64,000 nt of DNA from an uncultured Ignavibacteria bacterium (GTDB taxonomy: Bacteria > Bacteroidota > Ignavibacteria > SZUA-365): contig CAJXVM010000003.1 in assembly GCA_913061095.1 (NCBI GenBank), positions 1-64,000 on the forward strand, written 5' to 3'. A model generated the notes under the pieces. The model worked only from the letters and a program-made list of their open reading frames with translations, had not been told where the DNA came from and did no database searches. The translations under genes were made by a program, and so were the position numbers. Shown in pieces: positions 1 through 64,000 of this stretch (the stretch's first letter is position 1; every line of letters begins with the position of its first letter).

Positions 1-1163
1 ATTTGCGCAACAGCTTCCTGATCGACGAATGGATCACTCCAGTGAAGGAGAACCTGCCGGCGGCGCTGTGTGCTGAAATTCTCCGCAAGGACGATCATGG
101 GAATCGGCAGATTGATCTCCAGCGTTGAATACGCTCCGTGATACTCTGTCGCTTTCTGCAGAACGGTATGTGCATCAAGCCGTGTGATGAACGTGTGTGC
201 CGACTCACCCAGCTGCCATTCCATTTCATCAGCATGACGTTCGTACGGAAGCCTGATCCAGTGTTGCCCCAGATCTTCTGAATAGAAAAGAGACTGTCTC
301 CAGGATGCATCGAATACATTGACAATGAATGCATCTCCTGTGAGAGGCATTATTCTGCCCCATCGCAGTTCCGATTCGCTTACCACTGAATCATGCGGAC
401 AGACGATTCGCTGCCATTTGTGAGCATGAGGGAGATACGTATAATAATAATGCGGGAGAGTGGTTACCTTGACATTGCCGGTAATCGAACCGTCATACTG
501 GAACTCCAGCCCGTTCATCTCCTCCGGTATCGAATCGTACCGCCATGTATCCCCCCCATCGAACGTCGTCGCAATGACGCTGACGGAATCACCCATTTTG
601 AACGCCGCACCCTCCTCGGTATCAATAAAACGCAGCCCCTGCATGTCCTGGAGTGCCGGGTACTCACTCCAGCTCTGACCACCATCCGAGCTGCGATAGT
701 AGTCGTTGGAGATGAGCATGTACATGGTCTGTTCATCCTGCAATGCAACCTCTTCAATACCCGTCCCACTCGCAGAAGGAATCCGCTCGGTAACGACGAA
801 ACTGTCCGTTACCCATGTTTGTCCCGCATCGGTAGTCAGCAGGAGCGCAGAATGCCTGTACCGTGTGGTATCATATTCATTGAAACCCAGGAGAACGGTA
901 CCATCGGGAAGGGCACTGAACAGGTACGTCCTCGGCCTGCGCTGTTCCCACAACCGGGGAATCTGCTGAATAGTCCAGTTCTGTCCCGCATCCGTCGAAT
1001 GGCAAAGCGTATCATATACTACTGGCACCATCACGATTTCTTTCGCCTGCGGGACAGTAATGGTTTGCGGATAAAACGGCGCGTGAAGTGAATCAATAAC
1101 GATCTGTGCCGAGAGAACATGTGTGAAGAGGAAGAAAACACCTGCCGCAACCCCCGTTTTCAT
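1..1163 (-). CDS. Secreted BNR/sialidase-type repeat protein, 3' end cut by window edge
   Basis: The minus strand is open from an ATG at 1163-1161 to the window edge, giving at least 387 residues. The N-terminus is a signal peptide (Met-Lys-Thr-Gly, then a hydrophobic stretch ending LSA before QIVID). Repeated Asp-box signatures follow: STDAGQNW near residue 51, TTDAGQTW near 101, SSDGGQSW near 150, TFDGGDTW near 190, and a degenerate SEDLGQHW further on. Such repeats form beta-propellers in exported sialidase-like or photosystem-stability-like proteins; the ligand cannot be read from sequence. In this type of genome these proteins are often T9SS cargo, but the C-terminus that would carry the sorting domain is outside the window. 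I see no neighbour in the same operon. The family call is fairly sure, the function is unknown. Confidence 0.75.
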   Translation of the reverse strand, partial: MKTGVAAGVFFLFTHVLSAQIVIDSLHAPFYPQTITVPQAKEIVMVPVVYDTLCHSTDAGQNWTIQQIPRLWEQRRPRTYLFSALPDGTVLLGFNEYDTTRYRHSALLLTTDAGQTWVTDSFVVTERIPSASGTGIEEVALQDEQTMYMLISNDYYRSSDGGQSWSEYPALQDMQGLRFIDTEEGAAFKMGDSVSVIATTFDGGDTWRYDSIPEEMNGLEFQYDGSITGNVKVTTLPHYYYTYLPHAHKWQRIVCPHDSVVSESELRWGRIMPLTGDAFIVNVFDASWRQSLFYSEDLGQHWIRLPYERHADEMEWQLGESAHTFITRLDAHTVLQKATEYHGAYSTLEINLPIPMIVLAENFSTQRRRQVLLHWSDPFVDQEAVAQ

Positions 1164-1257
1164 GCTGCACCTCAATGTTCGGACATTCTTATCTCATGAT
1201 ATGTGTTCCCCGGATAAGACGCAAGTGCGCATGTTGTTCCCTGCCGCAGTCGTCCAA

Positions 1258-2523
1258 CTACATGTACTTGAATTCCAGGCCTTGCAGGATCTGCGACGCT
1301 TCGGCGGAAAACGCATTGGTTCGAATGCGGAAGCGCCGGAATTCGCGGCGGACAGGATACTCCGCCCGGAGGGATTTGAACGCCGCCGCGCGCGCGTCGG
1401 GCGGGAGCGGCATGGTGGCCCGGAAGGATGCGTCGTCGCGCAGCAGCGGACAGGCCTGCAGCACGACGGCATGTACCTCACGCAGCGGATCATCGGCTGC
1501 AACCGTCCGGGAGGATGCATTCTCCGCGGCAGCGGCATCACCCTTCCCGGCCGGGGAGGCTTCATCTTCCGATGCAGTGGAAGCCCTGTGCCCGGCGGGA
1601 ATGGAAAGTTCACCCGCATCGGGCAGGCGGGATTCATGTCTCCACGTCGCCGGATGCCCGAGCCAGGCGCACAGGGCGTCGTACACCATCTGCGTGCCGA
1701 GGAGTTTGCCGTCGAGTGCGTGACCGGCCACATGCGGCGTGGCGATGTCCGCCGCGGCAACCAGGGGGGGATCTACGGCCGGCTCGTCGGGAAAAACGTC
1801 GAATGCGAGACGTCCCTCGCCCTCGCGGCGCCACCGCATGGCGGCATCAGCATCGAGCACGGCTCCACGGGCGGCGTTGACGAGCAGGGCGCCGGTGGGG
1901 AGTTCGGAAAGCTGCGCCGATGAAATCATGTGACGGGTGGGATGAGCGCCCATCGCAGTGAGCGGCGTGTGAAGCGTACAGATGCGGCATCCGAGCGCAG
2001 CGGCGAAGGGCGAGAAGGATGTGTCGGACCAGGGAAGCGGACGCTCGCCGCGCTCCTCGCGCGGAGGATCGTTGAGCACTACAGGGAGTCCGAAAGCGTG
2101 CGCGACATCCGCGACCTGCGATCCCACATGTCCCACCCCCACGATGCCGACATCCGTCTTGTGCAGGTCTACATGCCCACGCATGTGCATTTCCAGCAGG
2201 ACGGCGGCGAACCACTCCGCCACCGAACGGGCGTTGCTTCCCGCCGCGGAGGCCCATGCGATACCCGCTGCCTCCATCCAGGGAATGTCGAAATGATCGG
2301 TCCCCGACGTCGCCGTGGCGACGAAGCGCACATGCGTGCCACCGAGCAGCCGTTCGTCCACCCGAATCGTCGAGCGGCAGAGCAGCGCGTCCGCTCCCGC
2401 CAGTGCATTGCGCAGGCTCTCCTCGTCGCGGACATCGTACATGCGCAGGGATCCCAGCTCCGCGCAGGCATCCTCGATCAGCGGGATGTTGCGGTCAGCG
2501 GCGATGGTGATGAGATGTGGCAT
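1258..2523 (-). CDS. pdxB: Erythronate-4-phosphate dehydrogenase (PdxB)
   Basis: Cytoplasmic NAD-dependent oxidation of 4-phosphoerythronate in DXP-dependent pyridoxal-phosphate synthesis. The protein has 421 aa against about 380 in characterised PdxB. The order is a catalytic half-domain with CRSTIRVDE and GTDHFD, then the Rossmann domain with GIVGVGHVGS (residues 126-135), DPP (152-154), NAARG with catalytic Arg219, DVFPDEP with Glu247, and TPHVAGH with His264. The specific form GTDHFD...GSNARSVAEW matches PdxB better than SerA. After His264 an Ala/Ser/Glu-rich insert near residues 310-345 accounts for the extra length. The ATG start gives an intact N-terminus. It stands alone, with no pdx neighbour in view. 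PdxB is certain at family level; substrate is by homology. Confidence 0.88.
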   Translation of the reverse strand: MPHLITIAADRNIPLIEDACAELGSLRMYDVRDEESLRNALAGADALLCRSTIRVDERLLGGTHVRFVATATSGTDHFDIPWMEAAGIAWASAAGSNARSVAEWFAAVLLEMHMRGHVDLHKTDVGIVGVGHVGSQVADVAHAFGLPVVLNDPPREERGERPLPWSDTSFSPFAAALGCRICTLHTPLTAMGAHPTRHMISSAQLSELPTGALLVNAARGAVLDADAAMRWRREGEGRLAFDVFPDEPAVDPPLVAAADIATPHVAGHALDGKLLGTQMVYDALCAWLGHPATWRHESRLPDAGELSIPAGHRASTASEDEASPAGKGDAAAAENASSRTVAADDPLREVHAVVLQACPLLRDDASFRATMPLPPDARAAAFKSLRAEYPVRREFRRFRIRTNAFSAEASQILQGLEFKYM

Positions 2524-2736
2524 GAAAACCCGGGATGATAATACACGCGGATTGAAAAGTACTGGAAAACCCCGAAAGTTGACACACTTCCATGCTGCGC
2601 GGTCGATCAGTGTTCGTTGTTTGTCCCTCGATACGGTCGCTCGTCGGCAGTCTCAGGGTGACCTGCCGCCGATGACGACCTGCGGTATCAGTAATCCCGG
2701 GATGACGGGGTTTGGGGGAGGGGCGCGTTCCCGCAA

Positions 2737-2756
2737 CCCCACGCTTACGCGTGGGG
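2737..2756. repeat. Dispersed hairpin repeat with TTAC loop (copy 1)
   Basis: Perfect 8-bp stem CCCCACGC / GCGTGGGG with loop TTAC, followed by CTAC. It belongs to the same family as the hairpins at 6170, 30124, 30159, 40409 and 40453. No poly-T tract follows, so it is not a typical terminator. Confidence 0.7.
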
Positions 2757-2794
2757 CTACCGCGTTCCGCGGCATCCTCCCCGCTCCCCCCCTC

Positions 2795-2823
2795 TTGACA
2801 TTAAACTTTTCCGGATATAATAT
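2795..2823 (+). promoter_or_regulatory. Sigma-70-like promoter of the DUF1800/DUF1501 operon
   Basis: TTGACA at 2795-2800 and TAATAT at 2818-2823 are separated by 17 bp; an overlapping TATAAT at 2816-2821 gives 15 bp. It lies about 55 bp upstream of the ATG at 2878 in an A+T-rich patch of an otherwise G+C-rich region. Confidence 0.55.
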
Positions 2824-2877
2824 GTCTTATTATCGTCTGCCACATATCTCTATCCCATACACTGTCAGGACGAAACG

Positions 2878-4506
2878 ATGGACAGAAAAAGCTTCCTGAA
2901 TGCGGGAGCGGACGAGGCACGCGTCAGTGCTGCGGCCGTGACCGCGGATCGTCCGCGCGACGGCGGAGGCGGTCCCGAAACGGCGCGGCTGCATGCGCGG
3001 ATGCTCTCCGAGCGCGAGGCGAGCCTGAAAGGACGCCCCGAACCAACGGCGCTGCCCCGGCTGGTCACCTCCGGACTCGATCCGTACACCCCTACGGCAG
3101 AAAAGCCCTGGGACAAGCAGCGCGCGGGGTACCTGCTGCGCCGCACGCTCTTCGGAGCGAAACGCGCCGACATCGACATGGCACTCGCGAAATCGCCAGG
3201 CGAAGTCGTCGACATGCTGCTGCAGACCGGAACGGCGCCCTCGTCGCCGGGCTCGTGGGTCAGTGAAGATTACTATTACGACAATACGAACAGCGACCGC
3301 GACAACCGCACCCGCATGCAGGAACTGCGCGAGTGGTGGACCGGACTGATGGTCAACCAGGAATTCTCCATCCGCGAGAAGATGACGTTTTTCTGGTCCG
3401 ATCACTGGGCCACCGAGGCGCTGACCGTCAGGCAGCCGCAATTCAACTACTGGTTCATCGACCTGTTCCGGAATAACTATCTCGGCAATTTCAGGCAGAT
3501 GGTGAAGGATGTCACCATCAGTCCGGCCATGCTCATCTACCTCGACGGCTGGTACAACACGAAGCAGCGGCCGAATGAGAATTACGCCCGCGAGCTGATG
3601 GAGCTGCACACGCTGGGCGAGGGCAACGGCTATACCGAGCAGGACATACGGGCGGCGGCGCATGCGCTGACGGGATGGACGATCAAAAAGACCGGCACGA
3701 GTCCGGTCGGAACGAATGCGTATGATCCGAAGGAGGCGGAATTCATTCCCGCCCGCTTCGACGACAGCGACAAGACCTTCATGGATCGCACGGGCAACTG
3801 GGGATACGAGGATATCGTCGACATCATCTTCGCGGAGCGCACGCGCGAGACGGCAACGTTCATCTGCCGGAAAATCTACCGCGAGTTCGTCTACGAGATC
3901 GCGGACGAAACGATCATCGGAGAGCTGGCGGACATCCTGATCAACAACGACTGGAATATTCGTCCCGTCATGGCGACCCTGCTCAAAAGTGATCACTTTT
4001 TCGACACGGCGAACATCGGCTGTCACATCACATCACCGATGGAGTATTACATCGGTTCGATCCGCCAGCTCGACATCATCACCGACAACTACAAGTACAT
4101 TTACCAGGTGTGCAGCGCGCTCGGCTGCCAGCTGCTGGAGGCGCCGAACGTAAAAGGCTGGCCGGGATACCGCACATGGATCAGCGCGAGCCGGCTCGCC
4201 AGCCGCTGGTCCGTCTCCGATGAAATCGTTGACGGTGACATGCGCTCGAATCCGAAGTTCGGTGTGGATGCCGTGGCATTTGCGAACGGCATGTCGGATC
4301 CCAACAATCCCCGCAAACTCATCCGGGACATTCTCGACTACGCGGTGCCGCTGAAGCTGAGTACCAACCAGTTCGAGATCCTGCTCGACAAACTGCTTGC
4401 CGGCGCGCCGGAATACGAATGGAATATCAACCTTCCCGGCGCGGAAGGAAAAGTGAAAACGCTGCTCAAGGCAGTGCTGCGTCTGAGTGAATCCCAGCTC
4501 TGCTGA
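2878..4506 (+). CDS. DUF1800 family protein
   Basis: 542 aa. The hallmark block of DUF1800 is present: RRTLFGA near residue 87, the helix-rich region with WSDHWA, and NYARELMELHTLGEG...GYTEQDIR..AHALTGW at about residues 233-266. The biochemical activity of the family is not established. These proteins are usually encoded directly before a DUF1501 protein, as here (33 nt to the next ATG), which suggests a functional pair linked to the cell surface. I see no clear signal peptide at the N-terminus (MDRKSFLNAG), unlike its partner. A sigma-70-like promoter lies just upstream, so the two genes probably form one transcript. Family call sure, function unknown. Confidence 0.85.
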   Translation: MDRKSFLNAGADEARVSAAAVTADRPRDGGGGPETARLHARMLSEREASLKGRPEPTALPRLVTSGLDPYTPTAEKPWDKQRAGYLLRRTLFGAKRADIDMALAKSPGEVVDMLLQTGTAPSSPGSWVSEDYYYDNTNSDRDNRTRMQELREWWTGLMVNQEFSIREKMTFFWSDHWATEALTVRQPQFNYWFIDLFRNNYLGNFRQMVKDVTISPAMLIYLDGWYNTKQRPNENYARELMELHTLGEGNGYTEQDIRAAAHALTGWTIKKTGTSPVGTNAYDPKEAEFIPARFDDSDKTFMDRTGNWGYEDIVDIIFAERTRETATFICRKIYREFVYEIADETIIGELADILINNDWNIRPVMATLLKSDHFFDTANIGCHITSPMEYYIGSIRQLDIITDNYKYIYQVCSALGCQLLEAPNVKGWPGYRTWISASRLASRWSVSDEIVDGDMRSNPKFGVDAVAFANGMSDPNNPRKLIRDILDYAVPLKLSTNQFEILLDKLLAGAPEYEWNINLPGAEGKVKTLLKAVLRLSESQLC

Positions 4507-4539
4507 CAGATCGAATGTCCACTTAATCAGGAACACACC

Positions 4540-6135
4540 ATGAAACGTAGAGACTTTGTCAAGACCAGCATCGCGGCGGGTGTCGCTGCCTCGACGGTCA
4601 GTGGACTGTTCGATCCCTTCGCGGTGAAAGCATACGCGAACGCGCCCTCGCTCGCGCGCGCGGCGATGAATGCCGGTACGGGGCGCGTGCTCGTCGTGGT
4701 GCAGCTCGACGGCGGCAATGACGGACTGAACACCGTCGTCCCGAAGGAAGACAGCCTGTACTACAATCAGCGCGGATCGCTGGCGATACAGAATCCCCTC
4801 CCCCTCAGCGACACACTCGGCTGGCATCCCGTGCTGGGCGGCTTCCGCGAGCTGTACGATGAGGGCATGATGGCGGTCGTGCAGAATGTGGGATACGAAA
4901 ATCCCAACCGTTCGCATTTCCGCTCCACCGACATCTGGTTTACCGGTTCGAACAACAGCAAACCGTCCGATGAGAACACGTATCTCGAGGACGGGTGGCT
5001 CGGCCGCTTTCTCGACGACCGGTACCCGGGCTATCCAGATCCCACGGTCACACCCGAGCACCCGATCGCCATCGAAATCGGCACGACCACATCGCTGATG
5101 ATGCAGGGACCGAATACCGGCATGAGCATGGCGATTTACGATCCGGATACGTTTTACCGCATCATCGCCGGCACGGACATCAGCGGCGGGGATCCGCCCG
5201 ATACCAGCACACCGGCGGGACTCGAGCTCGAATACATCCGCAACATCGCCCTCGAGGCGAATCAGTACGCCAAGCCCGTACGTGATGCAGCGAATGCCGT
5301 CACCAACAACGACGTGTATCCGGCGGGAAATGACGTCGCCGAAAAGCTGAAAATCGTGGCGCGCCTCGTCGCGGGTGGATTGGAGACACCGATCTTCGTC
5401 ATCACGCAGAAGGGCTACGACACGCATGCCCAGCAGGACAGCGGCACCACGCCGCGGCATTCACAGCTGCTCGAGCGACTCTCGAGCGGTATCAAGGCCT
5501 TCTTCGACGATCTGAAACTCTTCGGCGAGCAGGATCGCGTCATGCTCATGACCATCTCGGAGTTCGGTCGCCGGGTGGAGGCCAATGGCACGGCGGGGAC
5601 CGATCACGGAACGGCCGCGCCAATGTTTTTCGTCGGACCGGAGGTCCACGGCGGCGTCTACGGCGACAACCCGGATCTTTCGGATCTCGACCGTTTCGGC
5701 GACCTGAAGCATCAGTACGATTTCAAGCAGATGTATGCCTCGGTGCTGCAGCAGTGGCTGGGCGTCAAGCCGTCACACAGTTCCCTGATTCTCAAGGGCG
5801 AGTGGGAGACACTTCCCCTCTTCGTCCAGGCGCCGGTCAGCGTCGGCGGCAGCGGCGTGCCCGCGGGTTTCGCGCTCGAGCAGAACTTTCCGAATCCCTT
5901 CTCACGCAGCGCGCACGGCGCGACCACGATACGCTTCAGCGTGCCGGGCGGTCAGACGCGTCTTCGGGTCTACAACCTGCAGGGACGGCTGGTCAAGACG
6001 CTTGTCGACGGTTCGATGACACCGGGAGTGCACGACGTGCGATTTGCGCCTGCTTCACTGCCGAGCGGAACGTACCTGTACCGGCTCGAATCCGCCAGGG
6101 CCGTGGAGACGCGGAGTATGGTTATGGTGAGATAG
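4540..6135 (+). CDS. DUF1501 family exported protein with Tat signal and T9SS sorting domain
   Basis: 531 aa. The N-terminus MKRRDFVK followed by a small-residue hydrophobic stretch ending near AYANA fits a twin-arginine signal. The DUF1501 core shows VVVQLDGGNDGLNTVVP (about 52-68), NRSHFRSTDIW, and EFGRRVEANGT..DHG near 340-357; the family resembles alkaline-phosphatase/sulfatase-fold proteins but its substrate is unknown. The last about 90 residues are a T9SS type A sorting domain: FALEQNFPNPF at about 443, RVYNLQGRLVKTL, and SGTYLYRLE. The combination implies Tat export of a folded, possibly metal-containing protein and then outer-membrane translocation by T9SS. It is the second gene of the DUF1800/DUF1501 pair. 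Confident on domains, not on role. Confidence 0.87.
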   Translation: MKRRDFVKTSIAAGVAASTVSGLFDPFAVKAYANAPSLARAAMNAGTGRVLVVVQLDGGNDGLNTVVPKEDSLYYNQRGSLAIQNPLPLSDTLGWHPVLGGFRELYDEGMMAVVQNVGYENPNRSHFRSTDIWFTGSNNSKPSDENTYLEDGWLGRFLDDRYPGYPDPTVTPEHPIAIEIGTTTSLMMQGPNTGMSMAIYDPDTFYRIIAGTDISGGDPPDTSTPAGLELEYIRNIALEANQYAKPVRDAANAVTNNDVYPAGNDVAEKLKIVARLVAGGLETPIFVITQKGYDTHAQQDSGTTPRHSQLLERLSSGIKAFFDDLKLFGEQDRVMLMTISEFGRRVEANGTAGTDHGTAAPMFFVGPEVHGGVYGDNPDLSDLDRFGDLKHQYDFKQMYASVLQQWLGVKPSHSSLILKGEWETLPLFVQAPVSVGGSGVPAGFALEQNFPNPFSRSAHGATTIRFSVPGGQTRLRVYNLQGRLVKTLVDGSMTPGVHDVRFAPASLPSGTYLYRLESARAVETRSMVMVR

Positions 6136-6169
6136 TTTTTGGTTTTTGGTCATTGGTTCTGCCTGGCTG

Positions 6170-6189
6170 CCCCACCCTTACGGGTGGGG
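6170..6189. repeat. Dispersed hairpin repeat with TTAC loop (copy 2)
   Basis: Stem CCCCACCC / GGGTGGGG, loop TTAC, followed by TTTTGCC. It sits just after the DUF1501 stop, preceded by a T/G-rich heptamer patch (TTTTTGG twice at about 6136-6149). The following T-run may let this copy act as a terminator. Confidence 0.65.
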
Positions 6190-6258
6190 TTTTGCCATCC
6201 CCCTCCCGGATCGTATATTTCAATGATACTATCGTAGCATTCACACAAACATAGATTC

Positions 6259-7347
6259 ATGAGCACAGATGCTGTCCTCGTCCTGCAGGACGGAACGGTA
6301 TACCACGGCACGGCCTTCGGGCATATCGGCGAAACGAGCGGCGAGGTCTGCTTCAACACGGGCATGACCGGCTACCAGGAGATTCTCACCGATCCCTCGT
6401 ACTGCGGCCAGATCGTGACCATGACCTACCCGCATGTCGGCAATTACGGCATCAACGAAGAGGATGTCGAAAGCGGTCGCATCCAGGTGGCTGGTTTCGT
6501 GGTGCGCGACGGCTGCGAAATGCCGTCCAACTTCCGGGCCACTTCCTCCCTCCCCGACTATCTCGACCGCCAGGGGATCGTCGGCATCCAGAACATCGAC
6601 ACGCGCGCCCTGACGCGCAAACTGCGCAGCGAGGGCGCGATGAATGGCATCATCAGCTCGTCTGGACGTGCCGTCGAGGAACTGCTTGAAGAGGTACGGG
6701 CCATGCCGTCGATGGCGGGACAGGATCTCGCCCGCAAGGTCACGTGCGACGCTTCGTGGCACTGGGAATCCGCACCCGCGGGGCGTTTTCGCGTCGCGGC
6801 GATCGACTACGGCATCAAGCACAACATCCTACGGCTGCTCGCCGCCCATGACTGCGATGTCACGGTGTTTCCCGCGCAGACTTCCGCGGCAGACATTCTC
6901 GAGTTCAATCCCGATGGCGTGTTCCTTTCCAACGGACCGGGCGACCCGGACGCTGTCTCCTACGGCATTGAGACGGTGCGGGGACTGCTCGGAAAGAAAC
7001 CGGTCTTCGGCATCTGCCTCGGACATCAGCTGCTCGCACTCGCGCTGGATGGAAAAACCTATAAGATGAAATTCGGACATCGCGGCGTGAATCACCCCGT
7101 GAAAAACCTGCTGACGCAGAAGGTGGAGATCACCAGCCAGAATCACGGTTTCGCTGTGGATCCCGATTCTCTACCGGCATCGGCGGAGATCACGCACTGG
7201 AATCTCAATGACAACACGCTGGAAGGATTCCGGAGCGCGGAGCATTCCGCCTTCTCCGTTCAGTATCATCCGGAGGCGGCTCCGGGGCCACATGACTCGC
7301 GCTATCTGTTCGAACAGTTCACGGCATTGATGGGAGGAGATCACTGA
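6259..7347 (+). CDS. carA: Carbamoyl-phosphate synthase small subunit (glutamine amidotransferase)
   Basis: Glutaminase subunit that supplies ammonia to CarB for carbamoyl phosphate, feeding pyrimidine and arginine synthesis. 362 aa, a normal length. The N-terminal CPSase_S domain has FNTGMTGYQEILTDPSY; the C-terminal class I amidotransferase has GICLGHQ with nucleophile Cys253 and the QYHPEA block with His337 and Glu339. The ATG at 6259 has no clear ribosome-binding site. carB follows after 3 nt, so translation is probably coupled. No leader or pyrimidine attenuator was recognised upstream. Confidence 0.96.
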   Translation: MSTDAVLVLQDGTVYHGTAFGHIGETSGEVCFNTGMTGYQEILTDPSYCGQIVTMTYPHVGNYGINEEDVESGRIQVAGFVVRDGCEMPSNFRATSSLPDYLDRQGIVGIQNIDTRALTRKLRSEGAMNGIISSSGRAVEELLEEVRAMPSMAGQDLARKVTCDASWHWESAPAGRFRVAAIDYGIKHNILRLLAAHDCDVTVFPAQTSAADILEFNPDGVFLSNGPGDPDAVSYGIETVRGLLGKKPVFGICLGHQLLALALDGKTYKMKFGHRGVNHPVKNLLTQKVEITSQNHGFAVDPDSLPASAEITHWNLNDNTLEGFRSAEHSAFSVQYHPEAAPGPHDSRYLFEQFTALMGGDH

Positions 7348-7350
7348 GCC

Positions 7351-10530
<3,180 letters not shown>

Positions 10531-10572
10531 ACATCCCCCGATATTTCTCCGCGAATTTTTTCTCGAAATTGC

Positions 10573-10601
10573 TTGCGTCTGTCAAGCATCTCCCCTATTT
10601 T
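10573..10601 (+). promoter_or_regulatory. Possible promoter of the cytochrome/rhodanese operon
   Basis: TTGCGT at 10573-10578 and TATTTT at 10596-10601 are 17 bp apart, about 100 bp before the cytochrome ATG, in a conspicuously A+T-rich stretch (10590-10700). The -35 match is weak. The rest of the 10531-10703 gap shows only A/T runs. Confidence 0.35.
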
Positions 10602-10703
10602 TATACCGGTAATACGATATAAAACCCTGAATATTTTTTATTTAGGCAATACACACGGTTTTTTACCACACCCCTATTCATTCATCTATTAATTGTTGCA
10701 CCT

Positions 10704-12044
10704 ATGAAACATTTGCGTTTACTCCTGATCCTGTTCGTCCCCGCGCTGCTGCTGTGCACGGCCTGTGACGAAGAGGATGACGCAACAACGGATCCTGTGC
10801 AGCCCATGGCCGATGTCACGACCTGTGTCGGCTGTCACAGTGACGAGGCGACGCTCAAGGCGGTCGCCGATCCGAATCCTCCCCCCGACCCCGGCGAGGG
10901 TGGCTGCGGCGGAACGCTTCCCGAGATGGAAGCGTGGCTCAAAGTGTATGTGGGCGGCAGTCTCGGAGAGGAATTCATGAATTCAGCGCACGGCAAGCTT
11001 GCCTGCCGCTCCTGCCACGGTGGCAAGGAACCCGCGACGGACAAGCACGAGGCGCACACCGGCGATTTCACGGCGATGCCGTCGCGTGAAGCGGAGAAGT
11101 ACTGCGGCAGCTGCCATCCCTCCATCGCGGCGCGCGACAAGAACAGCCTGCACACGCAGGGCTTCGGTCAGAAGCACATGGTCGCCAAGCGCGGAGGTTT
11201 CCCGAGCTACGAGAACTATCCCGAAGAGCTGAAAAAGGGATACGACAAGAACTGCGGCAAATGCCATGCCTCCTGCGGCGAATGCCATGTGCAGCGTCCG
11301 AATCAGGCTGGCGGCGGCTTCCTGGCCGCGCACAAATTCCAGAAGGAGCCCGACATGCGGCTCAACTGCACGGCCTGTCACTCAGCCCGCGTCGCCAACG
11401 CCTACTTCGGCGAATCAGCCGGCACGCGCCCCGACGTGCATTACATGAAACTTCCGGGCGGCCAGTGTACGAATTGCCATACGGGCGATGAAATGCACGG
11501 TACCGGAACGAAGTACACCCAGCGCTACTCGGTGTCCAACATGCCGTCGTGCGAAGACTGCCACGGCGACAAGGCCAGCGCCAACACCTATCACAGCCTG
11601 CACTGGGACACCATGTCGTGTCAGACCTGTCATTCACAGGATTATCAGAACTGCGGCAGCTGCCATGTCGACACCGGCGTGCGCAATGGTCCGTACATGG
11701 GCTTCAAAATCGGCAAGAACCCGCTTCCCGGCGTCAAGCGCTTCAAGTACGTGGTCCTGCGCCACGCCCCCGCAGCGCCAGACACCTGGAGCAATTACGG
11801 TATTCCTGAACTCGCGAACTTCGCTTCCGAGCCGACCTTCCGGCACGCCACACCGCACAACATCAAGCGCTGGACACCGCGGACGGAAGTCGAAGACGGT
11901 CAGACCTGCTCGGCGGCCTGCCACATCAAGGACGGCCAGAACAAGGAGTGGTACCTCTTCCGCGCCGATCTCGGCGAGCAGTGGGAAAAGGATGCCAACG
12001 AACCGGTCGTGGTCGATGACATCATTCCCGCAAGCTGGAAATAA
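10704..12044 (+). CDS. Multiheme c-type cytochrome lipoprotein (10 CXXCH plus one CX3CH)
   Basis: 446 aa. The signal peptide MKHLRLLLILFVPALLLCTAC ends in a lipobox-like LCTAC with Cys21 as likely lipid anchor, so the protein should sit at the outer or inner membrane facing the periplasm or outside. Ten CXXCH heme-attachment motifs are visible: CVGCH (41-45), CRSCH, CGSCH, CGKCH, CGECH, CTACH, CTNCH, CEDCH, CQTCH and CGSCH. An eleventh site near the C-terminus reads CSAACH, a CX3CH spacing. Many additional His residues could be distal ligands. A tandem-rhodanese lipoprotein follows in the same direction after 54 nt, pointing to respiratory or sulfur redox chemistry at the envelope. No match to a named reductase could be made. 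Confidence 0.88.
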   Translation: MKHLRLLLILFVPALLLCTACDEEDDATTDPVQPMADVTTCVGCHSDEATLKAVADPNPPPDPGEGGCGGTLPEMEAWLKVYVGGSLGEEFMNSAHGKLACRSCHGGKEPATDKHEAHTGDFTAMPSREAEKYCGSCHPSIAARDKNSLHTQGFGQKHMVAKRGGFPSYENYPEELKKGYDKNCGKCHASCGECHVQRPNQAGGGFLAAHKFQKEPDMRLNCTACHSARVANAYFGESAGTRPDVHYMKLPGGQCTNCHTGDEMHGTGTKYTQRYSVSNMPSCEDCHGDKASANTYHSLHWDTMSCQTCHSQDYQNCGSCHVDTGVRNGPYMGFKIGKNPLPGVKRFKYVVLRHAPAAPDTWSNYGIPELANFASEPTFRHATPHNIKRWTPRTEVEDGQTCSAACHIKDGQNKEWYLFRADLGEQWEKDANEPVVVDDIIPASWK

Positions 12045-12098
12045 TATCGTTTCTCAACCCAATACAGCACCTCCGAACTATTTTCCAAAGGAGCATTC

Positions 12099-13115
12099 AT
12101 GAAGCACTACACCCAGTACCTGAAGCAGTATGCAGTTCTTCTGCTTATCGTCCCGCTGATGGCCATCGGCACTGCTTGCTCGGACGACGACGATGACGAT
12201 CCCGTCACGCCGACGCAGAGCGAAGCCGACATGCTCATCGCTGAACTCGAAAGCGCCAACGGCGACTATCTGAACACATCCTGCCCCGCCATCGTCACCG
12301 CTCAGATGGTGTACGAGGACGTCACCGGTTCGCAGGACTGGCTGATCATTGACATCCGCGCAGAGAGCGCCTACACCATGGGTCACGTGCCGGGTGCGGT
12401 CAACGTCGCCCGCGGCGATGTGCTCTCGTACGTGGAAAACAATGACGGCATGAGTTATGATCACATCGTGATCATCTGCTACACCGGACAGTCGGCCGCA
12501 TGGACCACCGCCCTTCTGCGCCTCAGCGGTTATACGAATGCGTACTCCATGAAATTCGGCATGTCCTCATGGCACTCCGACTTCGACTCGATCACCTCGA
12601 AGGTCAGCAGTGACAAGGCCGGTGATTTCGTCACGACCGCCGCTCCCGCGAAGCCCGCTCTCGGTGAGCTTCCCAACATCACCACCGGCAAGACCACCGG
12701 CGCCGAGATCCTCGCAGATCGCATCGCCGCCGTGTATGCCGACGATTATGGCGCCGCCGCCACTGACGCCGCCACGGTCTTCGCGTCGCCGGACCAGTTC
12801 TTCATCATCAACTACTGGCCCATGTCCGACTACACGGGTATCGGACATATCCCCGGCGCCTACCAGTTCACTCCGAAGAACGATCTCAAGCTTACCGAAT
12901 ACCTCAAATCGCTTCCGACGGACAAGACCATCGTCGTATACTGCTACACCGGTCAGACCAGCGCCAATGTCGCCGCCATCCTCCGTGTGATGGGGTACGA
13001 CGCCAAGAGTCTTTCCCTCGGAACGCAGGGCATGATCTATCAGTCGATGGTCAACGCAGGCAAGACCGCCTACAATGTCGACAACGACTGCATGGAATTC
13101 GCCTACGAGCAGTAA
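12099..13115 (+). CDS. Lipoprotein with two rhodanese domains
   Basis: 338 aa. The N-terminal hydrophobic segment ends in the lipobox IGTAC, followed by an acidic linker (SDDDDDD). Two rhodanese homology domains follow. Each has the substrate loop starting with the active-site Cys: CYTGQSAAW in the first half and CYTGQTSAN in the second, with the preceding structural motifs GHVPGAVNV and GHIPGAYQF. Both cysteines are kept, so both domains could carry persulfide sulfur. AAGGAG at 12088-12093 supports the ATG. Placed directly after the multiheme cytochrome and before a strong terminator, it is probably the second and last gene of that operon. Sulfur transfer or sulfur oxidation/reduction at the envelope is an inference from domains. 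Confidence 0.86.
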   Translation: MKHYTQYLKQYAVLLLIVPLMAIGTACSDDDDDDPVTPTQSEADMLIAELESANGDYLNTSCPAIVTAQMVYEDVTGSQDWLIIDIRAESAYTMGHVPGAVNVARGDVLSYVENNDGMSYDHIVIICYTGQSAAWTTALLRLSGYTNAYSMKFGMSSWHSDFDSITSKVSSDKAGDFVTTAAPAKPALGELPNITTGKTTGAEILADRIAAVYADDYGAAATDAATVFASPDQFFIINYWPMSDYTGIGHIPGAYQFTPKNDLKLTEYLKSLPTDKTIVVYCYTGQTSANVAAILRVMGYDAKSLSLGTQGMIYQSMVNAGKTAYNVDNDCMEFAYEQ

Positions 13116-13164
13116 GCCGATTCACTGCACTGCGGCGCTTCGCCACGGTCAGTGCAAGACGATG

Positions 13165-13203
13165 AAAAACCCCGTCCCGCTTGATTGCAGGACGGGGTTT
13201 TTT
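13165..13203 (+). terminator. Rho-independent terminator after the cytochrome/rhodanese operon
   Basis: Stem AAAAACCCCGTCC (13165-13177) pairs with GGACGGGGTTTTT (13190 onward), with a 12-nt loop and a T-run to 13203. The A-run on the other side makes it potentially bidirectional, also serving the convergent Yip1-like gene. Confidence 0.85.
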
Positions 13204-13226
13204 ACATGAGCACTGTTCATTTTCTG

Positions 13227-13808
13227 TCAGAAAGCTCCAGCGGCTCCGAGAATGGCAGCGCCGAAAATTGCGGCAAGAATCCCGCCGATAACGAGACCCA
13301 GCACCATGTAAATGACAAAAAGCACAACGATCGTGACAATCAGATAGATCACGACCTTCTCCTGCGGTGTCTTCATTGTATGCGGAAGTCCGAGATACAG
13401 CAGATAGAGCCCATAAAGACCGAACAGAATACCGATCGGGGCGAGAAAGGGAATGATATTGAGAACGCCGCCGATCCACATCGGTGTGTAGGAATATGCC
13501 ACGAGCTGCGTCGCGCGTCCCATGTCTTTCTCTGAATTGAACGAATCCGCAAGAATGTTCACCACGAATGCCGTCAGCAGTACCGCGATGATGGACACGA
13601 CATAGGTCATGATGGCGGTAGCGATTCCAGCCATGATGCTGCCGCTGAAGATCAGGGCACCGATAATTGACGCAACCGCCGGAATGGCCGCCATCGGCAG
13701 AACATAGCCCGTCAGAACGCCTCCCATGTCTGCCGACTCACTCGCGACAACCTCCCACTCACTCTTGGGAGAGGTAATGATGTTTTTGGCACGATCGACA
13801 AGACTCAT
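13227..13808 (-). CDS. Yip1-family integral membrane protein
   Basis: 193 aa, with about five hydrophobic segments covering most of residues 28-190. The N-terminal cytoplasmic part (MSLVDRAKNIITSPKSEW) and the middle block (ATQLVAYSYTPMWIGG) are typical of the Yip1/DUF1282 family, small multi-spanning proteins of unknown activity in bacteria. AAGGAGG at 13813-13819 strongly supports the start. The gene is monocistronic and convergent with the rhodanese gene. Family assignment good, role unknown. Confidence 0.75.
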   Translation of the reverse strand: MSLVDRAKNIITSPKSEWEVVASESADMGGVLTGYVLPMAAIPAVASIIGALIFSGSIMAGIATAIMTYVVSIIAVLLTAFVVNILADSFNSEKDMGRATQLVAYSYTPMWIGGVLNIIPFLAPIGILFGLYGLYLLYLGLPHTMKTPQEKVVIYLIVTIVVLFVIYMVLGLVIGGILAAIFGAAILGAAGAF

Positions 13809-13999
13809 AATACCTCCTTGATGATGAATTGAGCTCGAAAACGATAATCACTCCGAAGCCTCCCGCATGACATCAACGGGAGAACGCAGGTGGCACGGAT
13901 GTGCCCGGCATGTAGAATTGGTCTTAATTTGCCCCGAAATTGACTGAAAGTCAAATACTCCCTGCAGCGGATCGGTGCGGAAAAAAGGAGGTATTACGG

Positions 14000-14896
14000 C
14001 TAAAACAGGTCGATATTGGTGTTGAATTCGCCCTCGATGAGGATGGAAGCGAGTGTGTCGAACTTCATGAGCATGCGGTCCATGCGCCCGACGAGTGAGG
14101 TATCATGAATGGCGGCATGCAGCATGCCGCGGGAATCCCGAACTTCGCGCAGTAAGCCGCGCACATCGGTAATGAGGGAATCGGCGCCGGTGAGGACACG
14201 GTCGGATTTTTCGAGGCTGCCTTCGACGGCAGGACGCAGCTCGAAAAGCATGGTGTCGACGCGTCCGGTGAGCGAGGCGAGATTGACCGTGAGATCGTTG
14301 ATGTTTTCGCTGTTGCGCTCCATGTATATGCGCAGTTCCGCGCTGAGCGCATGCAGGTTGGCAGCGGTTTCCTTCAAAGAGCCGATGAACCGCCTGTCGC
14401 CGACGACAGCGTTGAGATTGCGCAGCAGTGAATCCGACTGTGTGGCGATATCCTGCACGTCGCCCTTCATCTCCCCGAGAAGCCCCAGGGCTCCCGCAAT
14501 ATCGGGATCCACACTCCCCACAAGAACATCATCCGGTCCGACCGGTGTCCCGTCAGTCCCCTGGCGGATTTCGATCTTCTTCCCTCCCATCAGTTCGAGC
14601 ATCTGAATAACCGGACGCGCATCCCGATACACCTGCACATCGCTTTCGATCAGGGCGGTCACGAGCACCCCCCCGTTCTCGAGCTCCACGGAGGCCACCT
14701 TCCCACTGCGGACACCGTTGACCGATACCTGGTCCCCGGATTCGAGACCCGCGGAATGCGGGAAATGTACCTGCAGACGATACTCCGACCGGCCGATACT
14801 CCAGTCCTTGAACACGGTGAAACCGGCGAGCAGGATAAGCAGACCAGTGACGACCGTGAGTCCGACCTTGATCTCGTTGCGCTGCTGTTCTTTCAC
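14000..14896 (-). CDS. MlaD-like MCE-domain protein
   Basis: 298 aa. One N-terminal transmembrane helix (about residues 11-30) anchors a periplasmic MCE domain (about 38-115, with HFPHSAGLESGDQVSVNGVRSGKVASVEL), followed by a long helical C-terminal region predicted to form a coiled coil or channel. MCE proteins are the substrate-binding subunits of lipid transporters of the Mla type. The start is a GTG with GGAG about 7 nt upstream. The usual partners MlaE (permease) and MlaF (ATPase) are not in the window, so this is an orphan copy or its partners lie elsewhere. Confidence 0.82.
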   Translation of the reverse strand: MKEQQRNEIKVGLTVVTGLLILLAGFTVFKDWSIGRSEYRLQVHFPHSAGLESGDQVSVNGVRSGKVASVELENGGVLVTALIESDVQVYRDARPVIQMLELMGGKKIEIRQGTDGTPVGPDDVLVGSVDPDIAGALGLLGEMKGDVQDIATQSDSLLRNLNAVVGDRRFIGSLKETAANLHALSAELRIYMERNSENINDLTVNLASLTGRVDTMLFELRPAVEGSLEKSDRVLTGADSLITDVRGLLREVRDSRGMLHAAIHDTSLVGRMDRMLMKFDTLASILIEGEFNTNIDLF

Positions 14897-15002
14897 ATCA
14901 TCTCCGGTAACACATATCTGAGAGCGAAAAAAACGGGCATGCCGCTGCCCGTGTGAAAATACGCATTCCCCTTACGCGGGACAATGCACCCGGAAAGCCC
15001 GG

Positions 15003-15033
15003 CCCGTCCGTCTCCGCTGCGCTACGGCGGACC
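15003..15033 (-). repeat. Dispersed 31-bp repeat, copy 1
   Basis: The reverse complement of this stretch matches 46320-46350 at 28 of 31 positions (core GTCCGCCG-AGCGCAGCGGA). It lies downstream of the 75-aa minus-strand gene and contains GCTACGGCGG, which resembles the CTAC flank of the hairpin repeats. Confidence 0.5.
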
Positions 15034-15054
15034 TGCGGCAGCGCACAGTATTCC

Positions 15055-15282
15055 TCAGTCCTTCTTCCCGAACAGCGCATCCAGTGGATTGCCTTTCGGC
15101 CGAGAAGCAACGACATATCTGTCGTACAGCTCCTGCAGTTTCCGTTTGGAGATCCTGTCGAGATCCTCGTCGTCCTTGTCCCGCTTGCGGAACATGTCAA
15201 ACATTTCCTGCTCCTCGCGGGTCATGCGCATTTCATAGTCCATCAGCTCACGCACGATTTTGTGCTGTTCCACACTTGTCAT
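15055..15282 (-). CDS. Small charged protein of unknown function, last gene of the oligopeptide permease operon
   Basis: 75 aa, rich in Glu, Asp, Lys and Arg, probably largely helical (KIVRELMDYEMRMTREEQEMFDMFRKRDKDDEDLDR). No signal peptide or membrane segment. AAGGAG lies 6 nt before the ATG, and the start is only 11 nt after the stop of the upstream permease gene, so it is likely translated. I do not recognise the family. The C-terminus ends NPLDALFGKKD, a short basic tail. Confidence 0.6.
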   Translation of the reverse strand: MTSVEQHKIVRELMDYEMRMTREEQEMFDMFRKRDKDDEDLDRISKRKLQELYDRYVVASRPKGNPLDALFGKKD

Positions 15283-15293
15283 GGCATACTCCT

Positions 15294-16781
15294 TCAGGCG
15301 CGTTCATTGTTCAACATGGGATCAAAGGCATCGCGCAGTCCGTCACCGACGAGGTTGAAGCATACAACGACGAGCACGATGGCGAACCCCGGCAGCGTGG
15401 ATATCCACCACGCATGCGAGAGGAAATCCTTCCCCTCGAAAATGATATTCCCCCAGCTGGGTGTCGGCTGCTGGACGCCGATATTCAGATAGCTCAGCGC
15501 CGCTTCCACAAGGATGATACCTCCGATGCGAAGCGTGGCATTGACGATGATCGGCGTCAGGATATTGGGCAGGATGTGCCGCGACAGGATGCGTGTGTGC
15601 CCGAGCCCGAGCGTCCGCGCCGCGAGCACGAATTCCCGCTCCTTGACCGAAAGCACCTCCCCGCGCACAAGGCGGGATATGCCCATCCAGGATGTCAATC
15701 CAAGCACCAGCACAATCAGCAGCACACGCGGCACGGCGACCGTTTCAAAGGCGGAAATGATGATGAGGATCAGAAACAATGCGGGGAAGGCGAGCAGCAC
15801 ATCGACGAAACGCATGAGCACGCTGTCGGTGAAGCGCCCGAAGTAGCCCGCAAGCAGGCCGATCAGTGTTCCGAGCGACACCGACAGCAGTACCGCGATA
15901 AAGCCCAGGCTGAGAGAGACGCGCGATCCGTAGATGATGCGGCTGAGAATATCCCGGCCGTAGCTGTCGGTACCGAACAGGTGGAAACGGCTTCCTTCGA
16001 ATTCCTCGGGCGTGGAGCCGACGAGGTCGGCGATCGGAAACGCGACCAGGCTGTCTCCCACCGTCGCAAGGACATTCGAACCCTCGACGCGATATGCCTC
16101 CACCGCGCGAGTATTCATGAATCCTTCATCCGTGAGATCCTGGTTGATAAGCACCAGGTCACGGACCAGCGAAGGATAATCGGACTGCATGCGCAGCGAC
16201 GCCAGCCGCTCGGACGCAGTCTCGGTCGGCTGCTGATAGAGAATGGGCACACTGCTCAGTGGCGGACGAAACTTCGTGACAGTGCCGTCAGAAAAGGCAT
16301 TCGGGTGAAACGGCGCGAAATAGGGACACAGAAAAGCCATGGTGTACAGAAGGATGATCACCACCAGGCCGGTCGCCGCGACGCGGTTTCTCTTGAATTC
16401 ACGCCAGGCCAGCGCCCACTGGCTGAGTTCGTGCTCATAGGTGCCCTGTGACATCCGTTCGAGCCGCCGGCGATTCAGCCACCACAGAAACACCGGCATG
16501 CCGAGCGCGAACACCGAGGCGAGCCAGTGTTCCATGACATCACCACGCAGAAAAAGTGTGTGGTGATGGTAGTCAACCGTGACGAGGAATGCGCTGAGAC
16601 CCATGGACTGGAATCCCTGGATGAAGGCAGTCAGGTTGAGGAGAATGAGCACGGGAAACATCAGAAAATACCCGAGAAGCAGCCATCCGAAGACGCGGTG
16701 ACCATGCGCGATGAAATGCACACCCGGAATGTGGCGATGCATCCAGCCGCCCTCGATCTGTTCCGGTGACCGCTCAGTCAT
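15294..16781 (-). CDS. Oligopeptide/dipeptide ABC transporter permease (OppC/DppC type)
   Basis: 495 aa, longer than the usual about 300 aa. The extra length is an N-terminal extension with its own hydrophobic helices (about 20-45 and 65-85) and a large periplasmic loop after the second membrane block. The C-terminal half has the BPD_transp_1 fold, the typical DxFGRDxxSR-like sequence GTDSYGRDILSRIIYG, and the EAA loop region (RGEVLSVKEREFVLAARTLG). The ATG at 16781 overlaps the upstream permease stop as ATGACTGA and is preferred to an in-frame start 108 nt earlier inside that gene. Together with the upstream permease and binding protein it should import peptides, or export-side-recycle cell-wall peptides. 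Confidence 0.87.
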   Translation of the reverse strand: MTERSPEQIEGGWMHRHIPGVHFIAHGHRVFGWLLLGYFLMFPVLILLNLTAFIQGFQSMGLSAFLVTVDYHHHTLFLRGDVMEHWLASVFALGMPVFLWWLNRRRLERMSQGTYEHELSQWALAWREFKRNRVAATGLVVIILLYTMAFLCPYFAPFHPNAFSDGTVTKFRPPLSSVPILYQQPTETASERLASLRMQSDYPSLVRDLVLINQDLTDEGFMNTRAVEAYRVEGSNVLATVGDSLVAFPIADLVGSTPEEFEGSRFHLFGTDSYGRDILSRIIYGSRVSLSLGFIAVLLSVSLGTLIGLLAGYFGRFTDSVLMRFVDVLLAFPALFLILIIISAFETVAVPRVLLIVLVLGLTSWMGISRLVRGEVLSVKEREFVLAARTLGLGHTRILSRHILPNILTPIIVNATLRIGGIILVEAALSYLNIGVQQPTPSWGNIIFEGKDFLSHAWWISTLPGFAIVLVVVCFNLVGDGLRDAFDPMLNNERA

Positions 16782-17739
16782 AGCGAATCCTCGGATCGAC
16801 GATGGCATAGAGCACGTCAGCCAGCAGGTTGCCGAGAATGACCATGACGCCCGACACCAGGGTGCAGGCGATGATAAGGGGGTAGTCACGCGCGAAGATG
16901 GCGTCGACGGTGAGCTTGCCCATGCCGGGCCACGCGAACACCGTTTCCACGATGACAGCGCCGCCGAGCAGGAACGGCAGTGACAGCCCGAGCAGCGTAA
17001 TGATGGGGATCAGCGCATTCCGCAGCGCATGTTTCCCGATGACCAGCACTTCGCTCAGTCCCTTCGCCCGCGCCGTCCGGACATAATCCTGGTTGATCAC
17101 CTCGAGCAGGCTTCCGCGCATGTATCGCCCGGTCGCGGCCGCTGAGGCAACCCCGAGCACAAAGACGGGGAGGATCATGTGCTTGACCAGATCCCATATA
17201 TACGCGGGAGTGCTCAGAAAGCGCGCCATTGGCGAGTGCATCCCCGACGCCGGCAGAAGATCGAGCTGGAGTGAGACACCGAGGATAAGCATGAGTCCGA
17301 GCCAGAATTCAGGCATGGAGTACACGAACAGTGAAATGACATTCACGGTGTGATCGGCGAGTGTGCCGCGTTTGAGCGCGGTAGTGATGCCGATAGCAAT
17401 CCCGATGAGGAAATTGAAAAAGAGCGCGAACACTGTCAGCAACAGCGTGTTGGGAATGGTGTCGGCAAGAATGTCGGTGACGTCTGCGTGGCGGCTGAAT
17501 GATACTCCCATCTCACCAGTCACCATGCTTTTCAGCCATTTGACGTACTGCACCGGCAGCGGATCGTTGAGGCCCAGCTGAACCCGAAGATTCTCCGCCA
17601 GCTGCGGATCCACATCTCCCTGCACGTACAGGGAAACGGGATCACCGGGTGCAAGTCGTATGATAAAAAACGTGAATGTCAGCAATCCGAATAACAGCGG
17701 AATTGCTGACATCACGCGTTTGAAGATATATCTGGTCAC
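16774..17739 (-). CDS. Oligopeptide/dipeptide ABC transporter permease (OppB/DppB type)
   Basis: 321 aa, normal length for the family. Six membrane segments; the N-terminus RYIFKRVMSAIPLLFGLLTFTFFIIRLAPGDP and the EAA loop (MRGSLLEVINQDYVRTARAKGLSE) are diagnostic. The start codon is GTG. It lies 35 nt after the binding-protein gene and overlaps the next permease by 8 nt, so SBP, OppB, OppC and the 75-aa protein form one operon. No OppD/OppF ATPase is encoded in the operon; the ATPases must be elsewhere. Confidence 0.92.
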   Translation of the reverse strand: MTRYIFKRVMSAIPLLFGLLTFTFFIIRLAPGDPVSLYVQGDVDPQLAENLRVQLGLNDPLPVQYVKWLKSMVTGEMGVSFSRHADVTDILADTIPNTLLLTVFALFFNFLIGIAIGITTALKRGTLADHTVNVISLFVYSMPEFWLGLMLILGVSLQLDLLPASGMHSPMARFLSTPAYIWDLVKHMILPVFVLGVASAAATGRYMRGSLLEVINQDYVRTARAKGLSEVLVIGKHALRNALIPIITLLGLSLPFLLGGAVIVETVFAWPGMGKLTVDAIFARDYPLIIACTLVSGVMVILGNLLADVLYAIVDPRIRYD

Positions 17740-17774
17740 GGATGAAGCGTCCCCGTGTCAGAATGGCGTCGTTA

Positions 17775-19460
17775 TTAATAAGTCATGTAACTGTTGGGAT
17801 CGCCGATTTCCCATTCGTACATGTCGTCGGTCACACCGAGGATGTTGATATTCGTGCTCTTCAGCCGGCGGTTGACGCCGACGATTTCCTTGACCCAGTA
17901 CAGGAACGAGCAGGGCTGCTCCTGATGGATGATGGACTGGACTTCTTTCCAGAACGGACCGGCGTCGCGGATGTTCGGCACATGCAGACCGAGTTTCAAC
18001 AGCTCGCTGATACGCTCGTTCTGGAATCCCACCGTATTGAAGGGATTACTCACGTCGCCCCAGCGATCAGACGGGTCAACAGCCAGCTTCACCTGGAAGC
18101 CGGCGATGAAGGCGTCATACTTTTTGTTGTTGATGTTGTCGAAAAGCACAACCGGTTCGACGGACTGCAGATTGACCTTGATGCCGACATCCTTCAGTTC
18201 TTTCTGCACGACCGTGGCAACATATTCACGGCGCTTGTTGCCGATGTTGTAATAGAGCGTGAATTCGAAATCCTTGCCGCCCTGATCCAGAATGCCGTCA
18301 CCGTTGGTGTCGCTCCATCCGGCGGATCGAAGCAGCTGACGGGCCTTCTCCGGCGAATAGGGATACGGAATGAGATCATGCTTAGTGGCCCAGCGGAAGA
18401 TCGGCGAAAAATCCGTCACGGCCAGCTCGCCATACGGACCGAGCTCATGTTCCATGATCTCCTTGCGGTTGATCGCGTAGGTGAGCGCCTGGCGCACCCG
18501 GCGGTCTCCGAAGAGCGGGTGCGGCTTGATAGTCTTGCCGCCGCTCTCGTGATACGCCTCGATATCGATGTTCATCCAGCCGATGTACTCATAATTGCGC
18601 GGTGGCAGCGTCTCCAGCCGGATATCAGGATTGTTTTCCTGAATATCCTGCACGTCGTCGGGATAGACGGGACGCATGACGTCCACCGTGCCCTTCTTGA
18701 GCTCGGTCAGACGCGTCGTGGGCTCGGAAATGATGCGGAAAATGACACGGTCGAGTTTCGACGGCCGCGGAAGCGTGCAGGTCGGATTGCGCACCAGCTC
18801 GATCTGCTGCTGGCGAACCCATTCCTCGAGTTTGAACGGTCCGGCTCCAACCGGCCGCTCGTTCGCGGGATTGTTGCGCAGCGTTTTCCGGTCGGCATTG
18901 CGATAGACATGGGCGGGAACGGGCGACAGGTTCAGATGGAATTTCTGCAGCGGGTACTGCTTGGCAAAGTGAAACACCATCGTGCTGTCGTCGATGATTT
19001 CGATGCTTTTATCGACATCGAACTTGTCATCCGTGAAAATCATGCTTTCGACGTAATTCCGGCGCGGACTCGCGACCTCGGGATCGCCGTACAGCGCATA
19101 ACTGAATTTGATGTCCTCCGGCGTCACGAGCATTCCGTCCTGCCAGCGCACGTCCGTCCGGAGATGCAGGACCACGTCTTTTCCGCCATTCCTGCGCTCG
19201 GTGCGAAGCACCAGGCCGGGATCGAACTTCAGTTCGCCCTCCTGAAGGTCGAAGTAGACATCGAACATCATCGGGTAGATGCTGCCCTGGATCTCTCCAG
19301 AAGTCGCTGAACTGGATACGACCGGATTGAAATTGTCCGCGTCGCCAGACAGGGCAACAACCGCCGCGCCGCTCATCGGGTCTTTTTCTCCTGATTTATC
19401 CCCGCACGACACGAGCAGTCCGCAACAGAGGACGGCAACGAACAGTATTCGTGGAGACAT
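17775..19460 (-). CDS. Peptide ABC transporter substrate-binding lipoprotein (SBP family 5)
   Basis: 561 aa. MSPRILFVAVLCCGLLVSC is a lipoprotein signal peptide with lipobox LVSC; GGAGG at 19465-19469 selects this ATG over one 126 nt upstream. The SBP_bac_5 fold is shown by the GEIQGSIYPMMFDVYFD region, LRTDVRWQDGMLVTPEDIKFSY, VGAGPFKLEEW, and RVRQALTYAINRKEI. Such proteins bind peptides, nickel or other solutes; the sequence alone does not tell which. It is the first gene of the permease operon. Calcium-binding-like residues DTNGDGILDQGG near the C-terminal half are unusual for the family and may be a structural loop. Confidence 0.9.
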   Translation of the reverse strand: MSPRILFVAVLCCGLLVSCGDKSGEKDPMSGAAVVALSGDADNFNPVVSSSATSGEIQGSIYPMMFDVYFDLQEGELKFDPGLVLRTERRNGGKDVVLHLRTDVRWQDGMLVTPEDIKFSYALYGDPEVASPRRNYVESMIFTDDKFDVDKSIEIIDDSTMVFHFAKQYPLQKFHLNLSPVPAHVYRNADRKTLRNNPANERPVGAGPFKLEEWVRQQQIELVRNPTCTLPRPSKLDRVIFRIISEPTTRLTELKKGTVDVMRPVYPDDVQDIQENNPDIRLETLPPRNYEYIGWMNIDIEAYHESGGKTIKPHPLFGDRRVRQALTYAINRKEIMEHELGPYGELAVTDFSPIFRWATKHDLIPYPYSPEKARQLLRSAGWSDTNGDGILDQGGKDFEFTLYYNIGNKRREYVATVVQKELKDVGIKVNLQSVEPVVLFDNINNKKYDAFIAGFQVKLAVDPSDRWGDVSNPFNTVGFQNERISELLKLGLHVPNIRDAGPFWKEVQSIIHQEQPCSFLYWVKEIVGVNRRLKSTNINILGVTDDMYEWEIGDPNSYMTY

Positions 19461-19561
19461 ACAACCTCCGATCATCATGTATGGAAGAGAATTTCGGGCA
19501 GAACTCCAACCGAGAGTGTCACTTTGAAAAAACAGAAAAGTACCGTAAAAATCAAATTCGC

Positions 19562-20593
19562 CTACTCGAAATCGTGCTCGAACCAATCGATAGCGCGATC
19601 CTCGGACGGACGGCTGGCGCGCTGCTCGAGACGTTCGCGGAGACGCTCAGAGAATTCGACTGCGGGATCGTATCCGTAATGCTTGAGCAGGTAGTTGAGC
19701 GCAATGACCTCGGTGATCACCGTGACGTTCTTGCCCGGGAAAATCGGCAGACGCACATGTGGAATATTCACGCCCATGACCGTCACTTCGTGGTGATCGA
19801 GTCCGGTGCGCTCGTAATTCTGCGCGTCATCCCATTCCTCGAGGTGAACGATGATTTCGAGCCGCTTCTGGAAGCGGATTGCACGGATCCCGAACATCGA
19901 GCGGATGTCGATGAGCCCGAGACCGCGGATTTCCATGAAGTGTTTCACCAGATCCGTTCCCGACCCCATCAGGATCCCCTCCCCTTTCTGCGTGACAACC
20001 ACGACGTCGTCAGCGACCAGGCGGTGACCACGCTCAACGAGATCCAGCGCGATTTCACTTTTCCCGATCCCCGACCGGCCGACAAACATGACTCCCACCC
20101 CATAGACATCGATGAACGCCCCATGCATGACCGTCTGCGGTGAGAACTGGTCATCGAGGAAATCGCTCATGTAGTAGTATGCCTTGGTCGTCTGGAAGCT
20201 CGAGTAGAACACTGGGACATCATACTTGGTCGCGATGTCGAGGAGGCGTGGCTCGAGCACGTTCCCGTTCGTGACCACGATGCAGGGAATGGGGAATTCG
20301 AACAGCCGTTCGAACGACTCCGCGCGCTTTTCCTCGTCGAGCGAATTAATGTATTTGAGCTCGGTATTCCCGAACACCTGGACACGGTGATACGTGAACA
20401 GCGCCACATATCCCGCCAGGGCAAGTCCCGGTCGGTGTAGATTTTTCTCCGTGATTTCGCGCTCGCTCTCGTGCAGGTCATTCGCCGATGTCAGCTGAAT
20501 GCGCTCCCTGTTCTTCTCGAAAAAGTGACGAACACTGAGGCTTTTGCGTTCGATGATCTTGAGATTTTTGAGGGGGTCGGTGGGAGAGGGCAT
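19562..20593 (-). CDS. hprK: HPr kinase/phosphorylase
   Basis: 343 aa, normal length. N-terminal HprK domain, then the catalytic domain with His157 (MHGAFIDVYG), P-loop GRSGIGKS at 172-179, VADD near 193-196, EIRGLGLIDI, and PGKNVTVITEVIALNYLLK. The enzyme phosphorylates and dephosphorylates Ser46 of HPr. No PTS protein is encoded in the window; in this part of the tree HprK commonly occurs with an incomplete PTS, so its role is likely regulatory rather than in sugar uptake (inference). It lies downstream of hpf but is separated by a strong terminator hairpin, so it may have its own promoter or depend on read-through. Confidence 0.93.
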   Translation of the reverse strand: MPSPTDPLKNLKIIERKSLSVRHFFEKNRERIQLTSANDLHESEREITEKNLHRPGLALAGYVALFTYHRVQVFGNTELKYINSLDEEKRAESFERLFEFPIPCIVVTNGNVLEPRLLDIATKYDVPVFYSSFQTTKAYYYMSDFLDDQFSPQTVMHGAFIDVYGVGVMFVGRSGIGKSEIALDLVERGHRLVADDVVVVTQKGEGILMGSGTDLVKHFMEIRGLGLIDIRSMFGIRAIRFQKRLEIIVHLEEWDDAQNYERTGLDHHEVTVMGVNIPHVRLPIFPGKNVTVITEVIALNYLLKHYGYDPAVEFSERLRERLEQRASRPSEDRAIDWFEHDFE

Positions 20594-20602
20594 GGCGGAT
20601 AC

Positions 20603-20628
20603 AAAAAGTGGGCGGAATGTCCGCCCAC
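20603..20628 (-). terminator. Terminator hairpin between hpf and hprK
   Basis: On the minus strand, stem GTGGGCGGA / TCCGCCCAC (9 bp, 3-nt loop, 20608-20628) is followed by five T residues (20603-20607). It lies 30 nt after the hpf stop and 9 nt before the hprK start codon, so it should control hprK expression. Confidence 0.75.
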
Positions 20629-20657
20629 AAAATACAACGTGAATGATGAACGATCAA

Positions 20658-20954
20658 TTACAGACCGCGTCTTTTGCCTTTGTACTTCAGGAGCTGACGC
20701 TCGAGCTTGTCAACGGCGTTGTCGATCGATTTGTAGAAATTCTCCGAACGCTCGACGGCAACGAGATTCGTGCCGAATACCGCCAGGTTGATTTCGGCGA
20801 TTTTGACGGAGTCTTTCGGGCGCTCGTATCGGAGAACGATATTCCCCTTTACGATGCCGTCATAGTATTTCTTGAGCGTTGACACCTGCTGCAGAGCATA
20901 ATGCTTGAGACCGTCGTGAGCCTTGAAGTGACGTGCGGTGAATTGGACGTTCAT
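20658..20954 (-). CDS. hpf: Ribosome hibernation promoting factor (short HPF)
   Basis: 98 aa. It has the S30AE fold signature: MNVQFTARHFKAHDGLKHYALQQVSTLKKYYDG, INLAVFG, and a C-terminal helix with DNAVDKLERQLLKYKGKRR. The protein binds the 30S subunit channel and silences ribosomes in stationary phase. This is the short form, so 100S dimers would need a partner factor, as in gammaproteobacteria. AAGGAG upstream supports the ATG. It follows xerC by 26 nt. Confidence 0.92.
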   Translation of the reverse strand: MNVQFTARHFKAHDGLKHYALQQVSTLKKYYDGIVKGNIVLRYERPKDSVKIAEINLAVFGTNLVAVERSENFYKSIDNAVDKLERQLLKYKGKRRGL

Positions 20955-20980
20955 GGTGACGCTCCTTTGCTAAAGGTGAA

Positions 20981-21880
20981 TCATGCTCGCGGATGCGCCT
21001 TGGCATACTCGCGCTTCAGGTGGTCGGTTGTGACATGCGCATAGATCTGCGTCGTCGACAGACTTTCGTGACCGAGCAGTTCGCGCACTGCCTGCAGGTC
21101 AGCACCGCGGTTGAGAAGATGCGTCGCGAAGCTGTGCCGCAGAACGTGCGGTGAACACTGTTTCAGGTCACATACCACCCGAAGATGGTCATGTACGATG
21201 GAGTAGACACTGCGGCTCGAAAGCCGTTTTCCGCGGTTGTTGAGAAAGAGCGCCGCTCCCTGCGACGATGCTGCCGGTGTCTCACGGTCCTGCATGGCGA
21301 GGTAGCGCTCGAGCGCGTCGAGTGCTGGTCCTCCGAGGGGAATGATGCGCTCCTTCCTCCGTTTGCCGAGAACGCGGACGGTCCGCGCCTCGTGCTGTAT
21401 ATCCTTTCTGTCAAGTCCGACAAGTTCGCTCAGCCGGATGCCGGTACTGTAGAAGAGTTCAAGAATCGCGGCGTTCCGGGAACCCTCCAGTGTATCGGTA
21501 TCAGGTAAACGCAGGACGTCGGCGAGGGATTCCTCGTCGAGGAAGACCGGAAGTTTTTTCTCGATCCTTATGGAATGGAGGTTTGCAGTCGGATCCGAAT
21601 CAATGTCGCCGCGCTGCTCGGCGAAGCGGAAAAATGTGCGGAGCGAGGTGACGGCGCGGCTGATACTCCGCTTCGACAGACCGCGCTCGGCAAGCACACC
21701 GAGCCACGCGCGGATCGTATTGCGGTCCACCGCAGCGAGTTTCACCTGCTCACTTTCGGCGATTTCGCACAGCCATGCATGGAAGGTATGCAAATCCCTG
21801 ATGTAGGCTGTCACGGTGTGGCTGGAAGCATTGCGCTCCACAACCAGATATTCACGGAAGCGCTCTATGGTCTGCTTCAT
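20981..21880 (-). CDS. xerC: Site-specific tyrosine recombinase (XerC/XerD)
   Basis: 299 aa, the normal Xer length. N-terminal SAM-like core-binding domain (1-90), then the catalytic domain with Arg149, Lys173, His245, Arg248, His271 and nucleophile Tyr280, all in standard motifs (STGIRLSELVGL, SPHVLRHSFATHLL, LGHESLSTTQIYAHV). It resolves chromosome dimers at dif together with a second Xer; whether this is XerC or XerD was not decided by alignment. It lies between topA (11-nt gap) and hpf. No dif-like site was recognised in the window. Confidence 0.92.
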   Translation of the reverse strand: MKQTIERFREYLVVERNASSHTVTAYIRDLHTFHAWLCEIAESEQVKLAAVDRNTIRAWLGVLAERGLSKRSISRAVTSLRTFFRFAEQRGDIDSDPTANLHSIRIEKKLPVFLDEESLADVLRLPDTDTLEGSRNAAILELFYSTGIRLSELVGLDRKDIQHEARTVRVLGKRRKERIIPLGGPALDALERYLAMQDRETPAASSQGAALFLNNRGKRLSSRSVYSIVHDHLRVVCDLKQCSPHVLRHSFATHLLNRGADLQAVRELLGHESLSTTQIYAHVTTDHLKREYAKAHPRA

Positions 21881-21891
21881 ACGGATCCTTT

Positions 21892-24144
21892 TCAGGCCGC
21901 GATCTGCGAAGGATCGAACGGATCAAGATCCTTGGTAAACTCCTCCTTGCATTCGGGGCATTTGAGGAATTCGCCTTTTTTCTGTGTGTACTTATGAAGA
22001 AGATAGGAATTTTTACATGAAGGGCAAGCCTTGGGTACAGGCCTGTCCCAGGATGTGAAATCACAGTCCGGATAGCGCGTGCAGCCGTAAAATGTGCGCT
22101 TGGTTTTTGTCATGCGCGCAACCACCTCGCCTTCCTTGCATTTCGGACATTTGAAGCCGAGCGTAATCGGACGCGTGAACTTGCAATCCGGATAATTCTT
22201 GCAGCCGATGAACTTCCCGTACCGGCTCTGCTTGAGCGTCAGCTCGCCGCCACAGTCGGGACAGGGCTCGTCGATTTTCATTTTTTCCGCCTCGCCGGGA
22301 AGCGGCTTGGCATTCTTGCATTCCGGATAGGCACTGCAGGCCATGAATTTGCCGTTGCGCCCCCAGCGAATGATCATCGGCGCGCCGCACTTGTCGCATT
22401 TCTCATCGGTTTGCTCCTGCAGCTTCGCCTCCTCGGGAGAAACACTTTCGAGCAGCTCGATGAAGGGATGGTAGAAGTCATTCATCACCTTCAGGTAGGA
22501 GGATTCTCCTGAGGCGATGGTATCCAGTTCCTCCTCCATCCGTGATGTGAAATCGACGTTGAAAAGGGAATCGAAATAGGTGGTCAGAAGCTTGTTGACG
22601 TCCATGCCGAGCGTCGTGGCGTGCAGACGCCGGTTCTGCTGCTCGGCATAGCCGCGGTCCTGAATCGTGCTCACAATCAGGGCGTAGGTGCTCGGACGGC
22701 CGACGCCGTTGGCTTCGAGTTCGCGCACGAGCGTGCTTTCGGTGAACCGGGGCGGCGGTTTGGTGAAATGCTGATGCGGATCGATCTGCTTCGGTTCGAC
22801 ACGGTCGTTCGCGGCCAGTCCCTCGGGAATGATGGATTCCTCCTCGTTCTCTTCAGCGCCGTTCTCAGCTGCGAAATCATCGTAGACCTGAAGGAAACCG
22901 CGGAACGTGTAGGTCGACCCCACGCCCTTGAACTGATAGGGACCACCTTCGACGAGTACGGTCTTCTGCAGCATTTTCGCCGCGGCCATCTGGCTGGCGA
23001 CGAAACGCTTCCAGATCAGCTCATACAGATTGTACTGTTCCGGTGAGAGATACGACCGGACCCGCTGCGGGCTGAATTCCATCGATGTGGGACGAATGGC
23101 CTCGTGAGCGTCCTGTGCGCTCTTCTTGGTCTTGAACTGCCGGGGCGCCTCGGGGACGAAGTCCTTCCCGTATTGCGCAGCGATGTGATCCCGCAGCGAT
23201 GATACCGCTTCCGCGCTGCTGCGTGTGGAATCGGTACGCATATACGTGATCAGACCGACAGCCCCCTCCTCACCGAGTTCCACACCTTCATAGAGCTGCT
23301 GGGCAATGCGCATGGTGCGCTTTGCGCTGAAACGCAGGCGGTTGGAAGCCTCCTGCTGCAGGGAACTCGTAATAAACGGTGGTGACGGTGACCGTGAAAT
23401 CTGCTTCGACTGGATGTCCGCGACCGCGTACTGTTCCGCTTTCAGCTTCTCGAGCAGTTCGGTGGCGGACTGTTCATCGGGAATCGACGGCGTCTCGCCC
23501 GCGATTTTCGCCAGCTTGGTGTGGAACGTGCCGTCTCCGGGTTTCTGGAATTCACCGGTGATCGTCCAGTATTCCTCGACATTGAAATCCGCGATCTCCT
23601 GTTCGCGCTCGCAGACCAGACGCAGGGCGACAGACTGCACGCGGCCGGCGCTCAATCCCTTGTATATCGTCTTCCAGAGAAACGGACTGACCTTGTATCC
23701 CACGATGCGGTCCATCACACGACGCGCCTGCTGGGAGCGCACGAGGCGCTCGTCGATGCGCCGCGGATGCTTCATTGCCTCCTCGATGCCGCTTTTCGTG
23801 ATTTCATTGAACAGCACGCGGTAAAGATCCCGGCCGTTGAGCTGTTTTTCCAGCTCGCGGGCGATATGCCATGCGATCGCCTCCCCCTCGCGGTCGGGGT
23901 CCGTCGCGATATAGATGCTGTCAGCCTTGGCGGCCTGCTTCTGTAGATCCTTGATAACGCCCGCCTTGCCGCGGATGGTGACATACTGCGGTTCGAAATC
24001 GTGTTCGACATCGACACCGAGGTCCTTGGACGGAAGATTCTTGATATGGCCGACGGAGGCCTCGACCATGAATTTCTTACCCAGATACTTGTTGATGGTC
24101 TTGGCTTTCGAGGGGGACTCGACGATGATCAGTGATTTGGACAT
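21892..24144 (-). CDS. topA: DNA topoisomerase I
   Basis: 750 aa. Type IA topoisomerase that relaxes negative supercoils. TOPRIM domain with IVESPSKAKTI and TDPDREGEA (81-89); catalytic Tyr301 in GLITYMRTDSTR. The C-terminus carries four zinc-ribbon modules from about residue 585: CDKCG..CSAYPEC, CPDCG..CKNYPDC, CPKCK..CTRYPDC and CPSC..CPEC. First gene of a topA-xerC-hpf run; smg lies just upstream on the same strand, an arrangement resembling dprA-smg-topA of other bacteria. Confidence 0.96.
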   Translation of the reverse strand: MSKSLIIVESPSKAKTINKYLGKKFMVEASVGHIKNLPSKDLGVDVEHDFEPQYVTIRGKAGVIKDLQKQAAKADSIYIATDPDREGEAIAWHIARELEKQLNGRDLYRVLFNEITKSGIEEAMKHPRRIDERLVRSQQARRVMDRIVGYKVSPFLWKTIYKGLSAGRVQSVALRLVCEREQEIADFNVEEYWTITGEFQKPGDGTFHTKLAKIAGETPSIPDEQSATELLEKLKAEQYAVADIQSKQISRSPSPPFITSSLQQEASNRLRFSAKRTMRIAQQLYEGVELGEEGAVGLITYMRTDSTRSSAEAVSSLRDHIAAQYGKDFVPEAPRQFKTKKSAQDAHEAIRPTSMEFSPQRVRSYLSPEQYNLYELIWKRFVASQMAAAKMLQKTVLVEGGPYQFKGVGSTYTFRGFLQVYDDFAAENGAEENEEESIIPEGLAANDRVEPKQIDPHQHFTKPPPRFTESTLVRELEANGVGRPSTYALIVSTIQDRGYAEQQNRRLHATTLGMDVNKLLTTYFDSLFNVDFTSRMEEELDTIASGESSYLKVMNDFYHPFIELLESVSPEEAKLQEQTDEKCDKCGAPMIIRWGRNGKFMACSAYPECKNAKPLPGEAEKMKIDEPCPDCGGELTLKQSRYGKFIGCKNYPDCKFTRPITLGFKCPKCKEGEVVARMTKTKRTFYGCTRYPDCDFTSWDRPVPKACPSCKNSYLLHKYTQKKGEFLKCPECKEEFTKDLDPFDPSQIAA

Positions 24145-24249
24145 GGCTTACACGTTAATGGACGATTGATGCGTTACGGTAGCGCAGGGACGGAAACAAC
24201 GGAAACCGCGCGGCTGCCGCCGCGGGAAGAAAGCGCTGCACGCCTTCAT

Positions 24250-24708
24250 TCAGTGAATCGTGTCCTTGCTGTTGAGCATGAGACGGCTGCCGATACTGTT
24301 GGAGTCGTCGTAATCGAAAATAATGGACGCGATGACGGACTTCATCTCATCGATGCCAACGGCGCCGAACCCGGCCATCATGATGCGGTCGATGGCGAGT
24401 TCGATGTCCATGTCATCGAGCAGGCCCAGCTCGCGGAGCTGGAGAAGATATCCGTGTGCGTCCGGGGAGATTACGCTGCGTTCCGATTCATGAAGAACGC
24501 GGTGTGAATGTGGCAGCCTCCGGTTTCCCTCCGAAAGGATATTGTCCCCGAGATGAATCTTGTCGAACAGCCAGCTGAATGCCGTGCTGATTTCATTCTG
24601 TGTATATCCTTTATCCGACAGCACGCGCAGGTCAATTTCGCCAAGACGCTTGTCGGCCTGCATTTCGTGGATCAGATAGACGATGATTTCTACGATGCGT
24701 TCCTGCAT
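24250..24708 (-). CDS. smg: Smg-family protein (DUF494)
   Basis: 152 aa, close to the 157 aa of the E. coli Smg. MQERIVEIIVYLIHEMQ at the N-terminus, GYTQNEISTAFSWLFDKI in the middle and RIMMAGFGAVGIDEMKSVIASIIFDYD at the C-terminus are the family blocks. The molecular function is not established; genetic context with topA and dprA is conserved in many bacteria and is kept here (topA 105 nt downstream). Cytoplasmic, no membrane segment. Confidence 0.82.
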   Translation of the reverse strand: MQERIVEIIVYLIHEMQADKRLGEIDLRVLSDKGYTQNEISTAFSWLFDKIHLGDNILSEGNRRLPHSHRVLHESERSVISPDAHGYLLQLRELGLLDDMDIELAIDRIMMAGFGAVGIDEMKSVIASIIFDYDDSNSIGSRLMLNSKDTIH

Positions 24709-24835
24709 TCCTCTATTCGCAGTGTATTCTGGTCAAAGTTCGTGGAAAAAGTAGCCCATGCCCGGCCGAATGTCAAGTCAGGCCCGCGTCCGGCCCGGCG
24801 ATCGGCCCGCAATCGGCCTGCGTCCGGAGCCGGAA

Positions 24836-25309
24836 TCACGGCCGTGCCCGGTTCCGGGAAAGGAAGCGTCGGAGCAGCTGATCCTCCCGCTGTTTCATCC
24901 TCCGGCGATCCTCCTCCGAGCGGTCGTCGTGTCCGCTGAGATGCAGGATTCCGTGGATGGCGAGCCGGGCGCATTCCTCCCGCACGGTCACGCGGTATTC
25001 CCGCGCCTGGCGCCGCGCGGTATCCGCGCTGATGACCAGTTCGGCCTCCAGCGGATCCTCCTCGAGGGGGAATGTGATGATGTCAGTGACACGATCATGA
25101 TCGAGGAAACGGCGGTTGACGGCACGGATTTCGGCATCGCTGACCACGGCGCAGGATATCAGGGATGCCCGCAGACGCTCGGCGCCGAGCGCGAAGCGAA
25201 TGGCGTCCTGAAACAGCTGCGCCCCGATGGAACCAAGCGGGGCGCGAAAAACAACGTCGATGTCAGTCCCCGGGCGGGGACGTGGCTTCGTCTTCTTCAT
25301 CGGATTCAT
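24836..25309 (-). CDS. ybeY: Endoribonuclease YbeY with altered third zinc ligand
   Basis: 157 aa. Metal-dependent RNase for 16S rRNA 3' maturation and ribosome quality control. DHDRVTDIITFPLEED and the metal motif HGILHLSGHDD are recognisable. The classical motif is H-x3-H-x5-H; here the third position is Asp and a His stands two residues earlier. From memory, YbeY of Bacteroidota often has Asp at this place, so it is probably a lineage form and not a dead enzyme. Start ATG 25309 or 25300; both lie within the end of the upstream hypothetical gene (47-nt overlap), so the pair is likely co-translated. Confidence 0.87.
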   Translation of the reverse strand: MNPMKKTKPRPRPGTDIDVVFRAPLGSIGAQLFQDAIRFALGAERLRASLISCAVVSDAEIRAVNRRFLDHDRVTDIITFPLEEDPLEAELVISADTARRQAREYRVTVREECARLAIHGILHLSGHDDRSEEDRRRMKQREDQLLRRFLSRNRARP

Positions 25310-25736
25310 CCAGCATGAGTTCCGTCAGTGACAGCGCGATACCCGAGAGCATGACTTCGGGACCGAGCTTGGTGAAATCGCCCGACAACATCGAGCGATC
25401 GACATTCGAGTACAGGGAGCAGCCACCCTCGCGCTCGACGATCAGGCCGTTCATCTTTCCGCCGCCTTCCGCGAAGAACGTCACTTCCCCCATCAGTTCA
25501 CTGACCACGAGACCGCTGCAGTGCTGCAGCTGCAGATTGCTGTTCGGCGTGAACACGCTGACCAGGGCGCCGTCCTGCTCCCCGATCGCGATACGCGGAT
25601 AAATCTCCAGCGAGACCTTGCGCGCAGGATCGCTGCCCTTGATTTCGAAGCGGTAATGGTTGCCGTAATGCTTGGCTTCCACACCAAGGATGCGGGAAAT
25701 CTGCGCGATGTGGTCGTCGGTAAATTCGAAGCTCAT
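25263..25736 (-). CDS. Conserved-looking hypothetical protein upstream of ybeY
   Basis: 157 aa from the ATG at 25736 (MSFEFTDDHIAQISRILGVEAKHYGNHY). Acidic (C-terminus DESDEEDEATSPPGD), no signal peptide or membrane helix. The composition, with repeated short beta-strand-like segments (VSLEIYPRIAIGEQDGALVSVFTP), suggests a small soluble domain. I do not recognise the family. It overlaps the ybeY start by 47 nt on the same strand, so both are read from one mRNA and may be linked in function. A longer frame up to 25901 exists, but its N-terminus has no family likeness and crosses the promoter-like region before gltX. Confidence 0.62.
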   Translation of the reverse strand: MSFEFTDDHIAQISRILGVEAKHYGNHYRFEIKGSDPARKVSLEIYPRIAIGEQDGALVSVFTPNSNLQLQHCSGLVVSELMGEVTFFAEGGGKMNGLIVEREGGCSLYSNVDRSMLSGDFTKLGPEVMLSGIALSLTELMLDESDEEDEATSPPGD

Positions 25737-25944
25737 GATTCTGCTCCACACTGTATGGATATCGCCCGGCGGCACTCCCGACTGCAGTGTACAGGAGATG
25801 AGACGATTTGTTTCAAAATAGGGATTCCCCCGTTGAATTGTCAAGAAACGTATGGAGAGTTGCCATGCCCACGGTTTCGCTGTTCCCCCGCGTCGCCGCA
25901 TTGTGTTATATTAGGTGTTTTGCATGACCACAACACGGCGAGCC

Positions 25945-27384
25945 ATGAACGCAGAGAACATCAGAGTACGATTCGCACCGAGTCCCACCGGCTATTTGCA
26001 TGTCGGCGGACTCCGCACCGCCCTCTACAACTCCCTCTTCGCCCGCGGACACGGCGGCACGACCGTGCTGCGCATCGAAGACACCGATCGCTCCCGCTAC
26101 GTCGAGGGCGCAGCGGAAAATCTCATCGAGACGCTGGCTTGGGCGGGAATCACGTTTGACGAAGGCCCCGAACAGGGCGGCGATTTCGGTCCCTACGTGC
26201 AGTCGGAGCGCACGGCACTCTACCGCGAACACGCCGAGCGCCTCCTTGCGGAGGGCAAGGCCTACCGCTGCTTCTGCACCTCGGAGGAACTGGCCGCGTC
26301 TCGCGAGCGGCAGGTGGCCGAGAAAAAGGATCCCACCTATGACCGCCGTTGCCGCATGCTCAGCGAGGAGGAAGTCGCCGCAAAGATGAAGGCGGGGATG
26401 CCGCATACGGTGCGCATGAAAGTGCCGCTGGTGGGACAGATGCAGTTCCGCGACCTCGTGCGCGGCGACATCTCCGTGCATTACGACGTCATCGACGACC
26501 AGGTGCTGCTCAAATCCGACGGCTATCCGACCTATCATCTCGCGAACGTGGTCGACGACCACCACATGGAGATCACGCACGTGATCCGCGGCGAGGAGTG
26601 GCTGCCGTCCACCGCCAAGCATCGCCTGCTCTACGAGATGTTCGGCTGGGATCCGCCGCAGTTCGCGCATCTTCCCCTCCTGCTTAATCCCGACCGCAGC
26701 AAGCTCAGCAAACGCCAGGGCGACGTGGCCGTGGAAGACTACAGAACAAAGGGATATCTGCCCGAGGCGCTGGTGAATTTCGTTGCGCTGCTGGGCTGGA
26801 ATCCCGGCGGCGACCGGGAACTGTTCACGCTGGAGGAACTCCAGGAGGAGTTTTCACTCGAGCGTGTCGGCAAGGCGGGCGCCGTATTCGACATCGAGAA
26901 GCTGCAGTGGTTCAACACACAGTACCTCCGCGCGCTGCCGCCGGAGAAACTGGCCGAAATCTGCGAGCCCTGGATGCGCGAGGCCGGCTTCGACACCATC
27001 GATCGCGAACGGACACAGGCCGTCGCGACGGCGCTGAGCTCCTACCTCACACTGCCGTCGGATATCACGACGCACATCGAACTGTTCACGCAGGATGCGG
27101 TGACGCTCGATGAGGAATCCCGCGAAATCACCGCCGCCCCGGAATCCCAGCAGGTGTTCCAGCGCTTCATCGAAGTGGCGGAGACGCAGGAACCGTGGAA
27201 GGGCGAGGAGATAAAGACCATGGTCAAGACCATTCAGAAGGATACCGGCGTGAAGGGGAAAAAGCTGTTCATGCCGCTGCGCCTCGCCATGACCGGACAG
27301 CAGCACGGTCCGGATCTCGGCATGATCGCCGAACTGCTGGGACGCGAAACGGTGATCGAGCGCATCCGCCGGCGGATCCTCTGA
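25945..27384 (+). CDS. gltX: Glutamyl-tRNA synthetase
   Basis: 479 aa from the ATG at 25945; an in-frame ATG at 25924 is possible but would add a non-conserved stretch. Class I synthetase: HIGH-like motif PSPTGYLHVGGLR (12-24), KMSKS-like SKLSKRQG at about 252-259, Zn-type region CFCTSEEL, and the anticodon-binding C-terminal helical domain. It charges tRNA-Glu; because glnS is also present nearby, it probably need not mischarge tRNA-Gln. The genes after it (glycosyltransferase 3 nt later, nadD) appear to be in the same transcript. Confidence 0.95.
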   Translation: MNAENIRVRFAPSPTGYLHVGGLRTALYNSLFARGHGGTTVLRIEDTDRSRYVEGAAENLIETLAWAGITFDEGPEQGGDFGPYVQSERTALYREHAERLLAEGKAYRCFCTSEELAASRERQVAEKKDPTYDRRCRMLSEEEVAAKMKAGMPHTVRMKVPLVGQMQFRDLVRGDISVHYDVIDDQVLLKSDGYPTYHLANVVDDHHMEITHVIRGEEWLPSTAKHRLLYEMFGWDPPQFAHLPLLLNPDRSKLSKRQGDVAVEDYRTKGYLPEALVNFVALLGWNPGGDRELFTLEELQEEFSLERVGKAGAVFDIEKLQWFNTQYLRALPPEKLAEICEPWMREAGFDTIDRERTQAVATALSSYLTLPSDITTHIELFTQDAVTLDEESREITAAPESQQVFQRFIEVAETQEPWKGEEIKTMVKTIQKDTGVKGKKLFMPLRLAMTGQQHGPDLGMIAELLGRETVIERIRRRIL

Positions 27385-27387
27385 ACC

Positions 27388-28314
27388 ATGCAGCCCTCGG
27401 TCTCGGCAGTCATCGTGCATTTCGGCAGAGTGGACTACACCGCGCAGGTCGTACGGCGGCTGCAGTCCTTCGCCATGGCGGAAGAATATGAAATTATCGT
27501 GGTGGACAACGCCGCGGAAAAACCCTTTCCCGGGGAGGATTTCCCGCGTGTGCGCACCCTGCGCATCGAGGAAAACCGCGGCTACGGTGCCGCCTGCAAT
27601 CACGGCGCGGCGGCGTCGCGGGGACGAAACATTTTCATTCTCAACAACGATCTCGATTTCCCGGAGGATCCGCTGCCCCCGCTGCTCGGCGAACTGACGG
27701 CGCATCCGCGCTGCGGCGCCGTGGGTCCCGCGCTGCGATTCCCCGACGGACGCTTTCAGCTCTCCTGGGGTGACGATCCCACCCTCCTTGCCGAATTCCG
27801 CGAACGCCGGCGGCAGCAGGAAAGCCGCGGCGGAAGCGGCGATGCGCTGCGCAGGCGCGAAGCGGAATCGCGGCAGGAGCGCTCGGTGGACTGGATCACC
27901 GGCGCCTGCATGCTGATCCCGCGCGCGGCCTGGGATGCCGTGGGCGGCTTCGACGAGGCATACTTTTTCTATTTCGAGGATGTCGATCTCTGCCGCCGGC
28001 TCCGCCTGTCGGGGTATGGGATCCGTTACGCGCCGGGAGCCGAGGTCGTGCATTTCGGCGGCGGCTCGGCGGCGCCGACTGATCCCCGGATCATGGCCTG
28101 GTACCGTCGCGAGCAACTGCGCTACTACGCGCGCTACAATTCCGCCCTCTCATTTGTTCTTCTGAAGCGCTATCTTCTCTGGAAGTTCGCCCGCATGCGG
28201 CGGTCCGGTGCGATCTCCGGTGACACCGCCGAGCGTCTGCACGATGTGATTCGCGGATTTTCACGGCGGCGCGAACGATCGGCCTTTTTCGCGACACAAC
28301 GGAACATGCAATGA
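27388..28314 (+). CDS. Family 2 glycosyltransferase
   Basis: 308 aa. GT-A fold: SAVIVHFGRVDYTAQVVRRL at the N-terminus, IIVVDNAAE, ENRGYGAACNHGA, and the nucleotide-sugar/metal motif NNDLDF in place of a DxD. VDWITGACMLIPRAAWDAVGGFDEAYFFYFEDVDLCRRL is the acceptor-site block typical of rhamnosyltransferase-like GT2 enzymes. No membrane helix; likely acts at the cytoplasmic face on lipid-linked or cell-surface glycans. Translationally coupled to gltX (3-nt gap) and to nadD (4-nt ATGA overlap), although the three functions are unrelated. Sugar and acceptor unknown. Confidence 0.85.
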   Translation: MQPSVSAVIVHFGRVDYTAQVVRRLQSFAMAEEYEIIVVDNAAEKPFPGEDFPRVRTLRIEENRGYGAACNHGAAASRGRNIFILNNDLDFPEDPLPPLLGELTAHPRCGAVGPALRFPDGRFQLSWGDDPTLLAEFRERRRQQESRGGSGDALRRREAESRQERSVDWITGACMLIPRAAWDAVGGFDEAYFFYFEDVDLCRRLRLSGYGIRYAPGAEVVHFGGGSAAPTDPRIMAWYRREQLRYYARYNSALSFVLLKRYLLWKFARMRRSGAISGDTAERLHDVIRGFSRRRERSAFFATQRNMQ

Positions 28315-28898
28315 ACATCGGCATTTACGGCGGCACCTTCGATCCGCCGCATATCGGACATCTCATCCTCGCACAGAGCGCCATCGACGCGCTCGCGCTC
28401 GATCACGTGCTGCTGGTCCCGACCTGGCGTTCACCCTTCAAAAACGATTCCGACAGCCTGCCTCCCCTGCAGCGCGCGGAGATGGTTGAGCTGGCGATTT
28501 CCGGCAACAGTCTCCTCCGCGGCGAGTACTGTGAAATCCAGCGCGGCGAGGTCTCCTTCACCGTAGATACTCTGCGGAAGATCCGCGATGCGCATCCCGG
28601 CGACACGCTTTTCCTGCTGATGGGAGCAGACACCTTCAGTGAATTCCACCTGTGGAAGGATCCCGAAGACATCCTCGCCATGGCAACAGCCGCCGTGGCA
28701 GAGCGTCCGGGCTATCAGCTCACCGAAGACAATTATCCCTACATAAAAACGGCACGGAAATTCTCCATGCCGCTGATTGACGTGTCGTCCACTGACATCC
28801 GCAACCGCGTGCGCGAGGGACGTTCAATTCAGTACCTCGTGCCGTGGACGGTACAGGTATTCATTGAGTCGCAGGGACTGTACCGCTCGGATTCCTGA
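28311..28898 (+). CDS. nadD: Nicotinate-nucleotide adenylyltransferase
   Basis: 195 aa. It adenylates nicotinate mononucleotide in NAD synthesis. The N-terminus MNIGIYGGTFDPPHIGHL holds the nucleotidyltransferase GTFDPxHxGH motif (8-17); MGADTFSEFHLW is the substrate block and SSTDIRNRVREGRSIQYLVP the C-terminal ATP site. Normal length. Start overlaps the glycosyltransferase stop as ATGA. It converges on the reductase gene at 28902 with a 3-nt gap, so the two transcripts end into each other without a visible terminator. Confidence 0.95.
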   Translation: MNIGIYGGTFDPPHIGHLILAQSAIDALALDHVLLVPTWRSPFKNDSDSLPPLQRAEMVELAISGNSLLRGEYCEIQRGEVSFTVDTLRKIRDAHPGDTLFLLMGADTFSEFHLWKDPEDILAMATAAVAERPGYQLTEDNYPYIKTARKFSMPLIDVSSTDIRNRVREGRSIQYLVPWTVQVFIESQGLYRSDS

Positions 28899-28901
28899 TC
28901 C

Positions 28902-29900
28902 CTACCTCCGCCTCGCCGGCTTCAGCCACCCGTGCTCGCGGTACCAGTCCACAGTATTGCGGATACCCTCCTCGAGTCCGACTCCCTGGCTGTAGCCGAG
29001 ATCCCTCTTTGCCTTGCTGACGTCACAGGTCCAGTAGCGCTGCGTGATGTCCCGCGCCTTCTCGATGTTGAGTGTGGCCGGTTTGCGCTGGAGTCCGGCA
29101 GCGAACTGTGAGAATCCCGCGACCATGTAGACGAGGCCGTGCGGCAGTCGCACCGTGAGGTAGCGCGTTCCCATGATCTCAGCGGTCAGCTGCCCGACCT
29201 GCGGCCAGGAGTAGAATTCCTCGCTGGAGATGAAATAGGTTTCGCCGATGCTGTTGTCGGACTCTGCAGCCAGGATCATCCCGCGCACGAGGTCGTCGCA
29301 GTGCAGCAGGCTCAGCCGCTTGTCATCGAAGCCGATCATCGAATTCAGTCCGCGGGAGATCGTCTGGAAGTAGATATAGATTTCCGTGTCGCGGGGACCG
29401 TACATCGCCGGCGGACGCACGATGGTCCAGGGGATGTCGCCGGCGGCGCGGACGGCGTTTTCCGCGGCGATCTTGCTCTCGCCGTAGGTGGTGATGGGAT
29501 GCGGAGGATCGTCTTCGCGGATGGGACGCTCGAGGCTCGGCGAGGGTCCGGCAGCGGTCTGGCTGCTGACATAGAGGAAACGCCGGATATTCGGGGCGAA
29601 GCGTTTCGCCGCCTCGAGCATGTTTTCGGTGGATTTCACGTTGCCGTCGAAATAGCCCGCGCGGTCGCGGGCCTTGACCACGCCGGCGATGTGATAGACG
29701 TAATCCGCATCGCGGATGAAATCCTCCAGCGTCGATGCGTCGCGGATATCGCCTTCGACAAGCTGCACGTTCTTTCCCTCCAGCCAGCGGAGGTTGCTCG
29801 TTCTGCGCACCAGCACGCGCACCTCGTGGCCCTGTTCGAGCAGGCGGTCCACCAGGTGCGACCCGATGAAGCCCGTTCCCCCTGTGACTGCTGATATCAT
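28902..29900 (-). CDS. NAD-dependent epimerase/dehydratase-like reductase, candidate ceramide reductase
   Basis: 332 aa extended SDR. Rossmann motif TGGTGFIG (6-13), YHIAGVV near 69-75, catalytic YxxxK as Tyr139 and Lys143, and VRPPAMYGPRD. The 3-beta-HSD/CerR-like look (VVKARDRAGYFDGNVKSTENML) and its location about 2 kb from a serine palmitoyltransferase-like gene make a role in ceramide synthesis plausible: reduction of the 3-oxo group of oxidised ceramide. This is an inference; many enzymes of this superfamily act on nucleotide sugars or sterols. Immediately upstream lies the tandem repeat region. Confidence 0.82.
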   Translation of the reverse strand: MISAVTGGTGFIGSHLVDRLLEQGHEVRVLVRRTSNLRWLEGKNVQLVEGDIRDASTLEDFIRDADYVYHIAGVVKARDRAGYFDGNVKSTENMLEAAKRFAPNIRRFLYVSSQTAAGPSPSLERPIREDDPPHPITTYGESKIAAENAVRAAGDIPWTIVRPPAMYGPRDTEIYIYFQTISRGLNSMIGFDDKRLSLLHCDDLVRGMILAAESDNSIGETYFISSEEFYSWPQVGQLTAEIMGTRYLTVRLPHGLVYMVAGFSQFAAGLQRKPATLNIEKARDITQRYWTCDVSKAKRDLGYSQGVGLEEGIRNTVDWYREHGWLKPARRR

Positions 29901-29911
29901 TGGTTATTCGT

Positions 29912-29940
29912 TTTTGGTTGTTGGTTGTTGGTTGTTGGTT
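29912..29940 (+). repeat. Heptamer microsatellite (TTGTTGG)
   Basis: At least three perfect tandem copies of TTGTTGG, flanked by TTTTTGG-like units, immediately upstream of the reductase start. A similar TTTTTGG pair occurs at 6136-6149. Confidence 0.6.
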
Positions 29941-29987
29941 GGATCCGACGCTCCTCGGAGAATCGAACGTCATCCTGCGTTCTGCCT

Positions 29988-30087
29988 CGCCGGGCCGTTG
30001 GCTCGGCGCTACGGCGTATACCCTCGCCGAGCCGTTGGCTCGGCGCTACGGCGTATACCCTCGCCGAGCCGTTGGCTCGGCGCTACG
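29988..30087. repeat. 37-bp tandem repeat, three copies, each a hairpin
   Basis: Units start at 29988, 30025 and 30062; the third is cut after 27 nt. Each has a perfect 9-bp stem CGCCGAGCC / GGCTCGGCG with loop GTT, then CTACGG. The first copy has one change (CGCCGGGCC). No spacers between the units, so this is not a CRISPR array. Confidence 0.85.
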
Positions 30088-30123
30088 GCTTCCTGCGTAA
30101 CCTCGCCCAGGTGTCGCGGATAG

Positions 30124-30143
30124 CCACACGCGTAAGCGTGTGG
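30124..30143. repeat. Dispersed hairpin repeat, reverse orientation (copy 3)
   Basis: Stem CCACACGC / GCGTGTGG with loop GTAA, the complement of TTAC. It is paired with an opposite-orientation copy 15 bp further on. Confidence 0.7.
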
Positions 30144-30158
30144 GGTGGCGTGCGACAT

Positions 30159-30178
30159 CCCCACCCTCACGGGTGGGG
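30159..30178. repeat. Dispersed hairpin repeat with TCAC loop (copy 4)
   Basis: Stem CCCCACCC / GGGTGGGG, loop TCAC, followed by CTAC. The CTA of that flank (30179-30181) is the TAG stop codon of glnS on the minus strand. Confidence 0.7.
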
Positions 30179-31864
30179 CTACTGCTTCCTGCTGATCTTT
30201 GCCCAGGTGTCGCGCAGGGTGACGGTGCGGTTGAACACCGGCGCGCCGGGACGCCCGTATTTCGAATCCACCGTGAAATACCCCTTGCGCTCAAACTGGT
30301 AATGCGCCCCCGGCTCGGCCGCGGCGAGCGAGGGCTCCACCTTGGCCTGCACGAGCGAGAGGGAATCGGGATTCAGGTTGGAGAGGAAATCCAGCTGCTC
30401 CTCTACCTCGTTCGGATCCTCCTTGGCGAACAGCTGCTCGTAGAGCCGCACCTCGGCATCGAGCGCATGCTTCGCCGATACCCAGTGCAGCGTTCCCTTC
30501 ACCTTGCGGTTGGCCTCAGGCATCCCGCTTTTCGTCTGCGGATCGTACGTGCAGTGCAGCTCGACGATGTTTCCGTCGCCGTCCTTGATCACATCCTCGC
30601 ACTTGATGATGTAGCCGTAACGCAGCCGCACCTCGCGTCCGGGCGCGAGGCGGAAAAATTTCCGCGGCGGGTCCTCCATGAAATCGTCGCGCTCGATGTA
30701 CAGCTCGCGCGAGAACGGCACCGTGCGCGTCCCGGCGGAGGGATCCTCGGGATTGTTGACGGCCTCCATCTCCTCGACCTGCTCTTCGGGATAATTCGTG
30801 AGCACGACCTTCAGCGGATCGAGCACACCCATCACGCGCAGCGCATGGGCGTTGAGATCCTCGCGGATGCAGTGCTCCAGCAACGCCATGTCGATGGTGC
30901 TCTCCTTCTTCGCCACGCCGACGCGGTCGGCAAAATCGCGAATGGACGCGGGCGTGTAGCCGCGGCGTCGCAGCCCGGAAATTGTGGGCATGCGCGGGTC
31001 GTCCCAGCCGTCGACCACGCCGTCCTGCACGAGCCGCAGCAGCTTGCGCTTGCTCATCACCATGTACGTGATGTTGAGGCGCGCGAATTCGATCTGCTGG
31101 GGATGATGGATGCCGAGCTGCTCGACGAACCAGTCGTAGAGCGGACGATGATCCTCGAATTCCAGCGTGCAGATGCTGTGCGTGATGCTCTCGATGGAAT
31201 CGGACTGTCCGTGCGCCCAGTCGTATGTGGGATAAATGCACCAGTCATCCCCCGTGCGATGGTGGTGCGCATGCAGGATGCGGTACATCACCGGGTCGCG
31301 CATGTTGAGATTCGGGGCGGCCATGTCGATTTTCGCGCGCAGCGTGCGTGAACCGTCGGGGAATTCGCCCCTGCGCATGCGCTCGAAGAGATCGAGGTTT
31401 TCGTCGACGGGACGATCGCGGAAGGGACTGTTTTTGCCGGCCTCGGTGAGCGTGCCGCGGTACTCCCGGATCTGCTCGGCCGTCAGTTCGCAGACGTATG
31501 CTTTGCCGCCCTTGATCAGCTTGATGGCGTACTCGTACAGCATTTCAAAGTAGTCCGAGGCGTAGAATTCGCGGTCCTCCCAGTCGAAGCCCAGCCAGCG
31601 GATGTCTTCCTTGATGGAATCGACGTACTCGACTTCCTCTTTCGTGGGATTCGTATCGTCGAAGCGCAGGTTGCACTTGCCGTCGTACTCCTCGGCGATG
31701 CCGAAATTCAGGCAGATCGACTTTGCGTGTCCGATATGCAGGTAGCCATTCGGTTCGGGAGGAAAACGCGTGTGGACGCGATTGTCGAAGCGCCCAGTGC
31801 GGTTGTGCTCGTTGATGATCTGCTTGATGAAATTGCCCTGCGAAGGCGTGTCGTTGTTCGTCAT
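30179..31864 (-). CDS. glnS: Glutaminyl-tRNA synthetase
   Basis: 561 aa, normal length. Class I synthetase with [16 protein letters not shown] near residue 30 and VMSKRKLL near 265, and the two beta-barrel anticodon domains at the C-terminus. It charges tRNA-Gln directly. Since gatC is also in the window, the transamidosome is then presumably needed for tRNA-Asn (inference). The stop codon lies within the flank of a dispersed hairpin repeat, so the last residues may have been shaped by its insertion. Confidence 0.95.
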
Positions 31865-31947
31865 GGACGCACTGGCTGTTGTTGGAGGAATCTACCGGCC
31901 AAAACCGAAGAAATAATGTACGATTCTTCACGGAAGCGCTCAAATGG

Positions 31948-31976
31948 TTGCACAGGACCCCCCTCGCCCCTATATT
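31948..31976 (+). promoter_or_regulatory. Sigma-70-like promoter of the serine palmitoyltransferase operon
   Basis: TTGCAC (31948-31953), 17-bp spacer, TATATT (31971-31976), followed by a 130-nt leader before the GTG at 32107. The rest of the gap between glnS and this operon shows no other element. Confidence 0.5.
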
Positions 31977-32106
31977 CATTGTTATGATTGCCGAATAAAT
32001 GAATTTTCGTTCATCTTTCAGGGCGATCCCACCTTCGCATCCCTTCGCAGTCCATCCGGCCGGGTGGTGGAGACGAAGCATTACAGACAGAAGACGAGGA
32101 GTCCGC

Positions 32107-33300
32107 GTGGATCTTTTTGACAAATGCAGGGCGTTCACACGCGCCGATGAGGTAAAGGCACAGGGGTATTACCCGTATTTCCGGGCCATCGAGGAAAGTG
32201 AAGGACCAGTGGTGATGATCGAGGGACGCAAGATCATCATGGCCGGGTCGAACAATTACCTGGGACTCACCGCCGATCCGCGGGTGAAGCAGGCGAGCAG
32301 GGATGCAATCGAACGGTACGGTACCGGCTGCTCAGGATCCCGCTACCTGACGGGCACGCTCAACCTGCACAATGAGCTGGAGGAGCGCCTGGCGAATTTC
32401 CTCGGCAAGGAATCCTGCCTGCTTTTCTCCACGGGCTATCAGACCGCCCAGGGCATCATTCCCACACTCGTGCAGCGCGGCGAGTATGTGGTTTCGGACA
32501 AGGACAACCACGCCTGCATCGTGGCCGGCAACCTGATGGCCAAGGGCGCTTTCGCACAGTTCGACCGCTACAAGCACAACGACATGGACGACCTCGAGCG
32601 CGTGATCGCAAAGCTGCCCGAGGACAAGGGCAAGCTCGTGGTGTCGGACGGCGTGTTCAGCACCACCGGCGATATCGTCAACCTCCCGCGCCTGCTGGAG
32701 ATTGCCAAGAAGTACAACGCACGCGTACTCATCGACGACGCGCATTCGACCGGTGTGATCGGCGAGGGCGGCCGCGGCACGGCGTCGTATTACGGACTCA
32801 ACAGCGACGTCGACATGACCATGGGCACGTTCAGCAAGACCTTTGCCAGCCTCGGCGGATTCGTGGTCGGCGAGCGGCCGGTCATCAATTACATCAAACA
32901 TCACTCTCCCGCGCTCATCTTCAGCGCCAGTCCGACTCCGCCGAATGTCGCCGCCGCACTCACGGCGCTCGACATCCTTGAATCGGAACCCTGGCGCGTC
33001 GACCGGCTGCGTGAGAACGCTGACTACATGCGCAAGGGCTTTGCCGATCTCGGCTTCCGCGTACTCGACGGCGAAACCGGCGTCGTGCCCGTCATCATCG
33101 GCGACGACACCAAGAGCTTCATCTTCTGGAAAGAGCTTTTCGAAGCCGGCGTCTTCGTCAACGTGTTCATCAGTCCGGGCGTGCCACAGGGGCTGCAGAT
33201 GCTGCGCACCAGCTACATGGCCACGCATGAGAAAGAGCACCTCGACCGCATCCTCGAGATCTGCGGCGATATCGGCCGCAAGCTCGGCGTCATCGAATAA
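32107..33300 (+). CDS. spt: Serine palmitoyltransferase-like alpha-oxoamine synthase
   Basis: 397 aa from a GTG at 32107, supported by GAGGAG 5 nt upstream; a longer frame from 31999 runs over leader sequence and is rejected. PLP fold type [23 protein letters not shown] with the conserved Arg, [11 protein letters not shown] with the PLP-stacking His, [10 protein letters not shown], and TMGTFSKT with Schiff-base Lys244. The N-terminus ([24 protein letters not shown]) is that of the serine palmitoyltransferases of Bacteroidota rather than of BioF. The expected reaction is serine plus acyl-CoA to 3-ketosphinganine. A GNAT-like acyltransferase follows after 21 nt, supporting sphingolipid synthesis. 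Other amino-acid substrates (for example cysteate for sulfonolipids) cannot be excluded. Confidence 0.85.
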
Positions 33301-33321
33301 GACATTCCCGAGGAACATCGC

Positions 33322-34443
33322 ATGAGCATCACCATCCGTACCGTATCCGGGAAAGCGGATAAAAACCGCTTTATCAAGCTGCAGTGGAAATTCTACCGGA
33401 ACGACCGCAACTGGGCACCGCCGCTTCTGATGGACCGCCGCAAGCTGCTGAACACGGAGAAAAATCCGTTCTTCAAGCATGCAGACGTGGAGCTGTTCAT
33501 CGCCGAGCGCGACGGGGAGCCGGTCGGACGCATCGCCGCCATCGTCAATCGTCGGCACAACGAAATCCACCACGACAAGGTCGGCTTCTTCGGGTTTTTC
33601 GAATGCATCGACCATCAGGAAACGGCGAACGCCCTCTTTGACGCGGCAGCGCAGTGGCTGCGCGGAAAGGGCATGGACACCATGCGCGGTCCGCTGAATC
33701 CCTCCATCAACGACGAAATCGGCATGCTGGTGCACGGCTTCGACATGCCGCCGGTCATCCTCATGACGTACAATCCCCGCTACTATCCCCTGCTCGTGGA
33801 GGGATACGGGTTCAAGAAGGAAAAGGATCTGTTCGCCTATCTCCTGAGAAATGAACTTACAGTTACGCCCAAGCTGGAGCGGGGACAGAAGCTCGTGCGC
33901 GAACGCTACAACATCACCATCCGCGACCTGGACTTCAAGAATCTCGAAAGGGATGTCGTGGTGCTCAAGGACCTCTACAACCGTTCGTGGGAGAAAAACT
34001 GGGGCGCGGTGGCGATGACCGACGAGGAGTTCGACTTCCTCGCCAAGGATCTCGTGCAGGTGGTCGGCAAGTTCAAGGACCTGGTGTTCATCACCGAGCG
34101 CGACGGCGAGCCGATCGGCTTCGCGCTCTGTCTGCCGGATCTCAACCAGGTGCTGATCCACAACAAAGGCGGCGGACTGCTGGGTGCGGCCTTCCACATG
34201 ATGACGAAGACGAAGAAGATCGATCTCGTGCGCATCATCGTGCTGGGCGTGCTGCCCGAGCACCGCAACAAGGGCATTGACTCGGTGATGTATTACGAGA
34301 TCGTCAATCGCGCCGCCGATCACGGCATTTATCTCGGCGAGGCTTCCTGGGTGCTCGAAGACAACGCGCCGATGAACAAGGGCGCGAAGCTGATGAATGC
34401 CGAGCAGTACAAGACCTACCGCATCTATGACACCGCCATCTGA
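33322..34443 (+). CDS. GNAT-like N-acyltransferase, candidate bacterial ceramide synthase
   Basis: 373 aa. Two lobes: an N-terminal region with RFIKLQWKFYRNDRNWAPPLL and FFKHADVELFIAERDGEPVGRIAAI, and a C-terminal lobe with the acyl-CoA binding element ILGVLPEHRNKGIDSVMYYE. Start supported by GAGGAA. Proteins of this type are found next to serine palmitoyltransferase in Bacteroidota; the described bacterial ceramide synthase (bCerS) is an acyltransferase that acts on 3-ketosphinganine, which makes that the leading hypothesis here. No membrane helix is evident. The gatC start lies inside its 3' end (17-nt overlap). Confidence 0.72.
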   Translation: MSITIRTVSGKADKNRFIKLQWKFYRNDRNWAPPLLMDRRKLLNTEKNPFFKHADVELFIAERDGEPVGRIAAIVNRRHNEIHHDKVGFFGFFECIDHQETANALFDAAAQWLRGKGMDTMRGPLNPSINDEIGMLVHGFDMPPVILMTYNPRYYPLLVEGYGFKKEKDLFAYLLRNELTVTPKLERGQKLVRERYNITIRDLDFKNLERDVVVLKDLYNRSWEKNWGAVAMTDEEFDFLAKDLVQVVGKFKDLVFITERDGEPIGFALCLPDLNQVLIHNKGGGLLGAAFHMMTKTKKIDLVRIIVLGVLPEHRNKGIDSVMYYEIVNRAADHGIYLGEASWVLEDNAPMNKGAKLMNAEQYKTYRIYDTAI

Positions 34444-34729
34444 ACATCGCGTCAGCGAGGACGACGTGCGCGCCACCGCGCGTCTCGCCCGCCTCGCCTT
34501 CAGCGATGAAGACGTCCGCGTACTTGCCGGCGAACTGTCGCGCATCATGGAATACGTCTCCATTCTCGAGGACATCGATACCGATGGCGTCGAGCCCCTG
34601 ACGATGCTCAACGATCCCCTGCCTCCCCCGCGCGAGGATGAATCCCGCCCCTCCCTACCTCAGGATGACGCCCTCCGCAACACTCCCGACAGCAGCGACG
34701 GATATATCCGTGTGCCGAAAGTGCTGTAA
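34427..34729 (+). CDS. gatC: Aspartyl/glutamyl-tRNA amidotransferase subunit C
   Basis: 100 aa, typical for GatC. VSEDDVRATARLARLAFSDEDV, the LSRIMEYVSILEDIDTDGVEPL block and the C-terminal IRVPKVL are diagnostic. GatC is the small scaffold of the GatCAB complex that amidates misacylated Asp-tRNA-Asn or Glu-tRNA-Gln. gatA and gatB are not in the window. Start chosen at 34427 (MTPPSEHRVSEDDV); an in-frame ATG 30 nt earlier adds only unrelated residues. It is followed by a 40-bp palindrome. Confidence 0.92.
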   Translation: MTPPSEHRVSEDDVRATARLARLAFSDEDVRVLAGELSRIMEYVSILEDIDTDGVEPLTMLNDPLPPPREDESRPSLPQDDALRNTPDSSDGYIRVPKVL

Positions 34730-34757
34730 ATCACCGTCAAATTGGCATGAATATTAA

Positions 34758-34797
34758 TTTTAACCTGTCCTAAAATAGATTTTAGGTCAGGTTAAAA
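34758..34797. terminator. 40-bp near-perfect A+T-rich palindrome after gatC
   Basis: TTTTAACCTG-TCCTAAAA, 4-nt loop TAGA, TTTTAGGT-CAGGTTAAAA: 18-bp stem with one mismatch, followed by CTGCTTTTT. Being 28 nt after the gatC stop and converging with the FG-GAP gene, it is most likely a bidirectional terminator; a regulator operator is possible. Confidence 0.55.
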
Positions 34798-34917
34798 CTG
34801 CTTTTTCCCCAACTTTACACCACTTTTCAGGATATTACCGATGGAAGGTACCATCCACCATGCATTCCGCGGCGGCAGGTGTTTCTGGAAGAACGGGTAT
34901 GACATGCTCGATCATGT

Positions 34918-36711
34918 TCAGTAAATGACAATCGTTCGCGCCTGTCTGCTGCCGTCTCCGCGGAGCAGCGCGAGCACGTACGTTCCCCGCGGCAGCGGGG
35001 AGGTCGGCAGTTCGAGGGTGCGCGCTTCGAATGCGGCATCGACGGAACGGCGCAGCAGCACGCGGCCGAGCAGATCGGTCATCACGATCGTGCCGGGCGC
35101 CCGCGAATCGAGACGCACCTGCAGCGTGCCACCCTGCCGCAGCGGCTGGGGATACGCTGTAAGATCACTGTTCAGCGCGATTGCGGGCGGCGGTGCAACC
35201 GCCGTGAGCTTCTGGCTGCCGGAGTAAATGTGGATGCGATCCGTAATCCCGCGTTGTTCCACTCGTGTGGGAAAACCGCAGATGACCATATCATCATACC
35301 CGTCGCCGTTGACATCACCGGCGTTGAAGGGAGGTTTTTTAACATAATCCCCGAAAGGAATAAGCCCGATGTACCCCGTGGCCGTTTTCCAGTCGCTGAC
35401 CGGTCCCGCGGGGTAGACGTAGTACACCGTGCCCTGGATAATGATCGTTGACCAGCCGACGATCAGATCCGGTCGGCCGTCCCCGTTCATGTCGCCCATC
35501 GGGCTGACGATCGCCGGCGCGACATTGACGTTCGGCCGCTGGTTCGGGATCGAATCGTTCGGCACGAGGCGGTCGAACGTGGCGCGTGAGCGGAACAGCT
35601 TCGCGCCCGCGAATAGCGTGCTCCAGCCGTTGATGACATCATCGTAGCCGTCGCCATTGATGTCAACCACATTCGACGTTATCCGGTACGGAACCCAGTC
35701 ATCCGGTTCGCTGCCGGTGACATCCGGCTCATCGAAGCGGGCGTCGGGATTGCCGAACCAGGTGTCGACAAAATTCTGCGGATAATTGTGCATATCTATC
35801 CAGATACCGAATATGCATAGATCATCACAGCCGTCCCCGTTGAGATCGCCGGTCATGTACTCCTCAGCGTACTTCCCATACATGCGGTTGAATCGTTGTC
35901 CGAAGGTGAAAGTGTAGTGCACCGGCGCAGTGCGGATATCCGCTCCGCCCAGAATCATGTGTATGCGGTGCTTCACCGTGTCTTCAAGCCTCACGGCCCT
36001 GAAGAAGAGATCATCGATCTTATCACCGTTCATGTCCGCCGTGAAAATGCCCGGGCGATACCCGGTAGCGAAGTTGTATCCGAATGTGGCCCAGTCATAT
36101 CCCCCGGTGATGATTCTGTCGGCGGGCTCGGCGTACGCGGGCCAGCCGCCGCGATTCAGGTAGATGCGGATCTTTCCGCGGTGCGCGCTGTCACTCTCGC
36201 TGCCGCGATCCCAGATGGCGGTGGCGAGGTCGGTGCGTCCGTCACCGTCGAAATCGCCGGCGGCCAGGCCGTTCGCCCCGCCGAGCACGACCAGATCGGG
36301 CTCATGATCGAACGGTGAGCCGCCGAGAAAGATGAATGTCGTATCCGCGGCGGAGGCGACGGCAAGCTCCCCGCAGCCGTCACCGTCGAGATCGCCGAGC
36401 GCCACCGGCCAGCGTCCGAATCCCGGGTGATCGAACGGACGAATCATCGCCAGCTGTTCGAGCTGATGCGCGGGGGAGTCCATCGGCAGCAGCCCGCTCG
36501 CAGGTGCCCGCAGCGACTGCGCATGCAGGGATGGCGCGTACAGCGACGGCGAGACGAGGAGCAGCAGCACGGGCAGGAAGACTGCCGGAGCGCGCAATAT
36601 CACGGCGCGCAGTACCGGAATGCGTATCGGGGTCACAACTCGAAGGAAACATCTGCCTGAACGCTGCATCATGTTGAACAGCATTCCAGGCGGCCCTGTC
36701 CTGTGATTCAT
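34918..36711 (-). CDS. FG-GAP repeat secreted protein with T9SS-type sorting domain
   Basis: 597 aa from the ATG at 36711, which has AGGA 5 nt before it; an upstream in-frame ATG at 36765 is less likely. A hydrophobic signal segment (VFLPVLLLLVSPSLYAPSLHA) is followed by a string of integrin/FG-GAP calcium repeats: GDLDGDGCGELA, GDFDGDGRTDLA, ADMNGDKIDDLF, GDLNGDGCDDLC, VDINGDGYDDVI, GDMNGDGRPDLI and GDVNGDGYDDMV, i.e. seven repeats of a beta-propeller. The C-terminal 80 residues (LTAYPQPLRQGGTLQV, MTDLLGRVLLRR, LPRGTYVLAL) resemble a T9SS type A domain. Cell-surface or secreted; binding partner unknown. Confidence 0.82.
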   Translation of the reverse strand: MNHRTGPPGMLFNMMQRSGRCFLRVVTPIRIPVLRAVILRAPAVFLPVLLLLVSPSLYAPSLHAQSLRAPASGLLPMDSPAHQLEQLAMIRPFDHPGFGRWPVALGDLDGDGCGELAVASAADTTFIFLGGSPFDHEPDLVVLGGANGLAAGDFDGDGRTDLATAIWDRGSESDSAHRGKIRIYLNRGGWPAYAEPADRIITGGYDWATFGYNFATGYRPGIFTADMNGDKIDDLFFRAVRLEDTVKHRIHMILGGADIRTAPVHYTFTFGQRFNRMYGKYAEEYMTGDLNGDGCDDLCIFGIWIDMHNYPQNFVDTWFGNPDARFDEPDVTGSEPDDWVPYRITSNVVDINGDGYDDVINGWSTLFAGAKLFRSRATFDRLVPNDSIPNQRPNVNVAPAIVSPMGDMNGDGRPDLIVGWSTIIIQGTVYYVYPAGPVSDWKTATGYIGLIPFGDYVKKPPFNAGDVNGDGYDDMVICGFPTRVEQRGITDRIHIYSGSQKLTAVAPPPAIALNSDLTAYPQPLRQGGTLQVRLDSRAPGTIVMTDLLGRVLLRRSVDAAFEARTLELPTSPLPRGTYVLALLRGDGSRQARTIVIY

Positions 36712-36887
36712 GAAATCCTCATCTCGTTCACTTTTACCCCGGTGGCGAACATCATCTCCGTTCAAATAATACAGGGTCGAGACCCCAGAGTCAAGATGGG
36801 ATCGGCGGATGTGAAAGAAAGGCCGACGCTGCGGTTTTTCCGACGCGATCCGTGAAATCCGTGGTTCTGTTTTTGTATTTTAGGCGC

Positions 36888-37637
36888 ATGAGCGAACACA
36901 TCATCATCGTGATTCCGGCGCGCTGGGGATCAACGCGCTTCCCGGGCAAGCCGCTCGCGCGTATCGCGGGAAAAAGCATGATCGAACGCGTGCACGCACG
37001 CTGCGCGGCATCCGCGCGGGCATCGCGCGTCATCGTCGCGACGGACGACGAGCGCATTCAGTCTGAAGTCGAGCGCTTCGGGGGCGAGGCAGTCATGACT
37101 CCCGCCGAACTGGCATCGGGCACCGAACGCATGGCGTGGGTCGCACGAAAGACGGAGGCGGATATTTACGTCAACGTGCAGGGCGACGAACCGCTGCTGC
37201 CGCCCGCCACCATCGACGCCGCCGTCGAGGCGCTCACCCGGAATCCGGAGGCCGACATCGCCACCGCCTGCTGCCATCTTCATCACGCCGCGGACATCGC
37301 CAATCCCAACATCGTCAAGCTGGTAACGGATCGCGCCGGTTTTGCGTTGTATTTCTCACGGGCCGCCATTCCGCATGTGCGAAACGGTAACGCTTTCGGC
37401 GAAACGGGTGTCTACAGGAAGCATATCGGGATATACGTCTTCCGCCGCGAGGCCCTTCTCCGTTTTGCCACACTCGATAAGACGCCGCTCGAGCACAGTG
37501 AAAAGCTCGAACAGCTCCGCGCCCTCGAGCACGGCATGCGGATTGTTGTCACGGAGGTGGAGACGGACTCCCAGGCAGTCGATACGCCCGGCGATATCGA
37601 AAAAGTCGAGCGTTTGATAGACCACGATGCAGTTTGA
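36888..37637 (+). CDS. kdsB: 3-deoxy-manno-octulosonate cytidylyltransferase
   Basis: 249 aa from MSEHIIIVIPARWGSTRFPGKPLA; an in-frame start 36 nt upstream is not conserved. It activates Kdo with CTP for lipopolysaccharide, consistent with a diderm envelope. IPARWGSTRFPGKPL binds CTP; VATDDERI, VNVQGDEPLLPP, RNGNAFGETGVYRKHIGIYVFRRE and the C-terminal TDSQAVDTPGDIEKVE are family blocks. Standard length. Confidence 0.95.
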   Translation: MSEHIIIVIPARWGSTRFPGKPLARIAGKSMIERVHARCAASARASRVIVATDDERIQSEVERFGGEAVMTPAELASGTERMAWVARKTEADIYVNVQGDEPLLPPATIDAAVEALTRNPEADIATACCHLHHAADIANPNIVKLVTDRAGFALYFSRAAIPHVRNGNAFGETGVYRKHIGIYVFRREALLRFATLDKTPLEHSEKLEQLRALEHGMRIVVTEVETDSQAVDTPGDIEKVERLIDHDAV

Positions 37638-37642
37638 CAGGC

Positions 37643-37744
37643 GCAAAGTGAAGAGTGCAAAGTGCAAACAGCAGATTTTCTTCCATGGACCGCGATATGT
37701 CATGCAACGCGACCTTTGCACTTTGTACTTTGCACTTTGCACTT
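37643..37744. repeat. Inverted arms of a GCAAAGT-type heptamer repeat between kdsB and rimO
   Basis: Left arm 37643-37668 and right arm 37715-37744 are complementary over more than 20 bp (units GCAAAGT / ACTTTGC), with a 46-nt loop. It could fold into a long imperfect hairpin just after kdsB. No T-run follows. Confidence 0.65.
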
Positions 37745-37785
37745 CATCCGGGAAATGACAAGACAACGAATATTTCTGTATACAA

Positions 37786-39087
37786 GTGAATAAACCCCAA
37801 CGCATATCAATCGTAACTCTGGGCTGCTCGAAGAACACAGTCGACTCGGAGGTGCTGATGAGCCAGATCGAGGCGAACCGCATGGCGCTGGTCGATGAGC
37901 CCGGCGAGGCGGATACGCTGATCATCAATACCTGCGGCTTCATCGACGCGGCGAAAGAGGAATCGGTCAATACGATTCTCGAGGCGGTGGAAATGAAAAA
38001 GCGCGGCGACATCCGGCAGTTGTATGTGGCGGGATGCCTGTCCGAGCGCTACCGCTCTGATCTCGAGAAAGAGCTGCCGGAGGTGGACCGCTTCTTCGGC
38101 GTGACTGATTTCAAGGCCATCATCGAAACGCTCGGCGGCAGCTACAAATATGAACTGCTGGGCGAGCGGCACCTGTCCTCTCCCTCGCACTCGGCATACC
38201 TGAAAATCTCGGAGGGCTGCGACCGTCCCTGCAGCTTCTGCGCCATCCCCATCATGCGCGGGGGACATGTTTCCACTCCCCTCGAAAAGCTCGTGCACGA
38301 GGCAAAATTCCTGCGCGAACTGGGCACGAAGGAACTGATCCTCATCGCGCAGGACACGACGTATTACGGACTCGATCTCTACGGCGAGCGCCGTCTCGCG
38401 CAGCTGCTCGGCGAGCTGGCGGACGTCGATGGGATCGAATGGATTCGGCTGATGTACGCCTATCCCTCGCGCTTCCCGCTCGAGGCGCTGGACGTCATGC
38501 GTGAGCGCGAAAACATCTGCCGCTACATCGACATCCCCCTGCAGCACGCCGACGACGCCATGCTGAAATCCATGCGCCGCGGCATCACCCGCCGCGCGAC
38601 CGAGGAGCTGCTCGGTGAAATCCGCACGCACCTCCCCGGTGCCGCCATCCGCACGACCTTCATCGTCGGCTATCCCGGCGAGACCGACGCGTCCTTCCAG
38701 GCCCTCCATGATTTCGTGGAGGAACAGGAGTTCGACCGTCTCGGCGTGTTCCTCTACTCACAGGAGGAAAACACGACGGCCGACATTCTCGGCGATCCCG
38801 TGCCCCGCGCGGTCAAGGAGGAGCGGCGCGATGCGATCATGGAACTGCAGAGCGGGATATCCCGCCGGAAGAATGAAGCCCGCATCGGCGAATCCATGCG
38901 CGTGCTCTGCGACCGCGTGGAAGGAGATTTCGTGGTGGCGCGCAGCGAATTCGACGCACCGGAAGTGGACAACGAGGTGCTCATCCCGCTCGACGATTTC
39001 AGCGGAGCGCCGCCCGTCGGGGATTTCGCCGAGGTGACCGTCACCGAGGCGACCGAATACGACCTCATGGCATCGAAACGGAGGTAA
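37786..39087 (+). CDS. rimO: Ribosomal protein S12 methylthiotransferase RimO
   Basis: 433 aa, GTG start. Radical SAM enzyme that adds methylthio to Asp88 of S12. N-terminal UPF0004 domain with Cys14 and Cys50 (TLGCSKNTVDSE, NTCGF), a third Cys in VAGCLSERY; radical SAM cluster GCDRPCSFC with Cys145, Cys149, Cys152; C-terminal TRAM domain. The LGCSKNTVDSE and HSAYLKISEGC signatures point to RimO rather than MiaB. It is followed after 3 nt by the GWxTD protein, suggesting cotranscription. No other tRNA or ribosome gene is adjacent. Confidence 0.95.
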   Translation: MNKPQRISIVTLGCSKNTVDSEVLMSQIEANRMALVDEPGEADTLIINTCGFIDAAKEESVNTILEAVEMKKRGDIRQLYVAGCLSERYRSDLEKELPEVDRFFGVTDFKAIIETLGGSYKYELLGERHLSSPSHSAYLKISEGCDRPCSFCAIPIMRGGHVSTPLEKLVHEAKFLRELGTKELILIAQDTTYYGLDLYGERRLAQLLGELADVDGIEWIRLMYAYPSRFPLEALDVMRERENICRYIDIPLQHADDAMLKSMRRGITRRATEELLGEIRTHLPGAAIRTTFIVGYPGETDASFQALHDFVEEQEFDRLGVFLYSQEENTTADILGDPVPRAVKEERRDAIMELQSGISRRKNEARIGESMRVLCDRVEGDFVVARSEFDAPEVDNEVLIPLDDFSGAPPVGDFAEVTVTEATEYDLMASKRR

Positions 39088-39090
39088 CGC

Positions 39091-40395
39091 ATGAAACACG
39101 TCATCATCCTCGCCGCCGTGCTGCTGCTTGCGGGCAGCGCCACCGGACAGACGAAGGACCAGGGACGCACCGTGCACAACATGCGCGTTCAGCCCTTTTT
39201 CTTCGACGCCCTGAATTTCGCGAGCTACGACGAGTACGGGCTCGAGGGGAGGCTGGACGTTTATGTGCATGTGCCCTACGACATCATCACCTTCGTCAAG
39301 GAGGACGAATTCTACACGGGTGGATACACCATCACGCTGCTCGTCTCCGAAAACGAAGGCGAGAAGCTCATTCAGGATGAAAGCTGGGAGCGCACGCTCG
39401 AGATCCTCACCTTCGAGCGCACCACGAATCCCGCCTACTACGACCTCTCACAGCGCTCGCTGTCCCTCCCCGCCGGTAAATATCAACTTGAGCTTCTGTT
39501 CGAGGATACCGAATCGCGGAAGGAATTCCGTCTCACGCGCACCGTGGAGGTACGGGAATTCGATGCCAACCTGCTCGCGATGAGCGACCTGATGCTCGTG
39601 CGCGATGTAGACACGAAGGGTGGCAAAAAACAGATCTCCCCGCAGGTGAATCCCAACGTGGCGGCGCTGAAAGACGGCTTCCAGCTTTTTTACGAGGTGT
39701 ACAATCCCTATCAGATCCCTGCCGTGAACATCGATTACAGCATCGTCAAGCGCGGCGAGGAGGTATTCACGAAAAAGAGCACGCAGGGGCTCAAGCGCGG
39801 ACGCAACACCTTTCTCGCCGATATCGGAAGTGCGGGATTCGGCATCGGCACCTATATGCTGCGCGTCACCGTGCGACGCTCCGACGACAGCACCGAGAGC
39901 GGTGTGCTCGCGAAAAACGAGCGTGCATTCATGATCGCGTGGCTCACTTCCGGCGCGCCGATCTCGGCGGTGGATCTCGACGAGGCCATCGACCAGCTGC
40001 GCTGGTTCGCGAAGGAGGAGGACCTCGACTACATCCGGGCAGCCGAGACGGAACGGGAGAAGCGCCGGCGCTTCGAGGAGTTCTGGGAGCGGCACAATCC
40101 CACCCCCGGCGGTGAAACAAATCCCGCCATGATCGAATACTACAACCGCGTCGCCTACGCCAATCAGAAATTCGGGCACTTCATAGACGGATGGAAAACG
40201 GATCGCGGCATGGTGTACATCATCTACGGTCCCCCGGATTACGTTGACCGCCACCCCCTCGATGTGGAGTCCAAGCCCTACGAAATCTGGGAATACTACG
40301 ATATCAACCGCCGTTTCATCTTCGTCGATGAGAGCGGCTTCGGGGATTACCGCCTGCTCTATCCGATCTGGGACGACCGGAATCGCCTGCGGTGA
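39091..40395 (+). CDS. GWxTD-domain secreted protein
   Basis: 434 aa. Signal peptide MKHVIILAAVLLLAGSATGQ. Middle beta-rich region without recognised domain; the C-terminal GWxTD domain is clear: GWKTDRGMVYIIYGPPDYVDRHPL near residue 370, YEIWEYYDINRRFIFVD, then FGDYRLLYP. Function of this domain is not established; it is common in Ignavibacteria/Bacteroidota-like genomes, one reason for the assignment of the window. Probably periplasmic or surface-exposed. It shares the transcript with rimO, a combination I cannot explain functionally. Confidence 0.82.
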   Translation: MKHVIILAAVLLLAGSATGQTKDQGRTVHNMRVQPFFFDALNFASYDEYGLEGRLDVYVHVPYDIITFVKEDEFYTGGYTITLLVSENEGEKLIQDESWERTLEILTFERTTNPAYYDLSQRSLSLPAGKYQLELLFEDTESRKEFRLTRTVEVREFDANLLAMSDLMLVRDVDTKGGKKQISPQVNPNVAALKDGFQLFYEVYNPYQIPAVNIDYSIVKRGEEVFTKKSTQGLKRGRNTFLADIGSAGFGIGTYMLRVTVRRSDDSTESGVLAKNERAFMIAWLTSGAPISAVDLDEAIDQLRWFAKEEDLDYIRAAETEREKRRRFEEFWERHNPTPGGETNPAMIEYYNRVAYANQKFGHFIDGWKTDRGMVYIIYGPPDYVDRHPLDVESKPYEIWEYYDINRRFIFVDESGFGDYRLLYPIWDDRNRLR

Positions 40396-40408
40396 GGAAG
40401 CAGCATAG

Positions 40409-40428
40409 CCCCACCCGTGAGGGTGGGG
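40409..40428. repeat. Dispersed hairpin repeat, reverse orientation (copy 5)
   Basis: Stem CCCCACCC / GGGTGGGG with loop GTGA (complement of TCAC). It forms an inverted pair with the copy at 40453-40474. Confidence 0.7.
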
Positions 40429-40452
40429 TATGGGGTGAAGGCGCCACACAGC

Positions 40453-40474
40453 ACCACACGCTCACGCGTGTGGT
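40453..40474. repeat. Dispersed hairpin repeat with TCAC loop (copy 6)
   Basis: Stem ACCACACGC / GCGTGTGGT, loop TCAC. Same stem sequence as copy 3 but opposite orientation. Confidence 0.7.
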
Positions 40475-40524
40475 TAGCACATTCCACACACGTCGACAGC
40501 CAACGGCTCACGGCCCACTGCTTT

Positions 40525-42306
40525 CTACGCCGCCGATTCGATATCCTGCTCCTTGTACTGCAGCTGGTATAACCGGAAGTAGATACCGCGATGGGCGAGC
40601 AGCTCCTGGTGATTCCCCTGCTCGCGGATCTGTCCCTTGTGCATGACGAGAATCCTGTCCGCATGCTGAATGGTGGAGAGGCGATGCGCGATGACCACGG
40701 ATGTGCGCCCCTTGAGCAGCCGCGCGATGGCTTCCTGGATCAGCAGCTCTGTTTCGGTATCGACGCTCGATGTGGCCTCGTCGAGGATGAGCAACTGCGG
40801 ATCGTAGGCGAGCGCGCGGGCGAAGGCGAGGAGCTGTTTCTGACCGACGGACAACGATCCTCCCCGCTCACGGATTTCCGCGTCGTAGCGCTCGGGCAGC
40901 CGCTCGATGAAGCGCTCGACTCCCACCAGGCGTGACACTTCCTCGACCTTTTCACGCGCGATGGCGTCGTCGCCCAGCGTCACGTTGTCATGGATGCTGC
41001 CCGAGAAAAGGAACACATCCTGCAGAACGATACCGATATGCTTTCGCAGCGCGGCGGTCGGGATGTCGCGGATGTCGGTTCCGCCGACGGTGATGCGTCC
41101 CTTCTGAATATCGTAGAAACGACAGAGCAGATTGATGATGGTAGTCTTGCCGGATCCCGTGGCTCCCACGATGGCAATACTCCGTCCGCGCGGAATCTCG
41201 AAGGATACATCCTTGAGCACCCACTCCTCTTCGTTGTAAGCGAACCAGACATTTTCGAAACGGATGGTGTCGATGGACGCGAGCGGCTTCGCCTTCTCAG
41301 GCGCCGGTTCGGGAATAATGGTGTCGTCGTCGAGCAGCTTGAAAATGCGCTCTGACGAGGCCATGGCCGTCTGCATGATGTTGTATTTCTCTGAGAGATC
41401 CCGGATCGGCCGGAAGAACATTTCCGTGTACTGGATGAAGGATATCATCGTGCCCACGGTCATGAATCCCGCCATGATCTCCCCGCCCGCATACCAGATA
41501 ATCAGCGCCACGGCGAGTGAACTGATGAAATCGACGCTGGGATAGAACAGCGCATAGTAAAATACCGACCGGATGTTGGCATCCTGATGTTTTCGGTTGA
41601 TCTCCTCGAAGGAACCGGCCTCGCGCTTTTCCTGGCCAAACAGCTGCACGGTGTTCATCCCCGAGACGCGCTCCTGCGTGAAGGCGTTCAGGCGTGCCAG
41701 CTGAGTGCGCACGTCGCGGTAAGACTCCCGCACTTTCTTTCGGAACAGGAAGGTGCCGTAGACCAGCAGCGGCATGACGCTGAGGGTGACCAGGGCGAGC
41801 GCCCAGTTGATGCTCAGCATGAAGATGACGATCCAGAGCAGGATGAAGATGTCGGCGAACACCGTCACCAGTCCCGACGAGAACATCTCGTTGAGCACCT
41901 CGACGTCGTTCGTGACGCGCGTGACCAGGCGTCCGACGGGGTTGCGGTCGAAGAAGCGCAGGGCGAGTTTCTGCAGCCGGGTAAAAATCTGCATGCGCAC
42001 ATCGACGATAATGCGCTGGCCGATCCACTGCGTGAAGTACATCATCACGTACTGCGCCACCCCCTGCAGCAGCAGCGTGCCGAGCAGGATGCCGGCGATC
42101 ATCAGCAGTCCGTCCTTGTCCCCCACCGCGATGTAATCGTCCACCGCCAGTTTTGTCAGGTAGGGGCGCAGCGGGCTGAGCGCGGAAATCAGAACGGTGA
42201 GGGCGATCGCACCCACGACATGCCACGCGTACGGACGCGCGTACCCGAGCAGCCGCTTCATCAGACGGCTGTCGAGCGCTTTTCCCAGTACTTCTTCTTC
42301 CTGCAT
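40525..42306 (-). CDS. ABC exporter (MsbA/multidrug type half-transporter)
   Basis: 593 aa. N-terminal six-helix ABC transmembrane domain (about 20-315) fused to a nucleotide-binding domain: Walker A GATGSGKTT near residue 380, Q-loop VLQDVFLFSG, signature LSVGQKQLLAFARAL, Walker B LLILDEATSS, and switch His in VVIAHRLSTI. A homodimer of this would export lipids, lipopeptides or drugs; the substrate is not predictable. It could serve lipid A-core flipping given kdsB nearby, but no genetic link supports this. Monocistronic, its 3' end facing the hairpin pair at 40409-40474. Confidence 0.9.
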   Translation of the reverse strand: MQEEEVLGKALDSRLMKRLLGYARPYAWHVVGAIALTVLISALSPLRPYLTKLAVDDYIAVGDKDGLLMIAGILLGTLLLQGVAQYVMMYFTQWIGQRIIVDVRMQIFTRLQKLALRFFDRNPVGRLVTRVTNDVEVLNEMFSSGLVTVFADIFILLWIVIFMLSINWALALVTLSVMPLLVYGTFLFRKKVRESYRDVRTQLARLNAFTQERVSGMNTVQLFGQEKREAGSFEEINRKHQDANIRSVFYYALFYPSVDFISSLAVALIIWYAGGEIMAGFMTVGTMISFIQYTEMFFRPIRDLSEKYNIMQTAMASSERIFKLLDDDTIIPEPAPEKAKPLASIDTIRFENVWFAYNEEEWVLKDVSFEIPRGRSIAIVGATGSGKTTIINLLCRFYDIQKGRITVGGTDIRDIPTAALRKHIGIVLQDVFLFSGSIHDNVTLGDDAIAREKVEEVSRLVGVERFIERLPERYDAEIRERGGSLSVGQKQLLAFARALAYDPQLLILDEATSSVDTETELLIQEAIARLLKGRTSVVIAHRLSTIQHADRILVMHKGQIREQGNHQELLAHRGIYFRLYQLQYKEQDIESAA

Positions 42307-42570
42307 GAAAACCTTTCGTTACATCTCCAACCCAACGCTGCAAGATAGCCAAAAAGTTCGAACCGGCTCCCGCATTTGAAATTCTGCGCCATTTTGCGTA
42401 CTTATTAATGAATGGGGCTGTTTCACAGCATGAATTGAACTCATTCGATATTTCCTTCCATACGCGGTGCTACACTCCGGCCTCTGTGGCGACGGAGAAT
42501 CCACGCAGTACCCGCATCCCTTTCAAATCCCGAAATTTCAAACATTTATTTTTCATTCAGGGGCACACTG

Positions 42571-43905
42571 ATGTCAATTTTCACGGACAGGCAGCAGAGC
42601 ATTGCCGAAAAGATCGAGTCGGACGTCGTTCTCTCGAAATGGCGGGACTGGCGCTGGCAAATGCGGCATTCCATACGCGATATATCCACCTTCGAGCACC
42701 TGCTCGGCGTGGAATTCGAACGCGAGGAGCGCGAGGCGCTGAAGGAGACGCTGGACAAGTTTCCGCTCTCGGTCACGCCGTACTATCTCTCGCTGATCAA
42801 CGCCGACGACTACAGGAACGATCCGGTGTACAAGCAGTCGTTTCCTTCCCCTTCGGAACTGATCATTGCCGAACACGACATGGCCGATCCGCTGGCGGAG
42901 GATACCGACAGTCCGGTGCCGGGACTCACGCACCGCTATCCCGACCGCGTGCTCTTTCATGTGAGCAACGTCTGCTCGATGTACTGCCGGCACTGCACGC
43001 GCAAGCGCAAGGTCGGCGACATGGACCGCATCCCCGTGCGCGAGGAAGTCAAGCAGGGGCTGGCCTACATTCAGGCGCATCCGGAGGTGCGCGACGTGCT
43101 GCTTTCGGGCGGGGATCCGTTCATGCTCACCGATGAATATCTTGACTGGATTCTCACCGAACTGCGCGCGATTCCGCATGTGGAAGTGATCCGCATCGGG
43201 ACGCGGATGCCGGTCGTCCTGCCGTATCGCGTCACCGATGAGCTCGTCGCGATGCTGAAGAAGCACCATCCCGTCTGGGTCAACACACATTTCAACCATC
43301 CGGTCGAGATCACGGCATCCTCGCGTGAGGCGCTGCGGAAGCTCGCCGACGCTGGCATCCCGCTCGGCAACCAGAGCGTACTGCTGGCGGGTGTCAACGA
43401 TTGTCCGCGCATCATGAAAACGCTGGTACACAAGCTGGTGATGAACCGCGTGCGGCCGTATTACCTCTACCAGTGCGACCTCTCCGAGGGACTCTCGCAT
43501 TTCCGCACGCCCGTCGGAAAGGGAATCGAGATCGTCGAGAGCCTGATTGGTCATACGAGCGGCTTCGCTGTGCCGACCTATGTCATCGACGCGCCGGGCG
43601 GCGGCGGAAAGATTCCCGTAATGCCGAACTACCTGATTTCCTGGTCCACCAACAAGGTCGTGCTGCGCAATTACGAGGGCGTGATCACGACGTACAAGGA
43701 GCCGGATTCCTACGAACCGGTATTCTGCGACCGCGACTGCGAGCGCTGCGACCTGCAGCTGAAGGTGGATTCCGCCGAGGACGAGTACCGCTCCGTCGGC
43801 ATCGCCGAGCTGCTGGCCGACCAGGACGAAGTGATTTCCCTCGTGCCCGATTCCAACGAGCGCATCAGCCGCCGCAACGGCGGGGACGGAGAGGCGGACG
43901 CCTGA
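42571..43905 (+). CDS. ablA: Lysine 2,3-aminomutase (KamA/AblA)
   Basis: 444 aa. Radical SAM, PLP-dependent conversion of L-lysine to L-beta-lysine. Cluster motif CSMYCRHC with Cys135, Cys139, Cys142; SGGDPF near 191; PLP Lys347 in GGGGKIPV; C-terminal zinc-type cysteines CDRDCERCD near 390. The start at 42571 has AGGGG upstream. The stop TGA overlaps the next ATG by one base. With the symporter and the acetyltransferase downstream it forms an abl-type locus for N-epsilon-acetyl-beta-lysine, an osmolyte best known from methanogens. A general KamA for lysine catabolism is the alternative but fits the AblB partner less well. Confidence 0.93.
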
Positions 43906-45344
43906 TGCATATTGTCGACTACGGGATCATCGTCCTGTACATGATCGGTGTACTGGCGGTCGGATTCTATTTCCTGCGTCGCAACGAAAGCCGAGACGAC
44001 TATTATGTCGGTGGACGCACGATGACCGGGGGGCATCTCGGTCTGTCCATCGCCGCCACGGATGTTGGCGGCGGCTTTTCCATTGGCCTCGGGGGGCTGG
44101 GCTTCCTGATGGGGCTGTCTGCCAGCTGGCTGCTGTTCACCGGACTGATCGGTGCGTGGCTTGCCGCGGTGCTCATCATTCCCCGCGTCAAGAAATACGA
44201 TGCGCAGGAGGGGCTGCTCACCTATCCCGACATGCTGCGGCGCAGTTTTGGTCCCCGCGTGGCCATGCTTGCGGCAATCATTTCCGGTGTGGGTTATCTC
44301 GGCTTCACCGGCGGACAGATCCTGGCCGGAGCCAAACTCGCCGCGTCGACGATCGTGCCCGAACAGCCCTTCGGCATGGACGGGATGTTTTTCTCGCTGC
44401 TTCTGATGGCAGGCGTAATGTTCCTTTACACCGCCGCGGGCGGTATCAAGGCCGTCATCTACACCGACACGGTGCAGTGGATTCTGCTTCTGGGCGGTCT
44501 GCTGTTTCTCGGTGTGCCGTTTGCCATCATGGATCTCGGCGGCATCGCGGAAATCGAGCGCCACCTGCCCGACCGCTTCCTCGCGCTGGACAATATTGAA
44601 CCCGTGCAGATCGCAAACTGGTTCATCACCATCATCCCGATCTGGTTCGTGGGCATGACACTGTATCAGCGCCTGTACGCCGCGAAGGACGTCAGGGAAG
44701 CGAAGAAGGCATGGTATATGGCCGGCATTCTCGAATATCCCATCATTGCGTTTCTCGGCGCCTTCCTCGGGATGGTTTCACGCGTGTATTTCCCGGAAGC
44801 CGAGCCGGAGACCGGCCTGCCGATGCTGCTCAAGAGCACACTGCCCATCGGTGCGACGGGACTGGTGATTGCGTCATATTTCTCGGCGATCATGTCCACC
44901 GCCGACAGCTGCCTGATCGCCTCCTCGGGGAATTTCGTCAATGACATCATCGAGCGCGTGTGGCCCGACACGCCGCAGAAGCGCATGATGTGGATATCCC
45001 GCGGCGTGACGCTGCTGATCGGGATTATCACCTTCATCATCGCGGCATCCTTCACAACCGTGCTCGACATCATCCTGCACGCCTACGCGTTCATGGTTTC
45101 AGGACTCTTCGTGCCGACGCTCGCCGCGATTTTCGGCTGGCGCGCGGGTCCGGTCGCCGCATTCTGGGCGATGGTTCTCGGTGGCGGCACGACGCTCATG
45201 CTGCTTCTGCTGGATTTGACCATGCCGTTTGGTCTTGTGCCGGGGGCATACGGGCTCGCGGTTTCGGCGGTGGTGTTTTTGCTGATCCGTTCGCGGGAGC
45301 GGGTGGATGGAGACGTGAAGATAAAAAGCTGGAATGATGTATAA
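43905..45344 (+). CDS. Sodium:solute symporter family protein
   Basis: 479 aa from the ATG that overlaps the ablA stop by one base (TGATG); a longer frame from 43401 runs antiphase through ablA and is rejected. About 13 membrane segments, SSS family: DYYVGGRTMTGGHLGLSIAATDVGGG, GFTGGQILAGAKLA, YTAAGGIKAVIYTD, and SYFSAIMSTADSCLIASSGNFVNDI. Cation-coupled uptake of a small solute. Position between ablA and ablB suggests uptake of lysine, or of the beta-lysine osmolyte itself, but this is an inference. Confidence 0.9.
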   Translation: MHIVDYGIIVLYMIGVLAVGFYFLRRNESRDDYYVGGRTMTGGHLGLSIAATDVGGGFSIGLGGLGFLMGLSASWLLFTGLIGAWLAAVLIIPRVKKYDAQEGLLTYPDMLRRSFGPRVAMLAAIISGVGYLGFTGGQILAGAKLAASTIVPEQPFGMDGMFFSLLLMAGVMFLYTAAGGIKAVIYTDTVQWILLLGGLLFLGVPFAIMDLGGIAEIERHLPDRFLALDNIEPVQIANWFITIIPIWFVGMTLYQRLYAAKDVREAKKAWYMAGILEYPIIAFLGAFLGMVSRVYFPEAEPETGLPMLLKSTLPIGATGLVIASYFSAIMSTADSCLIASSGNFVNDIIERVWPDTPQKRMMWISRGVTLLIGIITFIIAASFTTVLDIILHAYAFMVSGLFVPTLAAIFGWRAGPVAAFWAMVLGGGTTLMLLLLDLTMPFGLVPGAYGLAVSAVVFLLIRSRERVDGDVKIKSWNDV

Positions 45345-45347
45345 GAC

Positions 45348-45384
45348 GGCAGGATGTCGGGGATGTTTTCATCCTGCCATTTTT
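45348..45384 (+). terminator. Terminator-like hairpin after the symporter gene
   Basis: GGCAGGATG (45348-45356) pairs with CATCCTGCC (45370-45378), followed by ATTTTTC. It would lower read-through into ablB, 53 nt further on. The sequence after it (CCATTTTTCTATCTTGCCATG, 45377-45397) recurs in inverted form at 48561-48581. Confidence 0.6.
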
Positions 45385-45437
45385 CTATCTTGCCATGAAC
45401 GTGCATTTGTGTCAGAACAGCAAAGCTCAGTACCCAC

Positions 45438-46310
45438 ATGCGTACCGTCAACACGCCATTCGACTCAATTGAAAAACTCCGCAATTCGGTCATCCAGCAT
45501 GGTCCGAGCAGCAACCGCATCTACCTGATGAAGCTGGTTCGCGATGATCATCCCGACATCATTCCCGACCTGGTGAAGATGGCGGAGGAAAACCGTTACG
45601 GAAAGATTTTCGCGAAGGTACCGTCCTGGGCTGTGGATCAGTTCCTGGAAAATAAATTCACGAAAGAGGCTGAGGTGCCGGGATTTTACAACGGTGAAAC
45701 CGACGCCGTCTTCCTCGGACGTTTCCTGAAAGATGAGCGGCAGGAGGTGCCGAAGGACATCCGGGATAAAATTTCGGAAATCATCACCATCGCGGAAAGC
45801 AAGGCCGGCCAGGTGACCGAGCGGCAAGACGAGGACGACGAGCCGCCATTCGCGCTGCGCCGCCTCGCGCAAGAGGATGCACACACGCTCACGAAGCTGT
45901 ACGCGAAGGTGTTCGAGAGCTACCCCTTCCCCATTTTCGAACGCGAGTATATCGTCCATACCATGGAAGAGGATATGATCAGCTACTACGGTGCGTTCGA
46001 CGAAAAGGGCAATCTGGTCGCCGCTTCATCCGCGGAAATGGACAAGAAGGCGAAAAATGCAGAGATGACGGATTTCGCCACCCACCCCGACTACCGTGGG
46101 CATGGCACGGCGCTGTATCTGCTCGCCCTGATGGAGAAGGATATGAAGGAACGCGGCTTCCCGGTCCTCTACACGATCGCCCGGGCAATTTCAGCCGGAA
46201 TGAATATCACCTTCGCCAAAGCGGGATACCGATTCACCGGAACGCTGGTGAACAACACGAATATCTCGGGGCATATCGAGAGCATGAACGTGTGGTATAA
46301 GAAGCTGTGA
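45438..46310 (+). CDS. ablB: Beta-lysine N-epsilon-acetyltransferase (AblB)
   Basis: 290 aa. N-terminal domain typical of the AblB family (FDSIEKLRNSVIQHGPSSNRIYLMKL, MAEENRYGKIFAKVP) followed by a GNAT fold at about 140-290, with acetyl-CoA site HPDYRGHGTALYLL and the C-terminal ARAISAGMNITFAKAGYRFTGTLVNNTNISG. It transfers acetyl from acetyl-CoA to the side-chain amine of beta-lysine, the second step of acetyl-beta-lysine synthesis. It is the third gene of the abl locus, after a hairpin, so its level may be set separately. Strong combination evidence with ablA. Confidence 0.9.
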   Translation: MRTVNTPFDSIEKLRNSVIQHGPSSNRIYLMKLVRDDHPDIIPDLVKMAEENRYGKIFAKVPSWAVDQFLENKFTKEAEVPGFYNGETDAVFLGRFLKDERQEVPKDIRDKISEIITIAESKAGQVTERQDEDDEPPFALRRLAQEDAHTLTKLYAKVFESYPFPIFEREYIVHTMEEDMISYYGAFDEKGNLVAASSAEMDKKAKNAEMTDFATHPDYRGHGTALYLLALMEKDMKERGFPVLYTIARAISAGMNITFAKAGYRFTGTLVNNTNISGHIESMNVWYKKL

Positions 46311-46319
46311 GTTCCTCAA

Positions 46320-46350
46320 GGTCCGCCGAAGCGCAGCGGAGGCGGAGGGG
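46320..46350 (+). repeat. Dispersed 31-bp repeat, copy 2
   Basis: 28 of 31 positions match the reverse complement of 15003-15033. It lies in the gap between convergent ablB and the AlkC-like gene. Partly self-complementary (TCCGCC ... GGCGGA). Confidence 0.5.
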
Positions 46351-46373
46351 CCGTGGGCAGCGGCACGTGGGAT

Positions 46374-47489
46374 CTACACTACATCGAATTCCATTCCACC
46401 GATGATGCTGCCGTTGATCTGGATATCCAGGCGGTGCCTGCCTGGATAGTATGTCCGGGTGGTCATGGGACGGAACGACAGCCGCTTCGACAGGGTGACC
46501 TCCTCCCCCGGCGCGAGCGTCTTTTTGGCCAGCTTGAACACTTTCGGCTTCCGTGCGCCGTTTGCCTTGACGTAGTGCACGATGTAGTCGATCATCAGCT
46601 GCTGTGACTCTGATCCCTCGGAGACAAGCGCGAGCGTCAGTACGGCGTCATCTCCCAGTGAGACAGGGGTCGGACATATGGCAATGTGCGATATGCGCAC
46701 CGCGGCGGATTCGCCATAGCCGAGCAGTTTAAACGCGCGGGGATGTCCCTGCTTGAGCAGGGTCCGCAGTCCGTGGCGGATGATCCATTGCGTGCCATCC
46801 CCGGCATCCACGCTCCATCGCTCCAGCGTGGCGAGCACGATGTCGGGATTGTCCTTTGCAATATCGTTGAGATTGTTTGCCACGGAGCGGCGAACGTACA
46901 GCTCGGGATCCGCCTTCAGCTTTTCGAGCAGGCCGATGACCGGCACGGGATCATCCACGAAAGCATTCAGGCGCGAAGCGAGCGGCAGACGCGGTCGTGT
47001 TCCCTCCGACACCAGTCTGCGTACGTGCGGATTGGGATTCTCCACCCATGTATTGAAAAGCGCAAGCGTGCGTTCAGGGTAACGCCGCAGAAAGGTCCGC
47101 ACCGCACCTTCGGAACTGAATCGCTTCGTCATTTCATAGAGTGCGTGCATGCTCAGGTCGTAATGCTCGAGGCCGTTGCGGGCGATGTACGCTGTCTGAG
47201 GCATGATGATGAAACCATCGTAGCCGGTGAGATCGGGCACGTCGAGCTCGGGACCGAGCGCATCGAGAAGGATACGCACGGCACGGGGATACTCGTCCGG
47301 CAGATATCGCTCGAGCGCCTCGGTGATCAGGTCGGAGCGCGCTCCGAAGTTCAGATCCTCGATGCGGCTGTTGATCAGGCGTGAGAAGCCGCGGGAGTTG
47401 AATTCCGGCCAGGCGCGTTTGAGGTCCGCCGCGAAGGCGCGGACCACCGCGGGATTGAAAACGCTGCGGAATGAGAAGCCTTCTTTCAT
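46374..47489 (-). CDS. DNA alkylation repair glycosylase, AlkC-like
   Basis: 371 aa. HEAT-like repeats fill about residues 1-260 (GFSRLINSRIEDLNFGARSDLITEALERYLP, VRRLVSEGTRPRLPLASRLNAF, YVRRSVANNLNDIAKDNPDIVLATLERW). The C-terminal about 110 residues (VSLGDDAVLTLALVSEGSESQQLMIDYIVHYVKANG, RTYYPGRHRLDIQINGSIIGG) form an immunoglobulin-like domain, the layout described for AlkC. Such enzymes excise N3-methyladenine and related cationic lesions without base flipping. Family AlkC/AlkD is clear; AlkC is preferred because of the Ig-like tail. Confidence 0.85.
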   Translation of the reverse strand: MKEGFSFRSVFNPAVVRAFAADLKRAWPEFNSRGFSRLINSRIEDLNFGARSDLITEALERYLPDEYPRAVRILLDALGPELDVPDLTGYDGFIIMPQTAYIARNGLEHYDLSMHALYEMTKRFSSEGAVRTFLRRYPERTLALFNTWVENPNPHVRRLVSEGTRPRLPLASRLNAFVDDPVPVIGLLEKLKADPELYVRRSVANNLNDIAKDNPDIVLATLERWSVDAGDGTQWIIRHGLRTLLKQGHPRAFKLLGYGESAAVRISHIAICPTPVSLGDDAVLTLALVSEGSESQQLMIDYIVHYVKANGARKPKVFKLAKKTLAPGEEVTLSKRLSFRPMTTRTYYPGRHRLDIQINGSIIGGMEFDVV

Positions 47490-47546
47490 GCGTTATACGA
47501 TTGCGATTGCGAAAGCGAGTACGTGGGCGAGGGCGATAATCGTGCG

Positions 47547-48530
47547 TTATGGGATTGCATCGAACAGTTCCTCGACTGTTGCGGGATCGATATCACCCGG
47601 AAGCAGTGTCGCGGCGTTTGCCGCGCCAGCGGCGATGCCGAAGCGCACGGCATCGCGCAGCGGCCATCCCCGGAGCAGAGCGAGTGACAGGGCGCCGCTC
47701 ATGGCGTCTCCGCTGCCGACGGTGTTGACAACGTCAACTTCCGGGACGGAGAGGAATTCCGCCTCCTTTCTTTCCTCCAGCAGCAGCACGGATTCACTGC
47801 CGTCGGTGACGACGACGCAGCGCGCTCCCCACTCGATGAGCGTTCCTGCGAGCAAGAGGGTATCCCCGTCTGCATTTGTCCCGGTGTCGGCGGGTTTCGC
47901 AGCTGCGGGGAATGCGTTCACGAGCGGATCCGTCACGGTCGCGATCAACTCCTCCCTGTTGATTTTCACGACGTCCGGGTGTCCGGCGAGAGCGACACGC
48001 AGGGGAAACCGATGCGCGTCGATGACCACACGGGCTCCGTGACCATAGGCCTGGTTCGCGCAGATGACATAGAAATCTTCGGCAAGTCCGGGCGGAAGGG
48101 AGCCGGCAAGCAGGACGACGCCGTCCTGCGCAGCGGTGCGCAGGGCCAGGCGCGTGAATTCCGCACGTTCATCCTCCTCGATGGACAGCGCCTCCTGCAC
48201 GAATTCCGTTGCGCGGCCGTCTTCCTCGAGAACGGTAATGCAGCTGCGGGTTTCCTGTGCGGTGTCGGTGAGCACGAGATGGACGCCGCTGTAGGCGAAT
48301 TGCTCTTCGAGCAATGCGCGCAGGCGCGCACCGGCCAGCGCACAGAGCTCGACATGACCACCCAGTGCCGCGGCCGCGCGCGCCGCATTCGCGCCCTTCC
48401 CCGACGCATGCGACAGTACGGCCCGTGTTCGATGCACGGTGCCCGGCTCCAGCCGCCGGACCGGATGGATGCGCTTGTCGTCGAGAGAGGGAGCGATGAT
48501 GGAGAGCGTGCGCCCGGCATCGGTATTCAT
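47547..48530 (-). CDS. PfkB-family sugar kinase, probably 1-phosphofructokinase-like
   Basis: 327 aa. Ribokinase fold with the PfkB signatures: GKGANAARAAAALG near residue 43, the anion-hole/catalytic motif TVGSGDAMSGAL near 265 with its Asp as base, and INREEL (KINREEL near 187). The overall pattern is closest to FruK/tagatose-6-phosphate kinase. No fruA or PTS neighbour, so the substrate is open. 57 nt upstream of the AlkC-like gene on the same strand; that gap is filled by a GCGATT/GCGAAA hexamer-like stretch. Confidence 0.82.
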   Translation of the reverse strand: MNTDAGRTLSIIAPSLDDKRIHPVRRLEPGTVHRTRAVLSHASGKGANAARAAAALGGHVELCALAGARLRALLEEQFAYSGVHLVLTDTAQETRSCITVLEEDGRATEFVQEALSIEEDERAEFTRLALRTAAQDGVVLLAGSLPPGLAEDFYVICANQAYGHGARVVIDAHRFPLRVALAGHPDVVKINREELIATVTDPLVNAFPAAAKPADTGTNADGDTLLLAGTLIEWGARCVVVTDGSESVLLLEERKEAEFLSVPEVDVVNTVGSGDAMSGALSLALLRGWPLRDAVRFGIAAGAANAATLLPGDIDPATVEELFDAIP

Positions 48531-48556
48531 CTGGGTTCACGGTTTTTTGAACATCC

Positions 48557-48620
48557 CACCATGGAAAGATAGAAAAATGACAACATGGAAGCATTCTCAT
48601 GTTGTCATCTTTCCATGGTG
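48557..48620. repeat. Long interrupted hairpin after the radical SAM gene
   Basis: CACCATGGAAAGAT (48557-48570) and ATGACAACATG (48577-48587) pair with CATGTTGTCAT (48598-48608) and ATCTTTCCATGGTG (48607-48620); a 6-nt bulge lies in one arm. It follows the radical SAM stop and precedes the PfkB kinase. No strong T-run, so a processing or terminator role is unproven. Part of it recurs at 45377-45397. Confidence 0.65.
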
Positions 48621-48643
48621 CCGTTTTTCCATCTTCTCCCTGT

Positions 48644-50059
48644 TCAGGAGGCCACGGCCGCTCTGGCGTGCTTCACCGGTGCCGTGTTCCCGGCCGTGAG
48701 AACCCGCTCGAGCGCATGCTGACGCTGGAAAAGGGACAGTTTGAAATAGATCCCGCTCATCACGGCCACACGCGCGACTGCGTCAAGAAGGGAATCACCC
48801 CGGCGCTGGATGCGCAGGATGCGGTACCACCGTCGGAAAATGACTCCCCAGGAATAAAATCTGCGGTTGACATCCCGGTATGCCGCGAGGATCTCCTGCC
48901 GGCTCAGCTTCGGATGCCTGAACACGAGATGATCACCCTCGTAATGGGAAAGGTCATGGTCGATGATGCGTCCCTCGGCGAGGATGTGCCGGTAGAGCGG
49001 TGTGCCGTGGATCGGGATGGCGATGGAGGACAGAATGACAGCCGGATTCACCTCGTCGAGCCGCGCGGGCAGGCTGCGGTAATATGCCGCGTCATCTTCG
49101 TCGAGTGCGAACATGACACCCGTGAAGGTAAGAATGCCGACGCTGTGCAGACGCGCGAACAGCTCGCGGTATTCCTCCACCCTGTTCTGCCGCTTGCGCA
49201 CGCTGACGAGGCTGCGCTCGCTGAGTGACTCCATTCCGAGGAAGGCCATGCGGCAGCGGGCCTTCTGCAGGAGATCGACGAACTCCCCGTCACGGAGGCA
49301 CTCGATACTGCACTGGATGCCCAGTCCCCAGAGCTTCAGCCCCGCGATTTCCCTGAGCAGGCGTTTGGCGTACTCCATGTCTCCGCCGAGATTGTTGTCG
49401 AGCAGCATGGCGAATTTCCGTTTGCGAAGCGGAAGGTTTTCCGTGTTCCGAAGGTCGCGCATGACATCCTCAATCGGACGCATGCGGTAGCGCACCGGAG
49501 CAATATTGAGCTCGCAGTAGGTGCAGGCATGCGGACAACCCCGTGTCGCCTCGGTGACGACCGGCGTGCTGAATACCTTTTCGGCGAGATCATACCGCGG
49601 AGGAGGAATATCGTCCAGCGCTGCATCAGGATCAGCAACGTAGCGGGGTTTCAGTCTGCCATTGACCATGTCTTCGACCATGCGCGGCCAGATCGCCTGC
49701 GCCTCACCGACGCAGATGCTGTCGAAATGCCGCTGCACCTGGTCGGGAAACGTGGAAGGGTATTTTCCTCCCGCGACAACCAGACGCCCCCGTGAGCGGA
49801 ACCGCGCCGCGACCTCAAACGCGTGCGGCGCACAGTAGTCCATGAAGCTCAGCGCGATAAAATCCGCATCGGTGCCGTAGTCTATCGGACGCACCATCTC
49901 GTGCAGTACTTCCACCTCGACGATGTCGGGTGTCATGCCCGCAAGCAGAAGTCCGGGCAGCGGCGGAGCTGGATTCCGCGCATAGTACGGTGGTTCATCG
50001 ATCAGGTTCTGGAAGAGCACGATGATCAGCAGTTTTGGCTTCCGCCGGAAGGGTTTCAT
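48644..50059 (-). CDS. B12-binding-type radical SAM protein
   Basis: 471 aa from the ATG at 50059, which has GGAG 6 nt upstream; a GTG 12 nt earlier is the alternative. N-terminal cobalamin-binding-like domain (about 1-125, with VGEAQAIWP at its end), then radical SAM: RGCPHACTYCELN with Cys175, Cys179, Cys182 in this numbering, GGDMEYAKRLLREI, and LGMESLSERSLVSVRKRQN. The DxHxxG cobalamin motif is not clear, so B12 binding is not certain. C-terminal part resembles DUF4070-type tails of hopanoid/lipid-modifying relatives. It is divergent from the UbiA-like operon and shares operator-like TGACA arrays with it, so the two probably act in one pathway. Substrate unknown. Confidence 0.85.
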   Translation of the reverse strand: MKPFRRKPKLLIIVLFQNLIDEPPYYARNPAPPLPGLLLAGMTPDIVEVEVLHEMVRPIDYGTDADFIALSFMDYCAPHAFEVAARFRSRGRLVVAGGKYPSTFPDQVQRHFDSICVGEAQAIWPRMVEDMVNGRLKPRYVADPDAALDDIPPPRYDLAEKVFSTPVVTEATRGCPHACTYCELNIAPVRYRMRPIEDVMRDLRNTENLPLRKRKFAMLLDNNLGGDMEYAKRLLREIAGLKLWGLGIQCSIECLRDGEFVDLLQKARCRMAFLGMESLSERSLVSVRKRQNRVEEYRELFARLHSVGILTFTGVMFALDEDDAAYYRSLPARLDEVNPAVILSSIAIPIHGTPLYRHILAEGRIIDHDLSHYEGDHLVFRHPKLSRQEILAAYRDVNRRFYSWGVIFRRWYRILRIQRRGDSLLDAVARVAVMSGIYFKLSLFQRQHALERVLTAGNTAPVKHARAAVAS

Positions 50060-50115
50060 GACGGTCTCCACGTATCGGTTCTCGAAGGCAATCTCGCGAT
50101 GCGGATGGCGAAAAC

Positions 50116-50142
50116 TGTCAGTGATTTGTCACAATTCTGTCA
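50116..50142 (-). promoter_or_regulatory. TGACA operator array A (three boxes at 11-bp steps)
   Basis: On the minus strand, TGACA occurs at 50142-50138, 50131-50127 and 50120-50116, exactly 11 bp apart. The last box ends 56 nt before the radical SAM ATG. A further TGACA on the plus strand (50145-50149) makes a short palindrome with the first box. Confidence 0.6.
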
Positions 50143-50252
50143 AATGACAGATGCGGGAGCCGACTCCAAGACCTTCCAATCGCAAGTCACCGAATGCGGA
50201 GCATGCGCGCGACCATGCGCGCTTCCGCACGACCTGGGACCGAAGCGTGACA

Positions 50253-50320
50253 CGACAGTGCGCGGCGGGGGACGCGACAGTGCGCGGCGGGGGGACGCGA
50301 CAGTGCGCGGCGGGGGGACG
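50253..50320 (+). repeat. 22/23-bp tandem repeat, three copies
   Basis: Unit CGACAGTGCGCGGCGGGGG(G)ACG at 50253-50274, 50275-50297 and 50298-50320; the first lacks one G. Copies 2 and 3 are identical. No spacers. Function unknown. Confidence 0.8.
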
Positions 50321-50368
50321 ATACGTGACGGATTTCGCGAACGAAGGGAAAAAGGGATGAAACCTGAT

Positions 50369-50394
50369 CCGGCCGGCTTCGAAAAGCCGGCCGG
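50369..50394. repeat. Perfect 11-bp G+C-rich hairpin
   Basis: CCGGCCGGCTT, loop CGAA, AAGCCGGCCGG. Very stable; followed by TTCCGTTT on the plus strand. No gene ends nearby, so it could end a short untranslated RNA or be a structural element of the divergent region. Confidence 0.65.
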
Positions 50395-50671
50395 TTCCGT
50401 TTACTCCAGGAAAAAATACGGATCAGGAAATGGAAACGCGGATACCCTCTTGATCCACGGACGGTCCGCGGTACTGCGGGATTTGAACCGGCAGGGAATG
50501 CAAGACACCACAATTCACCATTATTCCGGACGATGAAATCCCGCACTCCATTCGAGATAAAAGTAGCGATTTCTGATAATACAACAAAGGAAAATCGAAC
50601 TCCCCGGGGACGACGGTTTCCGATAACATCCGTTTTGAGGCAACCGGCAGCGTTGGACTGCATGCAACCTT

Positions 50672-50698
50672 TAACGAATCCGTGACAGATCCGTGACA
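50672..50698 (+). promoter_or_regulatory. TGACA operator array B upstream of the UbiA-like operon
   Basis: TGACA at 50683-50687 and 50694-50698 (each within ATCCGTGACA) and a degenerate TAACG at 50672-50676, all 11 bp apart. The last box ends 56 nt before the ATG at 50755. A TATTTG box at 50720-50725 lies 21 bp downstream, so the array probably overlaps the -33 region. Confidence 0.55.
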
Positions 50699-50754
50699 AC
50701 CTGCGGAGGGGATTTGCGGTATTTGTCCTCAGAACATCACCTGAAGGCAGCGTC

Positions 50755-51729
50755 ATGCATACCCGGCAGATCTCATATCCCTGCAGCATCCAGAGTGGCA
50801 CGTTTCTGCGTGCCTACCTGACGACAATGCGTCCCTATCTGCTGTTCGTCTCCGGGATCACCGTCATCGCCGGGCTCGCCACCGGGGATGCCGCACCCGG
50901 TATCGTCGCGATCACCGCCGCCGCAGGATTTCTTTCCTACGGATTCGGTCAGGCGCTGACGGACTGTTTCCAGACCGACACGGACGCGCTCTCCTCTCCA
51001 TACCGTCCGCTTGTGCGCGGCATCGTCACAACGCGGCAGGTCGCCGCCGTCAGCCTTGCGGGACTCACTGCGGTCGGTGTCGCTTTCGCGATCGCGAATC
51101 CCCACAACCTGTGGCTGGCTGCTGTCGGGGCCCTGGGACTCGCGACCTATACACCATTCAAGCGTCGCTGGGCAACGGGTCCGTTTTACAATGCGTGGAT
51201 CGTCGCCCTGCTCTGCTATATCGGGATCAGCGCGGCGGCCGGAGGCAGCAGGCTTCCCTCGCTCGATCGGATCGACATCCTGCTTCTCGCCGCTGCCTTC
51301 TTCGGATATGCGAACTTCGTGCTGGCGGGGTACTTCAAGGATATCTCCGCAGACCGGGCGACGGGATACAACACCTTCCCCGTCCGCTTCGGCTGGACGG
51401 CCGGCGCCATCGGCAGCGATATCTTCGCCGTGCTTTCCCTCGTGGCCGTCGGCACGCTGCTCCTCGATACGCCCGGCACATCATCCGCGGCGGTCGCCTT
51501 CTTCTACGTACCCGCGTGCATCACGAGTATCACTGCGCAGCTTCGGCTTCATCGCCTGCGGGACGAGCGGCAGGCGCATCGCAGCATCAGTCTCGTCGTG
51601 CACAGCTACATCCTGCAGCTGTCCGCCGCCGCAGCCGCGCTGCAGCCGGAGTGGCTGTGGCCGCTTGTGATGTACTTCCTGCTGTACCTGGCGGTGCTCT
51701 CCCGCAGACCGATGAAAGCACAGGTCTGA
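50755..51729 (+). CDS. UbiA-family prenyltransferase-like membrane protein
   Basis: 324 aa with about eight membrane helices. The first Asp-rich motif is present in divergent form (TDCFQTDTDALSSPYRPL, near 68-85) and the second as YFKDISADRATGYNTFPVRFG near 197, both with the Asp residues needed for Mg-diphosphate. UbiA enzymes transfer prenyl chains to quinone precursors, chlorophyllide, glycerol phosphates and other acceptors; this one fits none of the named subfamilies that I recognise. First gene of a four-gene operon, each later junction overlapping or within 10 nt. Regulated by array B if that interpretation holds. Confidence 0.83.
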   Translation: MHTRQISYPCSIQSGTFLRAYLTTMRPYLLFVSGITVIAGLATGDAAPGIVAITAAAGFLSYGFGQALTDCFQTDTDALSSPYRPLVRGIVTTRQVAAVSLAGLTAVGVAFAIANPHNLWLAAVGALGLATYTPFKRRWATGPFYNAWIVALLCYIGISAAAGGSRLPSLDRIDILLLAAAFFGYANFVLAGYFKDISADRATGYNTFPVRFGWTAGAIGSDIFAVLSLVAVGTLLLDTPGTSSAAVAFFYVPACITSITAQLRLHRLRDERQAHRSISLVVHSYILQLSAAAAALQPEWLWPLVMYFLLYLAVLSRRPMKAQV

Positions 51730-51739
51730 AGAGGCAGTC

Positions 51740-52663
51740 ATGCTGATCATCCTCAACCATAGCGCCCACGCCGGAACGGCTCTCGCACGCTGGAAGCGTA
51801 TTGAAGCCGCGATCTACAGCCGCTTCGGAGACTGCATCCGGGTTACCGAACTCGGGACAGGCACGGAAGCGCTGCTCAGGGAGTTCGTGGAACAGGGTGA
51901 GCGCCGCATCGTCGCCGCCGGCGGAGACGGCACTGTCAACGCCGTCCTGCAGATGGTCATGCATCTGTCCGCGTCACAGCGTGAGCAGATCACACTCGGT
52001 GCGATCGGACTGGGATCCAGCAATGACATGCACAAACCGCATCCGGCGCAATCGATGATCGGCGATGTGCCGGTCAAGCTGAATTTTGACCGGTCCGGAC
52101 TCCGGGATATCGGTGTGATCCGGTATCGTGACGGCGACTGCTCCCGCACACGATACTGGATATTGAACGCCAGTGTCGGAGTGACGGCCGATGCGAACGA
52201 CTTTTTCAACCGTGGCGACCTGCTGCTGCGATTCCTGAAACGGCACGCCACGGCGCTCGCGATTCTGTACGCTGCGCTGCACAGCATCCTGCTCACCGGT
52301 CGCCGCAGCATGCTGCTGGAGCGTGACGCGAACGCGGCAACAATGGTCGCGGTCAACAACCTCGCCATGCTGAAATCTCCGCATGTCTCCGGCAGTCTGC
52401 GGTATGACGTTTCACCTGAGGCGGACAGCGGGAATTTTCAGGTGCACTGCTTCAGCGGCGCGATGCGACTGCAGGTGTTTGCACTGCTGCTCGCGCTCAT
52501 GCGGGGAACCCCCAGCACACTCCGGCACGCCGAAGGCTGGGAGGGGAACCTGCTGCGCATCCGTTCAGCGTATCACTTCAATATCGAATGCGATGGAGAA
52601 ATCATCCTGACCGACGAGGCAGTCATCACCATTCATCCACAGCGCATCAGGGTGGCGTCATGA
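51740..52663 (+). CDS. Diacylglycerol kinase-like lipid kinase
   Basis: 307 aa. DAGK catalytic domain with VAAGGDGTVNAVL near 58-70 and the second motif GLGSSNDMHKP (usually G-T-G/A-ND) near 90-100, then the beta-sandwich domain ending FNIECDGEIIL. Family members phosphorylate diacylglycerol, sphingoid bases or related lipid alcohols. The altered second motif and the operon make a special substrate likely. No membrane helix. 10 nt after the UbiA-like gene, and its stop overlaps the AIRS-like start as ATGA. Confidence 0.83.
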   Translation: MLIILNHSAHAGTALARWKRIEAAIYSRFGDCIRVTELGTGTEALLREFVEQGERRIVAAGGDGTVNAVLQMVMHLSASQREQITLGAIGLGSSNDMHKPHPAQSMIGDVPVKLNFDRSGLRDIGVIRYRDGDCSRTRYWILNASVGVTADANDFFNRGDLLLRFLKRHATALAILYAALHSILLTGRRSMLLERDANAATMVAVNNLAMLKSPHVSGSLRYDVSPEADSGNFQVHCFSGAMRLQVFALLLALMRGTPSTLRHAEGWEGNLLRIRSAYHFNIECDGEIILTDEAVITIHPQRIRVAS

Positions 52664-53691
52664 AAACCCCCGTCACGGAATACGATGTGATCCGCCGTCT
52701 TGCCGCTGGCTTTCCCCGTCCCGCTGCACAGCGAAACCGCCTCGGTGAAAGCGACGCGGAACTGATCACGCTGCCGGACGGCAGCCTGCTCGCTGTGACG
52801 ACGGACAGTATTTCAGAGGAGATTACCACCGGACTGTACGATCCCTTCCTGGCGGGATGGATGTCGGTCATGGCGAACTGCAGCGACCTCGCCGCCGTCG
52901 GAGCGCGTCCGCTTGCCCTGCTTGTCGCGGAAACATTCGACCGCGGCTGGAGCGAAGATCAGAAGGCTGCGCTGCAGCGTGGCATCGCCGCGGCGGCGCA
53001 TCAGTGCGGCATCGGCATCGCCGGCGGGGATGTGAATTTCAGCGACCGGACAGCCATCACAGGCACGGCGCTCGGCATCTGCGGCAGTGAAGGCACGCTC
53101 ACAAGGCACGGAGCGAAGCCCGGTCATACGCTGTACGTATCCGATACCTGCGGACTTGGCAGTGCATTTGCCGCCGCCATGCTGCTCGACAGCGGGGATG
53201 TCGGCTTCCGACCACGGGCCGCGCTCCGTGAAGGGCAGCTCCTGGCCGGAAGGGCCTCTGCCTGCATGGACAGCAGCGACGGCCTCTTTCCCACGCTCGA
53301 TGAACTGATGCGCGTCAACGACTGCGGTTTCCTGCTCGACCGCGACCCCCGCGAATACATGCATCCCATGGCAATCGCAGCAGCGGACGCGCTGCAGCTG
53401 CCCGCCTGGGCCATGCTCTGTGGTCCCCACGGGGATTTCAACCTCGTCTTCACGATTCCCCCCGAAGGCATCGAAGCATTCGAGCACTGCGCTGCGGCAT
53501 CGGGGTGGTCAGCACAGCGTATCGGCCGCGTCATCCGACCACGTAGGCTGGAATGCTCCTGGGATGATGCCCCGTTTTCCTGCGCCATCGATGCGTTTCG
53601 CAGCACGGTCCTTGCCGCCACGGACGCGGGCGATATCCTCTCCTCTCTTCACCGATTCTGCCACAGCCAGATGAAAGGAGTACCGTCATGA
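52660..53691 (+). CDS. AIR synthase-fold ATP-dependent kinase-like protein (ThiL/SelD relative)
   Basis: 343 aa from the ATG at 52660 that overlaps the kinase stop. N-terminal AIRS domain: SDAELITLPDGSLLAVTTDSI, MANCSDLAAVGARPLALL and GIAGGDVNFSDRTAITGTALG; C-terminal AIRS_C domain with KPGHTLYVSDTCGLGSAFAAAMLL and CMDSSDGLFPTLDELM. It resembles ThiL (thiamine-monophosphate kinase), but the DDA motif of ThiL is absent, and no thiamine gene is near. More likely it phosphorylates or activates another substrate within this operon. Identity of the reaction is unknown. Confidence 0.78.
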   Translation: MKTPVTEYDVIRRLAAGFPRPAAQRNRLGESDAELITLPDGSLLAVTTDSISEEITTGLYDPFLAGWMSVMANCSDLAAVGARPLALLVAETFDRGWSEDQKAALQRGIAAAAHQCGIGIAGGDVNFSDRTAITGTALGICGSEGTLTRHGAKPGHTLYVSDTCGLGSAFAAAMLLDSGDVGFRPRAALREGQLLAGRASACMDSSDGLFPTLDELMRVNDCGFLLDRDPREYMHPMAIAAADALQLPAWAMLCGPHGDFNLVFTIPPEGIEAFEHCAAASGWSAQRIGRVIRPRRLECSWDDAPFSCAIDAFRSTVLAATDAGDILSSLHRFCHSQMKGVPS

Positions 53692-54980
53692 ATACGCAAC
53701 ACACTGAGCGCGTCGGCGAAAACGCCAATATTCGAGACATGCTCCTGATGGGACGGCGCATGAAGCTTCGGGAGCGCATGCTCATGTATGGACGCTTCAT
53801 GGAGAAGCTGCACAGCAGCGGAACAAACCTTCTGCGTCGCGAAATCCAATCCGCAGCCGATCGTGTCGTCCTTGTGAAAGACCCCGGCAGCGACAGTCTG
53901 CGCAGCATGGTCATGTTCGGATCCAACAACTATCTCGGGCTCGCGGATCATCCGCATGTGCTCGATGCCGTGCGAAATGCGATGATCACATACGGAGCGG
54001 GCATCGGCGGTCCGCCCCTGCTGAACGGCTACACCGCTCTGCATCGCGAACTCGAAGAGCGCCTCGCCGCATTAAAGGGTACCGGGGATGCCCTGCTGTT
54101 TTCGAGCGGCTACGGGGCGAACGTCGGCATTGCCACGGGTCTGTTCCAGAAACAGGATGTCGTGCTGTATGACGCATGCAGTCACGCGTCCTTTGTCGAT
54201 GGGATGGTCATGTCGGGTGTGCAGCGAAAGGCATTCAGACATAACGATATGCAGGATCTCGAACGGCAGCTCCAAGCCGAGGCCGGCGCTCCCGGCGATG
54301 TATACGTCGCGGTGGAAGGCGTGTATTCCATGGATGGAGACGCGGCACCGCTGGCGCGCATCGTCGACCTCTGCCGGCAGCACGGAGCGCTGCTCATTCT
54401 CGACGACGCACACGGCACCGGCGTGATGGGAGAATCGGGAAGCGGCACGGCCGAGGCCTGCGGCGTCCATGGAGAAATCGATCTGACCATGGGCACGTTC
54501 AGCAAGGCTTTCGGCATGGCAGGCGGATTTCTCGCGGCTTCCGCCGACCTGATCGACTTCATGCGCGTCTTCGCACGCTCGTACATGTTCTCCGCTTCCT
54601 TGCCGCCGGTGGTCGTCGCCGCCGTGCTCGCCGGACTCGATGTCATCGAGAAGGAACCTGAACGGCGTGCGCAGCTGTGGGACAACATCGCCTACGCGGT
54701 CGCCGGCTTCGATGCGATCGGCATCCCGGCAGGCACTGATTCTGCCATTATCGCACTGCGTGTTCCCGAAGAGATGGACATTCGCCGCGCCGCAGCGGCG
54801 TATCATGAGCACGGTATTTTCGTAAACTCCATCGAATATCCCGCCGTGCCGCTGCGCGAACAGCGATTCCGCATCAGCATCATGGCGACCCACACCCGTG
54901 ATGACATCGACAGACTCGTTGAGAGCACGGCAAAGGTATGGTCGCTGTTCGGTGCACTGCCGATCGGCGCGGCAGCGTGA
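53688..54980 (+). CDS. Alpha-oxoamine synthase-like PLP enzyme with atypical substrate loop
   Basis: 430 aa, ATG overlapping the previous stop (ATGA). PLP fold type I of the BioF/SPT/KBL family: [25 protein letters not shown] with the PLP-stacking His, DDAHGTGVMGESG, and TMGTFSKA with Schiff-base Lys273. The usual loop G-x-G-x-x-G-S-R, with Arg, is here GAGIGGPPLLNG (near 104-115), so the acyl-thioester or amino-acid specificity probably differs from SPT and BioF. It carries an N-terminal extension of about 60 residues (MLLMGRRMKLRERMLMYG). The last gene of the UbiA-like operon. A second, distinct family member is the spt gene at 32107. Confidence 0.83.
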   Translation: MNTQHTERVGENANIRDMLLMGRRMKLRERMLMYGRFMEKLHSSGTNLLRREIQSAADRVVLVKDPGSDSLRSMVMFGSNNYLGLADHPHVLDAVRNAMITYGAGIGGPPLLNGYTALHRELEERLAALKGTGDALLFSSGYGANVGIATGLFQKQDVVLYDACSHASFVDGMVMSGVQRKAFRHNDMQDLERQLQAEAGAPGDVYVAVEGVYSMDGDAAPLARIVDLCRQHGALLILDDAHGTGVMGESGSGTAEACGVHGEIDLTMGTFSKAFGMAGGFLAASADLIDFMRVFARSYMFSASLPPVVVAAVLAGLDVIEKEPERRAQLWDNIAYAVAGFDAIGIPAGTDSAIIALRVPEEMDIRRAAAAYHEHGIFVNSIEYPAVPLREQRFRISIMATHTRDDIDRLVESTAKVWSLFGALPIGAAA

Positions 54981-55143
54981 ACGCGCTTTTTTTCACGAAT
55001 GTCTCTCTCTATATTGCAGAGCGACGGATACCGCCGCAGGGTTCAGCCAACCGGAGGAGCACAACCATCCTTACGCGCACATCCCCACCCGTAAATAGAA
55101 TCTTTCATTCGACCATTCTCATTCGAGAAACAAGGAGTCAAGC

Positions 55144-56475
55144 ATGAAACAGGTCCTCGTGCTGGGCGCGGGTCTCGTCGCCCGTCCCCTGGTACGGTAT
55201 CTTCTCGAAGAACCGGAATTCAAGGTCACCGTTGCCTCGCGTACGGTGAGCAAAGCGGAAGCCCTGATTGACCATCACCCCCGCGGGCACGCCATGGCAC
55301 TGAATGTCAGCGACGAAGCGGCCGTGCGAAACGTGATGGCAGATGCGGATATCGTCATCAGCCTGCTTCCGTGGATTCATCATCTCACCATCGCGAAGCT
55401 CTGCGTTGAGCTCGGCAGGAATCTGGTGACCACATCCTACGTCAAGCCCGAGATGCAGGAACTGGATGCAGCCGCAAAGGAAAAAGGGCTGCTCTTCCTC
55501 AATGAAATCGGCGTGGATCCCGGCATTGATCACATGGCCGCCATGCAGGTGATCAACCGTGTGAAATCGAAAGGTGGCACCATCACCAGTTTCTATTCGT
55601 ACTGCGGCGGACTCCCGGCACCCGCAGACAACACAAATCCGTTCGGATACAAGTTCTCGTGGAGTCCGGTCGGTGTCATGCTCGCGGCGAAGAACACCGG
55701 GCGCTACCTGCGGGAGGGTGGCATCGTCGAGGTTCCGTCAGAGCAGCTCTTCGAACATTACTGGCTGGTGGACGTTCCCGGCGCGGGCACGTTCGAGGCA
55801 TACGTAAACCGTGATGCGCTGCCGTACGTAGACATGTACGGCATCGGGGACGCGCGGAGCATGTACCGCGGGACGCTGCGCAACGTCGGACACTGCGAGT
55901 CCTGGAATTATTTCAAGAAGCTCGGTCTGCTCGACCAGGAACGCAGTTTTGATTTCCGCACGACTTCTCCGCGCGAAGTCATCGCGGCACTGGTCGACAG
56001 CAACGGCGAGGATTTGATCGCGGATATCGCGCGCTGGCTCGAGGTGCCGACGCATTCCATCACCATCAAGAAAATGCAGTGGCTCGGACTTCTCGACGAA
56101 GCGCCACTTCCTCTCGAGGAGGCCAGTGTCTTCGACATGTTCGCGCATGTGCTGCAGGAGCGGCTGGTATACGAGGAGGGCGAGGTCGACCTGCTCGTTC
56201 AGCATCACGAGTTCGTCGCCGAATACGACGGCGGACGAACCGAGAAGATCACGGCGACGATGGTGGATACAGGCATTCCGGACGGTGACAGCTCCATGGC
56301 GCGGACGGTCAGCCTTCCCGCCGCCATCGCAACGAAAATGATTCTTCAGGGACGCATTGATCTGACCGGTGTACACATACCCGTGCTTCCTGAAATCTAC
56401 GAACCCGTTCTCGCGGAACTGGAGGCCATGGGCATCACCCTCGTGGAACGCCGTTCCGCGCAATCGCAGGGTTGA
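55144..56475 (+). CDS. Saccharopine dehydrogenase (L-glutamate-forming half of LKR/SDH)
   Basis: 443 aa, with AAGGAG before the ATG. N-terminal Rossmann domain (VLVLGAGLVARPLVRYLL), middle domain with NEIGVDPGIDHMAAMQVI and SYCGGLPAPADNTNPFGYKFSWSP, the hallmark of the SDH half of the plant/animal bifunctional enzyme and of yeast Lys9. It would oxidise saccharopine to glutamate and aminoadipate semialdehyde (or the reverse). Its partner half is the convergent gene at 56586, with three palindromes in between. Lysine breakdown to aminoadipate is the likely pathway. Confidence 0.88.
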   Translation: MKQVLVLGAGLVARPLVRYLLEEPEFKVTVASRTVSKAEALIDHHPRGHAMALNVSDEAAVRNVMADADIVISLLPWIHHLTIAKLCVELGRNLVTTSYVKPEMQELDAAAKEKGLLFLNEIGVDPGIDHMAAMQVINRVKSKGGTITSFYSYCGGLPAPADNTNPFGYKFSWSPVGVMLAAKNTGRYLREGGIVEVPSEQLFEHYWLVDVPGAGTFEAYVNRDALPYVDMYGIGDARSMYRGTLRNVGHCESWNYFKKLGLLDQERSFDFRTTSPREVIAALVDSNGEDLIADIARWLEVPTHSITIKKMQWLGLLDEAPLPLEEASVFDMFAHVLQERLVYEEGEVDLLVQHHEFVAEYDGGRTEKITATMVDTGIPDGDSSMARTVSLPAAIATKMILQGRIDLTGVHIPVLPEIYEPVLAELEAMGITLVERRSAQSQG

Positions 56476-56584
56476 GATTCATCTCGCCCCAATCCAGGCC
56501 ATCCGCACATCATTCAACTGCAGGGGCGGGATTCATCTCGCCCCTGTGTTCATGACGCAGTTTTCGGGCGAGATGTATCTCGCC
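56474..56584. repeat. Three hairpins with GAGAT..ATCTC cores between convergent SDH and LKR genes
   Basis: GAGAT-TC-ATCTC (56474-56485), CAGGGGCG...CGCCCCTG enclosing ATTCATCT (56521-56546), and GGCGAGAT-GT-ATCTCGCC (56567-56584). The last is followed by GCTACG, whose CTA is the TAG stop codon of the LKR gene on the minus strand. Likely bidirectional terminator function as well as repeat origin. Confidence 0.65.
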
Positions 56585-56585
56585 G

Positions 56586-57908
56586 CTACGATGACGCAGA
56601 GAAAAAGTCTGATATGTACTCGTAATCGGGAGTGAGGCGGCCATGGTGGGCGATTATTGAGGCACGAAGCGCCGGTGACAGCGAAAGGCCTTCAAACGGA
56701 CGCGTGAGATCCGCACCGGCAAGTTCAGGCACGAACGGGAGCAGTGATTCTCCAAAAGCGGTTGAGGCCTCGCGCGGAAGTTCAGTCGGAAGTTTGTCGA
56801 CAGCGAGGATAACCGGACCGCGTCCCTCCCAGCCATCGATGACCGCACCGGTAAGCGGTTCATACACGTAGACGGGATTCAGCGCACTGGTCTCCTTGAC
56901 GGTGAGCTGCACCGAACCGTCAATGTCGCAGGTCACGTCGCCGATCACGCGCAGACGCGGCGGATCCTCTCTCGCGAACAGTCGGCGGGCGGCATCGAGC
57001 GTCACAAGTCGCGGGTATCGCGGTTCCCAGTAAATCCCGTTAACCAGTACCGTCAGGTATGGCAGGTACTGCTCGAACACGGATACATAGCGCTCCGGAT
57101 GATCATAGAATTCCTGCAGGTCGAATGCCCTGCCGGGCTCCATGGGCGCCGCCATGTCCTCCTCCCGAAACTCCACCTTGTACGCCACATGGTTCGAGAA
57201 TGCACCGCGAGAGAAAAACGCTGCGAGATCCGACGGAGCGATGGTTTCAACCGGCAGCAGATCATACAGGTGCTGCGCCCCCTTCGATACATTTCCGTAC
57301 CCGGTAAAGCCGCAGACGAACGGCACCAGTTCCGGCGGGAATCCCTCGGTTCGGATGCGCGCCCCCGCCTCACGAAACGCCGCTTCGGCGTCGGCGAGCA
57401 TGGGATACGACGTTGCATACTGCATGGCGGAGAACGGCGTCTGCATTCCCTCCCATTCCAGCCGCCGCCCCAGTGCCCAGAGAGAATCGATCATCCCGGC
57501 ATACCCGGCGAAGTTTCCGAAGAACACCTGGCGCCTGCCGTCGGCATCCTTGATCAGTTCATAATCAAACAACGTTATCCCGCGATCAAGGATGTGACGC
57601 AGCATTCCCATATTGTAGGACTGCCCCTTGATCGTGTGCGAGAAAAACATGTATGCGGCACCGTCATCCATGTACTCGGGAGCGATCTCCTTGACACCGA
57701 GCACGATATTGCAATCACGGAGATCCTCGGTCAGTTCGGCGCCGGCCGCCGCGTATTCCTCGTCGCGGAAGATGCGTTTCTCCATCGGCTGCACGAGCAC
57801 ACGGATCCCATGCTCACGGATAAGCAGCGCGACGTGATCGGGTGACAGCGGCACCCGCTGCTGCGTTGTATCCTTCGTCTCCCTTCGTATGCCAATACAG
57901 TTTCTCAT
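56586..57908 (-). CDS. Lysine-ketoglutarate reductase-like protein (N-terminal half of LKR/SDH)
   Basis: 440 aa from the ATG at 57908; a longer frame to 58112 has no family likeness upstream. The AlaDH/PNT-like N-terminal domain (IGIRRETKDTTQQRVPLSPDHVALLIREHGIRVLV) and FFSHTIKGQSYNMGMLRHILDRGITLFDYELIKD and FGNFAGYAGMIDSLWALGRRL are the marks of the LKR half of the bifunctional aminoadipate-semialdehyde synthase. It would form saccharopine from lysine and 2-oxoglutarate. Here LKR and SDH are separate, convergent genes, unlike the fused eukaryotic form. No signal peptide. Cytoplasmic. Confidence 0.85.
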   Translation of the reverse strand: MRNCIGIRRETKDTTQQRVPLSPDHVALLIREHGIRVLVQPMEKRIFRDEEYAAAGAELTEDLRDCNIVLGVKEIAPEYMDDGAAYMFFSHTIKGQSYNMGMLRHILDRGITLFDYELIKDADGRRQVFFGNFAGYAGMIDSLWALGRRLEWEGMQTPFSAMQYATSYPMLADAEAAFREAGARIRTEGFPPELVPFVCGFTGYGNVSKGAQHLYDLLPVETIAPSDLAAFFSRGAFSNHVAYKVEFREEDMAAPMEPGRAFDLQEFYDHPERYVSVFEQYLPYLTVLVNGIYWEPRYPRLVTLDAARRLFAREDPPRLRVIGDVTCDIDGSVQLTVKETSALNPVYVYEPLTGAVIDGWEGRGPVILAVDKLPTELPREASTAFGESLLPFVPELAGADLTRPFEGLSLSPALRASIIAHHGRLTPDYEYISDFFSASS

Positions 57909-58014
57909 ATCCTTCGTGCTCCTGGGTTGAAACCATGATAAAGGCCCGCGCTGTCCGCTCCCATCAACGGGCCATCTGAAAAGTATTTCTGCCGCCGGGA
58001 AAAACCAATCCCGC

Positions 58015-59004
58015 TCAACGCTTCCAGCCGACGACCTGGGCGGTGCCGGTCGGCGTATCACGCCGTTCGCAATCGGAAAGCCCCGCTTCCTCCATCCATG
58101 TGCGGACTTCATGTTCGGTGAACGTGTCGCCCGCCTCGGTGGCGACGAGCATGTTCAGCGCAAACAGAGCGCCGCGCTCAGGATGCACGCGATTTTCCTC
58201 CATGATGTAATCCTGCACGACGATCTGTCCACCCGGCCGCAGCGCGGCGGCACATCGTTTGATCAGCTGCCGGTTTTCCTCATATGAATTGCTGTGGATG
58301 ATGGCAGAGAGAAATATCACATCGTAGCCCGAACCCATATCGTCCGTGTGATAATCGCCGGCGCGCGTGTCGATACGCTCCTCCAAGCCGGCTGCCTCGA
58401 TATAGCGGCGTGTGATCGGTACGACCTCCGGGAGATCGAAAACGGTGGCGCGGAGATCCCGCTTGACACGCAGCATGGTCATCGCATAGATGCCCGATCC
58501 ACCACCGAGGTCGAGCACATGTTCGGCATCATGCAGGTCGATGAGATTGACGTCCTGCGGAGCCTGCGTGCGCGCGCGGTGATGCATGGCCGCGATGAAC
58601 GCCTCCAGCCATTCCTCGCCACGGTCGCCGATGGGCTCGCGTCCCCTGCCGGTGCCGGTGCGCACCGCCTGTGTCATACCTCCCCAGAGATCCCACAGGT
58701 GATTCGCGTGCGCGAGATTTCCGAGGTAGGCATCAGATCCGCGCACAAGGTAGCGGCCGGCGGCCTCGGTATTGAAGAATAATCCGTCACGTTTCTCCAG
58801 CAGACCGATGACGCACAGCGCGTTCATCAATCGATCGGTCGCGCGCGGATCCGTGCCGATGGCATGCGCCACCTGCAGGGAGGTTTTCTCGTCCGGGGAG
58901 AGCTGACTGAATACATCCAGCTCGACGGCGGTGAGGAGGATCCTGCTTTCACGGAAGGCATTCGCGACGGCATGTATGTCTTCGGGTTTGCTGATGCGGC
59001 TCAC
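58015..59004 (-). CDS. SAM-dependent O-methyltransferase (acetylserotonin/CrtF type)
   Basis: 329 aa. GTG start at 59004, supported by AGGAGG 8 nt upstream; the longer ATG frame to 59121 runs through the intergenic operator. N-terminal winged-helix dimerisation domain (ISKPEDIHAVANAFRESRILLTAVELDVFSQL) and a Methyltransf_2 core with VLDLGGGSGIYAM (near 172), VFDLPEVVP, RAGDYHTDDMGSGYDVIFLSAIIHSNS, and a catalytic-type His. Such enzymes methylate hydroxyl groups of pigments and aromatic metabolites. It lies beside TGACA array C, possibly in the same regulon as the radical SAM/UbiA genes. Substrate unknown. Confidence 0.83.
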   Translation of the reverse strand: MSRISKPEDIHAVANAFRESRILLTAVELDVFSQLSPDEKTSLQVAHAIGTDPRATDRLMNALCVIGLLEKRDGLFFNTEAAGRYLVRGSDAYLGNLAHANHLWDLWGGMTQAVRTGTGRGREPIGDRGEEWLEAFIAAMHHRARTQAPQDVNLIDLHDAEHVLDLGGGSGIYAMTMLRVKRDLRATVFDLPEVVPITRRYIEAAGLEERIDTRAGDYHTDDMGSGYDVIFLSAIIHSNSYEENRQLIKRCAAALRPGGQIVVQDYIMEENRVHPERGALFALNMLVATEAGDTFTEHEVRTWMEEAGLSDCERRDTPTGTAQVVGWKR

Positions 59005-59085
59005 GCATTCCTCCTGGAAATGATACGACAACCGACCGCCTCTGCGGGCGATCCCTTCGCAAAAATAGAGAACGCGCGGAAGGAA

Positions 59086-59112
59086 TGACAACACTCTGAC
59101 AAAATCATGACA
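59086..59112 (+). promoter_or_regulatory. TGACA operator array C (three boxes at 11-bp steps)
   Basis: TGACA at 59086-59090, 59097-59101 and 59108-59112 on the plus strand. A TACATTTG box (Bacteroidota -7 type TAnnTTTG) at 59133-59140 starts 20 bp after the last box, so plus-strand transcription of the 5'-nucleotidase gene (ATG 59242) would start close by. The divergent methyltransferase start lies 81 nt to the left. Confidence 0.6.
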
Positions 59113-59132
59113 CATCGACACAGCGTCACGGA

Positions 59133-59140
59133 TACATTTG
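59133..59140 (+). promoter_or_regulatory. TAnnTTTG -7 promoter box
   Basis: TACATTTG matches the Bacteroidota sigma-ABfr -7 consensus exactly. It lies 102 nt before the ATG of the nucleotidase gene and 20 bp after TGACA box 3, which would occupy the -33 region. Confidence 0.5.
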
Positions 59141-59241
59141 AAGCAACGATTTCAGTGATACGCGGCCGGAGCAGCCGGCCAGAGAACGCGACAACGGACA
59201 ATCCGGAAATCAATCTTACGCACACTGTGAAGGAGTTCACT

Positions 59242-61218
59242 ATGAGAAACATGTTCGCCATCCTGACCGCCCTGCTGCTTTCCGTCGGCGTAATGTCGCT
59301 TCAGGCGCAGCCGCAGCAGTATCTCACCATTCTCAACCTCAACGATTCGCATTCCAACCTGCTACCCGGGATGCCGCGTGATGCATCCTATCAGGGACAG
59401 GTTGGCGGTATCGCTCGCGCCGCCACGGTCATCAACCAGTACCGCAGCGCGGAGGACCGCGTCATCGTGCTGCACGCGGGAGACGCCTGCGTCGGAGACC
59501 CGATGTACAATCTCCCCGCCGGCATCACATACCGCTGTCCCGACATGGAGCTACTCAACCTGCTGGGCATCGACGCAATGGCATGCGGAAACCACGAGTT
59601 CGATTTCGGCGCGGACATGCTCTACGCCATGCTCGGGAACGCCAATCCCACCTATCCTCTGCTTTCGGCCAATATCCAGCTGGATGCCACCTATCAATCA
59701 ATGCTCGGCCCCTACATCGATGACTACGCCGTCATTACCCGCGGGCCATTCCGCGTCGGCGTCGTCGGTGTGACGACCCCGAGCACGAATATCATGCTTA
59801 CGCCCGACGGCGGCGTCTGGTTCAAAGGCATGAACGGGCAGGAGATGGGCGAAGTCATGCAGTCCGTCGGCAACCTTATTGCCGGGCATCTGATTCCCGT
59901 TGAGCACTGCAACGTCATTGTCCTGCTCTCACACATGGGGATCGACATCGACCGCGAGTTTGCAAAAAACGTTCCGTACATCGACCTGATCGTCAGCGGC
60001 CATGATCACATCAGCATGAAACACGCCGAGGAAGTCAAGAATCAGATCACGAAAGAAAAAGTCTCCATTGTCACGACCGGTGGCTTTTACCGTGAAATGG
60101 GCGCGGTGCAGGTTCGTCTGCACAATGACAGAGTTGATGTCATGGGATATACGCCCATTGCGCTCGACGCCACCATTCCCGAGGATCCCGTGGTCGCGGG
60201 AGCCGTACAGCTGGTGCAGCAGGATATCGAGACCGCACTGGCCGAAACTCCGCTGCAGATCATGTTTACCGCACCCGTGGCGATGTGCAGTGGATTCTTT
60301 ACCGAGGAAGCGACAGGTCTGATGAGTCCCGGACCGAAGGATACCCACGTCGGCAACCTCATGGCTGACGCCTTCGAGACCATCCCCGGTGTGGATATCG
60401 GCCTCGAACCGGGGGGCTCCACCGCACAGCCGCTGCGTGAAGGACCGGTGCTCCCCGTCGACCTGTTCCGCATGATCGGCTACGGCGCCGATCCGGACGG
60501 CAAGAATCCGCTCGGCTACCCGGTCGTGTATTTCACCATGCAGGGACATGCGATCAAGGCCGGACTGGAAGCAACGCTCAAGGACATCGACGTCAACGAT
60601 GAAATGCTTCTTCAGGTATCCGCCAGCATGCAGTACTTCTATGATCCCCATGAAGCGGCCGGACAGCGCGTGAAGGGCATCCTGTACAAGGGACAGCAGA
60701 TGGATCTCAATGACACCTACACCGTGGCGACCAACTATCTCGTGCTTCGCTACCTTGACATGCTGAACATCCCGCATGGAACTGTCAACACGCTCACCGA
60801 CATGCAGACCGATCCGACAGCGATTTCGGAATTCGAACTCGTGCTCGACTATATCGTCAACGGACTCAACAGCGTCCTGACCGCCGGCAAGAAACCAGGT
60901 CGCGTGCAGGCCATCTGCTCTTCGGTCATTATCCCGAGTGCTATCAATCCATCAATGGCGAAGATTTCATCGAACAGTCCGAATCCCTTCACCGGTGAAA
61001 CGGTTGTGACATGGTCGCTGGAGGAAGCCACCCCCGTCACGCTCAAAGTGTACGACACGGTCGGACGCGAGGTCGCGACACTGCACGACGGTTACGCCAC
61101 CGAGGGAGTGCATACCGTATCGTTCAGGGCGCTGAACCTGCCGGCCGGGCTGTACTTCTGCCGCCTGCAGACCGGAGCCGGAGAGATAAAAACACTGAAA
61201 ATGCTCAAGACACGCTGA
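59242..61218 (+). CDS. 5'-nucleotidase/UDP-sugar hydrolase-type metallophosphoesterase with T9SS sorting domain
   Basis: 658 aa. AAGGAG at 59230-59235 selects the ATG at 59242, so that MRNMFAILTALLLSVGVMSLQA is a signal peptide; a longer frame to 59107 crosses the operator. Calcineurin-like phosphoesterase: LNLNDSHSN, HAGDACVGDP, ACGNHEFDFG and IVSGHDH are metal-binding blocks. A 5_nucleotid_C domain follows near residue 340-540 (NLMADAFETIPGVDIGLEPGGS). The C-terminus NSPNPFTGETVVTWSL, VYDTVGREVATLHDG, LPAGLYFCRL is a T9SS sorting domain. It should release nucleosides and phosphate outside the cell. Monocistronic with a strong terminator. Confidence 0.9.
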   Translation: MRNMFAILTALLLSVGVMSLQAQPQQYLTILNLNDSHSNLLPGMPRDASYQGQVGGIARAATVINQYRSAEDRVIVLHAGDACVGDPMYNLPAGITYRCPDMELLNLLGIDAMACGNHEFDFGADMLYAMLGNANPTYPLLSANIQLDATYQSMLGPYIDDYAVITRGPFRVGVVGVTTPSTNIMLTPDGGVWFKGMNGQEMGEVMQSVGNLIAGHLIPVEHCNVIVLLSHMGIDIDREFAKNVPYIDLIVSGHDHISMKHAEEVKNQITKEKVSIVTTGGFYREMGAVQVRLHNDRVDVMGYTPIALDATIPEDPVVAGAVQLVQQDIETALAETPLQIMFTAPVAMCSGFFTEEATGLMSPGPKDTHVGNLMADAFETIPGVDIGLEPGGSTAQPLREGPVLPVDLFRMIGYGADPDGKNPLGYPVVYFTMQGHAIKAGLEATLKDIDVNDEMLLQVSASMQYFYDPHEAAGQRVKGILYKGQQMDLNDTYTVATNYLVLRYLDMLNIPHGTVNTLTDMQTDPTAISEFELVLDYIVNGLNSVLTAGKKPGRVQAICSSVIIPSAINPSMAKISSNSPNPFTGETVVTWSLEEATPVTLKVYDTVGREVATLHDGYATEGVHTVSFRALNLPAGLYFCRLQTGAGEIKTLKMLKTR

Positions 61219-61248
61219 CCTGCCTGTCAACGCAGTCTGAGAGAGGAG

Positions 61249-61280
61249 CGGGCGGTCTGTACGACCGCCCGTTGTTTTTT
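61249..61280 (+). terminator. Rho-independent terminator after the 5'-nucleotidase gene
   Basis: Stem CGGGCGGTC (61249-61257), loop TGTAC, GACCGCCCG (61263-61271), then TTGTTTTTT. Confidence 0.88.
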
Positions 61281-61363
61281 CTATCCGATAATCGGATATT
61301 ATTGTATCAACCCAGATATCATCAATCGGGCGAACACGTCCGGCCGTCCATTCAGTTCTGCGC

Positions 61364-63874
61364 ATGAAAGGAATCCAGTCTCGGAAAACGCTGCTTATCG
61401 TATTCGACGTGGTCGTATTGCTGCTGTGCATTGCGGGCATCGAGCAAAGCCGTCACAAGGCATGGGTACATGCGAACCTCGAATCCGAATACGGCGCCCT
61501 CTCGATGGATTCCGCCTACGTCACCGGGGTCACCCCGGACGAAGAGGTATTTCAGGTAGGCGACGTACTGATCAGCATCGCAGGATACAGGATTCAGGAG
61601 TTCCTGGATATCGAACACATTCTGAATCGCTACAAAGCGGGCGATACGGTCACGATGACATTCCGACGGAACGGCCGGATTTTGACACGACCCTACGAGC
61701 TGGGAGCGTTCTACAACACCTTTTACCTGATCGTCCAGACTGCCGGCGTCCTTATATTCTTCTCGCTGGCATTGTTTGTCGTCATCCGCCGACCGCGAGG
61801 AAGGGAGGCACTGCTCTTTCATCAGCTCGCCATCACGGTCGCGGGAGTCATTGCATTTACGAACGGCTACTACATGATGGAGCCGCACGGCATCGGCCAC
61901 ATGCTGCGTGCCCTCTTTCCATCCGTGAACGTCTTCATCGGCGTGCTCATGCTCCATTTCAGCCTGGTCTTTCCCAGGCCGAAACCGGCCCCCATCCCGC
62001 TCCTCATATTCATCTATGGTGCCGGCACCGTGATCGCGGTGATCGGGGGATATGCGTCTCTGCGGGCGGTGCTTCCGATGGACCTCTCATGGGCGGCCGT
62101 GTATTACGACACCCTTCGTCTGGCGAAGCTCGGCATGGTGGCCGGCGCCTCTGCGGGGATCGCCGTGCTGATCGTGCGTTTCGTCCGTCTGAAAGATTCC
62201 ATTGCGCGAAGACAGATCGCATGGGTTGTCATCGGGGCCGGCTTCAGTGTGGTCGTCTATGCCGTGTTCTGGCTGATGACGACCTCCCCGTATGTTCGGG
62301 CGCTGCTTCCGGAGGGAAGCGAACGTCTGCTCGCGCTCATTCGTATCGATGAAAGTATCCTGATCCTCTCCCTTGTGCTGACCGGTTCATTCATGGCCTT
62401 CGGCATCATTCGGTACCGGTTCTTCGACATCGAGTATTTCTTCCGACGGGGCACGATATACGGACTGGTTTTTCTCGTACTGGTGCTGATTTTCAGCGTA
62501 ATCATCTGGGGTATTCACCGCATCAGCGGTGACAGCCCGAATATTCTTTTCTACACCGGTTCCATTCTGGCCCTGCTGATCGATTTGCTGCTCTTCCTGC
62601 CATTGCGCGATTTCATGCAGCGCATTGTCGACCGGTATTTTTTCCGGATCGAGTACGATTTCCGAACGGGATTGAAATCCCTGACCACGGAAATATCAGA
62701 CGCTGTCGATGCGGAAGAAGTGGCGCGCACGATCGTCGACGGCATCGACAGCCTGATGCACCTTTACGGCGTCATGGTGATGACCGTGCACAACAAGAAG
62801 GAACTCCGCGTCCTGGCTCGCAGCGGATTCCCGCGCTGGCGGTATCCGTCGATCAACGTGCATGAACAGCGGCTGCAGGCGCTGCCACGCCGTCCGCTGC
62901 TGCTCACCGATGTTGTCGAGGCAGGGGCGGATGTGCGCGAAATCGCGATGCCGTTCGCAAAGCGTTACGGCGTGTCACTGATCTATACGCTTCGTGCGGA
63001 AGACGGCATGGTCCTGGGTCTGCTGGTGCTCGGTGCCAAGCGCAGCGGCACGGCTTTCACCCTCGAGGATCTCGACCTCCTGCATTCCGTCAGCGCGCAG
63101 GCCGGTCTGCATCTCGAACGGATCCGCCTGCAGGAGACACTGCTGATCGAGAAGAAAGAAGCCGAAAAGCTGCGCGAACTGAGCCAGATGAAATCGTATT
63201 TCGTATCCGGGGTTTCGCATGACCTGAAAACCCCGCTCACCTCCATCAAACTCTTCGCAGAACTGCTGGAGCAGCAGATCGCGCAGGAGGACGAAACGAA
63301 CCGGAAATACGTCGGCATCATTCAGGGGGAGTGCGACCGCCTTGCCCGCATGATCAATAACATACTCGATTTCACCAAGATCGAGCGCGGGATGATGAAA
63401 TACAGTTTCGCGCCGACCGACGTCAATGAACTTGTGCAGCACGCATACGACATCATGCAGTACCAGTTCTCGCTCGGTGGGTTCTCCTGTGACCTGTCAC
63501 TCGCGGCCGACGGCAGCAGCGTCAATGCGGACAGGGATGCCCTGATCGAAGCCGTCACAAATATTCTCGCCAATGCCATGAAGTACTCCGGCAGCGGACG
63601 GCAGATTTTTCTCCGCACGAAGAGCAACAATACCGAGATCTCAATTGAAGTAGAAGATCACGGACTGGGCATCGAGGCAGATGAGATTCCGCACCTGTTC
63701 GAACCATTCTATCGCTCACAGACCGGCGACGTGCAGAAGCACGGCGGTGTGGGGCTCGGGCTCGCGCTTGTCAAGCATATCGTCGATTCGCACAAAGGCC
63801 AGATCCACGTGCGCAGTGTCCCCGGGGAGGGAAGCACATTCACCATCTCTCTGAAAAAAATGGAGGGCGCATGA
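61364..63874 (+). CDS. Membrane sensor histidine kinase with PDZ and GAF domains
   Basis: 836 aa. A first membrane helix (about 8-26) is followed by an extracytoplasmic PDZ-like domain (about 45-110, VTPDEEVFQVGDVLISIAGYRI). Eight or so further helices form a membrane block to about residue 415. Then a GAF domain (about 440-590), and the HisKA domain with SHDLKTPLTSIK at phosphoacceptor His619, and HATPase with N-box ILANAMKYS, G1 DHGLGI, and GVGLGLALVKHIV. The stop overlaps the response regulator start (ATGA), so they are a two-component pair. The PDZ on the outside suggests sensing of peptide ends or misfolded envelope proteins. Confidence 0.9.
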   Translation: MKGIQSRKTLLIVFDVVVLLLCIAGIEQSRHKAWVHANLESEYGALSMDSAYVTGVTPDEEVFQVGDVLISIAGYRIQEFLDIEHILNRYKAGDTVTMTFRRNGRILTRPYELGAFYNTFYLIVQTAGVLIFFSLALFVVIRRPRGREALLFHQLAITVAGVIAFTNGYYMMEPHGIGHMLRALFPSVNVFIGVLMLHFSLVFPRPKPAPIPLLIFIYGAGTVIAVIGGYASLRAVLPMDLSWAAVYYDTLRLAKLGMVAGASAGIAVLIVRFVRLKDSIARRQIAWVVIGAGFSVVVYAVFWLMTTSPYVRALLPEGSERLLALIRIDESILILSLVLTGSFMAFGIIRYRFFDIEYFFRRGTIYGLVFLVLVLIFSVIIWGIHRISGDSPNILFYTGSILALLIDLLLFLPLRDFMQRIVDRYFFRIEYDFRTGLKSLTTEISDAVDAEEVARTIVDGIDSLMHLYGVMVMTVHNKKELRVLARSGFPRWRYPSINVHEQRLQALPRRPLLLTDVVEAGADVREIAMPFAKRYGVSLIYTLRAEDGMVLGLLVLGAKRSGTAFTLEDLDLLHSVSAQAGLHLERIRLQETLLIEKKEAEKLRELSQMKSYFVSGVSHDLKTPLTSIKLFAELLEQQIAQEDETNRKYVGIIQGECDRLARMINNILDFTKIERGMMKYSFAPTDVNELVQHAYDIMQYQFSLGGFSCDLSLAADGSSVNADRDALIEAVTNILANAMKYSGSGRQIFLRTKSNNTEISIEVEDHGLGIEADEIPHLFEPFYRSQTGDVQKHGGVGLGLALVKHIVDSHKGQIHVRSVPGEGSTFTISLKKMEGA

Positions 63875-64000
63875 AAACCGTCTTGATTATCGAGGATGAT
63901 CCTGCCATTATCACCGGACTTGAGACCAGCTTCCAGGCCGAGCATTATGAAGTGGTAACCGCCATGGATGGAGAGGAAGGATACAAAGCCGCCTGCAAGC
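63871..64000 (+). CDS. Response regulator, cut by right window edge
   Basis: 43 residues are visible: MKTVLIIEDDPAIITGLETSFQAEHYEVVTAMDGEEG. The acidic pair EDD near residues 8-10 starts a receiver domain; the phosphoacceptor Asp lies beyond the window edge. Translationally coupled to the upstream histidine kinase by a 4-nt overlap. The output domain is unknown (an OmpR-like DNA-binding domain would be usual). Confidence 0.88.
   Translation, partial: MKTVLIIEDDPAIITGLETSFQAEHYEVVTAMDGEEGYKAACK

Follow-up and report, generated by a model that had tools for sequence, protein, structure and literature searches.

TGACA direct-repeat arrays in an Ignavibacteria genome as candidate operators of an OmpR/PhoB-family response regulator

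Results

The window analysed here is a stretch of 64,000 nucleotides from an Ignavibacteria genome of 4.6 Mb in 42 contigs. It carries three arrays of TGACA boxes, each followed by a -10-like element, and the genes behind them encode enzymes, a secreted nucleotidase and a two-component system. The features are the following:

48644..50059, minus strand: B12-binding-type radical SAM protein, target of array A (first ATG at 50059; GTG at 50071)
50088..50095, minus strand: -10-like element of promoter A, GAGATTGC, at the last box + 20 nt
50116..50142, minus strand: array A, three TGACA boxes (50142-50138, 50131-50127, 50120-50116), sequence TGACAGAATTGTGACAAATCACTGACA
50672..50698, plus strand: array B, a degenerate TAACG (50672) and TGACA at 50683 and 50694, sequence TAACGAATCCGTGACAGATCCGTGACA
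50720..50725, plus strand: -10-like element of promoter B, TATTTG, at the last box + 21 nt
50755..51729, plus strand: UbiA-family prenyltransferase, first gene behind array B
51740..52663, plus strand: lipid (diacylglycerol) kinase-like protein
52660..53691, plus strand: ThiL/AIR-synthase-related protein
53688..54980, plus strand: BioF/serine-palmitoyltransferase-like PLP enzyme
59086..59112, plus strand: array C, three TGACA boxes (59086, 59097, 59108), sequence TGACAACACTCTGACAAAATCATGACA
59133..59140, plus strand: -10-like element of promoter C, TACATTTG, at the last box + 20 nt
59242..61218, plus strand: secreted 5'-nucleotidase with a T9SS sorting domain, first gene behind array C (likely ATG at 59242)
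61364..63874, plus strand: histidine kinase (PDZ, GAF, HisKA, HATPase), behind the nucleotidase
63871..64000, plus strand: OmpR/PhoB-family response regulator, proposed binder of the arrays; only its start lies in the window, the gene running to contig position 64548 (L178:3872-4549)

The arrays had been described in an earlier note made from the letters of this DNA. On reading the sequence, we found all three at the positions and on the strands given there, with the same 11-bp step in arrays A, B, and C. The distances agree as well: the ATG codons at 50059 (A) and 50755 (B) each lie 56 nt beyond the array end, and TATTTG and TACATTTG lie 21 and 20 nt beyond arrays B and C. The note had also placed array C before a methyltransferase/nucleotidase pair, which holds for the nucleotidase on the plus strand only; the methyltransferase is encoded on the opposite, minus strand with no array facing it, so that array C is ruled out as its promoter. 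Operon extents are deduced from gene order. The response regulator gene overlaps the histidine kinase gene by four bases, and its product contains a receiver and a Trans_reg_C domain; the earlier reader saw an incomplete regulator because the gene begins 130 bp before the end of the window.

Counted over the whole genome, as the note had proposed, the repeats are more frequent than expected by chance. The exact TGACA triple at the 11-bp step occurs three times in the 4.6 Mb, two of these in the window, and the reversed triple pattern used as a control is absent. The exact TGACA-N6-TGACA pair gives 25 matches versus 2 for its reversed control. This control is too generous, since TGACA pairs at gaps 5 and 7 together yield 27 matches (52 minus 25, or about 13 each), and the genome-wide excess at gap 6 is therefore only about two-fold, concentrated at promoters. 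With such a modest excess, placement becomes the decisive evidence: about 17 of the 22 distinct exact sites of this genome stand before genes, according to our own reading of the site list. The search took exact pairs only, so that these counts leave out weaker sites. Chance as the origin of the arrays is rejected by the spacing scans, and the TGACA arrays are real and belong to one regulon, which comprises roughly 17 promoters of this genome.

The position of the arrays within promoters was analysed on 84 sites from five genomes, namely this one and four congeneric ones. A TAtnTTG-like -10 element lies exactly 20 nt past the last box in 49 of the 84 sites, versus 0-7 at any other distance (score of at least 6, distances 5 to 59 scanned). 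The weights of the -10 element were set after the sites had been viewed, a choice from which a peak at a single distance does not follow. A further TGACA-like box (four or more matching letters of the five) stands exactly 11 bp upstream in 19 of the 84 sites, versus 0-3 elsewhere. TTTG at -33 is usual in Bacteroidetes-type promoters, and it is absent at this distance from the profile of the sites. The rigid 20-nt spacing is also what one would see if an alternative sigma factor recognised the boxes as a piece of an extended -35 element, a reading that we consider extremely improbable, because the outer boxes speak against it: a sigma factor would not read a third box, or the four of a genome of another family (G012), at 11-bp pitch, and the arrays are moreover linked to a DNA-binding response regulator.

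The arrays are conserved upstream of orthologous genes, supporting the note's idea that the genes share a regulon whose operator is a direct repeat in the -35 region. In each of the five congeneric genomes, an array of three boxes precedes the orthologue of the nucleotidase. For the metallophosphoesterase, thioester reductase, acyltransferase, and DUF3108 genes, an array stands before the orthologues in three genomes each, and the radical SAM gene has one in two genomes, the second being the G002 orthologue. Several of the relatives compared are fragmented metagenome-assembled genomes (MAGs).

The arrays also follow the kinase/regulator pair. The order array-nucleotidase-kinase-regulator is conserved within the family, being found in G000, G001, G002, G006, G008, and G009; in G003 and G004 an array with the nucleotidase lies at the edge of a contig, and in G012 an array with four box-like repeats at 11-bp pitch directly precedes the kinase. 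When the surroundings of the pair were compared in ten genomes of the order, 15 exact TGACA pairs had gap 6, coming from 9 of the 10 genomes, and no other gap from 0 to 15 had more than one. The same holds across the class: 20 further loci, whose kinases share only about 30% identity, contain 12 exact gap-6 pairs, distributed over 9 loci, versus 0-2 at other gaps from 0 to 20. Several of these class-level pairs lie just past the stop codon of the regulator or beside the kinase, and 6 of the 20 loci have no site even at 9 of 10 letters.

The regulator gives its best NCBIfam scores with YycF, PhoB, and MtrA. The arrays share two features of OmpR/PhoB-type direct-repeat operators, namely 11-bp tandem direct repeats and linkage to a regulator with receiver and Trans_reg_C domains. 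The YycF score is 219 for a cut-off of 340. Regulator and kinase also remain below the cut-offs of the Pho models (regulator with TIGR02154, PhoB, 205.8 versus 296.2; kinase with TIGR02966, PhoR, 202.4 versus 334.2), and the kinase core is closest to PnpS/PhoR. The linkage could also be explained if a different OmpR-family regulator, or several sharing half-sites, read the boxes and the neighbouring pair were merely one of the targets. Members of this family often share the 11-bp direct-repeat geometry (PMC4415409, PMC4168254), and G004, G010, and G011 have some good sites although no kinase was found in them; G004 is fragmented yet has good sites. Since the sites cluster at the neighbouring pair across the class, we regard this explanation as unlikely. 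More generally, linkage is not binding: further regulators of the OmpR family may be encoded in the genome, and the boxes could be read by another protein.

The earlier note had proposed a CarH/LitR photoreceptor as the binder and suggested a search for a MerR/B12 gene in the genome. Such a gene does exist, outside the window at C5:70751-71701, and it encodes a CarH-like protein with a MerR domain and both B12-binding domains; the Wx9EH motif is intact, the B12 motif starts with Q in place of D/E, and the NCBIfam CarH score is 140 for a cut-off of 400. The carH stop codon is followed, at a distance of about 100 nt, by an array that stands before a DUF3108-epimerase-Rce1-PAP2 operon. This array also precedes the DUF3108 gene in G001, where it lies 2 kb past carH, and in G003. 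CarH is known to bind tandem 11-bp repeats at -35, with the repeat TnnACA and the consensus nnnnTnnACAn (PMC9304148), and the arrays share the geometry of CarH-type operators (tandem 11-bp repeats at -35 or -10). By this mechanism, an AdoCbl-bound oligomer would cover the repeats in the dark and repress, and light would release it. However, the arrays do not match the CarH consensus over the 84 sites: the T of TnnACA precedes box 2 in only 3 of them, 70 having A or G there, and it precedes box 1 in 26. The same repeats, which the note expected at the promoter of the CarH gene itself, are absent from the carH promoter in nine genomes, only 3 exact gap-6 pairs were counted in 117 kb around CarH-type genes, and neither carotenoid nor photolyase genes are among the annotated targets.

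The distribution over genomes was also compared. The refined motif is counted 12, 7, 9, 6, 2, 5, 3, 5, and 1 times in genomes of the order with CarH and 1, 0, 1, 2, 0, 0, and 0 times in those without, so that motif-rich genomes mostly have CarH. Against this, G012 (74% complete) has arrays and no orthologue of the CarH of our genome at E <= 1e-25, although it encodes another B12-binding HTH protein, and G010 has CarH without any motif excess. Co-occurrence alone does not decide between CarH and the kinase, because the kinase shows a similar pattern; local linkage decides, and the arrays track the kinase/response-regulator operon. After the tests of consensus, position, co-occurrence, and linkage, CarH ranks low and is probably not the binder of the arrays; we would give a CarH/LitR-type mechanism little chance. 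A literature search for Ignavibacteria and CarH together found no paper.

Discussion

With this anatomy, promoter placement, conservation at orthologues, and class-wide linkage to the kinase/regulator pair, the arrays are most likely operators of the OmpR/PhoB-family regulator encoded with the kinase behind the array-C nucleotidase, as judged from sequence comparison. What we infer is binding by this regulator, activation, autoregulation, and the signal. Once phosphorylated, the regulator would occupy two or three neighbouring 11-bp half-sites in a head-to-tail arrangement, with the last box at about -35 and a fixed 20 nt above the TAtnTTG -10 element, and would activate transcription at the array promoters. 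The rigid 20-nt distance and the lack of TTTG at -33 suggest that the bound regulator may replace the -35 contact and thereby activate; the membrane-lipid, lipoprotein, and phosphoesterase genes are probably activated by the system. Since an array stands before the regulator's own operon, autoregulation is implied, and the regulator would activate this operon too.

The proposed operators can be compared with those of three known systems. The PHO boxes are 11-nt direct-repeat units to which PhoB binds head to tail (PMC4415409). As for PhoB/PhoR of E. coli, B. subtilis, and Streptomyces, two or more 11-nt direct repeats are found at the -35 region, an OmpR/PhoB-type regulator occurs with a kinase core closest to PnpS/PhoR, and the targets include phosphoesterase, nucleotidase, and BtaA-family genes. 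In contrast to PhoB/PhoR, the boxes here read TGACA, not TGTCA, on the strand of the transcribed gene, the last box lies 20 nt from the -10 element, the kinase carries PDZ and GAF domains, many targets are lipoproteins and T9SS cargo, the PhoB model scores 206 versus 296, and no PstB score reaches its cut-off. The E. coli Pho box has the form TGACA-N6-TGACA on its opposite strand; the array boxes are opposite to it in orientation, which we counted against the assignment. WalR/YycF (VicR) resembles the present system by the regulator's best NCBIfam score, the 11-bp spaced direct repeats, and the envelope genes, but its half-site is TGTWAH (sites TGTWAH-N5-TGTWAH, PMC4168254), the score here is below the cut-off, and the architecture of the kinase differs. 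CarH/LitR shares the tandem 11-bp direct repeats overlapping -35, and a CarH-like gene is present; the lost T of TnnACA, the array-free carH promoter, and the targets set it apart. Because OmpR/PhoB regulators share this pitch, 11-bp direct repeats at -35 do not by themselves indicate CarH, even in a genome with a CarH gene.

The targets may tell what the system senses. In the window these are the radical SAM protein and the UbiA, lipid-kinase, ThiL-like, and BioF/serine-palmitoyltransferase-like genes. On contig C8, the targets are genes for a thioester reductase, a lipid kinase, a UbiA-like protein, a PEP-utilising enzyme, a PS decarboxylase, and a DUF3419 protein, the last from the family that includes BtaA. 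Elsewhere in the genome, lipoproteins, a metallophosphoesterase lipoprotein, and T9SS cargo are found, and the targets of the relatives comprise an Omp85-domain protein, an acyl carrier protein, and a MacB-type permease. A regulon of membrane-lipid, lipoprotein, outer-membrane or secreted, and phosphoesterase genes probably responds to phosphate shortage or to the state of the envelope. Targets of the Pho-regulon type (phosphate scavenging, phosphorus-free lipid) are represented by the nucleotidase, the metallophosphoesterase, and the DUF3419/BtaA-family protein. The genes btaA and btaB neighbour plcP in gene clusters that have putative Pho boxes (PMC4796936). Phosphate shortage is therefore suggested by the BtaA-type enzyme and the secreted phosphoesterases, and phosphate as the signal is a tentative suggestion that we hold at somewhat less than even. 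The best PstB score in our genome is 147.5 for a cut-off of 343.2, so that none exceeds it. Three points speak against a standard Pho regulon: PstB is missing, the PhoB and PhoR scores lie below threshold, and envelope genes are numerous. Among the matches listed in the literature on Ignavibacteria and the Pho regulon, none concerns such a site.

On a broader scale, one might speculate that a two-component system with a PDZ kinase, common to the whole class Ignavibacteria, remodels the envelope from reversed Pho-like boxes that keep a constant 20-nt distance to the -10 element. If so, phosphoesterases, lipoproteins, T9SS cargo, and an uncharacterised lipid would be under its control, this lipid being the product of the UbiA, lipid-kinase, BioF-like, and radical SAM enzymes and the BtaA-type enzyme. 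Through the arrays, a little-studied bacterial class gains a defined regulon and a promoter architecture that can be tested, and one sensor kinase is tied to scattered lipid, lipoprotein, and phosphoesterase genes. Finally, a scan of genome contigs gave two close named relatives, both of them Ignavibacteria MAGs.

Surroundings of the arrays

Three further features lie at or between the divergent arrays A and B in the window:

50137-50150, perfect palindrome CTGTCATTTGACAG, which includes the outermost box of array A
50245-50312, GC-rich 22-23-bp unit GGGGGACGCGACAGTGCGCGGCG in three tandem copies, A-B intergenic region
50361-50402, GC-rich hairpin following these three copies, A-B intergenic region

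Since the outermost box of array A falls within the palindrome, an oppositely oriented box abuts this array. An array pair is also found at the kinase gene of G012, a related genome from another family:

L196:6387-6424 (G012:C137), four TGACA-like boxes in 11-bp steps, pointing away from the kinase gene

These boxes stand opposite the array that faces the kinase gene, and the pair is thus divergent, as are arrays A and B.

Genes behind the arrays

L183:1313-10236 (own genome, C8), lipid operon preceded by a three-box array

This operon comprises genes for a thioester reductase, a lipid kinase, a UbiA-like protein and a PEP-utilising enzyme, and also those for an unassigned protein resembling the C23 acyltransferase, a PS decarboxylase and a DUF3419 protein. 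A family of paralogous lipoproteins, carrying GCxxxGYxxG after the lipobox and without a match in Pfam, recurs behind arrays (L036, L029, L136, L143 and L161), with three tandem copies in G002, another related genome.

Putative B12-binding regulators

L031:3946-4899 (own genome, C5:70751-71704), CarH-like MerR-B12 gene
L098:1246-2103 (G012:C167), gene for a B12-binding HTH protein of a second type

The CarH-like protein has an intact Wx9EH motif; across the order, nine genomes carry orthologues of this gene, and the usual neighbour is a fasciclin-like gene. The G012 protein also contains Wx9EH, with a different HTH, and an apparent lycopene cyclase gene adjoins its gene. For the role of a light-responsive carotenoid regulator in this bacterial group, we consider the G012 protein a better candidate.
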